A DNA stretch of 48,526 nucleotides. Origin: a bacterium. Its GTDB lineage: Bacteria; Desulfobacterota_D; UBA1144. The position numbers and the translations under genes were made by a program. Positions 1-48,526 of this stretch are shown here, one piece after another; the stretch's first letter is position 1; each line of letters starts with the position of its first letter. The notes beneath the pieces were generated by a model that saw nothing but the letters and a program-made list of their open reading frames with translations, was not told where the DNA came from and ran no database searches. The DNA lies in the NCBI GenBank assembly GCA_002708105.2, contig PAOQ02000014.1, positions 1-48,526 of the forward strand. The letters are read 5' to 3'.

Positions 1-543
1 GAAGGACTTAAGATTGCTGTCCCTGGTAAGCTAACCTCAGCTTTTTTGCTCCTACAGCTCTATTCAAAAAATGCAACATTTATTGAATATGATTTTGACC
101 AGGTTGTTCCAGCAATTCTTGATTCAAAAGTTGATGCAGGTTTAATAATTCATGAAGGTCAGATTACCTACAAGGATCTTGGATTAAATTTATTGTTAGA
201 TTTGCCAAAACTCTGGAATATGGACTGTAAGTACCCTATACCATTAGGTCTTAATGTAATTAGCAGGTCTTTAGATTTAGATGTGCAAATTGAGATTTCA
301 AAAATGATCAAAGAAAGTATTATGTACTCTCTTTCGAATGTTGAAGAAGCTCTTGATTATGCGATGGAATTTGGTAGAGGAGTATCTAGAAATGTTGCCA
401 GAGAATTTGTTTTAATGTATGTAAATCAGGATACTGTTGATTTTACTAGTAGGGGCATTCATGGACTCAAGTATTTTTATGATTCAGCTTACAAAAAGAA
501 CCTTATCAAAGATAAAATTGAATTAGATCTTATTTCAACCTAA
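1..543 (+). CDS. mqnD: 1,4-dihydroxy-6-naphthoate synthase MqnD (5' end outside window)
   Basis: The reading frame is open from base 1, so the gene enters from the left; about 180 C-terminal residues of a protein usually near 270-280 are present. The first visible residues (IAVPGKLTSAFLLLQLY) are the conserved MqnD segment, followed by the IHEGQITY motif and the PIPLG stretch typical of the family. MqnD converts cyclic dehypoxanthinyl futalosine to 1,4-dihydroxy-6-naphthoate in the futalosine route to menaquinone, in the cytoplasm. Its 3' end overlaps by 14 bases the end of a convergent gene that probably belongs to the same pathway. A TTG at 46 is an internal codon, not the start. Identity is fairly sure; the N-terminus cannot be judged. 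Confidence 0.88.
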   Translation, partial: EGLKIAVPGKLTSAFLLLQLYSKNATFIEYDFDQVVPAILDSKVDAGLIIHEGQITYKDLGLNLLLDLPKLWNMDCKYPIPLGLNVISRSLDLDVQIEISKMIKESIMYSLSNVEEALDYAMEFGRGVSRNVAREFVLMYVNQDTVDFTSRGIHGLKYFYDSAYKKNLIKDKIELDLIST

Positions 544-1756
544 GTATCTTTCCGTTTATCATAGACATTTTTAGATTATTCTTTTTTGAATGGATGATAG
601 ATAGGAATGGGTCTTTATTGATAAGTTCAAAGGCTATAAGATCTGCATTTTTGTTTATTTCTATTGATCCTACTATTCGATCTAGACCTAAAGCTTTTGC
701 TCCTCCGATAGTTGCCATATCAATAATTTTTTTTTCAGAATTCTTTGATACTATCTTTTTTGCATAAAGATATAGAAAGTTGATTTCGTCCAAAAAATTA
801 ATGGAAAGGTTGCTTGATAAGCCGTCAGTTCCAATTCCTGTTTTTTCATATTTAGAAAAAAATTTAATATTAGGAAGATTTTGATTTAGATACGCATTAC
901 TTCTTGGGCAGAGAACTACTGGATAATTACGGGTTTTTAATATTTCTAAATCTCTTTTAGTAAGGTTGTTCATGTGAATTAAAGCAATTTCTTGTTTGTT
1001 AGTGTTTAATTTATCCAAATATTCCAAAGGTGTACTTTTGTTATTGGATAGTTTTGTTTGTTTCATTAATTTAGATAATATATTTTTTTCCAAGTTATTC
1101 TTTTGTCCCTTGGCATATTTTATTTCTTCTATGCTCTCTGATAAATGAATTCCAAGATCAATATCCTTTTCTTTTGCGAAATTCATGACTTTTTTTAAAG
1201 ATTTAGAATCAAGCGAATATATTGAATGAGGAAATATTCTTGGGTGAAAAAGAGTATTTATTTTTTTATTTAATATCTTTTGTAGAAATTTCTTATCAAG
1301 ATTTCCAATTGTAGAATTTGTTAGCTCATAAAAATAAACTGTTCTTATACCACTATTGATAATAGGTTCATAGTCTAATCCATTATAAGAGCTAATCTGA
1401 CCAATAGTAGTTACGCCAGAATCTATCGATTCTTTTATAGATTTTTTCACTGAAATAGGAATTTTTTTGTTATTAAATTTTTTCTTAAGATCTATTATTT
1501 GACTCAACCATTCTGTAAATGAGTTGAATGGCTTTAATAATGATTGTGTCCAATAAAGTTCCAAGTGAACGTGAGCATTAATAAAACCTGGAAGTAAAAC
1601 AGATTTTTGCAAATCAATAATTTTATATTTACTCTTGTTTAAATCAGAGCTCGAAACAATATCAATTATCTTGCTATCTTTTACTATTACTGCTGAATCT
1701 TCAATGTAAGATTGGTTAGGAGTGAGAATATATTTTGCTTTAATTGCTTGAATCAT
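530..1756 (-). CDS. mqnX: Amidohydrolase, probable aminodeoxyfutalosine deaminase (MqnX-like)
   Basis: A 408-residue metal-dependent amidohydrolase of the cytosine deaminase/SsnA type. Visible metal-site residues are H62-x-H64 in INAHVH, H204 in GIHLSE, H261 in ALIHMN and D311 in GIGTDG; the CPRSN motif (C283 on) is characteristic of this branch. The branch includes aminodeoxyfutalosine deaminase, which converts aminodeoxyfutalosine to futalosine for menaquinone synthesis. The neighbouring convergent mqnD makes that substrate the best guess; a guanine, SAH/MTA or other deaminase cannot be excluded from motifs alone. The ATG lies one base after the dapF stop, so the two are probably co-transcribed and translationally coupled. 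Confidence 0.78.
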   Translation of the reverse strand: MIQAIKAKYILTPNQSYIEDSAVIVKDSKIIDIVSSSDLNKSKYKIIDLQKSVLLPGFINAHVHLELYWTQSLLKPFNSFTEWLSQIIDLKKKFNNKKIPISVKKSIKESIDSGVTTIGQISSYNGLDYEPIINSGIRTVYFYELTNSTIGNLDKKFLQKILNKKINTLFHPRIFPHSIYSLDSKSLKKVMNFAKEKDIDLGIHLSESIEEIKYAKGQKNNLEKNILSKLMKQTKLSNNKSTPLEYLDKLNTNKQEIALIHMNNLTKRDLEILKTRNYPVVLCPRSNAYLNQNLPNIKFFSKYEKTGIGTDGLSSNLSINFLDEINFLYLYAKKIVSKNSEKKIIDMATIGGAKALGLDRIVGSIEINKNADLIAFELINKDPFLSIIHSKKNNLKMSMINGKILRLK

Positions 1757-1757
1757 T

Positions 1758-2591
1758 TTACAGACTTAATTTACCAGAACATATCTCTTCAACAGGACCT
1801 TCCATTGTTAAATTATATTCTTTGTCTATTGTAATATATAATTTTCCACCAGGCATTAAGACTTCAACTCTTTCATCTAGTAAGCCTATTTTATACCCAA
1901 CAGATACTACCCCACACGAGCTACTTCCTGAGGCTAATGTATACCCTGCACCTCTTTCCCATATTTCAATTCTAACTTTTTTCTTTGAAATGATTTGTGC
2001 AAATTGAACATTTGTTCTATTAGGAAAAAATTTGTGATTTTCTATGAGTCCCCCAAACTCAATTGCATGCTTAGGAGATACCTTGTTCTTGAAAATAACG
2101 CAATGAGGGTTTCCAACACTGACAGCAGAGTAGGTGAACTCCTTATTCTTAACTTTTAGTTTTTCTCTTATTGAAAACTTCTTTTTAGTTTTTACCGGCA
2201 CCTTGCTAGAATCAAAAATAGCTTTACCCATCTCAACTCGAACAGATTTAACGACTTTATTTTTTATAATTACTTCACTTTGTACAAGACCACCTTTTGT
2301 CTCTATAGAAAAAATTTTCTTCTTAGTATAATTATAATCGTAAACAAATTTTGAGAATATTCTTAAGCCGTTGCCACTTTTTTCAGCTTCAGAACCGTCA
2401 GGATTATAAATCTTTAAACCAAAGTCAGCTTTCTTTGAATTAATTAAAAGTAATATTCCGTCTGCCCCAACTCCATAGTTTCTATGGCAAATATTTGATA
2501 TACGGTTTTTCGTTAGCTTAAAATCAATTTTTTGTGCATCTAATACTATATAGTCGTTCCCTAATCCATGAGATTTAATAAAATTATTCAT
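1758..2591 (-). CDS. dapF: Diaminopimelate epimerase family protein, both catalytic Cys replaced by Ser
   Basis: The 277-residue length and fold motifs fit DapF, which interconverts LL- and meso-diaminopimelate for lysine and peptidoglycan. GLGNDY (residues 9-14), the NPDGSEAE segment, VGNPHC (159-164) and WERGAG (211-216) are all in place. The two catalytic positions differ: canonical CGNG reads S72-GNG (codon AGT), and the canonical A-C-G of the second site reads A-S221-G (codon TCA). I checked both in the nucleotide sequence. Canonical DapF uses this Cys pair as acid and base, so this protein may be a variant epimerase or act on another substrate. A Cys at 226 sits nearby but is not the canonical position. 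It leads an operon with the amidohydrolase and is divergent from fabG. Confidence 0.82.
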   Translation of the reverse strand: MNNFIKSHGLGNDYIVLDAQKIDFKLTKNRISNICHRNYGVGADGILLLINSKKADFGLKIYNPDGSEAEKSGNGLRIFSKFVYDYNYTKKKIFSIETKGGLVQSEVIIKNKVVKSVRVEMGKAIFDSSKVPVKTKKKFSIREKLKVKNKEFTYSAVSVGNPHCVIFKNKVSPKHAIEFGGLIENHKFFPNRTNVQFAQIISKKKVRIEIWERGAGYTLASGSSSCGVVSVGYKIGLLDERVEVLMPGGKLYITIDKEYNLTMEGPVEEICSGKLSL

Positions 2592-2697
2592 GATTTATTA
2601 ATATTAAACCAATAATTACTGATAGCCGAGGAAAATTGTAGATAATTATTTCTTTTTTGTATAGAATTAATCAGATATTCAATTAGGGGGTTTTGAA

Positions 2698-3459
2698 ATG
2701 ATTGAAGATTTATATAATGTAAAAGATAAAGTTGCTGTTGTTACTGGAAGCTCAAGAGGCATAGGTAAGCAGTGTGCTTTAGCTTTCGCGGAAGCTGGTG
2801 CAAAATTAGTTCTAAACTATGTAAGTAATAAGGAAGCTGCTGAGATTACAGCTGAAGAGATTGCTGATTTAGGTTCCGAGGCTATTGTTGTTCAAGCAGA
2901 TGTAAAAGACTTTGAAGCTTGTCAGGCATTGGGGGAAGAGGCTATAAAGGCTTACGGACAGGTTGATTTCCTTGTTAATAACGCAGGAATTAACCGAGAC
3001 ATAACTTTTAGTCGTATGTCACAAGAAGAATGGAAAGAGGTTGTAGATACTAATTTAGGCGCTTTGTTTAACATGTCAAAATCTGTTGTCCCACATATGA
3101 GAGATGCAGGTTCAGGTGTTATTGTATCAATTTCATCTATTATTGGTGAAACTGGAAATATTGGCCAGTCTAATTATGCTGCAACGAAAAGTGGTATGTA
3201 TGGATTTACAAGAAGCCTTGCTAGAGAGCTAGCAAAAGACAACATTAGGGTGAATACAGTTTCACCTGGTTTTGTTGAAACTGATATGCTTCACACTGTT
3301 CCACCTGATCTTTTAGCCGGTATTAAGGACGAGATTCCTTTAGGTAGATTTGGTTATGCAGACGAAGTTGCCCTAGCTGTTCTATATCTTTGTTCACCTG
3401 CCGCGTCATGGATAACAGGTACGAATATGAGCATCAACGGCGGACACAATATGCTGTAA
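2698..3459 (+). CDS. fabG: 3-oxoacyl-ACP reductase / acetoacetyl-CoA reductase-like SDR
   Basis: A 253-residue classical short-chain dehydrogenase. The NAD(P)-binding TGSSRGIG motif is at residues 16-23, NNAG at 94-97, the catalytic Asn at N119, and the Ser-Tyr-Lys set at S147, Y160 and K164. PGFVETDM and the ING-rich C-terminus match FabG and the closely related PhaB acetoacetyl-CoA reductases. It probably reduces 3-oxoacyl-ACP in fatty acid elongation; no acp or fabF lies beside it, so a PhaB-like CoA role remains possible. A strong Shine-Dalgarno, AGGGGG at 2685-2690, precedes the ATG. The gene stands alone, divergent from dapF, and is followed directly by a hairpin terminator. Confidence 0.85.
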   Translation: MIEDLYNVKDKVAVVTGSSRGIGKQCALAFAEAGAKLVLNYVSNKEAAEITAEEIADLGSEAIVVQADVKDFEACQALGEEAIKAYGQVDFLVNNAGINRDITFSRMSQEEWKEVVDTNLGALFNMSKSVVPHMRDAGSGVIVSISSIIGETGNIGQSNYAATKSGMYGFTRSLARELAKDNIRVNTVSPGFVETDMLHTVPPDLLAGIKDEIPLGRFGYADEVALAVLYLCSPAASWITGTNMSINGGHNML

Positions 3460-3468
3460 AGCTTAATA

Positions 3469-3492
3469 TAAGGGGAAGGGTTCTTCCCCTTA
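3469..3492 (+). terminator. Hairpin terminator between fabG and the convergent CcsA-like gene
   Basis: A perfect 9-bp inverted repeat, TAAGGGGAA / TTCCCCTTA, with a six-base loop lies 9 bases after the fabG stop and is followed by an A/T-rich tail. The next gene converges from the other side, so the hairpin may stop transcription in both directions. The T-tract is short and interrupted. Confidence 0.7.
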
Positions 3493-3509
3493 AATTTACT
3501 TTAATACAC

Positions 3510-4292
3510 CTAAACAAATGTATGTGAAGGTAAATCTAGAAAATACATAAAAATATATCCTATAATAATAGAGGTAAACCCTAGAAGTGATATTAATGAT
3601 ACTTTTAGCCCACTTAAATTATATGTGATTCTTAGTTGTATCAGGGAAAAGTAAATTAGCCATGAGAAAATTGAAAGCGCTGATACAGTACCAAACCAGT
3701 ATGTTCCAATCTGGTTTTTAGAAAGGAGAAACCCTAAAGCTAAACCAATAGTCATTAGTGGGAAAGAAGTAATTATTAAATTAAAGTTAATTTTTTCAAT
3801 TAATGATAAGCTCGGCATTCTTGATATCTTCTTAACTTTTTTATTCTTGAAATTTCTATGCTGATATATAAACATTATAGAAAAAATTGAAGAAATGAGA
3901 AGTGTTGTATGGGATAGAATATTAAGTAAAACGTGAATGATTAGGATTCTATTGTTATAGGAGGAGCCCCCATCCTCATTGCTAATCATTACTAAAGGCA
4001 CTGTTAAAATAAATGCCACGGGAGAAATAAAAAAACAATATAAGTTTTTAATGTTTTGTCTTATAAAGATTAGTGCAAAAGTGGACAGTATGAAAGATGC
4101 TACAAATAAAGTTATTTCAATATTTCTTTGTTCAAAATCAACCGTCTTATTTATCAACAGTAAAATTTGAATTCCTATTGCTGAGGTAAAAAGCCAATGA
4201 CTAAATCTGGCAGAACCTATTTTTCCAGAATAAATGTAATAAAGTGATAAAATAAATGAGATGAAATATAAGATTGGAATTATTATCAACAA
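3510..4292 (-). CDS. CcsA/HemX-type cytochrome c assembly membrane protein
   Basis: A 260-residue polytopic membrane protein with about eight hydrophobic segments from residue 1 to the C-terminus. The central segment contains H-V-L-L-N-I-L-S-H followed by a cytoplasmic basic loop with RMPSL and then a FPLMTIGLALG helix. This is the arrangement of the CcsA/CcmF/HemX superfamily, whose members handle haem during System II cytochrome c maturation. The WGxWxxD haem motif of full CcsA is not obvious, so it may be the HemX-like branch. It begins three bases after the prfA stop and is presumably co-transcribed with it. HemX and prfA both occur near hemA in other bacteria, but no hemA is seen here. 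Confidence 0.7.
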   Translation of the reverse strand: MLIIIPILYFISFILSLYYIYSGKIGSARFSHWLFTSAIGIQILLLINKTVDFEQRNIEITLFVASFILSTFALIFIRQNIKNLYCFFISPVAFILTVPLVMISNEDGGSSYNNRILIIHVLLNILSHTTLLISSIFSIMFIYQHRNFKNKKVKKISRMPSLSLIEKINFNLIITSFPLMTIGLALGFLLSKNQIGTYWFGTVSALSIFSWLIYFSLIQLRITYNLSGLKVSLISLLGFTSIIIGYIFMYFLDLPSHTFV

Positions 4293-4295
4293 GTT

Positions 4296-5360
4296 TTAAG
4301 CTACCCCACTTTCTTCATTTATATAATTTTTATATAATTCTTGATTTAATTCATCCAAATCTCCATCAAGAATATAGTCGAGTTTATGCAGGGTCAAATT
4401 TATCCTATGATCTGTAACTCGTCCTTGTGGGAAATTATATGTTCTAATCTTTTCACTTCTATCTCCACCTCCAACTAATAGTTTTCGTGTTTTTGACATA
4501 TCCTGCTCTTTCTTCCTTTCTTGTTCTTCGAATAATTTTGCATTTAAGACTCTCATGGCTCTTTGCCTATTCTGATGTTGTGATTTTCCATCTTGGTTTT
4601 GAACAACTATCCCTGTGGGTATGTGTGTTATCCTCACAGCAGAATCAGTTTTATTTACATGTTGACCACCAGCACCAGATGCCCTATATGTATCAATTCT
4701 TAAATCTTTTTCATTTATTTCAATTTCAACTTCATCTACCTCTGGAAGTATTGCTACAGTAGCTGTGGATGTATGGACTCTTCCGCTCGTTTCAGTTGAC
4801 GGAACACGTTGAACTCGATGTACACCACTTTCAAATTTCATAAATGAGTATATGTCTTTACCATTAATTGAAGCTATTGCCTCTTTTACTCCACCGAGAC
4901 CTATCTCGTTTTTGTTAATAATTTCCATATCCCACTTTTTTCTTTCACAGTAACGCAAATACATCCTTAGAAGATCACTTGCAAACAAAGCAGCTTCGTC
5001 TCCACCGGCACCTGCTCTAATTTCAATAATTACATCTTTTGAATCTAGTGGATCTTTTGGCCTTACTTCGAATTTAATCTTATCTTCAATTTCAGCTAAG
5101 TTTAAATTAAGTTTGACAAGTTCTTCTTCAGCAAGCTCTTTAAATTCTTTATCATTTAATAATTCATTATTTTCTTCAATTGATTGTTCAATCTCAACAA
5201 GATCCTTATATAGCTCAACTATTTCGTTTAAATTACTTCTTTTCTTTGATAATTTAATTATCTCATCGGTATTAATATTCGAAGAATTCAATTTCTCATC
5301 AATTTCGTCGACAGTTTTTTTTGCTATTTCTAGCTCTTTTCTTATTTTTTTTTCAATCAT
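4296..5360 (-). CDS. prfA: Peptide chain release factor 1
   Basis: The protein has 354 residues, the usual RF1 length. The catalytic GGQ is at residues 231-233 in [14 protein letters not shown], which positions water for peptidyl-tRNA hydrolysis. The codon-recognition tripeptide fits RF1 (PxT) as P187-S188-T189 rather than the SPF of RF2, so it should read UAA and UAG. The coiled-coil N-terminal domain 1 spans about residues 1-100. It heads a two-gene unit with the CcsA-like gene and is divergent from the zapB-zapA run across a 48-base spacer. No prmC methyltransferase gene follows. Confidence 0.95.
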
Positions 5361-5408
5361 ATAAGAAACATTGCTTGTAAAGCTCTCACTTTTGGATAAA
5401 ATTATATC

Positions 5409-5618
5409 ATGGATATCATAGATATCCTTGATAAGAAGGTTAAGGATACCGTAGAAGCAAAAGTAAGACTAGAGGAAAAGTTAGTTAATTTAAAGAAAAG
5501 TATAGAAAAATTAAGTAATGATAATGAAGAGTTAAGAGTTGAAAATGAATCTTATAAGAAAGAAATAAGATCTGCTCTTGATGAGTTAGAAGAAATTATT
5601 CGAGATTTAGGAATTTAG
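5409..5618 (+). CDS. Small coiled-coil protein, ZapB-like
   Basis: A 69-residue, highly charged, almost entirely helical protein with heptad-like spacing of Leu/Ile from about residue 10 to 66. ZapB, the cell-division coiled-coil protein that works with ZapA and FtsZ, has this size and composition. The gene directly precedes zapA: its TAG stop shares one base with the zapA GTG start. The position supports the ZapB assignment, but the sequence alone is too low in information to prove it. A possible -10 box TAAAAT at 5397-5402 would place the transcription start almost at the ATG, so the leader may be very short. Confidence 0.6.
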
Positions 5619-5869
5619 TGAAAGATATACATTTAAGTTTTCAGGAAACAAAGTTAAGAATAGAGACTGAATGTAGTGATGAGATAATAGATAAAATTGA
5701 AGAATATATAAGTCTTAATTATTTGAAGCACAATCTTTCAGATCCAACTATACCTAGATTGACAGTATCTAATATCCTCTTAGTTAATGCAATTTACGAG
5801 ATTCTTTCCTTAGAAAAAGAAAAGGAAGAATGTAGTGAAAGAGTCAATAAAATCTTGTCAAACTTTTAG
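5618..5869 (+). CDS. zapA: Cell division protein ZapA
   Basis: An 83-residue protein with the ZapA layout: a short N-terminal beta-rich domain with basic and acidic residues (LRIETECSDE), then a long helix containing ILLVNAIYEILSLEKEKEE, which matches the conserved ZapA alanine/leucine and EKE helix. ZapA binds and cross-links FtsZ filaments at midcell. The GTG start overlaps the upstream stop by one base, and its 3' end overlaps the ygfA start by 35 bases. In many proteobacteria the 6S RNA gene lies between zapA and ygfA; here the overlap leaves no room for it. Confidence 0.75.
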   Translation: MKDIHLSFQETKLRIETECSDEIIDKIEEYISLNYLKHNLSDPTIPRLTVSNILLVNAIYEILSLEKEKEECSERVNKILSNF

Positions 5870-6422
5870 TAAGGATTCATTAAGGTCTTTTTTAGTTAAG
5901 AAAAGATTAAATATGAGCGATAGCGAAATTGCTATTAAGTCCAATTCTTTACAAGAACTTTTTTTAGAAAAGATTAGTTCGGACAATTCAATTCATTCGA
6001 TAGCTTTATATTCTTCAATTAATAAAGAAGTAAGAACAGGTTGCATCCACAATAATCTAATACTAAATAATAAGAAGATTTTTTATCCAAAAATAGTGGG
6101 AAACAATCTTAAATTCGTCGAGTCGAACAATCTTAATGCTTTTTCGGTAGGGAAATTTAATATTATGGAACCTGAGAGTGATAAATATGCTCTATTGGGA
6201 GATATTGATTTATTTGTTTTACCTAGTGTTGGGATAGGTTCTCTTGGCAAAAGATTAGGATATGGCGGCGGATTTTACGATAGGGTTTTATCAAGTATAA
6301 AAAAAGAAAAAATTTGCTCGTTTATTTATGATTTTCAAGTTATTGAGAATTTTTTTGGAGAAAATCACGATATTGAAGCATCTAAGGTATTTACGGAAAA
6401 GAGAGTTATATATTTCAATTAA
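5835..6422 (+). CDS. ygfA: 5-formyltetrahydrofolate cyclo-ligase
   Basis: A 195-residue protein of the 5-FCL family (MTHFS), which converts 5-formyl-THF to 5,10-methenyl-THF using ATP. The hallmark GYGGGFYDR is present near residue 145, preceded by LPSVGIGSLGKRLG, and the N-terminus has the family's basic segment ending in RLNMSDSE. A GTG start at 5835 with AAGGAA a few bases upstream gives the full N-terminal helix, at the cost of a 35-base overlap with zapA; a later start would cut into the family domain. It is followed 12 bases later by rny. Confidence 0.88.
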   Translation: MKESIKSCQTFSKDSLRSFLVKKRLNMSDSEIAIKSNSLQELFLEKISSDNSIHSIALYSSINKEVRTGCIHNNLILNNKKIFYPKIVGNNLKFVESNNLNAFSVGKFNIMEPESDKYALLGDIDLFVLPSVGIGSLGKRLGYGGGFYDRVLSSIKKEKICSFIYDFQVIENFFGENHDIEASKVFTEKRVIYFN

Positions 6423-6434
6423 AGGGAGATAGTT

Positions 6435-7991
6435 ATGAATATGGTATTAATAATTAGTTGTATAGGTTGTTTACTTGCAGGGTTTCTTATTTTTTGGTTA
6501 GCAAATAAGAAAAACCTTGTAAAAGATATTTCTAAGATGAAAGATGAATCTGAAAAGATAATAAGTACTGCAAAAAGCAAAGCTTTTAAGGTGGTTAAAG
6601 ATAGCGAAAAAAAAGCTAGACAGTACAAAGAGAATCAAATTAAAAAAGTTAAAGATGAAGTTTCATTGATTAAAAAGGAAGTTGAAGTAAAGGAAAAAGA
6701 GATTCTAAGTAAAGAGGCCTCATTTAAAGAATCGCAGATTGAAATTACAAAAGCAGAGGCAAGATTAGAAGTAAAAGAAAAGAACTGTGATGAGTTAGAG
6801 AAGAAATATATTCAAAAAGAAGAAGAGTTAGAGAAGATATTGGAGGATGCTAAGCAAAAGATTGAGTCTATTTCGGGTTTGTCTCGTGAACAAGCTAGGG
6901 AAGAGTTAATTTCAACTGTAGAGGATGAAGCAAGAATAATTTCAGCCAGAAAGATCAAAGACATAGAAGATAATCTTAATGCTGACGCAGAAAGAAAAGC
7001 TAAAAATATTATTGCAATGGCAATTCAGAAATATGCAGCTTCATATACATCTGAAAAAACTTCTACTGTAGTTAATTTGCCGAGCGATGATATGAAAGGA
7101 AGAATTATTGGAAGAGAGGGAAGAAATATTAGGACCATCGAATTAAAGACAGGCGTTGATATCATTATTGATGATACTCCTGGGATTGTTACTGTATCAT
7201 CTCATAATCCACTAAGAAGAGAGATTGCTTCTCGTGCGATTAAAAAGTTGCTTGATGATGGAAGAGTTCATCCTGGAAGAATTGAGGAGATTGTAGACGA
7301 GATAGAGGAGAAGCTATCTGAGGAATTACAGAAACTTGGTCAGGATGCAATTCTGGAGCTTGGATTAAGCAATATGCATCCAGATTTAATTACTTTGGTA
7401 GGTCGGATGAAATATAGAACATCGTATTCTCAGAATATTCTAGATCATTCACTTGAGGTAGCTCAACTTTGTGGAGTTCTAGCTGGTGAAGTTGGATTGG
7501 ATCCTAAAATAGCAAAAAGAGCTGGCTTACTTCATGATATAGGAAAGGCTGTTGACCATGATATGGAGGGTAGCCATGATGATATCGGAGCTGAGTTAGT
7601 AAAAAAATATAACGAGCCAAAAGAAGTTATTGATGCTGTAGAGCTTTCACATTCGGATAATCCATCAAGTCTCTACTGTCTATTAGTTCAGGCATCAGAT
7701 GCAATTTCAGCAGCAAGACCTGGGGCAAGAAAAGAATCATATGAATCTTATGTCAAAAGAGTTAAAGAACTTGAAGATATAGCATCTTCCTTTAATGGAG
7801 TAGATAAATGTTTTGCTATTCAAGCGGGAAGAGAGGTAAGAGTGATGGTGGAGAGTGACAAGATTAATGATGATGAGGCTACAATATTGTCACATAATAT
7901 TGCAAAAAAAATTGAGGATGAAGTTTCATATCCTGGCAATGTTAAGATTACAGTCGTTAGAGAAGTTAGAACTTCTGCAGTTGCCAACTAA
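6435..7991 (+). CDS. rny: Ribonuclease Y
   Basis: A 518-residue membrane-anchored endoribonuclease that initiates mRNA decay. The order of parts is complete: an N-terminal transmembrane helix (about residues 3-24), a long coiled coil (about 30-200), a KH RNA-binding domain with GRIIGREGRN at 222-231, and an HD phosphohydrolase domain with the metal-binding H367-D368 in LLHDIGKA. AGGGAG just after the ygfA stop is a good ribosome-binding site. RNase Y behind zapA/ygfA is common in deltaproteobacterial-type genomes. Its stop is two bases from the end of the convergent ppdK, with no terminator between them. Confidence 0.96.
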   Translation: MNMVLIISCIGCLLAGFLIFWLANKKNLVKDISKMKDESEKIISTAKSKAFKVVKDSEKKARQYKENQIKKVKDEVSLIKKEVEVKEKEILSKEASFKESQIEITKAEARLEVKEKNCDELEKKYIQKEEELEKILEDAKQKIESISGLSREQAREELISTVEDEARIISARKIKDIEDNLNADAERKAKNIIAMAIQKYAASYTSEKTSTVVNLPSDDMKGRIIGREGRNIRTIELKTGVDIIIDDTPGIVTVSSHNPLRREIASRAIKKLLDDGRVHPGRIEEIVDEIEEKLSEELQKLGQDAILELGLSNMHPDLITLVGRMKYRTSYSQNILDHSLEVAQLCGVLAGEVGLDPKIAKRAGLLHDIGKAVDHDMEGSHDDIGAELVKKYNEPKEVIDAVELSHSDNPSSLYCLLVQASDAISAARPGARKESYESYVKRVKELEDIASSFNGVDKCFAIQAGREVRVMVESDKINDDEATILSHNIAKKIEDEVSYPGNVKITVVREVRTSAVAN

Positions 7992-7993
7992 AA

Positions 7994-10720
7994 TTAGCTA
8001 TCTTTAATTGCTATTCTCGCAGCTGCCAATCGTGCTATTGGGACTCTAAAAGGAGAGCAGCTTACATAGTCTAATCCAATTTCATGACAAAAATCAATTG
8101 AACTTGGGTCGCCACCATGTTCTCCGCAAATTCCTACTTTTAGGTTTTTCCTTGCCGATTTCCCTTTATTTAAGCCTAGTTTCATTAATTCGCCTACACC
8201 TTCAATATCAATTGATGTAAAAGGATCTTTTTCTAGGATTTCTATTGTTTTACCATTAAGTTCAACTTTTTCTTCTAGATAGTGGTTGATGAATTTTCCA
8301 GCGTCATCTCTTGAATATGCAAAAACCGTTTGGGTAAGATCGTTTGTACCAAACGAAAAGAACTCTGCTTCTTTTGCTATCTGATCTGCAACTGTTGTTG
8401 CTCTTGGTACTTCTATCATTGTTCCAATCATATACTTGATTTTTTTCTTACCTAAAACCTCTTTGGCTGTTTCTTCAATTATATTTTTCTGCACTTTAAA
8501 TTCTGTGACCATTCCAACAAGTGGAATCATGATTTCAGGTACAACTTTAATTTTCTTTTTTGATACCTCAATTGCAGCTTCAAATATTGCACGAGCTTGC
8601 ATGGCCGTTATCTCGGGCATAGTGATACCAAGTCGACAACCTCTTAGCCCTAACATTGGATTGAATTCGTGAAGCTCTTCAACTCTCTCAAGCAACAGTC
8701 TCTTTTCATCTAGCTTTTTCTTTTCATTCCCAAGTATCTCTAATTCTCTTACCTCCAACATTAACTCTTCTCTTTTTGGAAGAAACTCATGCAGTGGTGG
8801 ATCAAGAAGACGAATAGTGCATGGGAATCCTTTCATCGTTGTAAAGAGCCCAATAAAATCTTCCTTTTGCATTTTTTGAAGTTGGTTTAAATATTTAATT
8901 CTATCTTTTGCATTAGTTGAAAGAATCATGTCCTGCATGATTTTAATTCTATCTTCAGCAAAGAACATATGCTCTGTTCTACATAGCCCAATTCCTTCAG
9001 CGCCAAACTTTATTGCTACTTCAGCATCCGCTGGAACATCTGCATTTGTTCTAATTTTAAGTCTTTTGAATGCATCAGACCATTTTAATATGGTAGAAAA
9101 TATAGAATATCTTTCTGAGGAAACCTCTTTCATATTGCCCTGCATAACTTGTATAACTTCTGAAGCAACAACTGGAATGTCGCCTTTAAAAACTTTACCT
9201 TCGAATCCGTCAATAGATATATAGTCACCTTCATTTACAATCTCATCGTCAACACTAAATGTTCTAGATTTAAGATTCACTTTAATTTCTTCAGCTCCAA
9301 CCACGCAGACTTTTCCCATTTGTCTTCCTACCACTGCTGCATGACTAGTTCGTCCGCCTCTTGCGGTTAGTAGCCCACTAGCAGCTGACATGCCATGGAT
9401 GTCATCTGGACTTGTTTCTTTTGTAACTAAAACGACGCGTTTTCCTTGCTTGCTTAGCTCAACTGCTGTTTGGGCATCTAGAGCAACTAATCCTGATGCA
9501 GCACCAGGAGATGCAGCTAAGCCTTTAGTAAGAATATTGAATTTTTTCTTGTCGTCAGGATCAAAGATAGGGAAAAGAAATTGTTCTAGATGTTCCGGTT
9601 CGACCCTGCTAATAGCTTCTTTTTTTGTTATTAGGCTTTCTTTGACCATATCACATGCAATTTTTGCCGCCGCAATTCCTGACCTTTTTCCTGATCGAGT
9701 CTGTAAAAGATAAAGAATTTCGTTTTCTATTGTAAATTCAAAATCCTGCATATCTTTAAAATGTCTTTCTAAAATTTTTGCTGTATTTACTATTTGATGA
9801 TGTACTTTATTCATTTCTCGTTGCATAGCTTTAATTAACTTTGGAGTTCTAATTCCTGCAACCACATCCTCACCTTGCGCATTAAGGAGGTACTCAGCAA
9901 ATAGTTCTTTTTCACCTGATAGTGGGTCTCGAGTAAATCCAACACCTGTTCCACAATCTTCACCCATATTTCCAAATACCATAGACTGTACGGTAACAGC
10001 TGTACCTATATCAGCAGGAATTCCATATTTTTTTCTATAAAAAATAGCTCTTTTATTATTCCAAGATAAAAAAACCGCATTAATTGCTTTTGCTAATTGA
10101 TCGACTGGATCTTGAGGAAAAGATTTTTTTGTTTTGGACTTCACTAATTTTTTATATTCTTGAACAAGGCTTTTTAGGGAGGATTCGCTTAATTCAATAT
10201 CATGTATTACTTTCTTTTTCTTTTTTAATTCTTCAAGTTTTTCTTCAAACAAATCTTTGTCAACATTTAACACAACATCTGAAAACATTTGGATAAATCT
10301 TCTGTATGCATCCCATGCAAATCTAGGATTTTTGGTTTTTTTTGCTAAGCCAACTACGGTTTTATCATTAAGACCCAAATTTAATATTGTATCCATCATT
10401 CCAGGCATCGAAAACATTGCACCTGATCTTACAGAAACCAGCAAAGGATTTTTAACATCACCAAAACCTTTTTTTGTCATTTTTTCTAGTTTTAATAAAT
10501 TCGCCTTTATTTCTTTTGATATATTTCCAGGAGTTTGCTTTTTATTTTTATAAAACATGCCGCAGACCCTTGTTGATATAGTGAATCCAGGAGGAACATT
10601 TATTCCAATTTCTGTCATTTCAGCAAGTCCCGCGCCTTTACCGCCCAGGATTTCCTTCATTTTTCCGTTTCCATCAGCTTTTTTATTTCCAAAATAAAAA
10701 ACATTTTTCTTATTTTTCAT
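7994..10720 (-). CDS. ppdK: Pyruvate, phosphate dikinase
   Basis: A 908-residue protein, full length for PPDK, which interconverts pyruvate, ATP and Pi with PEP, AMP and PPi. The N-terminal nucleotide-binding domain includes SVRSGAMFSMPGMMDT (96-111). The phosphohistidine motif GGRTSHAAVV places the swivelling His at H460, and the PEP/pyruvate domain has GTNDLTQ and the catalytic C865 in GICGEHGGDP. A Shine-Dalgarno AGGAGA precedes the ATG. It is the last gene of the miaB-trmFO-glyQ-glyS-ppdK run; glyS and ppdK are adjacent in many delta-type genomes. In such organisms it may serve gluconeogenic PEP formation or PPi-linked glycolysis; the sequence does not decide the direction. Confidence 0.97.
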   Translation of the reverse strand: MKNKKNVFYFGNKKADGNGKMKEILGGKGAGLAEMTEIGINVPPGFTISTRVCGMFYKNKKQTPGNISKEIKANLLKLEKMTKKGFGDVKNPLLVSVRSGAMFSMPGMMDTILNLGLNDKTVVGLAKKTKNPRFAWDAYRRFIQMFSDVVLNVDKDLFEEKLEELKKKKKVIHDIELSESSLKSLVQEYKKLVKSKTKKSFPQDPVDQLAKAINAVFLSWNNKRAIFYRKKYGIPADIGTAVTVQSMVFGNMGEDCGTGVGFTRDPLSGEKELFAEYLLNAQGEDVVAGIRTPKLIKAMQREMNKVHHQIVNTAKILERHFKDMQDFEFTIENEILYLLQTRSGKRSGIAAAKIACDMVKESLITKKEAISRVEPEHLEQFLFPIFDPDDKKKFNILTKGLAASPGAASGLVALDAQTAVELSKQGKRVVLVTKETSPDDIHGMSAASGLLTARGGRTSHAAVVGRQMGKVCVVGAEEIKVNLKSRTFSVDDEIVNEGDYISIDGFEGKVFKGDIPVVASEVIQVMQGNMKEVSSERYSIFSTILKWSDAFKRLKIRTNADVPADAEVAIKFGAEGIGLCRTEHMFFAEDRIKIMQDMILSTNAKDRIKYLNQLQKMQKEDFIGLFTTMKGFPCTIRLLDPPLHEFLPKREELMLEVRELEILGNEKKKLDEKRLLLERVEELHEFNPMLGLRGCRLGITMPEITAMQARAIFEAAIEVSKKKIKVVPEIMIPLVGMVTEFKVQKNIIEETAKEVLGKKKIKYMIGTMIEVPRATTVADQIAKEAEFFSFGTNDLTQTVFAYSRDDAGKFINHYLEEKVELNGKTIEILEKDPFTSIDIEGVGELMKLGLNKGKSARKNLKVGICGEHGGDPSSIDFCHEIGLDYVSCSPFRVPIARLAAARIAIKDS

Positions 10721-10734
10721 AACTTAAACTTCTC

Positions 10735-12828
10735 CTAGATTTCAGATAAATTTATGAATCTTGATATAAGATTTTTAATATTTGTTAAAAGATTTACTCT
10801 ATTTTCTTTAACTTTAATATTCTTATCCATTACAAGTACATTCTCAAAGAAAGCTTCTAGGGCAGGAGAGGTCTCAATGATGGAATTTAATGTGGTAGCT
10901 GGAGAATTCTGCATGCAATCACTTGTAAAAAAATTCTTAATCGACAAAAATTTCTTATGTAGTTTTTGTTCGTTAGGGTCAGTAAGTAAATTAGTATCAA
11001 TTTCTATTTCTTCATTATTTTTAACTATATTTTTTAATCTTTTGTCTACCCCAATTGCTACATCAAGGTTTTTATTTCTTTTAAATTCAGAGATTAAATT
11101 AGCTTTTTTCTTTAGAGAGTCTATGTCAATATAAGGTGAATCAATGTTTAATATTGAGTTGATAATATTTGTTTGGTATCCCATATCGAGTAAATAATTT
11201 TTTATTCTATCAATAAAAAATTCTATAGCATTTATTCTACTATCTTCTCCAACCTTTTTATTAGAATTTTTTTGAAAACAATCAATAGATAGATTTACCA
11301 AATTAATTAAATCCAAATTTTTCTGTAGGCTCTCAGCTATTCTAATTATACCTATACTATTCCTTCGAAGTCCATACGGATCTGAACTTCCAGTAGGTAT
11401 AAGACCTAAGCTAAAACAAGATGTGATTGTATCAAGTTTATCGGCGATACTAATAATTTTAGCTAAGTTATTTGTTGGTAAAGCATCATTCCTACTTTTT
11501 GGAAGATAATGCTGTTCAATAATTTCGGCTATATTTTTATCAGTCTTTTTATAATAATATTTACCCATTATTCCCTGAAGTTCTGGAAATTCGTATACCA
11601 TTTGAGATGATAAATCTGCCTTAATTAAGTTGGATATATCCACCAGCTCTTTTTTGTTTACTTGGCTAGTGATGTCTAATAGCTTAGTCAGTTCTTGAGA
11701 TAATAATAATATTCTTTCAGATTTATTTTGATAAGATCCAGCCCCGGCAATAAACGTGGTAAATTCAAGTTTTTTCTGTATAGTTGCAAGTCCGAGGTTC
11801 ATATCTTCATTGAAAAAGAATTTTGCATCATCAAGTCTTGCTCTAATAACCTTTTCGTTACCAGAAATAACTGTTTTTTTATCAAGAAATGGAGAGCCCG
11901 CAACGAAAATAAATTTTGAGTCAAGCTTTTTAAGCTTTTTATCTTTAAAGACAGGAAAGTATTTCTGATGATTCTTCATAACAGATATGTTCACTTCTTT
12001 AGGTGTAGTCAAGAAGTCTTTATCAAAGTTCCCAATCAGAACATTTGGGAATTCTGTTAGATTAGCTACATGATTAAGTAAATCTTCGTCAATTGGAACA
12101 TTAATCCCTAATTTCTTTTCAATAGTAGCAATTTGCTTATGAATACTTTTCTTTCTCTCTTCAAAGCTAATTTCAACATAAGATCTTTTCATAAATTCAA
12201 AATATTCATTATAAGAAAGAATCTTTTTTCCTTTGTTGTTAAAAAATCTGTGACCAAGAATTTTATTCTCATTGTTTATTTCATTAAAATTAATTTTTAG
12301 AAATTTAGAATCAAAAAGCAGAAAAATATTTTTTATTGGTCTGATGAATTGAAAACTTCCAGATCCCCACTTCATAAACTTTTTATTTTTGATTTTATTA
12401 ATTGATTCGCTTGTTATTTCTTTAAGTAATTCTGTAGTATCTTTTCCTATTATTTTAACATTTGCACCTATGAATTCGCCGCTTTCTTTTTTTACTATCT
12501 CAATATCATCGCGATCTAAATTATTTTTTTCAATAAAAGCTATTCCAGGTTTTAAAAAAACTCCTTTTTCATCTATGGAAATTTTTTTAGGGGGACCAAC
12601 TAAATATTTTTCTATGTTTTTTTGTTTCTTATCAAGACCCTCAATTGCAATTATCAGCCTTCTTGGTGTTGAAAAATGAGCTATAGATTTATAAGGTACC
12701 GATTTGTCTTTTAGACTATTTTTAAAATTATTATGTAGTTGTTCAGATAAGTCATTAACGAGTCGCGCAGGAATCTCTTCTACGAATAGCTCTAATATAA
12801 AGTTTGAGAGTTTCTTATTTTGTTTCAT
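10735..12828 (-). CDS. glyS: Glycyl-tRNA synthetase beta subunit
   Basis: A 697-residue beta chain of the heterotetrameric (alpha2beta2) bacterial glycyl-tRNA synthetase. The N-terminal [15 protein letters not shown] segment and the internal [11 protein letters not shown] motif are diagnostic, and [11 protein letters not shown] (with DPYGLRR) marks the HD-like middle domain. The C-terminal part should carry the tRNA-binding helical domain. The start overlaps the end of glyQ by 14 bases, so the subunits are translationally coupled and probably made in equal amounts. No frame disruption was seen. Confidence 0.96.
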
Positions 12829-13663
12829 ATATTTTTATATACAACCCAGCACATTCTTTTGCTAGCTCCCTTATCTCTAGAATATATCTTGCTCTTTCAG
12901 TAACACTTATACTCCCTCTGGCATCCAGAAGGTTAAAAAGATGGGAACACTTTAAGCAGTAATCATAAGCTGGTAAGGGCAAGTTGTTTTTTATTAGATT
13001 TAAACATTCTTTTTTTGATTTTATAAAGAAATCTTCCAGCATGGAAGTGTCAGCTACTTCAAAATTATATTTTGAGAATTCATATTCTGTTCTATGGTGT
13101 ATTTCCGAATATTTAATATTATCAGACCATTTTAAATCATAAACACTGTCAACTTCTTGCAGGTACATAGCAATTCTTTCTGTACCATAAGTTATTTCTA
13201 CGGTTACAGGATTTAAGTCAAAACCACCTGCTTGTTGAAAATATGTAAATTGTGTAATTTCCATTCCATCTAACCAAACTTCCCATCCCAGCCCCCATGC
13301 ACCTAATGTAGGAGATTCCCAGTCGTCTTCAACAAATCTAATATCGTGCTTCTTGGTATCTATGCCTAAATACGTAAGACTTTCGAGATATAAATCTTGA
13401 ATATTATCAATTGAGGGTTTTATTACAACTTGAAACTGATAGTAGTGCTGAAGTCTGTTTGGATTCTCACCATATCTTCCATCAGTTGGCCTCCTACAAG
13501 GCTCTACATAGGCGGCGGACCAAGGGGTTTCGCCGAGACATCTTAAAAAAGTTCCAGGATGAAATGTTCCAGCACCTTTTTCTAAATCATAAGGCTGAAG
13601 TATAACGCAGCCTTTATCTGCCCAAAATGTTTGTAAATTAAGAATTATATTTTGAAAATTCAT
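12815..13663 (-). CDS. glyQ: Glycyl-tRNA synthetase alpha subunit
   Basis: A 282-residue catalytic alpha chain of heterotetrameric GlyRS. The strongly conserved run from [20 protein letters not shown] through [17 protein letters not shown] to [19 protein letters not shown] builds the class II active site for glycyl-adenylate formation. It starts shortly after the trmFO stop; the 18-base spacer has no strong Shine-Dalgarno but contains the palindrome TGATATCA. Together with glyS it should charge the tRNA-Gly(GCC) encoded at 27022-27095. Confidence 0.97.
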
Positions 13664-13681
13664 AAAAACTTAATGATATCA

Positions 13682-15010
13682 TCAAACTAAATCTAATTCT
13701 ATTTGATTTCTCTCTTTTATTTGAATAATGCATTCTTTAGAGGATTTCTTAATCTTCTCTATATTTTTTTTGGGTTTGTTTATCTCAAATAGGCCAAGAT
13801 TAATGTTCATTGGATCGATCTTCTTATTGTCGCTATTTGAAATATATTTTGTTAGGCATCCTATGGCGCTTGTTGAGGGAAATACAATTGGTTCTTGTTT
13901 CTTGAGCACCCTTATAGAATTAAGCCCTGCAATTAATCCCATTGCAGTAGATTCTGAATATCCTTCAACCCCAGTTATTTGGCCTGCAAAAAAGATGTAT
14001 GGATTTTTTTTGCTTTGAAGTGTATTAAGAATAGTATTCGGAGAATTTATATATGTATTCCTATGAATACTTCCAAATCTTAAGAATTCAGCATTTCTTA
14101 AAGCAGGAACAATTGAGAAAACATTTTTTTGATCTTTAATTTTCATTTTAGTCTGGAACCCAACTATGTTCCACATGCTTTCGTGAGAATTTTCTTTTCT
14201 TAATTGAATTACTGCAAATGGCCTTTTTCCGGTTTTAGGATTTAAAAGCCCAACTGGCTTCATTGGTCCAAACCTCAGAGTATCAAAACCTCTTTCTGCC
14301 ATAACTTCAATTGGAAGACATCCTTCAAAGTATTTTGGTTTTTCAAATTGATGAAATTCTATTTTTTCCGAATTTATTAAAGCTTCATAAAAGGAATTGT
14401 ATTCTTTTTCGTTCAGAGGGCAATTGATGTAATCACCTTCACCATCCTCATACCTAGACGCTTTAAAATAATTCTCATTGTCTAAACTTTCTGCTGATAC
14501 TATAGGTGATATTGAATCGTAAAATGACAAATTTTCGTTTCCTATGAATTCCTCGATACTTTTCGTAAATTTTTCACTTGTTAAAGGACCAGTGGCTATT
14601 ATCAAGGGAGATTGCAAATCTTTAGGTATTAATAATACTTCCTCTTCAAAGATTTCAATTAAAGGGTTATTTTTTATATTCTTTGTTACGTATTCTGAAA
14701 ATTTTTCGCGATCAACAGCAAGTGCGCCACCAGCTGGTATTTTTGACCTTAGGGCTGATTTTATGATTAGGGAGTCAAGCTCTAACATTTCAAGTTTCAG
14801 TATTCCAGAAGCTTTATCTTCAGAAATCGACTTGAATGAGTTGCTACAAACTAATTCTGCAAGATTGTCAGATTTATGTGCTGGACTATATTTATTTGGC
14901 TTCATATCATAAAGATTTACTTTAATATTATTTTTTGCTATCTGATATGCTGCTTCACATCCGGCTAAACCCGCACCTATTATTGTTATTTCGTTTAAAT
15001 TGTTTTTCAG
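13682..15010 (-). CDS. trmFO: Methylenetetrahydrofolate-tRNA-(uracil-5-)-methyltransferase TrmFO, CTG start
   Basis: FAD- and folate-dependent enzyme that makes m5U54 in tRNA. An ATG at 14905 would give only 407 residues and remove the FAD site. The frame continues upstream without a stop to 15010 and encodes ITIIGAGLAGCEAAYQIAK (Rossmann GxGxxG at residues 12-17) and the YDM-x-P segment, after which AHKSDNLAELVCSN matches the family. The only usable start is a CTG at 15010-15008, which overlaps the miaB TGA as CTGA and has GGTGA six bases upstream. That gives 442 residues, close to the 435 of Bacillus TrmFO. Identity is sure; the CTG start is inference from frame, homology and coupling. Confidence 0.93.
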   Translation of the reverse strand: MKNNLNEITIIGAGLAGCEAAYQIAKNNIKVNLYDMKPNKYSPAHKSDNLAELVCSNSFKSISEDKASGILKLEMLELDSLIIKSALRSKIPAGGALAVDREKFSEYVTKNIKNNPLIEIFEEEVLLIPKDLQSPLIIATGPLTSEKFTKSIEEFIGNENLSFYDSISPIVSAESLDNENYFKASRYEDGEGDYINCPLNEKEYNSFYEALINSEKIEFHQFEKPKYFEGCLPIEVMAERGFDTLRFGPMKPVGLLNPKTGKRPFAVIQLRKENSHESMWNIVGFQTKMKIKDQKNVFSIVPALRNAEFLRFGSIHRNTYINSPNTILNTLQSKKNPYIFFAGQITGVEGYSESTAMGLIAGLNSIRVLKKQEPIVFPSTSAIGCLTKYISNSDNKKIDPMNINLGLFEINKPKKNIEKIKKSSKECIIQIKERNQIELDLV

Positions 15011-16311
15011 GTTAGTTCACCAATAAAAGAATTTTGAAATGCTTGTTTTTTTGTTATTTCTACTATCCTACCAATGTATTTTTTATCTATATCTTTTATA
15101 TAAACAGCTTTATTTTGAGAAGTTCTTCCAAAAAATTCATTTGGATTATTTTTTGTTGCACTTTCAACTAAAACTTTATAGCTTTTATTAACTTGCTTAA
15201 GATTATTTTCTAAAGATATTTCTCTTTGCCTTGATTGTAATAAATGTAATCTATCTAAAGCTACATCATCATTTATATGAGTGTTCATTAGCTCACCTGG
15301 CGTTCCAGGCCTAATTGAGTACTTAAACGAATATATTGTATCAAATTTAATTTCTTCAATTAAATCCATTGTTTGTTGAAAATCTTTTTCGGATTCGTCA
15401 GAAAATCCCACAATTATATCTGTGGACAAGCTTAAATCAGGCATTGCTTCTTTTAGCTTTTGAACACTATCTCTGTACCACTCTATACTGTAGGCTCTCT
15501 TCATTTGCTTTAAGATTCTATTTGATCCTGATTGGACAGGTAAATGAAGCTGTCTGCAAACCTTTGAGTTTTCTTTCATTGAACTAACCATTTTAGATGT
15601 AATATCTCTAGGAAATGAAGTAGTAAAACGAATCCTTTCTAAACCATCAAGCTCTTGTAGATAGTCTAAAAGATCATGAAATCTTTCACCTTTATATTTC
15701 CAAGAATTTACAGTTTGACCGATAAAAGTAAGCTCCTTGGCACCTTGGTTTATTAAAAGTCTAGATTCTTCTAGTATCTCTTTTAATGGTCTATTGATTT
15801 CGTTCCCTCTTACAGTAGGAACAATACAGTAGGCGCATTTTTTATTACAACCTTGTTGAATTGAAACAAAGCCATTAACTTTTCCTTCCTTATGATAAGG
15901 ATTAATTTTAAACACTTCTTCAACGTCCATAGAGGTATTTATTTTTCTATGACTCGCAGATTCTTTAATATCGAATACTAGGTCTCTTAGCTTTGGGATT
16001 TCTCTTGGACCAATTACAAAGTCTAAATGAGGTATTTGTTTTATTAATTTCTTTCCATATAACTGTGCTACACATCCAGCCATACCAATAATAAGATCTG
16101 GATTTTTAATCTTTAGTTTTTTATATTTTCCTACAGCGCTTACCGCTTTATGGTCCGCTTTCTCTCTAATAGCACAAGTGTTAACAATTATAATATCAGC
16201 ATCACTAGGATTTTTTACTGGATTAGCAGATAATGAATTAATAATTCTATCAGAATCATATTCATTCATTTGACATCCATAAGTTTCTACAAATATAGAT
16301 AATTTTTCCAC
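15007..16311 (-). CDS. miaB: tRNA-2-methylthio-N6-dimethylallyladenosine synthase MiaB
   Basis: A 434-residue radical-SAM methylthiotransferase that converts i6A37 to ms2i6A37 in tRNAs reading UNN codons. The N-terminal UPF0004 domain holds the auxiliary cluster cysteines C13 (YGCQMN), C46 (VNTC) and C80 (MAGC). The radical-SAM CxxxCxxC is C155, C159, C162 in GCNKKCAYC, and a TRAM domain occupies about the last 60 residues. GTG start at 16311; no strong ribosome-binding site was seen. It is the first gene of the operon, and its TGA overlaps the CTG start of trmFO, so two tRNA-modification genes are directly coupled. Confidence 0.95.
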   Translation of the reverse strand: MEKLSIFVETYGCQMNEYDSDRIINSLSANPVKNPSDADIIIVNTCAIREKADHKAVSAVGKYKKLKIKNPDLIIGMAGCVAQLYGKKLIKQIPHLDFVIGPREIPKLRDLVFDIKESASHRKINTSMDVEEVFKINPYHKEGKVNGFVSIQQGCNKKCAYCIVPTVRGNEINRPLKEILEESRLLINQGAKELTFIGQTVNSWKYKGERFHDLLDYLQELDGLERIRFTTSFPRDITSKMVSSMKENSKVCRQLHLPVQSGSNRILKQMKRAYSIEWYRDSVQKLKEAMPDLSLSTDIIVGFSDESEKDFQQTMDLIEEIKFDTIYSFKYSIRPGTPGELMNTHINDDVALDRLHLLQSRQREISLENNLKQVNKSYKVLVESATKNNPNEFFGRTSQNKAVYIKDIDKKYIGRIVEITKKQAFQNSFIGELT

Positions 16312-16403
16312 TATAAAATTTTAACAATCTTTCTTTCTTTATCAATAGGAATTAACCAAAATATTGACTAATAAATTTTAATTTAGTAAGCTTTTTAACT
16401 CAA

Positions 16404-16409
16404 AGGAGA
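16404..16409 (+). promoter_or_regulatory. Shine-Dalgarno deciding the ATT start of the MFS gene
   Basis: AGGAGA ends six bases before the in-frame ATT at 16416. No ATG, GTG or TTG in this frame lies within reach of it. The next in-frame ATG is 80 bases later, inside the first transmembrane helix. Confidence 0.6.
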
Positions 16410-16415
16410 AATATT

Positions 16416-17765
16416 ATTTTAGAATGGACTAAAGATATTAATGCTAAACAATGGAAGACTTTCATTGCAGCTTTTTTCGGATGGACCTTAGATGCAATGG
16501 ATTTATTGCTTTATGTCTTTGCATTTAAATTTATTGCTCAGACATTTGATATCTCAGGAACTCAGGCAGCTTTATTATTCAGTATAACTTTAGCCTCTTC
16601 CGCTTTAGGAGGAATGGTTTTTGGTGTAATCTCGGATTATGTTGGTAGAGTTAAAGCGTTAACTTATTCTATATTAATATATTCTCTCTTCACGATGCTG
16701 TCTGCTTTTGCGCCTGATATTATATTTTTTGTAGTTTGTAGATTCCTGCTGGGACTTGGTATGGGCGGAGAATGGGCATCTGGAGAAATATTGGTTGCTG
16801 AGAGTTGGCCAAAAGAACATCGGGGAAAAGTAGTAGGGATGGTTCAAAGTGGATGGGGTTTTGGATTTATTTTAGCCGCAATATTGGCTACATTTGTTCT
16901 CCCTATTGAAACTTTTAACCTCAATATGCTTCCTTTCGTATCAACCGATTTTCCTGTTGAAAGTTGGAGAGTTTTATTCTTCTTGGGAGTTATTCCAGCA
17001 TTCTTAGTCTTTTATGTTAGAAGGGTTTGCGAAGAGCCTGAAATATGGAAAAAATCTGCTGAAAAAAGACAGAATACAAAACAAGAGTTTACTTTTTTTG
17101 AAATTTTTAAATCTGATCAAATTAGACCAATGCTTATTAAGGCAACCTTACTTACAAGTTTTTGCATGATTTCCTATTGGGGCCTAAGTTACTTTGTCCC
17201 AAATTATCTTGCTAGTCCTATCTCAGAGGGTGGAGCAGGCCTTGGAATTGTTAAAGGATTTGGTTTCACTATTCCATTAAATGTAGGAGCAATATTAGGT
17301 TGTATATCGTTTGGCTTAATTAGTGATAGAATTGGTCGTAAAACTACATTCGGTGCATATTTAATCATAGTTGCTCTCTTAGTTCCGGTATTTGGTAACA
17401 TTGTTAGAGTTCAAGAGTTTTTAGGATTTATTTCACTTGATGCATTAATATTAATACTTGCACCATTGTTAGGATTCTTTAATACAGGCTTTTACTCAGG
17501 ATTCGGTGCGATTTTTGCTGAAATTTTTCCTACACGTGCAAGGGGCACTGCGCAAGGTTTTAGCTACAATGTTGGAAGAGGTGCTTCTGCTATTGCACCA
17601 CCCCTTTTCGCATTCATTGCAGTGAGTTCTTTTGCATTTTTATTTAGTGGAGAAGTTATAGGAAATGGTAGGGCTTTAATGACAGCTTCCATTTTTGCAC
17701 TTTTTGCTTTTGCGGTCCTTTTGACTCTTCCTGAGACAAAAGGTAAAGATTTAGACCAAGATTAG
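16416..17765 (+). CDS. MFS transporter, sialate/carboxylate:H+ symporter-like (ATT start)
   Basis: A 12-TM major facilitator. From the ATT at 16416 the protein has 449 residues and begins with the soluble segment typical of the SHS/AAHS families (AKQWKTFIAAFFGWTLDAMD, then the helix-1 D-L). Loop 2-3 motif A appears as GVISDYVGRVKA, and LGMGGEWASGEILVAESWP is typical of NanT/Jen1-like and aromatic-acid symporters. Starting at the ATG at 16497 would remove the helix-1 motif, so the upstream ATT behind AGGAGA is the better choice. Likely an inner-membrane proton symporter for an organic acid or sugar acid; the substrate is not deducible. It stands alone, 126 bases before the porin gene. A TTGACT at 16364-16369 could be a -35 element. 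Confidence 0.8.
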   Translation: MLEWTKDINAKQWKTFIAAFFGWTLDAMDLLLYVFAFKFIAQTFDISGTQAALLFSITLASSALGGMVFGVISDYVGRVKALTYSILIYSLFTMLSAFAPDIIFFVVCRFLLGLGMGGEWASGEILVAESWPKEHRGKVVGMVQSGWGFGFILAAILATFVLPIETFNLNMLPFVSTDFPVESWRVLFFLGVIPAFLVFYVRRVCEEPEIWKKSAEKRQNTKQEFTFFEIFKSDQIRPMLIKATLLTSFCMISYWGLSYFVPNYLASPISEGGAGLGIVKGFGFTIPLNVGAILGCISFGLISDRIGRKTTFGAYLIIVALLVPVFGNIVRVQEFLGFISLDALILILAPLLGFFNTGFYSGFGAIFAEIFPTRARGTAQGFSYNVGRGASAIAPPLFAFIAVSSFAFLFSGEVIGNGRALMTASIFALFAFAVLLTLPETKGKDLDQD

Positions 17766-17891
17766 TAATCTAAATAATTTTTTATGTTAAATTCATATTA
17801 ACCATTTTTTTACCTCAATAATTGTAGTTTATTTCTAAATTGGTATGGGAATTGCCATGTAGTAATTAAAAACGCAGGGGAGGTATTTAAA

Positions 17892-19007
17892 ATGCGTAAT
17901 ATATTAATTATTGCACTAGCTTTTTTCCTATCTATTACAGGTTTAAATGTTATTGCTAAAGATGGGCCTACTGAAATTCCATTAGTTTTTTCAGGCTACG
18001 TCCACACTGCTACGACTTATAATTTAGGTGATAATGAAGATGAGACAAACAATTATCATACATTTAGTGATGATGACTATACAATGACTCCTTCCGCACA
18101 AATTGGAGTTTCTAATGATCATTTTGTTATAGATGCTTTATTTGGAAGTATCGCAGAAGATTTAAATGATAACGATAGCGAATTTTTCTTGCATCAAGCA
18201 TATGGAATTATTCCTTTAGGGGATTGGGCTATAATGGTTGGACATTTTGATACAATGTTAGGAAATGAAGTTATTAATCCCGGCGATAATCCAAATATCA
18301 CACGAAGCTTTTTATTTGGCTATACAATAAATTTCCAAAATACTGGTATCAGAGCTATGTATGAACCAGGGGTAACTTTTATTGATGAAATTTATGTAGG
18401 TGTTGGAAATGGTTGGGACACTATTTATGACGAAGGAGAAAACCAAGAAAAAACTTTTGAAGCAGCTTTTGGATCAACTATGGGCTCTGCATCTTTGTTT
18501 GTTGCCATGAATTATGGTCAAGAAACTGATGAGCAAACAAGGCAAACATATACTGCAGTTTTAGGTATGCCGATATTAAATAATTTATCCTTAACCGTTA
18601 ATGGTGTAATCGGTAAAGGAGAAGAAGAGGGTGCTTACACTTCAGTGGTAACGGGTGTTGCTGATGACGACACTTGGCATGGTGTGGGCTCTTATTTAAC
18701 CTATTCTTATGATCAAACCAAATCTATCACTGGTAGATTTGAATATCTTAAAAATCCGGGTGGAGGAAGATTAGGTTTTGCTAGTACTAATGCAAATACT
18801 TGGACTGAATTAACTGATGATGCAGTCTTAAAGAGTATTACGATTACTCCGGAGCTTCTTATTGGTGACTATGGAATTTTAAGAGCAGAGTATCGTTATG
18901 ATATCGCTAATCATCCTGTATTTCAGGTTTTAGGTGGAGCCGCTGGAAATCAAGCTCAAAATAAGACTCAAGAAACAGTATCACTCCAATATATAGTCTC
19001 ATTTTAA
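17892..19007 (+). CDS. Outer-membrane beta-barrel protein, BBP2/OmpL-like porin
   Basis: A 371-residue secreted protein with a signal peptide (about residues 1-22, hydrophobic core IIALAFFLSITGL, cleavage near VIAKD) and alternating beta-strand segments ending in aromatic Phe, as outer-membrane barrels do. The run from FLHQAYGIIPLG through VGHFDTMLGNEVI to NITRSFLFGYTI closely follows the putative beta-barrel porin-2 family. It is acidic, as are many porins. Probably a general or substrate-induced diffusion channel; it may serve the MFS transporter upstream, but that is only proximity. GGGGAGG before the ATG is a strong ribosome-binding site, and a long perfect hairpin follows the stop, so it is a separate transcription unit. 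Confidence 0.82.
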   Translation: MRNILIIALAFFLSITGLNVIAKDGPTEIPLVFSGYVHTATTYNLGDNEDETNNYHTFSDDDYTMTPSAQIGVSNDHFVIDALFGSIAEDLNDNDSEFFLHQAYGIIPLGDWAIMVGHFDTMLGNEVINPGDNPNITRSFLFGYTINFQNTGIRAMYEPGVTFIDEIYVGVGNGWDTIYDEGENQEKTFEAAFGSTMGSASLFVAMNYGQETDEQTRQTYTAVLGMPILNNLSLTVNGVIGKGEEEGAYTSVVTGVADDDTWHGVGSYLTYSYDQTKSITGRFEYLKNPGGGRLGFASTNANTWTELTDDAVLKSITITPELLIGDYGILRAEYRYDIANHPVFQVLGGAAGNQAQNKTQETVSLQYIVSF

Positions 19008-19011
19008 ACCC

Positions 19012-19049
19012 AAATAAGGCAAGTATGGCTAAAAATACTTGCCTTATTT
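19012..19049 (+). terminator. Strong rho-independent terminator after the porin gene
   Basis: A perfect 15-bp inverted repeat, AAATAAGGCAAGTAT (19012-19026) and ATACTTGCCTTATTT (19035-19049), with an eight-base loop begins 4 bases after the porin stop. The A-run on one side and T-rich tail on the other would let it work in either direction. Confidence 0.88.
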
Positions 19050-19128
19050 AATTAAAGGCTAGACAAAAATTAAATAATATTATTAAATTGTTTTATTAAG
19101 ACTTAATTCAATATTTGGAGGATATTTT

Positions 19129-20010
19129 ATGGAAGTTTTGGAAGCAATTGGACAAAGAAGGAGTATAAGATTTTACAAAAGTTGGAAAAATGTGGAGGAT
19201 TGGAAAATTCAGGTTATGCTGCAGGCCGCAAGATATGCATCTTGTCAGGGGAATTGTAATTCGACTGAAGCTATAGTTATAGATAAAGCAACATATCCAA
19301 AGAAGAAGTGGGATGAGATAGTTGGTTGCGTATCCGCGTTTAATGAATTACATCTTCAAACTGCTCCTAAATTAATTGTATGGCTAACAAATCTTGATGG
19401 ATGGTATAAAGACTTAGTTAAATCTTTTGCAGTCCTTTTCCCACTAAGGGCAATTTCTGCAGCACAAGGATGGACATATAAGTTGTTAACTGAAACAACA
19501 TATCCGAGGTTGATGAGTTTTCCAAAAGATAAAACTGAAGATTTATTTAGAATAGAAGCAGGTCAAGCTATGGCCCAATCAATGCTTGCTGCAACAGAAT
19601 TAGGACTTGGTACATGCTTAATAGCCACAGGAAGAAACCCTGAAGCCTTTCCTAAGGTTTTAGGTTTGCCTGAAAATGTTGTTCCATTATGGGCTATGAC
19701 TGTGGGCTATCCACTTGAAAATCCCGACCAAAGACCAAGGAAAAGATTTGATAGATTGTTCCACTCAAATAAATATGGAAAACCACTCAAAGAGGATAAA
19801 GAAACTAAGGAAATGTTAAAAGATGTTGGTATGATATTAGATCCAAATCCTATCGACGAAAGAGAGGCAGAATTAAAAAATATTTGTCGATCCTTGGGAC
19901 TTACTGAAGATATGCCAGATATGCCTAAAGATAAGATTAAGGAATTATATAAAAAAGATTCACCTTATTATGGCGAACTACCAAAGGATTTAATTAAAAA
20001 AGGAGTATGA
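19129..20010 (+). CDS. Nitroreductase-family flavoprotein
   Basis: A 293-residue protein with the FMN-binding nitroreductase fold: N-terminal EAIGQRRSIRFYK (residues 5-17), where the RRS-x-R residues bind flavin phosphate, and a central EAGQAMAQSMLAATELGLGTCLI helix with GLGTC, then LWAMTVGYP. Beyond about residue 210 comes a charged extension of about 80 residues (RPRKRFDRLFHSNKYGK onward) that is longer than in NfsA/NfsB enzymes. Nitroreductase-fold proteins reduce nitro groups, quinones, flavins, iodotyrosine or enones, and the substrate cannot be chosen here. A strong GGAGGA precedes the ATG. It is flanked by a terminator and tRNA-Phe, so it is probably monocistronic. Confidence 0.78.
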   Translation: MEVLEAIGQRRSIRFYKSWKNVEDWKIQVMLQAARYASCQGNCNSTEAIVIDKATYPKKKWDEIVGCVSAFNELHLQTAPKLIVWLTNLDGWYKDLVKSFAVLFPLRAISAAQGWTYKLLTETTYPRLMSFPKDKTEDLFRIEAGQAMAQSMLAATELGLGTCLIATGRNPEAFPKVLGLPENVVPLWAMTVGYPLENPDQRPRKRFDRLFHSNKYGKPLKEDKETKEMLKDVGMILDPNPIDEREAELKNICRSLGLTEDMPDMPKDKIKELYKKDSPYYGELPKDLIKKGV

Positions 20011-20125
20011 TAGTTTTTAATTATAATTTATAAAACTTCATAGGCTTTAAATTTGTCTGGAAAATCATTATTAAACCTTGATTAAGAGTTTTTTCATTAT
20101 AAACTAAAACCTTATCATAAAATAT

Positions 20126-20198
<73 letters not shown>

Positions 20199-20247
20199 TA
20201 ACTAATAGAAATTTGTAATATTTTTTCAAAATTGTATTATTTATTTT

Positions 20248-20682
20248 ATGAGTAATCTAAATGTATTTGGTTCATTCTTAAAGAAGACAAGAAAAAGTAA
20301 GAAAGTCACTCAAGAGCAAGTTGCATTATCTCTAAATGTGTCCACTGTTTATGTCCACCAGTTAGAAACTGCCAAAGTTGACGCCCCTGATAAATCTAAA
20401 TGTTCAATTATTGCAAAAACTTTAAATATTGATCCAGATCTTGTTTGGAACAAGGCTAAAGAACAGAAACTCCTTAGGTTCTTAAACAAAGAGAATATAG
20501 TGAATAATTTAGATGAACCAATAACTTATTCTGAAAAATTATTATTAGACTTATTTAGAAATCTTTCAGATGAGGTTAGAAAGGATTTTATTGGAATGAT
20601 ATATATGTTATTAAAATCTGATAAAAGAATTTCAGATGAAAAAGTTCTTTCATCCATTGAAAAACTTTCTAAAACTGCGTGA
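20248..20682 (+). CDS. XRE-family helix-turn-helix regulator
   Basis: A 144-residue protein. Residues 8-70 form a Cro/C1-type HTH (FLKKTRKSKKVTQEQVALSL, then VSTVYVHQLETAK as recognition helix and IAKTLNIDPD). The C-terminal 70 residues are helical, have no catalytic motif and contain the segment LLLDLFRNLSDEVRKDFIGM, possibly for dimerisation. There is no clear Shine-Dalgarno at the ATG. Its TGA stop overlaps the next start (GTGA/TGATG), so it is coupled to the membrane protein behind it and may sense through it. Likely a DNA-binding regulator; its target is unknown, but it may regulate its own cassette. Confidence 0.8.
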   Translation: MSNLNVFGSFLKKTRKSKKVTQEQVALSLNVSTVYVHQLETAKVDAPDKSKCSIIAKTLNIDPDLVWNKAKEQKLLRFLNKENIVNNLDEPITYSEKLLLDLFRNLSDEVRKDFIGMIYMLLKSDKRISDEKVLSSIEKLSKTA

Positions 20683-21419
20683 TGTATTTTCTTAAAAGGT
20701 TCGTTGTAATTGCTTTAATCCAATTACTTATTTTTTCATTTATTTTTACTCTTTTTGTTTTTAGCTTTAATCAAAGAAGAGAGGTCAGTAAGAATCAATC
20801 AAAGGCTTTAGCCTCAGTTATTGCTGAACAAGCGTCAAATTATTATAATCAGAACAATGAAAATCTTTCTTCAAAAGATTTCTTTAATTTCCTAGATAAT
20901 CAAATAGGCATACAAAAACTTACAAACGCTTTTAATGTTAATCCACCTGAACTTCTTACAATTTATTTTCGCTCTGATATATTAAAAGGAACGGTTAACG
21001 CCGGAACAGACGATAATTTAAACAAAGATGATACTTCTCCTTTTAACAGAACAAACAGGTTCTTTTTTAATAATAAATACGTAGCAATCAAACCCTTTTT
21101 TGTTAGTGCATTTGAAAAACCTTATGGTGTTGTAAGAATTGAGACTAGTAATATACCGATTTTAACGGAAGTTTTATATAATAACGGTATTTTTTACATG
21201 TTGCTTTTTTTAATACTTAATAACCAGGCATTTCTCTTTTATTTGTGGATGAAAAAGAAGAAGTCCTTGGATCCTGATACAGGATATCTAAAAGAAAGTT
21301 CACTTGGATCGATTAAGATTATGCATAAGTTGTTAGGCGATGTTATTAATGATCATAAAAATTCTGATGTTATTAAAGAAAAACCAAGTAATGTTCTAAA
21401 TATCGATGATAAAAAATGA
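20679..21419 (+). CDS. Two-TM membrane protein with periplasmic sensor-like domain, unknown function
   Basis: 246 residues from GTG 20679, or 245 from ATG 20682; both starts overlap the XRE stop. A transmembrane helix at about 8-30, an extracytoplasmic domain of about 135 residues (31-167), a second helix at about 168-190, then a basic, unstructured cytoplasmic tail of about 55 residues. This is the topology of a Cache/PAS-type sensor input, but there is no kinase, HAMP, GGDEF or chemotaxis output domain. I do not recognise the family. The AIKPFF...EKPYGVVRI stretch resembles strands of a periplasmic PAS/Cache fold, which is a weak hint. The stop overlaps the next gene as ATGA. Confidence 0.7.
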   Translation: MMYFLKRFVVIALIQLLIFSFIFTLFVFSFNQRREVSKNQSKALASVIAEQASNYYNQNNENLSSKDFFNFLDNQIGIQKLTNAFNVNPPELLTIYFRSDILKGTVNAGTDDNLNKDDTSPFNRTNRFFFNNKYVAIKPFFVSAFEKPYGVVRIETSNIPILTEVLYNNGIFYMLLFLILNNQAFLFYLWMKKKKSLDPDTGYLKESSLGSIKIMHKLLGDVINDHKNSDVIKEKPSNVLNIDDKK

Positions 21420-21778
21420 GCTTTCTTAAGTTATTAGTCTTTCAGTTGATTCTTTTTTCTTTTGTTTCTTGTGATAGTATTCACAAAAGTCCTAAGATTG
21501 ATTTTTTAGGACCAGTTTTAGAAGTAGTAAACAATGAGGGAAGATTGGAATATACAGGAAGAGTAATTAATGATTCTGGAAAAAAAATAAAAAATCTTAA
21601 AGTAAGATATATTGGAAAAAATAAAGACGGCAAAATTATCGAAGCACTTACTATTCCTATTAAGGGCAAAGAGGGATCTTTTGTTCAACAAGGAGAAATA
21701 GTAGAGTTTCAATTTACTTTGAGAAGTAAAACAAAGAATGTTTTTGATAAAAAACTAACTTTAGATTACATTCAATAA
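21416..21778 (+). CDS. Small lipoprotein, unknown function
   Basis: 120 residues with a hydrophobic N-terminal signal (KLLVFQLILFSF) and a lipobox-like F-V-S-C with C19 as the lipidation site, followed by Asp at +2, which in some Gram-negatives retains the lipoprotein in the inner membrane. The mature part is about 100 residues of predicted beta-structure (EYTGRVINDSGKKIKNLKV..., VEFQFTLRSKTKNV). This resembles a FxLYD/DUF-type immunoglobulin-like fold in which a strand pattern describes extra-cellular modification-type domains, but the match is weak. The start overlaps the membrane-protein stop by four bases (ATGA), so the three genes XRE, two-TM and lipoprotein form one translational unit. 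Confidence 0.68.
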   Translation: MSFLKLLVFQLILFSFVSCDSIHKSPKIDFLGPVLEVVNNEGRLEYTGRVINDSGKKIKNLKVRYIGKNKDGKIIEALTIPIKGKEGSFVQQGEIVEFQFTLRSKTKNVFDKKLTLDYIQ

Positions 21779-21806
21779 TTAAGTTAAAATAACCTAGGAG
21801 TTAATA

Positions 21807-22208
21807 ATGAGTAAATCAAAGATTAGAATTTTAATTGCAAAAGCAGGCCTTGACGGACACGATAGAGGGGCAAAGATAATAACTAGAGCTCTTCGTGATG
21901 CGGGATTTGAAGTTATATACACCGGACTTCATCAGACACCAGAGGAAATAGCTGAGGCAGCTCTTCAAGAGGATGTTGATGCTATTGGGATTAGTTTGCT
22001 TTCAGGAGCTCATAATTTTCTTTTTCCTGAGATAATTAAAATATTAAATGAAAAGGGGTTAGAGGAGTTAGTAGTATTTGGCGGGGGAATTATTCCTGAT
22101 GAAGACATTGAAGGCTTAAAAAAGATTGGAGTAAAGGAAATTTTTGGGCCAGGAACTACTACTACTGAGATGATTGACTGGATCAACAAAAATGTGCAGG
22201 CTAAATAG
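21807..22208 (+). CDS. Stand-alone cobalamin-binding protein (McmA2/MutB C-terminal-like)
   Basis: 133 residues forming only the B12-binding Rossmann-like domain. The base-off motif D16-x-H18-x-x-G21 is present in [10 protein letters not shown], followed by GISLLSGAH and the VFGGGIIP loop that holds the nucleotide tail. It matches the small subunit of split acyl-CoA mutases, such as methylmalonyl-CoA mutase or ethylmalonyl/isobutyryl variants, which needs a separate catalytic subunit. No large subunit or meaB chaperone is in the window. TAGGAG precedes the ATG. It lies 28 bases after the lipoprotein gene and may be read through from that cassette, but there is no functional link that I can see. 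Confidence 0.85.
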
Positions 22209-22211
22209 TGT

Positions 22212-22391
22212 TTAATTATTTCTTAGAAATTTTGTTAGTAAGCCTACTAACATTGCAGTTAATAAAATCGCACCCACTAACTTAAGATAAAAGCCTAAAT
22301 CAGCGTGAGAAACGTTAGAAATTGCAAGCCCAAAGAGAGTAAATATAATTAGACAAACAAAAGCAGACCCAATATAATCTATTCTTAACAT
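22212..22391 (-). CDS. Small two-TM membrane protein (59 aa)
   Basis: In the 219-base gap between the B12-binding gene and gpsA, the minus strand encodes 59 residues from an ATG preceded by AAGGAT. The product starts MLRIDYIGSAFVC and has two hydrophobic stretches, about residues 7-26 and 38-53, separated by a short polar turn (NVSHADLGF), ending in a basic tail (TKFLRNN). This is a typical small inner-membrane protein. Its stop is 3 bases from the end of the convergent B12 gene. I do not recognise a family. The support is an intact frame, a ribosome-binding site, coherent hydrophobicity and the otherwise unexplained gap. Confidence 0.55.
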   Translation of the reverse strand: MLRIDYIGSAFVCLIIFTLFGLAISNVSHADLGFYLKLVGAILLTAMLVGLLTKFLRNN

Positions 22392-22427
22392 AACAAATCC
22401 TTATAAAGCAATATTAGATATATTACA

Positions 22428-23435
22428 ATGAAATTAAAGAAAGTAGTAACTATTTTTGGCGCAGGAAGTTGGGGAACAGCGATAGCTAAAAATATTGCAA
22501 CTAATGGCTATAAAGTCAGGCTGTGGGCAAAAGAAAAAGAAGTCGTAGAATCAATCATAAGTTACAACGAAAATAGAATTTTTCTTCCTGGAATCAAGCT
22601 ATCCTCGTCAATAATTCCCACTAATTTGTTATCAGACGAGTTATTTGACTCTGATTTTTTAATCTTCTCTATTCCAACTCAATTTATTAGAGAGTCTTTA
22701 CTTTCAATGGAAAAATTAATTAGCAAAGATTCAATCTTAATTAATACTTCCAAAGGAATAGAGCAGAAAACTATGAAGCCAATATTCTCAATTTTTAAAG
22801 AGATTTTGCCAAGAGTTAGTAGAAGATATATAACTATTTCTGGTCCTAGTTTTGCTTATGATGTGGCTAAAGGCTTGCCTACTTCTGTGACTCTAGCGTC
22901 TGCAAATGGATTATTATTGCCTGTTGCAATGAAGATTTTTGAGAATCAAAATTTTAAAACCTATACAAGTAAAGATGTATTAGGGGTAGAGCTAGGGGGT
23001 TCATTAAAAAATGTTATTGCAATAGGAGCAGGAATTTTAGATGGAATCAATAGTAGTGAGAGCACTAAGGCAGCTTTTATAACAAGAGGCTTGAATGAGA
23101 TAAGGATTTTATCTAAGACATTGGGTGCGAAGAATATAACTTTTATGGGACTTTCAGGCATAGGTGACTTAATGTTGACAGCCTATGGTGAACAAAGTAG
23201 AAACAGGAATTTAGGGTTGAATATTGGTAGAGGCAAAAAGATTAAGACTATTTTGCAGTCAACCAAAACTGTTGCAGAGGGGTTTTATACTTCAAAAGCA
23301 ATTTATGAGCTTACCAAAAAATATAAGATTCAATCACCAATAATTGAATCAATATATAAAATATTATATAAAAGCTCAAACCCAAAAAATATTGTTAAAA
23401 ATCTGCTAAAAAATGACGGAATTGCAGATATTTAG
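22428..23435 (+). CDS. gpsA: Glycerol-3-phosphate dehydrogenase [NAD(P)+]
   Basis: 335 residues, the normal GpsA length. It reduces dihydroxyacetone phosphate to sn-glycerol 3-phosphate for phospholipid synthesis. The N-terminal nucleotide site is VTIFGAGSWGTAIA (GxGxxG at 11-16), followed by FSIPTQFIRE, the TKGIEQ segment, ISGPSFAYDVAKGLP, and the catalytic-domain lysine region LGGSLKNVIAIGAGI with FMGLSGIGDLMLT. The start has no clear Shine-Dalgarno; an A/T-rich promoter-like stretch directly upstream suggests a short leader. It is the first of the plus-strand run gpsA-gyrA-thioesterase-GST. Confidence 0.95.
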   Translation: MKLKKVVTIFGAGSWGTAIAKNIATNGYKVRLWAKEKEVVESIISYNENRIFLPGIKLSSSIIPTNLLSDELFDSDFLIFSIPTQFIRESLLSMEKLISKDSILINTSKGIEQKTMKPIFSIFKEILPRVSRRYITISGPSFAYDVAKGLPTSVTLASANGLLLPVAMKIFENQNFKTYTSKDVLGVELGGSLKNVIAIGAGILDGINSSESTKAAFITRGLNEIRILSKTLGAKNITFMGLSGIGDLMLTAYGEQSRNRNLGLNIGRGKKIKTILQSTKTVAEGFYTSKAIYELTKKYKIQSPIIESIYKILYKSSNPKNIVKNLLKNDGIADI

Positions 23436-23459
23436 GCTTCATTTTTCTGCATACGAATG

Positions 23460-23465
23460 TATAAT
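23460..23465 (+). promoter_or_regulatory. Promoter -10 box of gyrA
   Basis: A perfect TATAAT lies 30 bases upstream of the proposed gyrA start, in the short gpsA-gyrA spacer. The best -35 candidate at the usual spacing (TTCATT at 23438) is poor, so only the -10 is convincing. The predicted start near 23472 would leave a leader of about 24 bases. Confidence 0.5.
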
Positions 23466-23473
23466 TAATATAG

Positions 23474-23487
23474 TCCTAAACTAGGAG
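23474..23487 (+). promoter_or_regulatory. Shine-Dalgarno of gyrA inside a small hairpin
   Basis: TAGGAG at 23482-23487 is eight bases before the ATT start. The preceding TCCTA (23474-23478) is exactly complementary to TAGGA across a three-base loop, so the ribosome-binding site can be masked by a 5-bp stem. The pairing is short; its stability in the cell is uncertain. Confidence 0.45.
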
Positions 23488-23495
23488 TTTTAACT

Positions 23496-25925
23496 ATTTC
23501 GCAAGATATAAATATTAAGCCAACTGAAATCTTCGAAGAACTAAAGGATTCATATTTAAGCTATTCATTAAGCGTAATAATTGGGCGTGCTTTGCCTGAT
23601 GTTAGAGATGGTTTAAAGCCAGTTCATAGAAGACTTTTATATGGGATGAAAGATCTGAGTTTAGATTATAATAAGTCCTATAAGAAATCGGCAAGAGTTG
23701 TTGGGGATGTTATGGGTAAATTCCACCCTCATGGTGACTCTGCGCTATATGAGGCACTTGTAAGGATGGCTCAAGATTTCTCTTTAAGATATCCACTTGT
23801 TGACGGCCAAGGTAATTTTGGATCTATAGATGGTGATCCTGCAGCTGCAATGAGATACACTGAAGTTAAGTTAGCAAAACTATCTTCCCAGATTTTAGAT
23901 GATTTAGATAAAGAAACAGTTGATTTTATAGAAAATTACGATGGATCATCAAAAGAGCCTAAAATCCTTCCCTCTAAAATTCCTAATCTTTTATTAAATG
24001 GAGCCTCTGGAATTGCTGTAGGAATGTCAACAAACATACCTCCACATAATTGTAAAGAATTGATATCAGCAATTATTGCTCAGGTAAAGAAACCAGAAAT
24101 GTCTATAGATGAAATAATAAACATTATGCCAGGACCAGACTTTCCTACTGGTGGCATAATTCATGGTTCAAAAGAAATTATCAAGCAAGCTTATGAAACA
24201 GGTAAGGGAATTATTAAATTACGAGGTATTGCTAATGTTGAGCCTGAAACTAACAGAATTATAATTACTGAGATTCCATATCAAGTTAATAAAAGTAAGC
24301 TTATAGAGAAGATTGCAAGTTTGGTACGGGAAGAAAAGATAAAAGGTATTTCAGACATAAGAGACGAATCCAATAGGGATGGAATTAGGATTGTAATAGA
24401 TCCTAAAAGAGGAGAGGACTCTAATGTAATACTTAATAATATTTTCTCCCTAACTCCCTTGAGTACTTCTTTTGGAATAATCCTACTAGCAATTGATGAC
24501 GGCAAACCAAGATTGCTTAGTATAAAAGAAATTAATAAATGCTTTATTAACCATAGGTTTGAGATAATAACGAAAAGATTGATTTTTGAGTTAAATAAGG
24601 CAAAGGATCGACTCCATATCCTTGATGGTTTTAAGATAGCATTAGATAATCTAGATAAGACTATAAAAATAATTAGGGAATCAAAGGAGCCAATAGAAGC
24701 GAAAATTGCTTTAATAAAAAAACTTAAAGTTAGTGAAATTCAAGCATTAGCAATCTTAGATTTAAGATTACAAAGACTAACAGGTATGGAGCAGTCTAAG
24801 ATATTTAATGAACGTAATGAATTAATGAAAAGGATTAAAGAGATAGAAAAAATCTTATCTGATGATAATGAGATTAATAAGATAATGATTAGTGAGCTTG
24901 AGGAAGTCAGTGATCAATATGGAGATTCCAGAAAAAGTAAGATTGATGACAGAGACTTGGGTTCGATAAATGTCGAGGACCTAATTTCGGAAGAAGATAT
25001 GGTTGTAACTTTAACTCATGGTGGATTCATCAAAAGAACTCCATTAACGCAATACAGAAGCCAAAGAAGGGGAGGAGTTGGAAAGAAAGGAGCAACTAGT
25101 AAAAATGATGATTTTGCGCAAACTGTTTTTGTTGCCTCGACACATGATTATGTTGTTTTCTTTACAAATAAAGGGAAGTGTTTTTGGAGAAAAGTTTATG
25201 AATTACCTGAGGCAAGCTTGATTGCAAGAGGAAGAGGTCTTTCAAATGTATTAAATTTATCAAATGAAGAAACTGTTAAGGCGCATGTTTCGATAAGAGA
25301 CTTTAGCCAGGATCAATTTTTAATAATGACCACAAAAGATGGGATTATAAAAAAATCAAAACTTGAGGATTATTCTCGACCTAGAGCTAATGGAATTATT
25401 GCTATAAACTTAAAAGGGAAGGATGAGCTTATTTCTGTCCAAACTAGTTCAGGAGAAGACGAAATACTAATTTCTACCAAAATGGGACAAGCAGTAAGGT
25501 TCAAAGAGGATAAGGTTAGATCCGTAGGAAGGAATAGTATGGGAGTTAAAGGGATCACTCTAAAAGATGAAGACTGTGTTGTTAGTTCAGAAGTTATTAA
25601 AGAAGAAGGTGTAAAAATCTTAACAGTTACTGAAAATGGTTTTGGAAAAAGGACTGAAGTTTCTAAATATCGCCTTACATCAAGGGGTGGCAAAGGTGTA
25701 GCTACAATGAAAATAACAGATAAAACTGGATTGATTGTAAACGCATTTCAAACAGAAAATGAAGATGACATTGTTTTACTTTCATCTGCAGGAAAAGCAA
25801 CGAGACTTAAAACTTCAGATATCTCCATAATTGGTAGAGCTACTCAAGGTGTAAAGCTAATGAAGGTTGCAGAAGACATTAAAGTAGTAGCGGTAGCAAA
25901 AATAACAGAAAAAGAAAATGAATGA
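23496..25925 (+). CDS. gyrA: DNA gyrase subunit A (ATT start)
   Basis: With the start at ATT 23496 the protein has 809 residues and begins [18 protein letters not shown], then [21 protein letters not shown], the canonical GyrA N-terminus. A start at TTG 23592 would delete the first 32 residues, including this segment. Catalytic Tyr is Y121 in AAMRYTE. The quinolone-resistance region reads [10 protein letters not shown], with the susceptible-type Ser at 82. The GyrA-box QRRGGVG (523-529) separates gyrase from ParC and is followed by a six-bladed pinwheel C-terminal domain. TAGGAG stands eight bases before ATT. The 3' end overlaps the thioesterase gene by 8 bases. Identity is certain; the ATT start is inference. 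Confidence 0.95.
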
Positions 25926-26412
25926 TATTTTTGAAAAATTAAAAGAAGTTTTCAAAACTTTTGATAATTACAACTGTTTTGTCTGTTCAAGCTCAAATCC
26001 AATTGGATTAAACTTAGATATAAATTTTACTAACCATTCAGCTTATGCATTATTTAACTTATCAAATCTTTACTCTGGATTTCCCTCAATTGTTCACGGT
26101 GGTATACAGGCATGTATAATAGATGAAATTGCCTTTTGGGCAATGTTTAATTCTCGTAAGCAAATCGGCTTTACCCAAAAAATTCAAATTGATTATTTAT
26201 CAAAGATTGAAATTGATACAGATCTCAAGGTGGAGGGTAAAGAGTTAGCTTCTTCAGGTAGCACATCTGATATCGAAGTAAGCATTTTTCATGATTCAAA
26301 GTTGAAATCCAAAGGAATTGTTTCATATAAATTAATAAGTGACTCAGCTATTAAGAAACTTTTTGGTAACGAGTTTCATTCTGAATTTACAAGGAGTTTT
26401 AGAAATGATTAA
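25918..26412 (+). CDS. PaaI-type hotdog-fold thioesterase
   Basis: 164 residues with an N-terminal [14 protein letters not shown] motif, a variant of the C-x-x-C-x-x-x-NPxGL found in many PaaI-like proteins. The hotdog helix follows as [21 protein letters not shown], with the HGG and Asp/Glu expected at the acyl-CoA site, and then QIDYLSKI. It probably hydrolyses acyl-CoA or aryl-CoA thioesters in the cytoplasm; the substrate is unknown. The ATG overlaps the end of gyrA by eight bases, and its own end overlaps the GST gene by eight bases, so the three are co-transcribed. Confidence 0.8.
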
Positions 26413-27010
26413 GCTTTACGATCATCCATTGTCAGGAAATTGTTATAAAGTAAGACTGCTTTTGTCTCAAGCAAATATAGAGTTTGAAACTGAAGTCGTT
26501 GACGTTTTTAAAGGGGAGAACAAGAGAGAAAAGTATGTAAATATTAATCCTGCAAAAAAAATTCCAGCAATAAATGATGATGGGCTCATACTTTGGGAGT
26601 CTAATGCAATACTAATGTATTTATGTGAAAAGTATTTTCCTATTTTATTACCATACGATCTAGTTGGTAGAGCAAATGCTTATAAATGGTTGATCTATAA
26701 TAAAACATCTGTTGATCCATACTTGGCAAAGGCAAGGGCGATTAAGCAATTTTATCCAGAGGATAAACAAGATCTAGATGAGCTTAAAATTTTACAAAAA
26801 GAAGGAATTAGTTCTTTAAAACTTATCGATAAACACCTAGATGAAAAATCCTTTTTTGTGGATAATTATTCTGTAGTTGATATTGCATTCTATCCATACA
26901 TAAAGCTTTCCTATCAAGGAGATATAGATTTAGATGTATTTCCTAATATTATTAAATGGATTACGAAAGTTGAGTCAACTGATAATTTTGTTTATTTTGA
27001 AGAAAAGTAA
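26405..27010 (+). CDS. Glutathione S-transferase family protein
   Basis: 201 residues from ATG 26405, preceded by AAGGAG at 26391-26396. An upstream in-frame start at 26339 would add 22 residues that are not part of the fold. The N-terminal thioredoxin-like domain begins [20 protein letters not shown] with a Ser in the catalytic position, and continues with NPAKKIPAI and the glutathione-binding ESNAILMYL. The C-terminal half is helical with VVDIAFYPYI, the N-capping motif. Likely a soluble GST acting on electrophiles or in disulfide exchange. The start overlaps the thioesterase end by 8 bases. Confidence 0.85.
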   Translation: MIKLYDHPLSGNCYKVRLLLSQANIEFETEVVDVFKGENKREKYVNINPAKKIPAINDDGLILWESNAILMYLCEKYFPILLPYDLVGRANAYKWLIYNKTSVDPYLAKARAIKQFYPEDKQDLDELKILQKEGISSLKLIDKHLDEKSFFVDNYSVVDIAFYPYIKLSYQGDIDLDVFPNIIKWITKVESTDNFVYFEEK

Positions 27011-27021
27011 TAGTAATTTTA

Positions 27022-27095
27022 AGCGGGAAACGGGACTCGAACCCGCGACCTTCTGCTTGGCAAGCAGATGCTCTAGCCAACTGAGCTATTCCCGC
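27022..27095 (-). tRNA. tRNA-Gly (GCC)
   Basis: On the minus strand: acceptor GCGGGAA / TTCCCGC with discriminator T, D-arm AGCTCAGTTGGCTAGAGC, anticodon loop TTGCCAA giving GCC, and T-arm GGGTTCGAGTCCC. CCA is not encoded. Confidence 0.97.
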
Positions 27096-27112
27096 GCTAT
27101 GGACATTCTTTA

Positions 27113-27139
27113 ATTATACTTCTATATTTTTTATGTCAA
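27113..27139 (-). promoter_or_regulatory. Sigma-70-type promoter of tRNA-Gly
   Basis: On the minus strand a perfect TTGACA (27139-27134) and a perfect TATAAT (27118-27113) stand 15 bases apart, 18 bases upstream of the mature tRNA-Gly 5' end. The spacing is two bases shorter than optimal. It is the best consensus promoter that I see in the window. Confidence 0.7.
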
Positions 27140-27154
27140 GGGTAAAAGTTTATT

Positions 27155-28276
27155 ATGGAAAGAGAGAAAATTTTAAAAGGAATAAAAAGAGTTGTAATCA
27201 AGATTGGCTCTAAGGCACTAGCTAATAAAGAGAATATAAGTTATGAAAGAATTCAATCTTTGTCTAATGATATTAATAAGTTAAGAAAGTCTGGAATTGA
27301 ATGTTTAATTGTTTCCTCAGGAGCGATTCTTGCCGGAAATGAATTTTTTAATTTTAATATAAAGAAATTAAATGTCTTAAGAAAGCAGGCGGTTGCTTCA
27401 CTAGGCCAAGTTAAATTAATGAGTTACTACATTAAAGCTTTTTCAAAAAAAGAGATAAATGTATCTCAACTTCTTCTAACAAATGACATATTTAATGATA
27501 GAAAAAGATTCCTTAATACAAGAGCAATGATTTTAGAATTATTAAAAATGAAAATTATTCCAATAATAAATGAAAATGATACAGTTTCAGTTGATGAAAT
27601 AATGTTTGGGGACAACGATATACTTGCATCAAAAGTTGCTGCAATGATGGATGCCGATTTGTTGGTCTTATTAACAGATATTGATGGTTTATATAGTAAT
27701 AATCCAAAAACAAATAAAAAAGCTCAGTTAATAAATAACCTAGATGAAACAAGCTTTAATTCTGAAGTTATCGATGATGTTGAATCACAAGTTTCTTTTG
27801 GGGGAATGAATTCCAAGATTAATGCCGCCCTTGAAGTTTCTAAATTTGGAATTCCGACCTTAATAGCTAATGGTAAAACGAAAGATGTTTTAAAAGATAT
27901 TTTTAATTTTAAAGATATTGGTACAGCGATAATCCCAAGTTCAATTAAAATTAAGAGTAGAAAAAAATGGATTGGTATGGGACCTAAATCTTCAGGGAAA
28001 TTATATTTAGATACTGGTGCCGCAAATGCGATTATAAATAACAGAAAGAGTCTGTTGCCTTCTGGAATTGTAAAGATTGAAGGTGTCTTTTCAAAAGGAC
28101 AGCAAGTCGTGTGCATTAGAACCATCGACAATTCCCCAATAGCAAGGGGTCTAATCTCTTATAGTTCTGATGAAATCAATTTAATTAAAGGTAAGAAGTC
28201 GTCAGAAATTGAAAAAATTTTAGGATACAAATATTCCGATGAAATTATAAACAGGGATAATATGGTCCTTATATAA
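27155..28276 (+). CDS. proB: Glutamate 5-kinase
   Basis: A 373-residue protein with an amino-acid kinase domain (about 1-258: VVIKIGSKALAN, IVSSGAILAG, NENDTVSVDEIMFGDNDILA, LTDIDGLY, SFGGMNSKINAA) and a C-terminal PUA domain (about 280-365, ending IEKILGYKYSDEII). It phosphorylates glutamate as the first step of proline synthesis and is normally feedback-inhibited by proline. proA does not follow: the next gene converges and overlaps by eight bases. Upstream lies tRNA-Gly on the other strand. Confidence 0.94.
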   Translation: MEREKILKGIKRVVIKIGSKALANKENISYERIQSLSNDINKLRKSGIECLIVSSGAILAGNEFFNFNIKKLNVLRKQAVASLGQVKLMSYYIKAFSKKEINVSQLLLTNDIFNDRKRFLNTRAMILELLKMKIIPIINENDTVSVDEIMFGDNDILASKVAAMMDADLLVLLTDIDGLYSNNPKTNKKAQLINNLDETSFNSEVIDDVESQVSFGGMNSKINAALEVSKFGIPTLIANGKTKDVLKDIFNFKDIGTAIIPSSIKIKSRKKWIGMGPKSSGKLYLDTGAANAIINNRKSLLPSGIVKIEGVFSKGQQVVCIRTIDNSPIARGLISYSSDEINLIKGKKSSEIEKILGYKYSDEIINRDNMVLI

Positions 28277-29087
28277 AGTTTAATAAATCCTCAGTTTGCC
28301 TCTGATTTGTTGGCCTATGAAAAGCTATGCTAGATTCTTTTCTCTCAATTCTAATGTTTCCATTTTGTGCCCTATAGGCTACAAACTGTGATCCATAGGT
28401 TTCTTTTGAAATAGTGTTTAAAATGATAGGGAAGTTCTTTGAACCTATAAATATTGAATGTATACAGATTCCTAATTTTTTAGCTCTTTGTCTTTCTTTT
28501 CGTACTTCTGTATCACCTGATGTTGGTATTCCATCAGTTATGAATAGTATGTGTTTATTTCGCAATCCCCTCCCTTTAAAATCTGAAATTGCATCCCTAA
28601 GAGCTTCCTCATAATTGGTATTTCCTGAACATTCGGTTTTTGTCGAACTATCTAATATGGTTTCATATTCTTTAGTAAAGAATTTCTCTTCAACTATAGT
28701 TTTGAAGGATTTGTGATTAAATTCTATATAGCCAACACGCATTCTTTTTTGTCTAGCAAGCTCAACTACAGCCCTTACAACCGATGAAGACCATTCACTA
28801 TATACTCCCATCATAGATGTGCTAATATCTCTAAGAATTGCAATTTCTCCCCCCATAGTCTCTTTTTCTCTTTGATGTACTCTTGGAAGTTGTGGAGATA
28901 TGTTTTTTGTCCAAATTGTTGCATCCATTGGGTCAACATCCTCTATTTCATAGAAGGAATTCATTCTTTTGTATCTTCTTGGTGAGCCACCTGGATGAGT
29001 ACCTCTTTTAGCAATACTTCGCTGAATATTTCCATCAAGTACTTTCATGACTATTTGCACATTTTGTGCTATCTCGGAGTTATCCAT
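28269..29087 (-). CDS. VWA-domain protein, BchD/ViaA/CoxE-like
   Basis: From the ATG at 29087 the protein has 272 residues. After a basic linker (IAKRGTHPGGSPRRYKR) comes a von Willebrand A domain with a complete metal-dependent adhesion site: D87-x-S89-x-S91 in RDISTS, a Thr in NTNYEEAL, and ITDG. VWA partners of MoxR/RavA/ChlI-type ATPases couple ATP hydrolysis to chelation or complex assembly. The ATG has no good Shine-Dalgarno, and the same frame is open for 123 further codons upstream, so this is probably not the true N-terminus: the domain may be reached by frameshifting out of the ATPase gene. Its stop overlaps proB by eight bases. Confidence 0.75.
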   Translation of the reverse strand: MDNSEIAQNVQIVMKVLDGNIQRSIAKRGTHPGGSPRRYKRMNSFYEIEDVDPMDATIWTKNISPQLPRVHQREKETMGGEIAILRDISTSMMGVYSEWSSSVVRAVVELARQKRMRVGYIEFNHKSFKTIVEEKFFTKEYETILDSSTKTECSGNTNYEEALRDAISDFKGRGLRNKHILFITDGIPTSGDTEVRKERQRAKKLGICIHSIFIGSKNFPIILNTISKETYGSQFVAYRAQNGNIRIERKESSIAFHRPTNQRQTEDLLNFI

Positions 29088-29456
29088 TGTCCCAACTTTA
29101 GATAAATCTGTATCGCCAGATTTTTTTGATTTACTTGCATATACTTTTTCAGATAAAGGAGTTTGATCAGTTTGTCCATCTCCATCATCTTCATTCCTAT
29201 TTGAGGGGTTAGTAGGGACTTTATCTTCAGCATCAAATGGCTTTGAGCCATCATCAGTTGAAAGATTATCTTGAAGTTCTTCTAGAGCTTCAGTGAAGGA
29301 ATTTAATGCTTCTTTTAGCTCGTCTTCCGACAGCTCAGATTCTTTTTCTGCTGAATCACCAGCTTGCTTATTAGGTGAATCTTTCTCGAAGTCATTTCCT
29401 TCTCTTTTTTGGTTATTCTCTACTTCTTGGTCTTTTTTTTTTGGGCTTGAAGTGAC
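29088..29456 (-). other. Charged linker-coding open frame joining the ATPase gene to the VWA domain
   Basis: This stretch between the two genes is not empty. On the minus strand, in the VWA frame, 123 sense codons run from a TGA at 29459-29457 to the ATG at 29087. They encode an Asp/Glu/Ser/Asn/Lys-rich segment (for example EKESELSEDELKEALNSFTE and NEDDGDGQTDQTP). There is no ATG, GTG, TTG or ATT in it; a single CTG at 29333 is the only conceivable start. Such acidic linkers separate the AAA and VWA parts of BchD/ChlD proteins. At about 30% GC, so long a frame without a stop is unlikely by chance. The first codons overlap the end of the ATPase gene. Confidence 0.7.
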
Positions 29457-30364
29457 TCAAGCTTTTCTTCAGCCATTTTTAAAACTTCTTCTGGAACCCT
29501 AAAGGCTAGAAGATATTTTAATGCTTTTAAATCTTCAAGATTAGCTTCGTCACGATTATTTAATATTGCACTAGCTTTTATAATTTTGATTGATTTTACA
29601 AGAAATGTTCTATCAGAAATTACAGAATTTGACTCATTTAATCTTTGATCATCAATGAGCCATTTAATAAAACTAATTAATCCATCTTGAACCTCGGAAG
29701 ATACCACAACTTTTTCAAGTTTCGAATAGCTTTCATCAAGCACTTTTTTCCCTATTTTTTCTACATGACCATTAGCAGTATTTTTCGCAGAGTATAAATT
29801 TACAATCTTTATTACATCATCCCATTCTTTACTATATGAAAGACCACTTGAATTTATTTGTATAACAAATCTGTCTAAATTTGCTGGATCAAGAGGTTCA
29901 TTGTAGTATTCGTCAGCAGTAGGATTACTTGTTGCGATTGCTGTTAGAAGAGGAATTTCTTCATCCCCATATTTCCTTTCATTTAAAATTCTTAAAAGAA
30001 CATTCAAAGATTCACCAGGCGCCCTAGATATGTCATCTAAAAGACATATTTCCGATGTAAGAATTCCACCTCTAATTATATTTTGCCTTATAATTTCACC
30101 ATCTTTTGTGTCTTCCCTAGATATAACTAAATCACCAACTAATTCAGAAAGCCTAGTATCTCTATGCATTTGATAAAAGAAAAAATTTAGCTCTGCTGAT
30201 TTTGAAACGATTTCGGACAACATTGTTTTTGCTGTTCCTGGTGGTCCCTGTATATAAATATGTTCCCTTGAAATAATACCTAATAATAGTGCTGTCTTTA
30301 CATCTGAATGACCTACTACGAGTTCATCCATTTCAGTTCTTAGTAATTCGAAAGGGTTAGACAT
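29420..30364 (-). CDS. MoxR/RavA-type AAA+ ATPase
   Basis: 314 residues. Walker A is GPPGTAKT at 40-47. Walker B reads CLLDD with D110-D111, so Asp replaces the usual Glu, and the following SRAPGESLNVLLRILNER segment and ATSNPTADEYYNEPLDPANLDRF (sensor 1 and arginine-finger region) fit the MoxR/RavA/ChlI helix-2-insert clade. These ATPases work with VWA proteins as chelatase motors or assembly chaperones, and a VWA gene is directly downstream. The C-terminus ends QAQKKKTKK on an A10 run. If a ribosome or polymerase slips there, residues 1-311 are joined to linker and VWA to give about 698 residues. No cofactor-biosynthesis gene is near enough to name the substrate. Confidence 0.85.
   Translation of the reverse strand: MSNPFELLRTEMDELVVGHSDVKTALLLGIISREHIYIQGPPGTAKTMLSEIVSKSAELNFFFYQMHRDTRLSELVGDLVISREDTKDGEIIRQNIIRGGILTSEICLLDDISRAPGESLNVLLRILNERKYGDEEIPLLTAIATSNPTADEYYNEPLDPANLDRFVIQINSSGLSYSKEWDDVIKIVNLYSAKNTANGHVEKIGKKVLDESYSKLEKVVVSSEVQDGLISFIKWLIDDQRLNESNSVISDRTFLVKSIKIIKASAILNNRDEANLEDLKALKYLLAFRVPEEVLKMAEEKLESLQAQKKKTKK
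29432..29442 (-). promoter_or_regulatory. A10 slippery run, candidate -1 frameshift site
   Basis: Reading the minus strand in the ATPase frame, the codons are CAA AAA AAA AAG ACC AAG AAG TAG. The last seven bases of the run, A AAA AAG, are the classical -1 slippery heptamer of dnaX, in the correct phase, and an A10 tract also favours RNA-polymerase slippage. Moving -1 enters the VWA frame at GAC. A 5-bp hairpin, CTTGA / TCAAG, lies just upstream; no strong downstream stimulatory structure was seen. Confidence 0.55.
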
Positions 30365-30499
30365 TATAAAATCCTTTTTGGTGAAAAAGCACCGATATTT
30401 AAATTTACATTATCTTTATTTAATTTACAACCTTAAAAAAAGTACATAATCTTAATTTTCTTTGTATAAATCATATACAATGATAAAGAGGTGAATTAA

Positions 30500-31165
30500 T
30501 TGAAGATTGAGAGAAAGATTAACTATAAGTTCAAGAACCAGAGTCTACTATCTGAAGCTCTAACTCATAGTTCGTATGCAAATGAGTCATCAAAAAAAGA
30601 TAATGAAAGGCTTGAATTTTTAGGGGACGCAATTATTAGCTTTATAGTAACCAAACATCTTTTCTCGATTTTTCCTGAATACGATGAGGGACGGTTATCA
30701 AAGTTAAAAAACCAAATCGTTAGCACTAAATCTTTTTATAAAATAGTAAAAAAAAATAAATTAGAAACTTATTTACTTTTAGGAAAAGGGGAAATAAAAT
30801 CTGGTGGAAAAAAAAGAGAATCAAATTTAGCTGGGCTTTTTGAAGCAATAGTTGGAGCAATATTTAAAGATTCCGGAATCAGATCAGCAGAAGCATTCCT
30901 TAAAAAGTTTTTATTAGATCAAGATTTTTCAAATTTTATAGATGAGGATTATAAATCAATATTGCAGGTTGAATCTCAAAAGAAATTAGGTGTTTTGCCA
31001 AAGTATGTTGTAGAGAAGCAGGAGGGACCTCCACATAAAAGAGAATTTCATGTTTCAGTTTTTATTAATAAAAACAAGCAGGGTAAGGCAAAAGGAAAAA
31101 GTAAAAAAGATGCAGAGAATAAAGCTGCTAAAACAGCTTTAAAGAAACTTAAGAAGGCTGGGTAA
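30500..31165 (+). CDS. rnc: Ribonuclease III
   Basis: 221 residues. The RNase III signature ERLEFLGDAI is at 36-45 with catalytic-site acidic residues E39, D43 and the later E of LFEAIVGAIFKD; a double-stranded-RNA-binding domain occupies about 150-220 (QVESQKKLGVLPKY, GKSKKDAENKAAKTAL). It processes rRNA precursors and cleaves structured RNA. The start is a TTG at 30500 behind AGAGGTGA. The gene is divergent from the MoxR gene across a 135-base spacer, and its last 17 bases overlap the end of the convergent ntrC-like gene. Confidence 0.95.
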   Translation: MKIERKINYKFKNQSLLSEALTHSSYANESSKKDNERLEFLGDAIISFIVTKHLFSIFPEYDEGRLSKLKNQIVSTKSFYKIVKKNKLETYLLLGKGEIKSGGKKRESNLAGLFEAIVGAIFKDSGIRSAEAFLKKFLLDQDFSNFIDEDYKSILQVESQKKLGVLPKYVVEKQEGPPHKREFHVSVFINKNKQGKAKGKSKKDAENKAAKTALKKLKKAG

Positions 31166-32582
31166 TTTTCTTACTTATTTTGAGGTTATTAATTTTTGTA
31201 AGCAATGTTTTTTTAGTTAAGCCCAATTCGTTTGAGGATAAAGACAAGTCCCCTTTGTTTTTTATTAGAACCGATTCAATTAAGGTTTTTTCAACTTTAC
31301 CCAAGATTGACTTGTGTAAATCTTTCTTAGGCAGTTCATTATTAGTAAATATATTTTCAATAAATTTCTTATAGTTAACTTTTGAAGCATTTGAATTAAT
31401 TTTCTTTGAAATTTTCGGAAGAAATTCGTTAATTGAATCTTTCTCGAGTTCCACATCTGGATTCATTAAAACAATTTTCTTTATGGCGTTTTCTAGTTCA
31501 CGAACATTTCCAGGCCAGTCGTATTCTATAAGTGCTGTTATAAAGTCATTACTCACAACTTTTTGTGAATCGTTTTTATCTAAATATTTTGAAAGAAAGA
31601 AATCCACAAGCAAAGGTATATCTGATTTTCGCTCTCTAAGAGTAGGAAGTTCAATTGCAATTGAGTTTAATCTGAAGTATAAATCTTGTCTGAAATTCTT
31701 TTTCTTAACTTCATTCTCGAGGTCTTTATTTGTTGAGGCGATTATTCTAGCTTGAAATTTTATGGGCTTCTGAGAACCTAGTCTATAGAATTTTTTTTCT
31801 TCCAAAACTCTTAATAGTTTACTTTGTAGATCAAATGACATATCACCAATTTCGTCTAAAAGAATTGTGCCTCCGTTGGCTTCTTCAAACCTTCCGGTTT
31901 TTTTACCTGAAGCGCCGGTAAAAGCTCCTTTTTCATATCCAAATAGTTCACTTTCTATAAGGTCATCAGGAATAGCTGTAATATTAACTTGGATATATGG
32001 TTTATTTGAGTTTTTTCCACTTAAGTGAATTGCTTTTGATACCAATTCTTTACCGGACCCTGATTCACCAAGAATTAATACGGTGTGATTACTTTCGGCT
32101 ATCCTGCCAATATCTTTAAAAACTTTCTTCATTTGATTTGACTTGCCGATTATATTAAAAGAATCAATATCATATTTCTTTATATCTGTTTCTAATTTTT
32201 CAATTTTATTATCTTTTATAGAATTCTTAACCGCCTTTTCGATCGTATTAATAAAATCATCATCAAAATCGAAGGGCTTGGTTATATAGTCGTATGCTCC
32301 ATTTTTTATAGCCTGAATAGCATTCGTCATTGTGTCTTGTGCTGTCATAACGATAATTGAAGAATTATTATTGAGATTTTTAATTTTTTTTAAATATTCA
32401 AGCGAATTGCCGTCAGGAAGATTTATATCTAAAAGTATGAGCTTGAAGTCTTTTTTTTTAAGAATTGAGTAAGTTTCAGATAGCTTAGTGGCAAAGGATA
32501 CAGAATATCCTTCCTTTTCAAGAAAAATTTTTAAAACTTTTCTTATACTTGCTTCATCATCAACTATAAGTATTGAATTCAT
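31149..32582 (-). CDS. Sigma-54-dependent response regulator, NtrC/NtrX-like
   Basis: 477 residues in three domains. The receiver has phosphoacceptor D52 in LLDINLPDG and switch residues T80 and K102. The AAA+ domain has Walker A GESGSGKE at 172-179 and the sigma-54 contact loop GAFTGA at 219-224. A C-terminal Fis-type HTH ends near [17 protein letters not shown]. It should activate RNA polymerase with RpoN when phosphorylated, probably by the kinase 26 bases upstream in the same operon. An NtrC role in nitrogen control is possible, but no glnA, glnB or amtB lies nearby, so the stimulus is open. Confidence 0.9.
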
Positions 32583-32608
32583 TCTTTAAAATTATACCCA
32601 AAAAACAT

Positions 32609-33682
32609 TTAAATATCGGGCAAATAAATTATAAATTTAGATCCATGATTTAGTTTTGATTCAGCTTCAATAAATCCTCCAAATTTATTAGCTATTTTCT
32701 GGCTTAAAAAAAGCCCAATCCCTTGACCATTACGCTTTGTAGAATAAAAAGGTTGAAAAATCATATCTAGATTTTTTTTACTAATTCCTTTCCCAGAATC
32801 TTTTATTTCTATCTGGATGAGATTTTTATTGCTAAGTTTAAAGTCTTTAGTACTTTTTATCGTAATGCTAACTTCACCAATATTTTTGATGGAATCAAAG
32901 GAATTCTGAATAATATTTTGAACGATAATTCTTAGAAGTCCCTCGTCACATAGAACATTTTTGGAGTCATCTTCGTAGTTAAAGAATATTTTAATTTTTT
33001 TATCTAAATATGTTTTAGCTGCTAATTTTATTGCTTCATCGATAACTTTATTTATTTTTATTTTCTTATAATTTTGCTCAGAATGAGGTTGCAAATGTTT
33101 AAAGGTGTCAACCAGATGTTGCAGCCGGGTAGTCTCTTTTTCGATAATTGTAAGGCATTCTTGAGTTGTTGAGTCCTGATTTTTTATACTTATTCCAATT
33201 TGCGCTGCCCCCTTAATGCCAGCAAGAGGGTTCTTTATTTCATGCGCTAGGCCATAGAATAATTGACTCATTAGTTTTTCTTCATCTTCGAATTTTGTTT
33301 TTTTATTAAGAAAGCTCATCCCTTCTAAGTTTGCAAATTGAACTAGAATATGATTTAGTTTCGGTATTTTTCCGCTATAGTCGAAGATTGGCTTCAAATA
33401 TATTGAGCAGATATTTTTGTTTCCTAGTGAGTCTCGTATGTCTATATCGTTTACAAATTTTGTTTTTAAACTCTTTTTAACCTCTTTAATTAGTTTGACA
33501 ACATTCTTGTCAATAAGATTTATACTCTTTTTATTTTGGAGTAATTTCCTAGACTTTCCTAAAATATCTTCAGCTTCTTGGTTAATAAATAAAAAATTTA
33601 ATTTTTCATCAAGAAGAATTATTCCTTCTCTTATATTATCTAAAATAACAGCTTCAAAGTTTCTATCCAATATCCTAAGCAA
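32609..33682 (-). CDS. PAS-domain histidine kinase, NtrB-like
   Basis: 357 residues without a transmembrane segment, hence cytoplasmic. A PAS domain (about 10-115, starting VILDNIREGIILLDEKLNFL) is followed by the dimerisation helix with H147 in LAHEIKNPLAGIKG, the NtrB-type H-box, and a GHKL ATPase domain with DSGKGI, FQPFYSTKRNGQGIGL. It is the expected partner of the sigma-54 regulator downstream. The start is TTG at 33682, three bases after GGAGG, overlapping the end of hom by eight bases. Coupling to an amino-acid biosynthesis gene is unusual, and may reflect genome compaction rather than function. Confidence 0.88.
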   Translation of the reverse strand: MLRILDRNFEAVILDNIREGIILLDEKLNFLFINQEAEDILGKSRKLLQNKKSINLIDKNVVKLIKEVKKSLKTKFVNDIDIRDSLGNKNICSIYLKPIFDYSGKIPKLNHILVQFANLEGMSFLNKKTKFEDEEKLMSQLFYGLAHEIKNPLAGIKGAAQIGISIKNQDSTTQECLTIIEKETTRLQHLVDTFKHLQPHSEQNYKKIKINKVIDEAIKLAAKTYLDKKIKIFFNYEDDSKNVLCDEGLLRIIVQNIIQNSFDSIKNIGEVSITIKSTKDFKLSNKNLIQIEIKDSGKGISKKNLDMIFQPFYSTKRNGQGIGLFLSQKIANKFGGFIEAESKLNHGSKFIIYLPDI

Positions 33683-34952
33683 GATCCTCCACTGGGATTA
33701 TAAGCGGCTCCCCTCTAATTAGTTTATTCCTTGAAATAACATTAATAGCCTTATTAAGCATTTTTAATTCTAGGCTTTTTGTTAATAGTATTACAGGCAT
33801 TATCTTCGATTTGCTGCCTTCATTGTTTTGTATTACTTTGTCAATGTTAATCTTATATTTACCTAAAATACTAGTTACTTTTCCTAAATTTCCTGGCTCA
33901 TCTTTAATGCTGATTCTTAAATAAAATTTTGATTTAATATCTTCAAACTTGTTTAGCTTAATTTTTAACTCTGATTGTAAATATTCAATTTTATATGAGT
34001 CTGATATTCGTACAATATCTGAGACAATCGCTGAAGCTGTTGGCATCATTCCAGCTCCATATCCATAAGCCATGAATGGACCAAGATTATCAGAGTTTAC
34101 AAGAATTGCATTGAATTCATTCTTTACATTTGACAGTGGGTTATCTTTTGAAATTAGAGTAGGGTGCACCCTAGCGTCTAATTTGCTATTAATAATTCTG
34201 CTTATTCCCAGAAGCTTTATCTCATATCCAAGATTATTTGCAACGTCGATATCATAAGAGGTGATTCTTTCAATTCCTTGAGTAAAGATTTTTTCTATAT
34301 CTAAATTTATATTAAAGCATGTTTGACTTAATACAGAAACTTTATGGGCTGTATCTTTTCCGTTTATATCCAGTGTTGGATCTGCCTCGGCAAAACCTTC
34401 ATTTTGAGCCATTTTTAAAGCTTTTGAAAAATCTATCCCTTTGGACATTAAAGTTAGAATATAATTACAAGTTCCATTTAAAATTCCCCAAAAAGAAGTA
34501 ACTCTATTTATAAGCAATGAATCTTTGATGGAGTTAATAATAGGTATTCCGCCACCAACACTTGCCTCATAACCAATATTTACTTTATTTTGATCGCTAA
34601 GTTTCTGTAATTCTTTATTCTTTGAGGCCAACAATGCTTTATTCGCGGTAACTATATGTTTTCCATTTTTTATTGCATCTTTACAGATTGAATAAGCAAG
34701 TGTAGTTCCTCCTATAAGTTCGACCACAATATTAATATCTTCATCTCTAGTTATATCTCTATAATCTTTTGTAAAGTCCTTTGAAGGAATTTTAAGATTT
34801 TTTTTACGTGACTCAGAAATATCACAAGTTTTTTTAATATTTATATCGATGTTATATAATTTTTTAATTTTTGATTTTCGTTCTTTCAGTATTTTGTATA
34901 CACCGGTACCTATTGTTCCTAAACCAATTATTCCAACATTTATTTTTTTCAT
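33675..34952 (-). CDS. hom: Homoserine dehydrogenase
   Basis: 425 residues. An N-terminal NAD(P)-binding domain starts KINVGIIGLGTIGTGVYK (GxGxxG at 10-15), the catalytic region contains NKALLA, YEASVGGGIPII, NGTCNYIL and FAEADPTLDINGKDTAHK (with the catalytic Lys and Asp), and a C-terminal ACT domain (about 345-425, LRISIKDEPGNLGKV) allows feedback control, usually by threonine. It reduces aspartate semialdehyde to homoserine for threonine and methionine. First gene of a three-gene unit with the kinase and regulator. Its start is divergent from tRNA-Ala. Confidence 0.94.
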   Translation of the reverse strand: MKKINVGIIGLGTIGTGVYKILKERKSKIKKLYNIDINIKKTCDISESRKKNLKIPSKDFTKDYRDITRDEDINIVVELIGGTTLAYSICKDAIKNGKHIVTANKALLASKNKELQKLSDQNKVNIGYEASVGGGIPIINSIKDSLLINRVTSFWGILNGTCNYILTLMSKGIDFSKALKMAQNEGFAEADPTLDINGKDTAHKVSVLSQTCFNINLDIEKIFTQGIERITSYDIDVANNLGYEIKLLGISRIINSKLDARVHPTLISKDNPLSNVKNEFNAILVNSDNLGPFMAYGYGAGMMPTASAIVSDIVRISDSYKIEYLQSELKIKLNKFEDIKSKFYLRISIKDEPGNLGKVTSILGKYKINIDKVIQNNEGSKSKIMPVILLTKSLELKMLNKAINVISRNKLIRGEPLIIPVEDLA

Positions 34953-35017
34953 AATACTAAATTGAATTAATAGTAACTTAAATATATTCTAACAAATTAT
35001 ATCTATATATTAAACTA

Positions 35018-35090
35018 GGGGCCGTAGCTCAGTTGGGAGAGCGCTTGGATGGCATTCAAGAGGTCGAGGGTTCGATCCCCTTCGGCTCCA
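35018..35090 (+). tRNA. tRNA-Ala (GGC)
   Basis: Acceptor GGGGCCG / CGGCTCC (one G-T pair) with discriminator A, D-arm AGCTCAGTTGGGAGAGC, anticodon stem CTTGG / TCAAG with loop ATGGCAT giving GGC, and T-arm GGGTTCGATCCCC. CCA is not encoded. Confidence 0.96.
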
Positions 35091-35127
35091 TTCGGATTAA
35101 TTATTAGATTTATATTGTTTCATGAAC

Positions 35128-36318
35128 CTATAAATCCTTAAGACTTTCTTTTATTCGTTTAGTCCCTTCTTTAATATCTTCAATCGAAGTGGCATATGAA
35201 ATTCTTATATGATTATCTGAGCCAAACTCAATTCCTGGCACTACTGCAACCTTTGCTTCCTCAAGAAGAAAATCGGTGAAATCGATCGAGTTAGAGATAT
35301 TTTTTCCTTTATATTTTTTACCAAAATAATACGAAATATCAGGAAATACATAAAAAGCTCCTCGTGGAACAAAGCATTTGATGCCTTCAATTTTATTTAG
35401 AAAAGATGAGATAAAATCTTTTCTTATCTCAAATTCTTTTAACATTTCAGTTACTTTTTGTTGATCTCCAGAAAAAGCCTCAATAGCTGCCTTCTGAGAT
35501 ATGGATGTTGGATTTGAAGTTGATTGACCACTTAAGTTGTTCATAGCAGAAATTACATCCGAATTTCCAGCCGCATATCCAATTCTCCATCCAGTCATTG
35601 AATAAGTTTTTGATACACCATTTATTAATATTGTTCTTTCTTTTGTGTCTTCACTTAATTCGGGAAATGACACATGTTTCTCGCCGGAATAAATAATTTT
35701 GTCATAAATCTCATCTGATAACACAATAAGATTTTTTTCTTTGGCAACTTCAGCAATTTCTTCAAGCTCCTTCCTGTTGTATGTTGCACCTGTAGGATTA
35801 GATGGGTAATTTAAAACAAGTATCTTTGTTTTTTTGGAGCATCTTGAAAGAATTTGTTTTGGAGTCACTTTAAAATCGTCCTCTTGACTACCATTTAATA
35901 TGACTGGAACCCCACCGCAAATTTTAACTTGTTCTGGATATGAGACCCAGTATGGGGCAGGTATCAATACTTCATCATTCTCATCAATTAAAACATTAAA
36001 TAGATTGTATAAAACATGTTTGGCACCAGATCCAACAAGAATCTGATTATTCTCATATTTAAGACCATAATCAGAGTAAATACGATTCCTTATAGCTTCT
36101 TTTAGTTCCACAATTCCACTTGCTGCGGTATATTTAGTGAATCCAGAATCAATTGATTGCTTTGCGGCGTCTTTGATATTATCTGGTGTATCAAAATCAG
36201 GCTCACCTGCACCAAAACCAATAATATCAATCCCTTTAGATTTCAACTCCTTTGCTTTAGCTGTTATAGCAAGTGTAGCAGAAGGTTTAAGGGTCTTAGC
36301 TAATTTTGAAAGTTTCAT
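35128..36318 (-). CDS. aspC: Aspartate aminotransferase (class I, subgroup Ib type)
   Basis: 396 residues of a fold-type I PLP enzyme. It contains GAGEPDFDTP (37-46), the substrate-tunnel KYTAASG, NYPSNPTGA (170-178), SDEIYDKI (201-208) and the PLP lysine K237 in NGVSKTYSMTGWRIGYAAG. These match the short prokaryotic Ib aspartate (and sometimes prephenate) aminotransferases rather than E. coli AspC proper, so aatA would be an equally good name. It moves the amino group between aspartate and 2-oxoglutarate. It is the last gene of the recF-to-aspC operon, three bases after coaD. Substrate range is inferred from the family. Confidence 0.9.
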   Translation of the reverse strand: MKLSKLAKTLKPSATLAITAKAKELKSKGIDIIGFGAGEPDFDTPDNIKDAAKQSIDSGFTKYTAASGIVELKEAIRNRIYSDYGLKYENNQILVGSGAKHVLYNLFNVLIDENDEVLIPAPYWVSYPEQVKICGGVPVILNGSQEDDFKVTPKQILSRCSKKTKILVLNYPSNPTGATYNRKELEEIAEVAKEKNLIVLSDEIYDKIIYSGEKHVSFPELSEDTKERTILINGVSKTYSMTGWRIGYAAGNSDVISAMNNLSGQSTSNPTSISQKAAIEAFSGDQQKVTEMLKEFEIRKDFISSFLNKIEGIKCFVPRGAFYVFPDISYYFGKKYKGKNISNSIDFTDFLLEEAKVAVVPGIEFGSDNHIRISYATSIEDIKEGTKRIKESLKDL

Positions 36319-36321
36319 TAT

Positions 36322-36810
36322 TTACCCCTTTTCAAGCAATTTCTTTTTTAATTCTTTTTCAACAATTTTTGGAATAAATTTACTAGCATCGCCACCCAAG
36401 CGAATAATATCTTTAATTAAAGACGAACTGATGTGTGAATAATTACCATCAGCCACCATAAATATAGTTTCAACTTTTTTATTGAGTTTATTATTTGATG
36501 TAGCCATTTGAAGCTCATATTCGAAGTCTTGGACTGTACGCATGCCACGTAAGACTGTGAAAATTTTTTTCTTATTTGCATAGTCTACTAATAAGCCTTC
36601 AAATTGATCTACAAAAATTTTATTCTTATTTTTAAAAACTTTCTTTAGAATCTTAACTCTCTCACTCGACGAAAGAATTGAATTTTTTGATGAATTTTTT
36701 GCCACACCAATGATAACTTTATCAAAACATTTTGCAGCTCTTTCGATAATATTTACATGACCATTTGTTAATGGATCAAAGCTTCCAGGATATATAACAG
36801 ATCTTTTCAT
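36322..36810 (-). CDS. coaD: Phosphopantetheine adenylyltransferase
   Basis: 162 residues from ATG 36810. It begins MKRSVIYPGSFDPLTNGH, where the T15-x-x-H18 motif binds ATP, and contains GMRTVQDFEYELQMA and HISSSLIKDI, the full CoaD pattern. It transfers AMP from ATP to 4'-phosphopantetheine, the penultimate step of CoA synthesis. An ATG at 36828 is also in frame but would add six residues and overlap rsmD by 16 bases; the start used here is two bases after the rsmD stop and matches the length of characterised CoaD proteins. rsmD-coaD adjacency is widespread in bacteria. Confidence 0.95.
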   Translation of the reverse strand: MKRSVIYPGSFDPLTNGHVNIIERAAKCFDKVIIGVAKNSSKNSILSSSERVKILKKVFKNKNKIFVDQFEGLLVDYANKKKIFTVLRGMRTVQDFEYELQMATSNNKLNKKVETIFMVADGNYSHISSSLIKDIIRLGGDASKFIPKIVEKELKKKLLEKG

Positions 36811-36812
36811 GT

Positions 36813-37355
36813 TTAATTTTGCCAACAAAAAGTAATATACTTATCTTTGTAAACTTTAACTCTATTTTCTACATCAAGTATAATTTTTTCCTCTTTAGGG
36901 TGCTCACACACAATCATTCCTCCAGGAGGTGATAATTTCAATGCTGTTCTTATAATACCATTAAGTGTTTTGTCATCAAAATAGGAATAAGGTGGATCAA
37001 TAAATATCAAATCAAACTCTTTGTGATTTTTAATTAGCATTCGGGTGGCGGAACCAAATTCTTTATTAATTACGCTTGACTGATTAACAAAGCCACACTT
37101 ACTTAAATTATCTTTTATACAATTAATTGATGTCGGATTTTTATCAATAAAAGTTGCAAAACTCGCTCCCATACTTAAGGCTTCGATCCCAAGAGAACCA
37201 CTTCCAGCAAAAATATCTAAAATCTCTTTCCCTTCAGTCGGGGGCAGAATATCAAAAATCATCTTCCTTATTTTACTTGTTTTAGGCCTAACTAGATTAT
37301 TATTAGGCACCTTAAGCTTAAAACCTTTTTTGATTCCATTGGTTATCTTAATCAT
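36813..37355 (-). CDS. rsmD: 16S rRNA (guanine966-N2)-methyltransferase RsmD
   Basis: 180 residues with the RsmD signature: an N-terminal basic hairpin (KITNGIKKGFKLKVP, VRPKTSKIRKMIFDIL), the SAM-binding ILDIFAGSGSLGIEAL (45-60), and the catalytic DPPYSYF motif. It methylates G966 of 16S rRNA in the assembled small subunit. It sits between pepF and coaD with gaps of 11 and 2 bases on the same strand, so it is co-transcribed with them. Confidence 0.93.
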   Translation of the reverse strand: MIKITNGIKKGFKLKVPNNNLVRPKTSKIRKMIFDILPPTEGKEILDIFAGSGSLGIEALSMGASFATFIDKNPTSINCIKDNLSKCGFVNQSSVINKEFGSATRMLIKNHKEFDLIFIDPPYSYFDDKTLNGIIRTALKLSPPGGMIVCEHPKEEKIILDVENRVKVYKDKYITFCWQN

Positions 37356-37366
37356 AAGCTTTAAAG

Positions 37367-39136
37367 TTATTTTTCATAAAAGATTTTTTCGGCTTCTGTT
37401 AAAAGATTTTTCATTAAATACATGCTACTTTCCCAAAAATCATTTCTTCGAATATCTAAGCCTATTTTTTTAACTAATTTTTCTGGTGAATCAGTACTTC
37501 CAGAAGATAGTAATTGGATATATTTTTTTACAAAAACATTTTTATCCTCATTATATTTTGCAAAAAGTCCATGAACAAGAAGTTCTCCAAATGAATAAGA
37601 ATAACAATAAAACGGAGAATGAATAAAATGAGGTATGTACATCCACCACGATTTATAATATTCAGATATCTTAATCGAATTTCCGAACATTTTTGAGTTG
37701 GCCTTAATCCAGGCACTATCAAAATCCGAGGATGATAACTCGCCGCTGTTTTTTGACTTATTGTGAACATCCCATTCAAAATTAGTCATAACTATTTGTC
37801 TGAAAACGGTTGCGAACATATCCTCTAATTTAGAGCAGATTAAATATAACTTTTCTTGTCGATCATTTTCACCATTAAGTAGCTTGTCAAACACTAACAT
37901 TTCTGCAAATACACTAGCAGTCTCAGCTGTAGTAAGAGGCGTATTTTGTTGGAAATAGCCATTTTTTCTTGATAGGTATTGGTGTATTCCATGACCTAGT
38001 TCATGAGCCAATGTCATTACATCCCTAATTTTTCCGGTAAAGTTCATCAATATGTATGGATGAACTGACGGTACACATGAATGGCTAAATGCCCCGCCCC
38101 TTTTTCCATTTCTAAGTTTGTAATCAATCCAGTTGTTATCAAAAAACAGTTTAGCAATATCGCCCATTTCTGTTGAAAATTCATTGAATGAATCTAAGAC
38201 AATTTCCTTGGCATCATTAAACGAAAACTTCTTACTAGATTCTCCTAAGGGTGCATATCTATCATAGTCTGAAAAATTTTTTATCTTTAAGATTTTGCTT
38301 TTGAGAGAATAATACTTAATAGGAAGTTTATTGTACTTATTACAAGTTTTTATAAGTGCCTCAACAGTTTTTTCTGATATTTCATTTGACAGATTTCTCG
38401 CAGACATTGGAGATTTATGACCTCTGATTTGATTTGTAATTTTAGAATCTGTTAGAATTTGATTAAAAATAAAGGTTAACAACTTCCTTTCAGAGTTTAA
38501 TCCTTCTGTTAAGCTTTTTGCGGCAGAAATCCTTACTTTCCTATCTTTATCATACAATAAAGCTAGAACTTGAGTTTCGGTTAAAGTCGATTCTTTATTT
38601 TTAATTTTTAACTTAAATTCAATATTATTTAACGTTTGATCAAATAGTCTATTAAAGGCTCGTGAAGAAGTAATAGTTTTTTTATCCATTATTTTTTCTT
38701 CAGGCTCTGATAACATATATTTCTTATATTTCCGTTCTGATTTAAGTAGATGTGAATAGTCTTTCAATAGTGTGTTTGAGTATAGTAACTTTGCTTTCTT
38801 CTCAGGAATCTTATTCCATGAAAGAAAATAAAAAATCAGGTTCTTTCTTATGTTGGATATTTTTTCAGAAGAATCTTGGAAAAATTTTGAATAATGTTCG
38901 TTATTTGTATCAGAGGCAAATAGTAACGAAGCATATGATGATATCTTTCCTAGACCTTCATAAATATCCTCAAGCTCAATAATGGATTTTAATATTACTT
39001 TAGGAGAAGATTTTTCGTTTATACTATTTCTATATTTCTTATTAAAAGCTATTGATTCTGATTCTAGTTTAATAAAATCAGATTTTATTTTTTTTGAATC
39101 AATACTTTTATATAAGTCGTCTAAATTCCAATCCAT
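37367..39136 (-). CDS. pepF: Oligoendopeptidase F (M3 family)
   Basis: 589 residues, a normal length for PepF. The zinc motif H378-E-L-G-H382 lies in TLAHELGHGIHQYLS, and the third ligand is likely E405 in TAETASVFAE. The N-terminal half is helical, and the VHPYILMNFTGK segment just before the motif is typical of PepF rather than thimet oligopeptidase. It hydrolyses peptides of about 7-17 residues in the cytoplasm. A +-strand frame over this gene is only its shadow. It lies in the recF-yqeY-pepF-rsmD-coaD-aspC run, 11 bases after yqeY. Confidence 0.94.
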   Translation of the reverse strand: MDWNLDDLYKSIDSKKIKSDFIKLESESIAFNKKYRNSINEKSSPKVILKSIIELEDIYEGLGKISSYASLLFASDTNNEHYSKFFQDSSEKISNIRKNLIFYFLSWNKIPEKKAKLLYSNTLLKDYSHLLKSERKYKKYMLSEPEEKIMDKKTITSSRAFNRLFDQTLNNIEFKLKIKNKESTLTETQVLALLYDKDRKVRISAAKSLTEGLNSERKLLTFIFNQILTDSKITNQIRGHKSPMSARNLSNEISEKTVEALIKTCNKYNKLPIKYYSLKSKILKIKNFSDYDRYAPLGESSKKFSFNDAKEIVLDSFNEFSTEMGDIAKLFFDNNWIDYKLRNGKRGGAFSHSCVPSVHPYILMNFTGKIRDVMTLAHELGHGIHQYLSRKNGYFQQNTPLTTAETASVFAEMLVFDKLLNGENDRQEKLYLICSKLEDMFATVFRQIVMTNFEWDVHNKSKNSGELSSSDFDSAWIKANSKMFGNSIKISEYYKSWWMYIPHFIHSPFYCYSYSFGELLVHGLFAKYNEDKNVFVKKYIQLLSSGSTDSPEKLVKKIGLDIRRNDFWESSMYLMKNLLTEAEKIFYEK

Positions 39137-39147
39137 AATCCCCTCTT

Positions 39148-39579
39148 TCAGCCAATCAATTCTTTGGCAACTTTGCTAATTAATGAGTTATCCGCAGTCT
39201 TAGAAAATTCTTTTATTGAGGCTTTGATTAACTCGCCCATATTCAATTTATTTTGGTCTTTCAGATTATTTTTAATTGTGGTCATTTTAGTTATTAATTC
39301 GTCCTCGGACATTTGTTCTGGCAAATACCCCTCTAAGATTGTTTGTTCCTCCGATTCAATCTTTGCAAGATCCTCTCTATTATTGTTAGAATAAAGCGAG
39401 AAAGCTTCTTTTCGTTTTTTAACCTCTTTTTTTATAATATTAATTATGACTTCGTCAGGAACATTATCTTTGAACCCTTCATTGCTAACAATAGATAATA
39501 CTGTTCGAATTACATTTGACCCTATTTTATTTTTAGCTAGGATGAAACTCTTTAAATCATCTTTTAATTTAGAAAGCAT
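39148..39579 (-). CDS. yqeY: GatB/YqeY-domain protein
   Basis: 143 residues, all helical, beginning LSKLKDDLKSFILAKNKIGSNVIRTVLS and containing EQTILEGYLPEQMSEDEL, the diagnostic turn of the YqeY family. The fold matches the tail domain of GatB and can bind tRNA, but the stand-alone protein has no firmly proven role. In many genomes it sits between rpsU and dnaG; here it lies between recF and pepF with gaps of 9 and 11 bases. Confidence 0.9.
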   Translation of the reverse strand: MLSKLKDDLKSFILAKNKIGSNVIRTVLSIVSNEGFKDNVPDEVIINIIKKEVKKRKEAFSLYSNNNREDLAKIESEEQTILEGYLPEQMSEDELITKMTTIKNNLKDQNKLNMGELIKASIKEFSKTADNSLISKVAKELIG

Positions 39580-39588
39580 AGGTTAAAT

Positions 39589-40665
39589 CTAACTTATTTT
39601 CTTACAATCTCCATCAATTATAGAAAAAATTCCAAATTGTTGGTTTTTCGTTTTTTCAAGGATGTTTTTGTTGTTAGCTGTAATAAAAGATTGAGCTTCA
39701 AGACTTTTAATAAAATTAAAGAAAAAATTGAATCTTTCCTCGTCAAATTCACTTCCTATTTCATCAACTAAAATTATAGGAAAAGCATTATTAATTTTTT
39801 TCAAAAGTAAAATCTCAGAAATTTTAAGCGCCATGGATACACTTTTTTTTTCTCCTTCAGAGCCAAATTCGAAAATGTCGGAGCCATTAAACAAGAATGA
39901 TATTTCATCTTTATGTGATCCTGTAAGGGATCTTTTAGCCTTTTTTTCTTTTTCACTATTTAGTTTGAATTTTTCACTAAGTAATTTGGTGTTTGTACAA
40001 TAACTATTAAAGACTAACTCTAATTTAAACTCTGGATTTAGCTTTTTTAAAATCTTTTCAGAAAAAATGGTGATCCTTGAAAGCCATAATTTTCTTTCTG
40101 TGGAAACTTTATATGAATATTCTATTAATCTGTTGTCAATAAAATTTAGTAATTCATTGTTTCCATTTGAATTTAAAAGCTCATTTTTTCTTTTTATTTC
40201 TTTATTATATAGTTTTAATTTTTTATTAAATCCATTGCTAAAATTAGAAATTACTGAGTCTAAGATAATTCTTCGAGGCTTAAATGATTTTTCTAAGTTA
40301 TTCTTAAAGTCTTTATCTAGTATTACAGCCGATAAAATCTTTCTAAGTTCTGCCCGATTTTTGATTCGTTTATCATTAAGGAATATTTTTTTTACATTTT
40401 CATGAATTAATACTTTAATTTCATTTTTAAAACCTAGATTGTTCAACTCTATCCTAAGTTCACTCCCCTTATTAGAGAAGTTTATAAGATTTTTCGTATT
40501 AGATGTTCGGTATGATTTTCCATATCCACATAGCCAAATAGCTTCGAGTAGATTTGTCTTTCCTTGACCATTTCTCCCTATTAATAAATTAATCTTTGAA
40601 TCAATACTAATATCTATTTTTCGATAATTTCTAAAGTTTATGAGAGAAATTGCTTTTATTTTCAT
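39589..40665 (-). CDS. recF: DNA replication and repair protein RecF
   Basis: 358 residues of an SMC-like ATPase. It starts with the RecF N-terminus ISLINFRNYRKIDI, Walker A GRNGQGKT (30-37) followed by NLLEAIWLCGYGKSYR, the signature region FGSEGEKKSVSMALK in place of the usual S-x-G-Q, and Walker B IILVDEIGSEFDEERF. With RecO and RecR it loads RecA at gapped DNA. RecF usually lies with dnaA, dnaN and gyrB; here it heads a different operon, and gyrA is 15 kb away. It is divergent from the Cdc48-like gene. Confidence 0.93.
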   Translation of the reverse strand: MKIKAISLINFRNYRKIDISIDSKINLLIGRNGQGKTNLLEAIWLCGYGKSYRTSNTKNLINFSNKGSELRIELNNLGFKNEIKVLIHENVKKIFLNDKRIKNRAELRKILSAVILDKDFKNNLEKSFKPRRIILDSVISNFSNGFNKKLKLYNKEIKRKNELLNSNGNNELLNFIDNRLIEYSYKVSTERKLWLSRITIFSEKILKKLNPEFKLELVFNSYCTNTKLLSEKFKLNSEKEKKAKRSLTGSHKDEISFLFNGSDIFEFGSEGEKKSVSMALKISEILLLKKINNAFPIILVDEIGSEFDEERFNFFFNFIKSLEAQSFITANNKNILEKTKNQQFGIFSIIDGDCKKIS

Positions 40666-40678
40666 TTTTTTAACTAAT

Positions 40679-40707
40679 TTAGCATTAGATGCTTGAACTA
40701 TTATAAC
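40679..40707 (+). promoter_or_regulatory. Possible promoter of the Cdc48-like operon
   Basis: TTAGCA (40679-40684) and TATAAC (40702-40707) are separated by 17 bases and match the -35 and -10 consensus at four and five of six positions, about 20 bases before the ATG. A/T-rich sequence makes chance matches common. Confidence 0.3.
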
Positions 40708-40728
40708 CCATCGGTAATCTATTGAAAT

Positions 40729-42777
40729 ATGAGCATTGATTTAGTAATTGAGGACATAGGAGTAAAAGACGCCAATAAGGGTTTTGCCAGAATCTCAGAA
40801 AAGAAAATGCAACAGCTTGGCCTGGAGCCTTATGATATTGTTGAGATTTGTGGTCAAAGGAAGTCTGCGATTAGAATTATGCCGATGAAGAATGACGACG
40901 CTTCCAAAGATAATTATATTAAAATTGATGGCTTAACTCGTCAGAATATTAAATCCTCTATTAAGGAAAAAGTAATTATTAAAAAAGCTGAACTTCTTAC
41001 AACCAACAAGATTGTTTTAAGTCCATCGAATCCTAACTCTCTTCTATTTATGAATGATACAAAGATCCTACTGACTCAATTAAATGGTTTTGTGGTAACT
41101 GCAGGTGATAAATTGCATCTAAAACTTCCTGGAAATAAATCCGAAGAATTTAATGTTATTTCAACAAACCCTTCTTCCCCCTCAGTAATAGATAAAAAAA
41201 CAAAGATAGATATTAAAAGACAAAATAGGAACTCAGAAGAAAGAAAAGTTACAACCTACAGTGATATAGGTGGTCTTCAAGAGCAACTTAAGAAAATAAA
41301 AGACTTGGTTGAACTACCATTAAAACATCCAGAAATTTTTTCAAGATTGGGGATTGATCCACCAAAAGGACTCTTACTCGTTGGACCTCCGGGTACTGGT
41401 AAAACTCTTCTTGCAAGAGCAATTGCGCAAGAATGTGGGGTTAATTTTATCTTAGTAAATGGACCCGAAATTGTCAGAAAATTTTATGGTGAAAGTGAAG
41501 CTTTATTAAGAGAGATTTTTCAAAATGCTTCCGACAAACAACCATCTATACTTTTTATAGATGAAATTGATGCTGTAGCTCCTAAAAGAGATAGAGTTCA
41601 TGGAGAAGTTGAAAAAAGAATAGTTGGTCAACTTTTAGCTTTAATGGATGGATTAAAGGATAGAGGAAAAGTAATTGTTCTGGCGGCTACTAATATGCCA
41701 AATTCTATTGATCCCGCTTTGAGAAGACCTGGAAGATTTGATAAAGAAATAGTTTTAGATGCACCAAATATTATGGCTAGAAAAGAAATATTAGAAATTC
41801 ATACAAGAGGTATGCCATTAGATGAAAATGTGAATTTAGAAGAAATTTCAAATATTACTTCAGGATTTGTTGGTGCAGATCTAGAAATGCTTTGTAAAGA
41901 TGCAGCACTAATTTCAGTTCAGAAATTAACAGATAAAGAATCCGTTAACTATGATTTGCTTGATTCTATCAAGGTTTCTAATGCTAATTTTATTGAAGCA
42001 GTTAACGGTATAGAGCCCTCTGCAATTAGAGAAATATTTGTTGAAACCCCAAAAGTTAAATGGGATGAAATAGGTGGCTTGGAAGATTTAAAAGATATTC
42101 TTCAGATGGTTGTTATTAATCCAATAAAAAATAATGAGTTTAGAGAAAAGATGCCAAAAGGGATAATGCTTTATGGACCACCAGGTAGCGGGAAAACAAT
42201 GTTAGCTAAAGCATTGGCGAATTTAAGCGGAATGAATTTTATTTCTATTAAAGGACCGGAGCTGGTGTCTAAATATTTAGGTGAATCAGAAGAAAAATTG
42301 AAAGATTTTTTTAACAAAGCTCGTCAAGTTTCCCCTTCGATTTTATTTATTGACGAGATAGATACTATTTGTCTTGAAGAAAGTTCCTATAATAGCAACA
42401 CTCATAGACTCACTAGTCAATTGTTACTAGAAATGGACGGGTTTAAAGATTTAAATAATGTTGTAGTCTTGGCGGCTACTAATAAAATCGAGCAAATTGA
42501 CAAATCATTATTAAGATCAGGAAGATTTGATTTGGTCTTAGAAACAAGAACACCTAATATAAAAGAATTAATCTCAATTTTTAATATTAAGAGGGATACT
42601 AAAGGTTTAGAGATTGATTTAACGAAAAAACAACTTGAGTCTTTATTGAAGGATTTTAATGGTGCTGATATAGATACGATGTTTAACTTGGCTGTGCAAT
42701 TTAGTAATACCATTAAACTAGATTATGAAAGTCTTACAAGGGCAGCTAATGAAATTGAAAAAAGAAAGAATCTATAA
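40729..42777 (+). CDS. Cdc48/VCP-like double AAA+ ATPase
   Basis: 682 residues with the Cdc48/VAT plan: an N-domain of about 170 residues (double-psi barrel part AGFA-type NKGFARISEKKMQQLGL), then two AAA modules. D1 has Walker A GPPGTGKT (219-226), Walker B FIDEID (276-281) and arginine fingers in LRRPGRFD. D2 has GPPGSGKT (483-490), FIDEID (540-545) and LLRSGRFD. All catalytic residues are intact, so both rings should be active as an unfoldase. The C-terminus ends soon after D2 without the HbYX tail used by archaeal VAT to dock proteasomes. Common in archaea and eukaryotes, patchy in bacteria. Its end overlaps the DUF1460 gene. Confidence 0.9.
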   Translation: MSIDLVIEDIGVKDANKGFARISEKKMQQLGLEPYDIVEICGQRKSAIRIMPMKNDDASKDNYIKIDGLTRQNIKSSIKEKVIIKKAELLTTNKIVLSPSNPNSLLFMNDTKILLTQLNGFVVTAGDKLHLKLPGNKSEEFNVISTNPSSPSVIDKKTKIDIKRQNRNSEERKVTTYSDIGGLQEQLKKIKDLVELPLKHPEIFSRLGIDPPKGLLLVGPPGTGKTLLARAIAQECGVNFILVNGPEIVRKFYGESEALLREIFQNASDKQPSILFIDEIDAVAPKRDRVHGEVEKRIVGQLLALMDGLKDRGKVIVLAATNMPNSIDPALRRPGRFDKEIVLDAPNIMARKEILEIHTRGMPLDENVNLEEISNITSGFVGADLEMLCKDAALISVQKLTDKESVNYDLLDSIKVSNANFIEAVNGIEPSAIREIFVETPKVKWDEIGGLEDLKDILQMVVINPIKNNEFREKMPKGIMLYGPPGSGKTMLAKALANLSGMNFISIKGPELVSKYLGESEEKLKDFFNKARQVSPSILFIDEIDTICLEESSYNSNTHRLTSQLLLEMDGFKDLNNVVVLAATNKIEQIDKSLLRSGRFDLVLETRTPNIKELISIFNIKRDTKGLEIDLTKKQLESLLKDFNGADIDTMFNLAVQFSNTIKLDYESLTRAANEIEKRKNL

Positions 42778-43561
42778 GTTATTTTTTATAAGCTTATTTA
42801 CTGTAGCTTTTTTAGCATCTAGCCTCGTTTTAAGTGAAACCTTTTATTCAGATGAAATAAAATCCGAATTATATAAAAAAGAAGTTAATAATCTTATTCT
42901 TCTAAGGCCTGATCATATATCAGAGAGACATAGATTTTTTTCTGCTGCTTTCCTTGGTAAGCCGTATAGGAGTAATACTTTAAAAGGAAACACAACCAAC
43001 AAAGAAGTTCTTGTAATTAATTTGGATGCTATGGATTGTTTTACTTACCTTGATTACACCCATTCTCTTATAAAAGCAGATAATTATTATGATTTTATTA
43101 ATATATTAAAAAATGTCAGATATAAAGATGGAATTGTTAGCTATAAAAATCGAAATCATTTCTTTTATAATTGGCTAGAGAATGTAAATGGAATTGTAGA
43201 TGTGACATCTCAGATATCGTTAGATAATGCCAATGTAGTTTTAAAATACCTAAATTTGAAAGCGAATAATGAGCTTTATTTAGATGGTATTAAAGTAAAA
43301 AAGGCAAAAATTTATTATTTAAAGCCAGAATTTATAAACGCTGATAATTTGGAAAATTTTAAATCAGGAGATTATATTGGCATATATTCGAATAAAAAAG
43401 GTCTAGACGTTTCACATATTGGAATTTTAATTGTTAGTGATGGGAATTATATTTTTAGACATGCTTCTAGTATAGATGGCATAGATAAAGTGGTTGATAT
43501 GAATTTCATTGAATACATAAAAGGTAAGCCGGGTATAATAGTATATAGAAATAAATTATAG
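42749..43561 (+). CDS. DUF1460 periplasmic protein (NlpC/P60-like amidase fold)
   Basis: 270 residues from ATG 42749, which has AAGG upstream and gives a clean signal peptide (basic MKLKKERIYK then hydrophobic LFFISLFTVAFLASSLVL). An ATG at 42725 would add eight residues. The DUF1460 pattern is clear: FLGKPYRSNTL, the catalytic Cys C97 in LDAMDCFTYLDY, YKDGIVSYKNRNHFFYNW, and catalytic His H223 in DVSHIGILI. The family is predicted to cleave peptidoglycan stem-peptide or amide bonds in the periplasm, possibly in recycling; the activity is inferred. It overlaps the Cdc48-like gene by 29 bases. Confidence 0.85.
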   Translation: MKLKKERIYKLFFISLFTVAFLASSLVLSETFYSDEIKSELYKKEVNNLILLRPDHISERHRFFSAAFLGKPYRSNTLKGNTTNKEVLVINLDAMDCFTYLDYTHSLIKADNYYDFINILKNVRYKDGIVSYKNRNHFFYNWLENVNGIVDVTSQISLDNANVVLKYLNLKANNELYLDGIKVKKAKIYYLKPEFINADNLENFKSGDYIGIYSNKKGLDVSHIGILIVSDGNYIFRHASSIDGIDKVVDMNFIEYIKGKPGIIVYRNKL

Positions 43562-43567
43562 GAGAAC

Positions 43568-43996
43568 ATGATGTCAGATTTGTCAAAACAGAAAGATATT
43601 GGAGAAAATATGTCTGATTCAAGACAGTTAACAACATTGGTAAAGGAGTTAGACAATACACTAAGAACTGTTAAATCAGTAGATGAATATTTATCCAGAA
43701 TTGCTAAAGCAAAGGAGGTGCTGGGTAAGGATTCTGTTTCATTATCTGAGGATATAGAAAAGAATAAGAACTCTCTAGAGCAATCCTTACTAGAGATAGG
43801 TAGGTTTGTACAGGGTGCATTGGACAACATAGAAATAAGTGATGAAGAACTGAATGCAGCATCAGAACAATTAAAACTTTTCACTAATGGAAGCCAAGAA
43901 GCAATAGAATATGCAGAAAAGGAATTAAAAGGTCTAGAGGATGGAACGTATTGGGCTCGATACTGGTCTGGTCTTTTAGAGAGGCTTAAAGGCTAA
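43568..43996 (+). CDS. Coiled-coil protein of unknown function
   Basis: 142 residues (141 if the second ATG at 43571, six bases from AGGAG, is used). It is soluble, acidic and almost wholly helical, with heptad-like repeats from about 20 to 125, followed by an aromatic end (EDGTYWARYWSGLLERLKG). No family that I know fits. It starts seven bases after the DUF1460 stop, whose last bases are part of its ribosome-binding site, so the three genes Cdc48-like, DUF1460 and coiled coil form one operon. The stop is one base from the end of the convergent oxidoreductase gene. Confidence 0.72.
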   Translation: MMSDLSKQKDIGENMSDSRQLTTLVKELDNTLRTVKSVDEYLSRIAKAKEVLGKDSVSLSEDIEKNKNSLEQSLLEIGRFVQGALDNIEISDEELNAASEQLKLFTNGSQEAIEYAEKELKGLEDGTYWARYWSGLLERLKG

Positions 43997-43997
43997 T

Positions 43998-44885
43998 TTA
44001 GAGTTCAGGAATTAATTCGTTTCCAAGAGTTTCTATAATCTCAAATATTTCATCTTTTTCAGGAGTTAAGAAATCTAAAACTACTTCATTAATTTTGAGC
44101 TTTTTATAAGATAAAATTTTTTCAAAGACTTCATTCTTCTCGCCGATAAGTGCGGTTGGCGGGTTCTCATCTCCTTCTCCATTTTTCGTTGTGAATTTAA
44201 TTCGGTTTCTTAATGAAATAGAAAAGTTCTCGAGTGTCTTATTTTGTTTTTCCGCGTAATCATTTAGATATTTAATCTTAGGTTCTAATTCTTCTGCACT
44301 AAACCAAATAGGCTGCCATCCATCAGCATAGTCTACTGAGCGTTCAATTGCGTTATTATGATTCCCACCCATCCAAATTGGTAATTGTTTCTGAATAGGT
44401 TTAGGTTGAAATGAGACATTATCAAAAGAAAAATAATCTCCATTAAAATTTGAAGGGTCATCGTTCCAAAGAGATTTCATAATTTTTATATATTCAATTG
44501 TTTTATCTATTCTTTTCTCATATGGTATGCCAAGGACTTCAAACTCTTCTTTCATCCATCCTGGTGCTACTGTACAAATTAATCTACCATCGGCAAAATT
44601 ATCAAGAGTTGAGCACATCTTGGCAACAATTAATGGATTCCTATATGGCAATATTATTGCACTAGTTCCAATCTTAATGTTTCTTGTTTTCTGTGATATT
44701 GCTGTAAGAATAACAAAGGGATCGGGGAATATATCTGAAAAACGACCTTTCCATTCTTTTGGAATTATAATGTGATCACTGGCCCAAATAGATTTAAAAC
44801 CTAATTGTTCAGCTTTGATTGCGATTTGAAGCTGGTCTTTAACTTCAATATTCGCTAATATTGGTAATGCTATTCCTAGATCCAT
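43998..44885 (-). CDS. LLM-class (luciferase-like) flavin-dependent oxidoreductase
   Basis: 295 residues of the bacterial-luciferase TIM-barrel family: N-terminal DLGIALPI, AEQLGFKSIWASDHII (27-42), IKIGTSAIILPYRNPLIVAK, FADGRLICTVAPGW and the PIWMGG-x-x strand near residue 170. The TTxxR-like spacing and VGxGW-type APGW loop are typical of F420-dependent members, but FMN-dependent monooxygenases share them. Substrate unknown. It is monocistronic on the minus strand, between the Cdc48-like operon and the ABC exporter. Confidence 0.82.
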   Translation of the reverse strand: MDLGIALPILANIEVKDQLQIAIKAEQLGFKSIWASDHIIIPKEWKGRFSDIFPDPFVILTAISQKTRNIKIGTSAIILPYRNPLIVAKMCSTLDNFADGRLICTVAPGWMKEEFEVLGIPYEKRIDKTIEYIKIMKSLWNDDPSNFNGDYFSFDNVSFQPKPIQKQLPIWMGGNHNNAIERSVDYADGWQPIWFSAEELEPKIKYLNDYAEKQNKTLENFSISLRNRIKFTTKNGEGDENPPTALIGEKNEVFEKILSYKKLKINEVVLDFLTPEKDEIFEIIETLGNELIPEL

Positions 44886-44927
44886 TTTTTAATTAACTCG
44901 AGAAAGAATTTTACCAAATTTTTCCTT

Positions 44928-44933
44928 TATAAT
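44928..44933 (+). promoter_or_regulatory. Promoter -10 box for the ABC exporter genes
   Basis: A perfect TATAAT stands 29 bases before the first ABC gene in the 77-base spacer. No good -35 hexamer is found at the usual distance. Confidence 0.4.
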
Positions 44934-44962
44934 CTATGATATAGTTTTTTCTTTAAAATGTT

Positions 44963-46702
44963 ATGAAAAGTAAGTCAATAATTTCTTTATTTAAAAGTCA
45001 TAGAAAACAGATTTTTTTTGGGCTGCTTGGCCTTACTGCGGTTGATGCGCTTCAATTATTCGTGCCAAGAATCATTGGTGATGTAATAACGCATTTAACT
45101 GAGTTAACATATAGTTCGTCAACCGAATTCATTAATAAATCGGCTTTTTTGCTGATTCTTTGTGGTCTTTTAATGGCTTTTTTTAGGTTTGTTTGGAGAT
45201 TTTTCTTGCTTGGCACGTCAAGAAGAATCGAGAAAAATTTAAGAGATCAGTATTTTATGAAACTTCAAAATTTACCAATGGATTTTTTTAATAACAATAA
45301 AGCTGGGGATTTGATGGCTAGAGGTGTAAACGATATAGAGCAAATAAAGATGGCCTGTGGCTTTGGAATAGTTGTAGCATATGATGGGATTCTTCTTCTC
45401 TTATTTATTCTTCTATCAATGTTGTCAATATCTGTTGAATTTACATTGTATGCGGGGGTTCCTTTTTTAATAGTATCTTTTTTGATTATTAAATATGGCG
45501 AAAAGATTGAGAATTTATTTCTAAATGTACAAAAATCTTTTTCAGATCTGACTGAGGAAGTAAGAAAAATTATATATTCAATTAAAGCTATTAAATCTTT
45601 GAATGATGAAGAAAATCAACTCCAAAGATTTCATGCTAAAAGTAAAGATTACGAATCTCAAAATATGAGTTTAATTAAACTTTGGGCAGGATATCAACCG
45701 CTAGTAACTTTCTTTACAAGTATATCTATCTTTATACTTATATTATTTGGAAGCAACCTGGTTATAGAAGATAAGATTAGCTTAGGAGATTTTTCTACCT
45801 TGATGCTTTATTTGACCATGCTAAGTTGGCCCGTTGTTGCAATGGGTTTGGCAGTAGACTGGCTTAAAAGAGGGAATGTTTCTTTAGAAAGAGTAAATGA
45901 GGTAATGCGTGAGAATGAAGAGGAAGATGAATCTTCACTTCAAGATATTAAAGATATTGATAGCATAAGATTTAATAATTCCAATTTTTCATTTACTGAA
46001 AAACCCTTTATAAAAGATCTAAAGTTTACTGTAAATAAAGGAAGTACTTTAGGTATAACTGGTAAAACAGCATCTGGTAAATCTGCGATAACGAGTCTGA
46101 TTCTTAAATTTAACAATACAGAGAACTTATTTATTAACGATATAGACATTAATAAAATTAACAAAGCATCTTTAAGGTCAAAAATATTGTACGTTCCCCA
46201 AGAACCAATAATATTCTCAGGTTCCATAAGAGATAATATAAGTTTTTTTGATACAAATTTTAATTATCAAAAATGTAATCAATCTTTGGAGGTCTCCAAA
46301 TTCTTCGATGATGTAAGCAAAATGCCTTCAGGACTAGATACATTGGTAGGCGAAAGAGGATTGTCTCTTTCTGGTGGCCAAAGACAAAGACTTTCAATAG
46401 CTAGAGCGGTATACCAGAGTCCAGATGTTTTAATAATAGACGATACTCTTTCTTCTTTAGATGTCGGCACTGAATTAGGAATCATTTCAAATTTAAAGAA
46501 TTATTATAAAGATAAAATCTTAATAGTTGTTTCATCAAGAATTTCAACAGTATATTCTTTTGATAATATATTAGTTCTGAATAACGGCTCTATCATAGAA
46601 TCAGGAAATGTAGAAACCTTAATAGAGAATAATGGTTTGTTTACTGATTTGCTAAATGTTCAAAGAGTTTTACCAAAAAAAGGTGCAAAGAACAATGAAT
46701 GA
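44963..46702 (+). CDS. ABC exporter half-transporter with degenerate ATP site (subunit 1)
   Basis: 579 residues: a six-helix type I exporter membrane domain (about 15-300) and a nucleotide-binding domain. Walker A GKTASGKS (367-374), Q-loop Q413 and signature LSGGQ (469-473) are intact. The catalytic Walker B Glu is Asp (IIDD, D494), and the H-loop His is Ser (S525 in IVVSSRIS), so its own ATP site is degenerate. It should pair with the next gene as a heterodimer, giving one consensus and one degenerate site as in TM287/288 or BmrCD. Probable exporter of drugs, lipids or peptides; substrate unknown. Confidence 0.88.
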   Translation: MKSKSIISLFKSHRKQIFFGLLGLTAVDALQLFVPRIIGDVITHLTELTYSSSTEFINKSAFLLILCGLLMAFFRFVWRFFLLGTSRRIEKNLRDQYFMKLQNLPMDFFNNNKAGDLMARGVNDIEQIKMACGFGIVVAYDGILLLLFILLSMLSISVEFTLYAGVPFLIVSFLIIKYGEKIENLFLNVQKSFSDLTEEVRKIIYSIKAIKSLNDEENQLQRFHAKSKDYESQNMSLIKLWAGYQPLVTFFTSISIFILILFGSNLVIEDKISLGDFSTLMLYLTMLSWPVVAMGLAVDWLKRGNVSLERVNEVMRENEEEDESSLQDIKDIDSIRFNNSNFSFTEKPFIKDLKFTVNKGSTLGITGKTASGKSAITSLILKFNNTENLFINDIDINKINKASLRSKILYVPQEPIIFSGSIRDNISFFDTNFNYQKCNQSLEVSKFFDDVSKMPSGLDTLVGERGLSLSGGQRQRLSIARAVYQSPDVLIIDDTLSSLDVGTELGIISNLKNYYKDKILIVVSSRISTVYSFDNILVLNNGSIIESGNVETLIENNGLFTDLLNVQRVLPKKGAKNNE

Positions 46703-48320
46703 TAAAAGTATTATCCTTTGGCTCACAAGGTTTGCTAAACCATATATTCTATGGCTTTCAGTTGCATTTCTTTCGATGATCATAGTTGCATATTTTGAAC
46801 TTCTTATTCCGTATAAGATTAAAGAAGTTGTAGACGGGATTTTGTTAGGTGAAATGAATCAAGAATTAATTGAAGAAAATGCTTATGCAATCCTTGGTTT
46901 TATTATACTAATATTTATTTTTAGTTCATTATTCAGCTACATATTAAACATATCGGGACAAAAAATTATGTTTAATATAAGACAATCCTTGTTTGGCCAT
47001 ATTATTAAATTACCTCAATCTTATTTTGATTCTAATGATGTGGGAAGAATTACAACTAGAGTCACAAATGATATTAATGCATTAAATGAATTTTATACAA
47101 ACGTATTAGTTCAGTTTAGCAAAGATCTTTTAGTTGTAATAGGAGTGGTCTTTTTAATAATCTCCTTTAACCCTTTATTGGGTTTGATAATCTTAGGAAT
47201 AAATATAATTGTTATTATTCTCGCACTACTCTATAGAGAAAGACTAAGAAGAGTCTACTCTAAGCTCAGAAGAACTATATCTCAGCTTAATTCTTTTATT
47301 AATGAATCCATCAGAGGAATATCACTATTGAAGCTATATAATAAAGAAGATTTGAATTATAAAAGATTTTCATTTTATAGCACCGAAAACTATACAGCCA
47401 ATATGGATCAAATGTATACCTTTGCAATGTTTAGACCCTTTATTGAATTCACTACTGTGTTTACAGCAGGAGTAATAATTTGGATTGGTTCTTATCAAGT
47501 TATTAAAATGTCTATGACAATTGGTGAATTGTTGGCAGTTCTTTTTTATCTTAGAATGATGTTTAAACCTATATTAGATTTAGCTGACAAGTATAATATT
47601 TTGCAATCAGCATTAGCCGCTAGCGAAAATTTATTTAATATCGTTAAAGTCGAATCCGAGTCAAGTGGAGAAAAAATTTTTGATGGTAATTTTAAATCTT
47701 TGGTTTTTGAAAATATTTGTTTTTCCTATGATGATAAAGATTGGGTATTAAAAGATTTTAATCTTGAGATTAGGAAAGGAGAATCATTCGTATTGATCGG
47801 ATCGACTGGTTCAGGTAAAACTACCATACTGAATTTAATCTTAGGTTTCTATAAGCCTCAAAAAGGAAAGATTCTTATAGATGGGGTCCCATTAGAGTCA
47901 TTCAATATGCAAAGTATAAGAAATAATTTCTCTGTGATCATGCAAGACACACCACTTTTTAATAATGTCCCTAATAAAGATGATTTTCACAATATACAAG
48001 ATTTAAAATCAATTGGTGAAAAGCAAATATCAAATATTAAGATGATGATGAATAGGCCTTTTCAAATTATAGTACTTGATGAAGCTACATCAAATTTAGA
48101 TCTAGATTTAGAGAAAGATGTTAAGGATTATCTAAATAAAATAAGAGATAAGACTTCGATAGTGATTGCACATAGATTAAATTTAATTAAAGATAATGAT
48201 ATAATTATATTATTAAAGGATGGAAAGATACAGGAAAAGGGAGTCCATTCTGAATTGATAGAGAAAAAGGGAGACTATTTTAAAGTTTTTGGACTGAATC
48301 AGGATTTTTTTAAAAATTAG
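46695..48320 (+). CDS. ABC exporter half-transporter with shortened helical subdomain (subunit 2)
   Basis: 541 residues from ATG 46695, which overlaps the first subunit by eight bases and follows AAGGTG; an in-frame start at 46656 would lie inside that gene. A six-TM domain (about 15-300) is followed by an NBD with intact Walker A GSTGSGKT (369-376), Walker B IIVLDEA (E463) and H-loop H493. Between the Q-loop (Q417) and the signature position (S439 in K-S-IGEKQ) there are 22 residues, against 57 in subunit 1, and the Leu of LSGGQ is Lys. Most of the helical subdomain is therefore missing, with no frameshift. The consensus ATP site is built from its Walker motifs and the LSGGQ of subunit 1. 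Confidence 0.87.
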   Translation: MNDKSIILWLTRFAKPYILWLSVAFLSMIIVAYFELLIPYKIKEVVDGILLGEMNQELIEENAYAILGFIILIFIFSSLFSYILNISGQKIMFNIRQSLFGHIIKLPQSYFDSNDVGRITTRVTNDINALNEFYTNVLVQFSKDLLVVIGVVFLIISFNPLLGLIILGINIIVIILALLYRERLRRVYSKLRRTISQLNSFINESIRGISLLKLYNKEDLNYKRFSFYSTENYTANMDQMYTFAMFRPFIEFTTVFTAGVIIWIGSYQVIKMSMTIGELLAVLFYLRMMFKPILDLADKYNILQSALAASENLFNIVKVESESSGEKIFDGNFKSLVFENICFSYDDKDWVLKDFNLEIRKGESFVLIGSTGSGKTTILNLILGFYKPQKGKILIDGVPLESFNMQSIRNNFSVIMQDTPLFNNVPNKDDFHNIQDLKSIGEKQISNIKMMMNRPFQIIVLDEATSNLDLDLEKDVKDYLNKIRDKTSIVIAHRLNLIKDNDIIILLKDGKIQEKGVHSELIEKKGDYFKVFGLNQDFFKN

Positions 48321-48347
48321 TTTTCTTGTTGTTTTCATATTTCATCG

Positions 48348-48353
48348 TATAAT
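48348..48353 (+). promoter_or_regulatory. Promoter -10 box of the tRNA-Pro/tRNA-Arg pair
   Basis: A perfect TATAAT lies 13 bases before the mature tRNA-Pro 5' end, with TTGTTG 16 bases upstream as a weak -35. The position fits a short tRNA leader. Confidence 0.55.
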
Positions 48354-48366
48354 CTATTTCTTAAAT

Positions 48367-48439
48367 CGGGGTGTGGCGCAGTTGGTAGCGCACCTGTTTT
48401 GGGAACAGGGGGTCGGAGGTTCGAGCCCTCTCACCCCGA
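48367..48439 (+). tRNA. tRNA-Pro (TGG)
   Basis: Acceptor CGGGGTG / CACCCCG with discriminator A, D-arm GGCGCAGTTGGTAGCGC, anticodon stem CCTGT / ACAGG with loop TTTGGGA giving TGG, and T-arm AGGTTCGAGCCCT. CCA is not encoded. Confidence 0.96.
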
Positions 48440-48449
48440 TTTAATTTGA

Positions 48450-48523
48450 GCGCCAGTAGCTCAGCTGGATAGAGCAAAGCACTTCTAATGCTTAGGTCGG
48501 GGGTTCGAATCCCTCCTGGCGTA
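48450..48523 (+). tRNA. tRNA-Arg (TCT)
   Basis: Acceptor GCGCCAG / CTGGCGT (terminal G-T pair) with discriminator A, D-arm AGCTCAGCTGGATAGAGC, anticodon stem AAGCA / TGCTT with loop CTTCTAA giving TCT, and T-arm GGGGTTCGAATCCC. It lies ten bases after tRNA-Pro, and CCA is not encoded. Confidence 0.96.
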
Positions 48524-48526
48524 ATT

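Follow-up and report, generated by a model that had tools for sequence, protein, structure and literature searches.

On the minus strand of the window, by which we mean the whole 48,526-nucleotide stretch of DNA that was analyzed, an open reading frame for a MoxR-type ATPase ends 10 nt past a run of ten A residues, and an overlapping frame continues from there into a VWA domain. Does this arrangement represent two independent proteins, a damaged gene, or a single gene whose two products part company at the A-run? The assembly that contains the window is about 0.9 Mb and 88% complete, and the closest named relatives of its genome are Candidatus Dadabacteria MAGs, UBA1144 among them.

Organization and family of the ATPase-VWA gene

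The ATPase ORF (29420..30364, minus strand) specifies 314 aa and ends with a TAG stop at 29420-29422. It contains an AAA_5 core (29867..30259, minus strand; residues 36-166) followed by an AAA lid domain (29507..29641, minus strand; residues 242-286), and its 3′ end reads CAA AAA AAA AAG ACC AAG AAG TAG. As claimed in the first-pass annotation, an A10 run, the proposed slip site, is present here (29433..29442, minus strand), together with the heptamer A AAA AAG in the ATPase phase four codons ahead of the stop (29432..29438, minus strand), which is a possible −1 ribosomal slip site. The +1 frame is closed by a TAA 17 nt past the run (29413..29415, minus strand). The −1 frame (28269..29456, minus strand) is open for 395 codons, from 29456 to 28272, with its stop at 28269. 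It encodes an acidic linker (29088..29432, minus strand) that would be reached only via a slip, and in which third codon positions are the most variable when read in the VWA frame, and then a VWA domain (28365..28844, minus strand; residues 205-364 of the VWA frame; PF00092, E 3.3e-8) with MIDAS-like DISTS, T and D motifs. Behind the run this frame offers no ATG, GTG or TTG before codon 124, which lies 335 nt past the ATPase stop. The annotation had also predicted that a −1 move would yield a protein of about 698 residues in the order ATPase, acidic linker and VWA domain, and the computed product of a −1 shift on the A10 run agrees (311 + 387 = 698 residues).

On one side of the gene lies an RNase III-like ORF transcribed divergently (30500-31165), and on the other a glutamate-5-kinase-like ORF that converges on it (27155-28276) and corresponds to AA_kinase+PUA proteins in relatives. 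The 3′ ends of this kinase-like ORF and the VWA ORF share 8 nt (28269-28276). Just six runs of ten or more A residues occur in the whole 908,595-base assembly. Two further A10 runs of this genome lie within long ORFs (C6:27539 and C17:24822), where they are read in frame within open frames of 220 and 410 codons.

Judged by profile scores, the gene is a MoxR-class ATPase with a VWA partner. A MoxR-type AAA domain with lid is present (bpMoxR, 73.8 bits with a cut-off of 27; AAA_5, AAA_3 and AAA_lid_8 above their cut-offs), and the ATPase matches PDB 2r44 and RavA. The VWA part, whose MIDAS motif includes DISTS, exceeds the cut-offs of PF00092, VWA_2, VWA_3 and VWA_CoxE. When the VWA part was used for a PDB profile search there was no significant match, and an AlphaFold model of an in-frame homolog, made from a 5-sequence alignment, had a pLDDT of 39 and was not used. 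The earlier opinion that the ATPase is MoxR-like rather than a chelatase is borne out by the bpMoxR score and by the values for the chelatase models, on which assignment to ChlD/BchD or cobaltochelatase was rejected (Mg_chelatase, 19.2 against 20.3 bits; TIGR02442, 20.3 against 779 bits). RavA itself was rejected as well, with 64.7 against 681 bits for the equivalog NF010054 and a protein length of 314 rather than 498 aa. We also considered the MoxR-vWA ternary conflict system (PMC7159879), but no linked third component or effectors occurred among the neighbors of the relatives. Those neighbors differ between phyla and comprise housekeeping genes or unrelated ones (proB-type kinase, YceG/MltG, IMPDH and others), PADLOC gave weak IetA matches only, and a search of the same neighborhoods for a client indicated none, the neighbors again differing between lineages.

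Conservation of the A-run in orthologs

When 58 Dadabacteria genomes were searched, the ATPase was found in 54 and the VWA part in 54, and all 43 high-quality genomes contained both. Our comparison covered all 51 evaluable intact Dadabacteria loci plus seven orthologs from three further phyla (G089; G081, G101 and G102; G153, G290 and G388, grouped by phylum). Every one of these 58 loci, representing four phyla, has a run of nine to eleven A residues at the same Lys codons (A9 in 5, A10 in 36 and A11 in 17). The ATPase and VWA parts are divided at the run in 43 Dadabacteria, with the VWA part at −1 in 41 (including G055, which has four N's behind the run), at +1 in two (G001 and G017, both carrying A9) and in frame in none. 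The other 15 loci contain a single in-frame ATPase-linker-VWA ORF; these are eight Dadabacteria (seven of seven genomes of family f5, and f7) and all seven outgroups, among which G089 is counted although its contig stops inside the VWA part. The in-frame loci also keep the run, as AAA AAA AAA or AAA AAA AAT. Fused relatives in four phyla retain it too, so what is conserved is the run and not the −1 offset. The first-pass annotation had asked whether both would be shared by homologous loci; the run was (58/58) and the frame offset was not, with 15 loci in frame and two at +1.

The run is conserved beyond what chance would leave. The run is AAA AAA AAA (or AAA AAA AAT) in every locus, and AAA usage at nine other conserved Lys columns is 34-78%. 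AAA accounts for 16% (G153) and 11% (G290) of the Lys codons of the gene, yet the run consists of ten A's in both. G153 also carries a second, diverged copy of the gene, an in-frame ATPase-VWA paralog (48% identical to the query) that, in contrast to the run-bearing copy, has no A-run at that place. Of all invariant stretches in the 2.1-kb gene, the run is the longest across 13 f1 genomes (15 nt; runner-up 8) and likewise across 13 f4 genomes (11 nt; runner-up 8), and it ranks second in f2. Its length is fixed at A10 in 13/13 f2 genomes and at A11 in 13/13 f4 genomes, and its phase varies between families. A decayed gene copy with several stops and without the run was seen in G035, although its family (f2) is otherwise conserved.

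Both non-VWA frames are closed within 47 nt in 58/58 loci, and in the in-frame orthologs each of the two other frames meets a stop after 0-41 nt. Since this closure was only weakly enriched relative to synonymous shuffling (family mean p 0.05-0.42), alternative-frame stops were not relied on as independent evidence. On a quick tree of the ATPase and VWA parts, which has some long branches, a minimum of five changes in frame state (in frame, −1 or +1) and six in run length are required, and the run was never lost in an intact ortholog. The in-frame state of f7 and of every outgroup suggests, without proving, that this form is ancestral.

Translation of the VWA frame and the nature of the proposed slip

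Codon-position comparisons were used to follow translation behind the run. For f1 we took codons 12-30 of the VWA frame, a segment that precedes every start codon in the family, G001 excepted; positions 1, 2 and 3 differed in 0.12, 0.14 and 0.45 of comparisons, respectively. The same test gave 0.01, 0.00 and 0.23 in f2, and both halves of the gene were found to be under purifying selection. Translation of the VWA frame directly behind the run is thus strongly supported by the pattern of substitutions. The first-pass reading that one locus makes two products also gains strong support, from the conservation of the run, the −1 offset in 41/43 split genes and this codon-position signature; one gene very probably yields a short ATPase as well as a long ATPase-VWA subunit by slipping on the A-run.

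We infer that the run is a programmed slip site acting mainly through transcriptional slippage, and that its two products would assemble into mixed rings with few VWA tails; the probability of this reading as a whole is about 0.68. RNA polymerase would add or drop A's at the A9-A11 run, ribosomes may contribute extra −1 slips at the Lys codons, and the mRNAs of one gene would then enter the sequence behind the run in different frames. One of these would lead through the acidic linker into the VWA domain and give the long subunit, and the other two would stop in 0-47 nt and give the short ATPase. With the A10 run of the window the short ATPase would be the default and the long form would need a slip, whereas the reverse would hold in the in-frame relatives. 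The conserved homopolymeric run of about nine or more A/T residues by which programmed transcriptional slippage is recognized occurs here as A9-A11 in 58/58 loci. The varying phase of the run, the two +1 genomes and the in-frame lineages that keep the run also argue for this mechanism.

Alternatively, the same two products could be made from homogeneous transcripts if programmed −1 ribosomal frameshifting on A AAA AAG or A AAA AAA were the main mechanism, as in E. coli dnaX and chlD. The window does have an in-phase X XXY YYZ heptamer (A AAA AAG), and in 41 of the 43 split genes, whose runs differ in length and phase, the offset is −1. Moreover, the only tRNA-Lys seen among the tRNAs typed in this 88% complete genome was a single tRNA-Lys(UUU), and poly-A frameshifting of Mg-chelatase fs-genes in E. 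coli rises with run length from 10 to 63%, cassettes with 7, 9 and 11 A's giving 10, 40 and 63% (PMC3711429). However, 7 nt would be sufficient for such a shift, yet the run is 9-11 nt long, and the in-frame lineages retain a run of the same length. Nor was a conserved stimulatory element seen: pseudoknot-free folding downstream of the run gave family mean z values of 0.1 to −2.0 with no apparent fold in common, and the families showed no shared upstream Shine-Dalgarno-like motif. In addition, the VWA part of the two A9 genomes is at +1, which is out of reach of a −1 ribosomal shift, although these genomes could reflect either a real change in run length or an assembly error. With no conserved hairpin or Shine-Dalgarno-like element seen and two A9 genomes at +1, transcript slippage, which the first-pass annotation had offered as perhaps the better mechanism, is favored. 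We assign it about two thirds of the likelihood as the main cause and ribosomal slipping about a quarter, and both may act.

It is very unlikely that the VWA part is started at an internal codon as a separate protein, unjoined to the ATPase. Such a start would be compatible with the codon-position test in f2, where most genomes have an ATG 20 nt past the ATPase stop, but the f2 genome G016 lacks this ATG. The first start codon in f1 is 101-335 nt downstream, the exception being the A9 genome G001 with an upstream TTG in the VWA frame, and a separately started VWA protein is excluded in f1 because the coding signature, which begins at the run, precedes any start codon. Furthermore, 15 loci have this gene as a single ORF, and independent initiation would leave the conservation of the run without a reason. 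Equally hard to credit is phase variation at the DNA level, in which replication slippage would alter the run and toggle the VWA part within a population. The run does vary from A9 to A11, two A9 cases are confined to single genomes and the frame state changed at least five times, but frequent switching predicts that about one third of the genomes in each family would be in frame, whereas none of the 43 split genes is, and the run length is fixed in f2 and f4. Finally, a sequencing artefact or decaying pseudogene, of which the copy in G035 is a true example, is refuted for this gene by the genome comparison, since independent assemblies share the run in 51 intact loci, no high-quality genome of the phylum lacks the gene (43/43) and both halves are under purifying selection.

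Possible role in ring stoichiometry and relation to known systems

If slippage occurs as proposed, the AAA ring domain common to both products would make mixed rings possible in which some of the six subunits carry no VWA tail. Were the fused gene expressed without recoding, every subunit of a ring would bear such a tail, six in all, whereas a mixture of short and long subunits would allow rings with few. CbbQ and CbbO associate in a 6:1 ratio (CbbQ6:CbbO1), and the authors of that study suggested that a single VWA per hexamer may be a common principle (PMC4660213); data for NorQ and NorD also fit 6:1 and indicate NorQ6:NorD1 (PMC9976466). We infer that mixed rings would serve one-VWA-per-hexamer assembly, as in CbbQ6O1 and NorQD. 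These two systems and RavA-ViaA likewise combine a MoxR AAA+ ring with a VWA/MIDAS partner, but their partners are separate genes, whereas here the VWA domain would be a C-terminal extension of some ATPase subunits. A more far-reaching proposal, which we hold tentatively and at somewhat less than even odds, is that the slip site arose before at least four bacterial phyla diverged, or else passed from one to another, and that it sets the number of VWA-bearing subunits per MoxR ring; selection would then hold the run rather than the frame, the default product would flip by lineage with both always made, and transcriptional slippage would serve as a standing means of keeping ring stoichiometry asymmetric.

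One close precedent is frameshifting in chlD/bchD chelatase genes (PMC3711429, PMC9227772), where an A-rich slip site also allows one gene to encode an AAA-only and an AAA-linker-VWA product and where in-frame fusions exist elsewhere. The present gene differs in that its ATPase is of the MoxR type rather than ChlI, and in that a run of 9-11 A's is common to split and in-frame orthologs. Poly-A transcriptional slippage has been reported for tssM, in which one gene slips to make its long form and another to make its short form (PMC4256274); tssM1 of Citrobacter rodentium slips about 20% on A11, and tssM3 of Yersinia is in frame (PMC4256274). The tssM sites are sporadic, however, whereas the site described here is phylum-wide and occurs in four phyla within one orthologous family. 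In the open-access literature we found no prior report of recoding in MoxR/VWA genes or of a frameshift in Dadabacteria.

If the proposed mechanism is correct, MoxR/VWA chaperones would join the few cellular genes whose recoding is deeply conserved, and an orthologous slip site would have outlived changes of reading frame. The reason for the single VWA partner of MoxR rings would become testable in one gene, as altering the run should shift the subunit ratio. Annotation pipelines, for their part, would split the gene or overlook its short product.

Another parallel is dnaX, which makes two AAA-sharing subunits from one gene at an A-run, either by A9 transcriptional slippage in Thermus (PMC1088944) or by ribosomal frameshifting on A AAA AAG in E. 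coli. The in-frame lineages of our family would work alike, a slip giving the short form, although the gene is unrelated and the short form would be the default in the window. The genome of the window has its own dnaX homolog (G000:C23:6366-7430, a 543-aa ORF) with an A9 run near codon 413 (ATG GAA AAA AAA AGC CTA), where the +1 frame runs straight into a stop (GCC TAA), an arrangement that resembles Thermus dnaX slippage.
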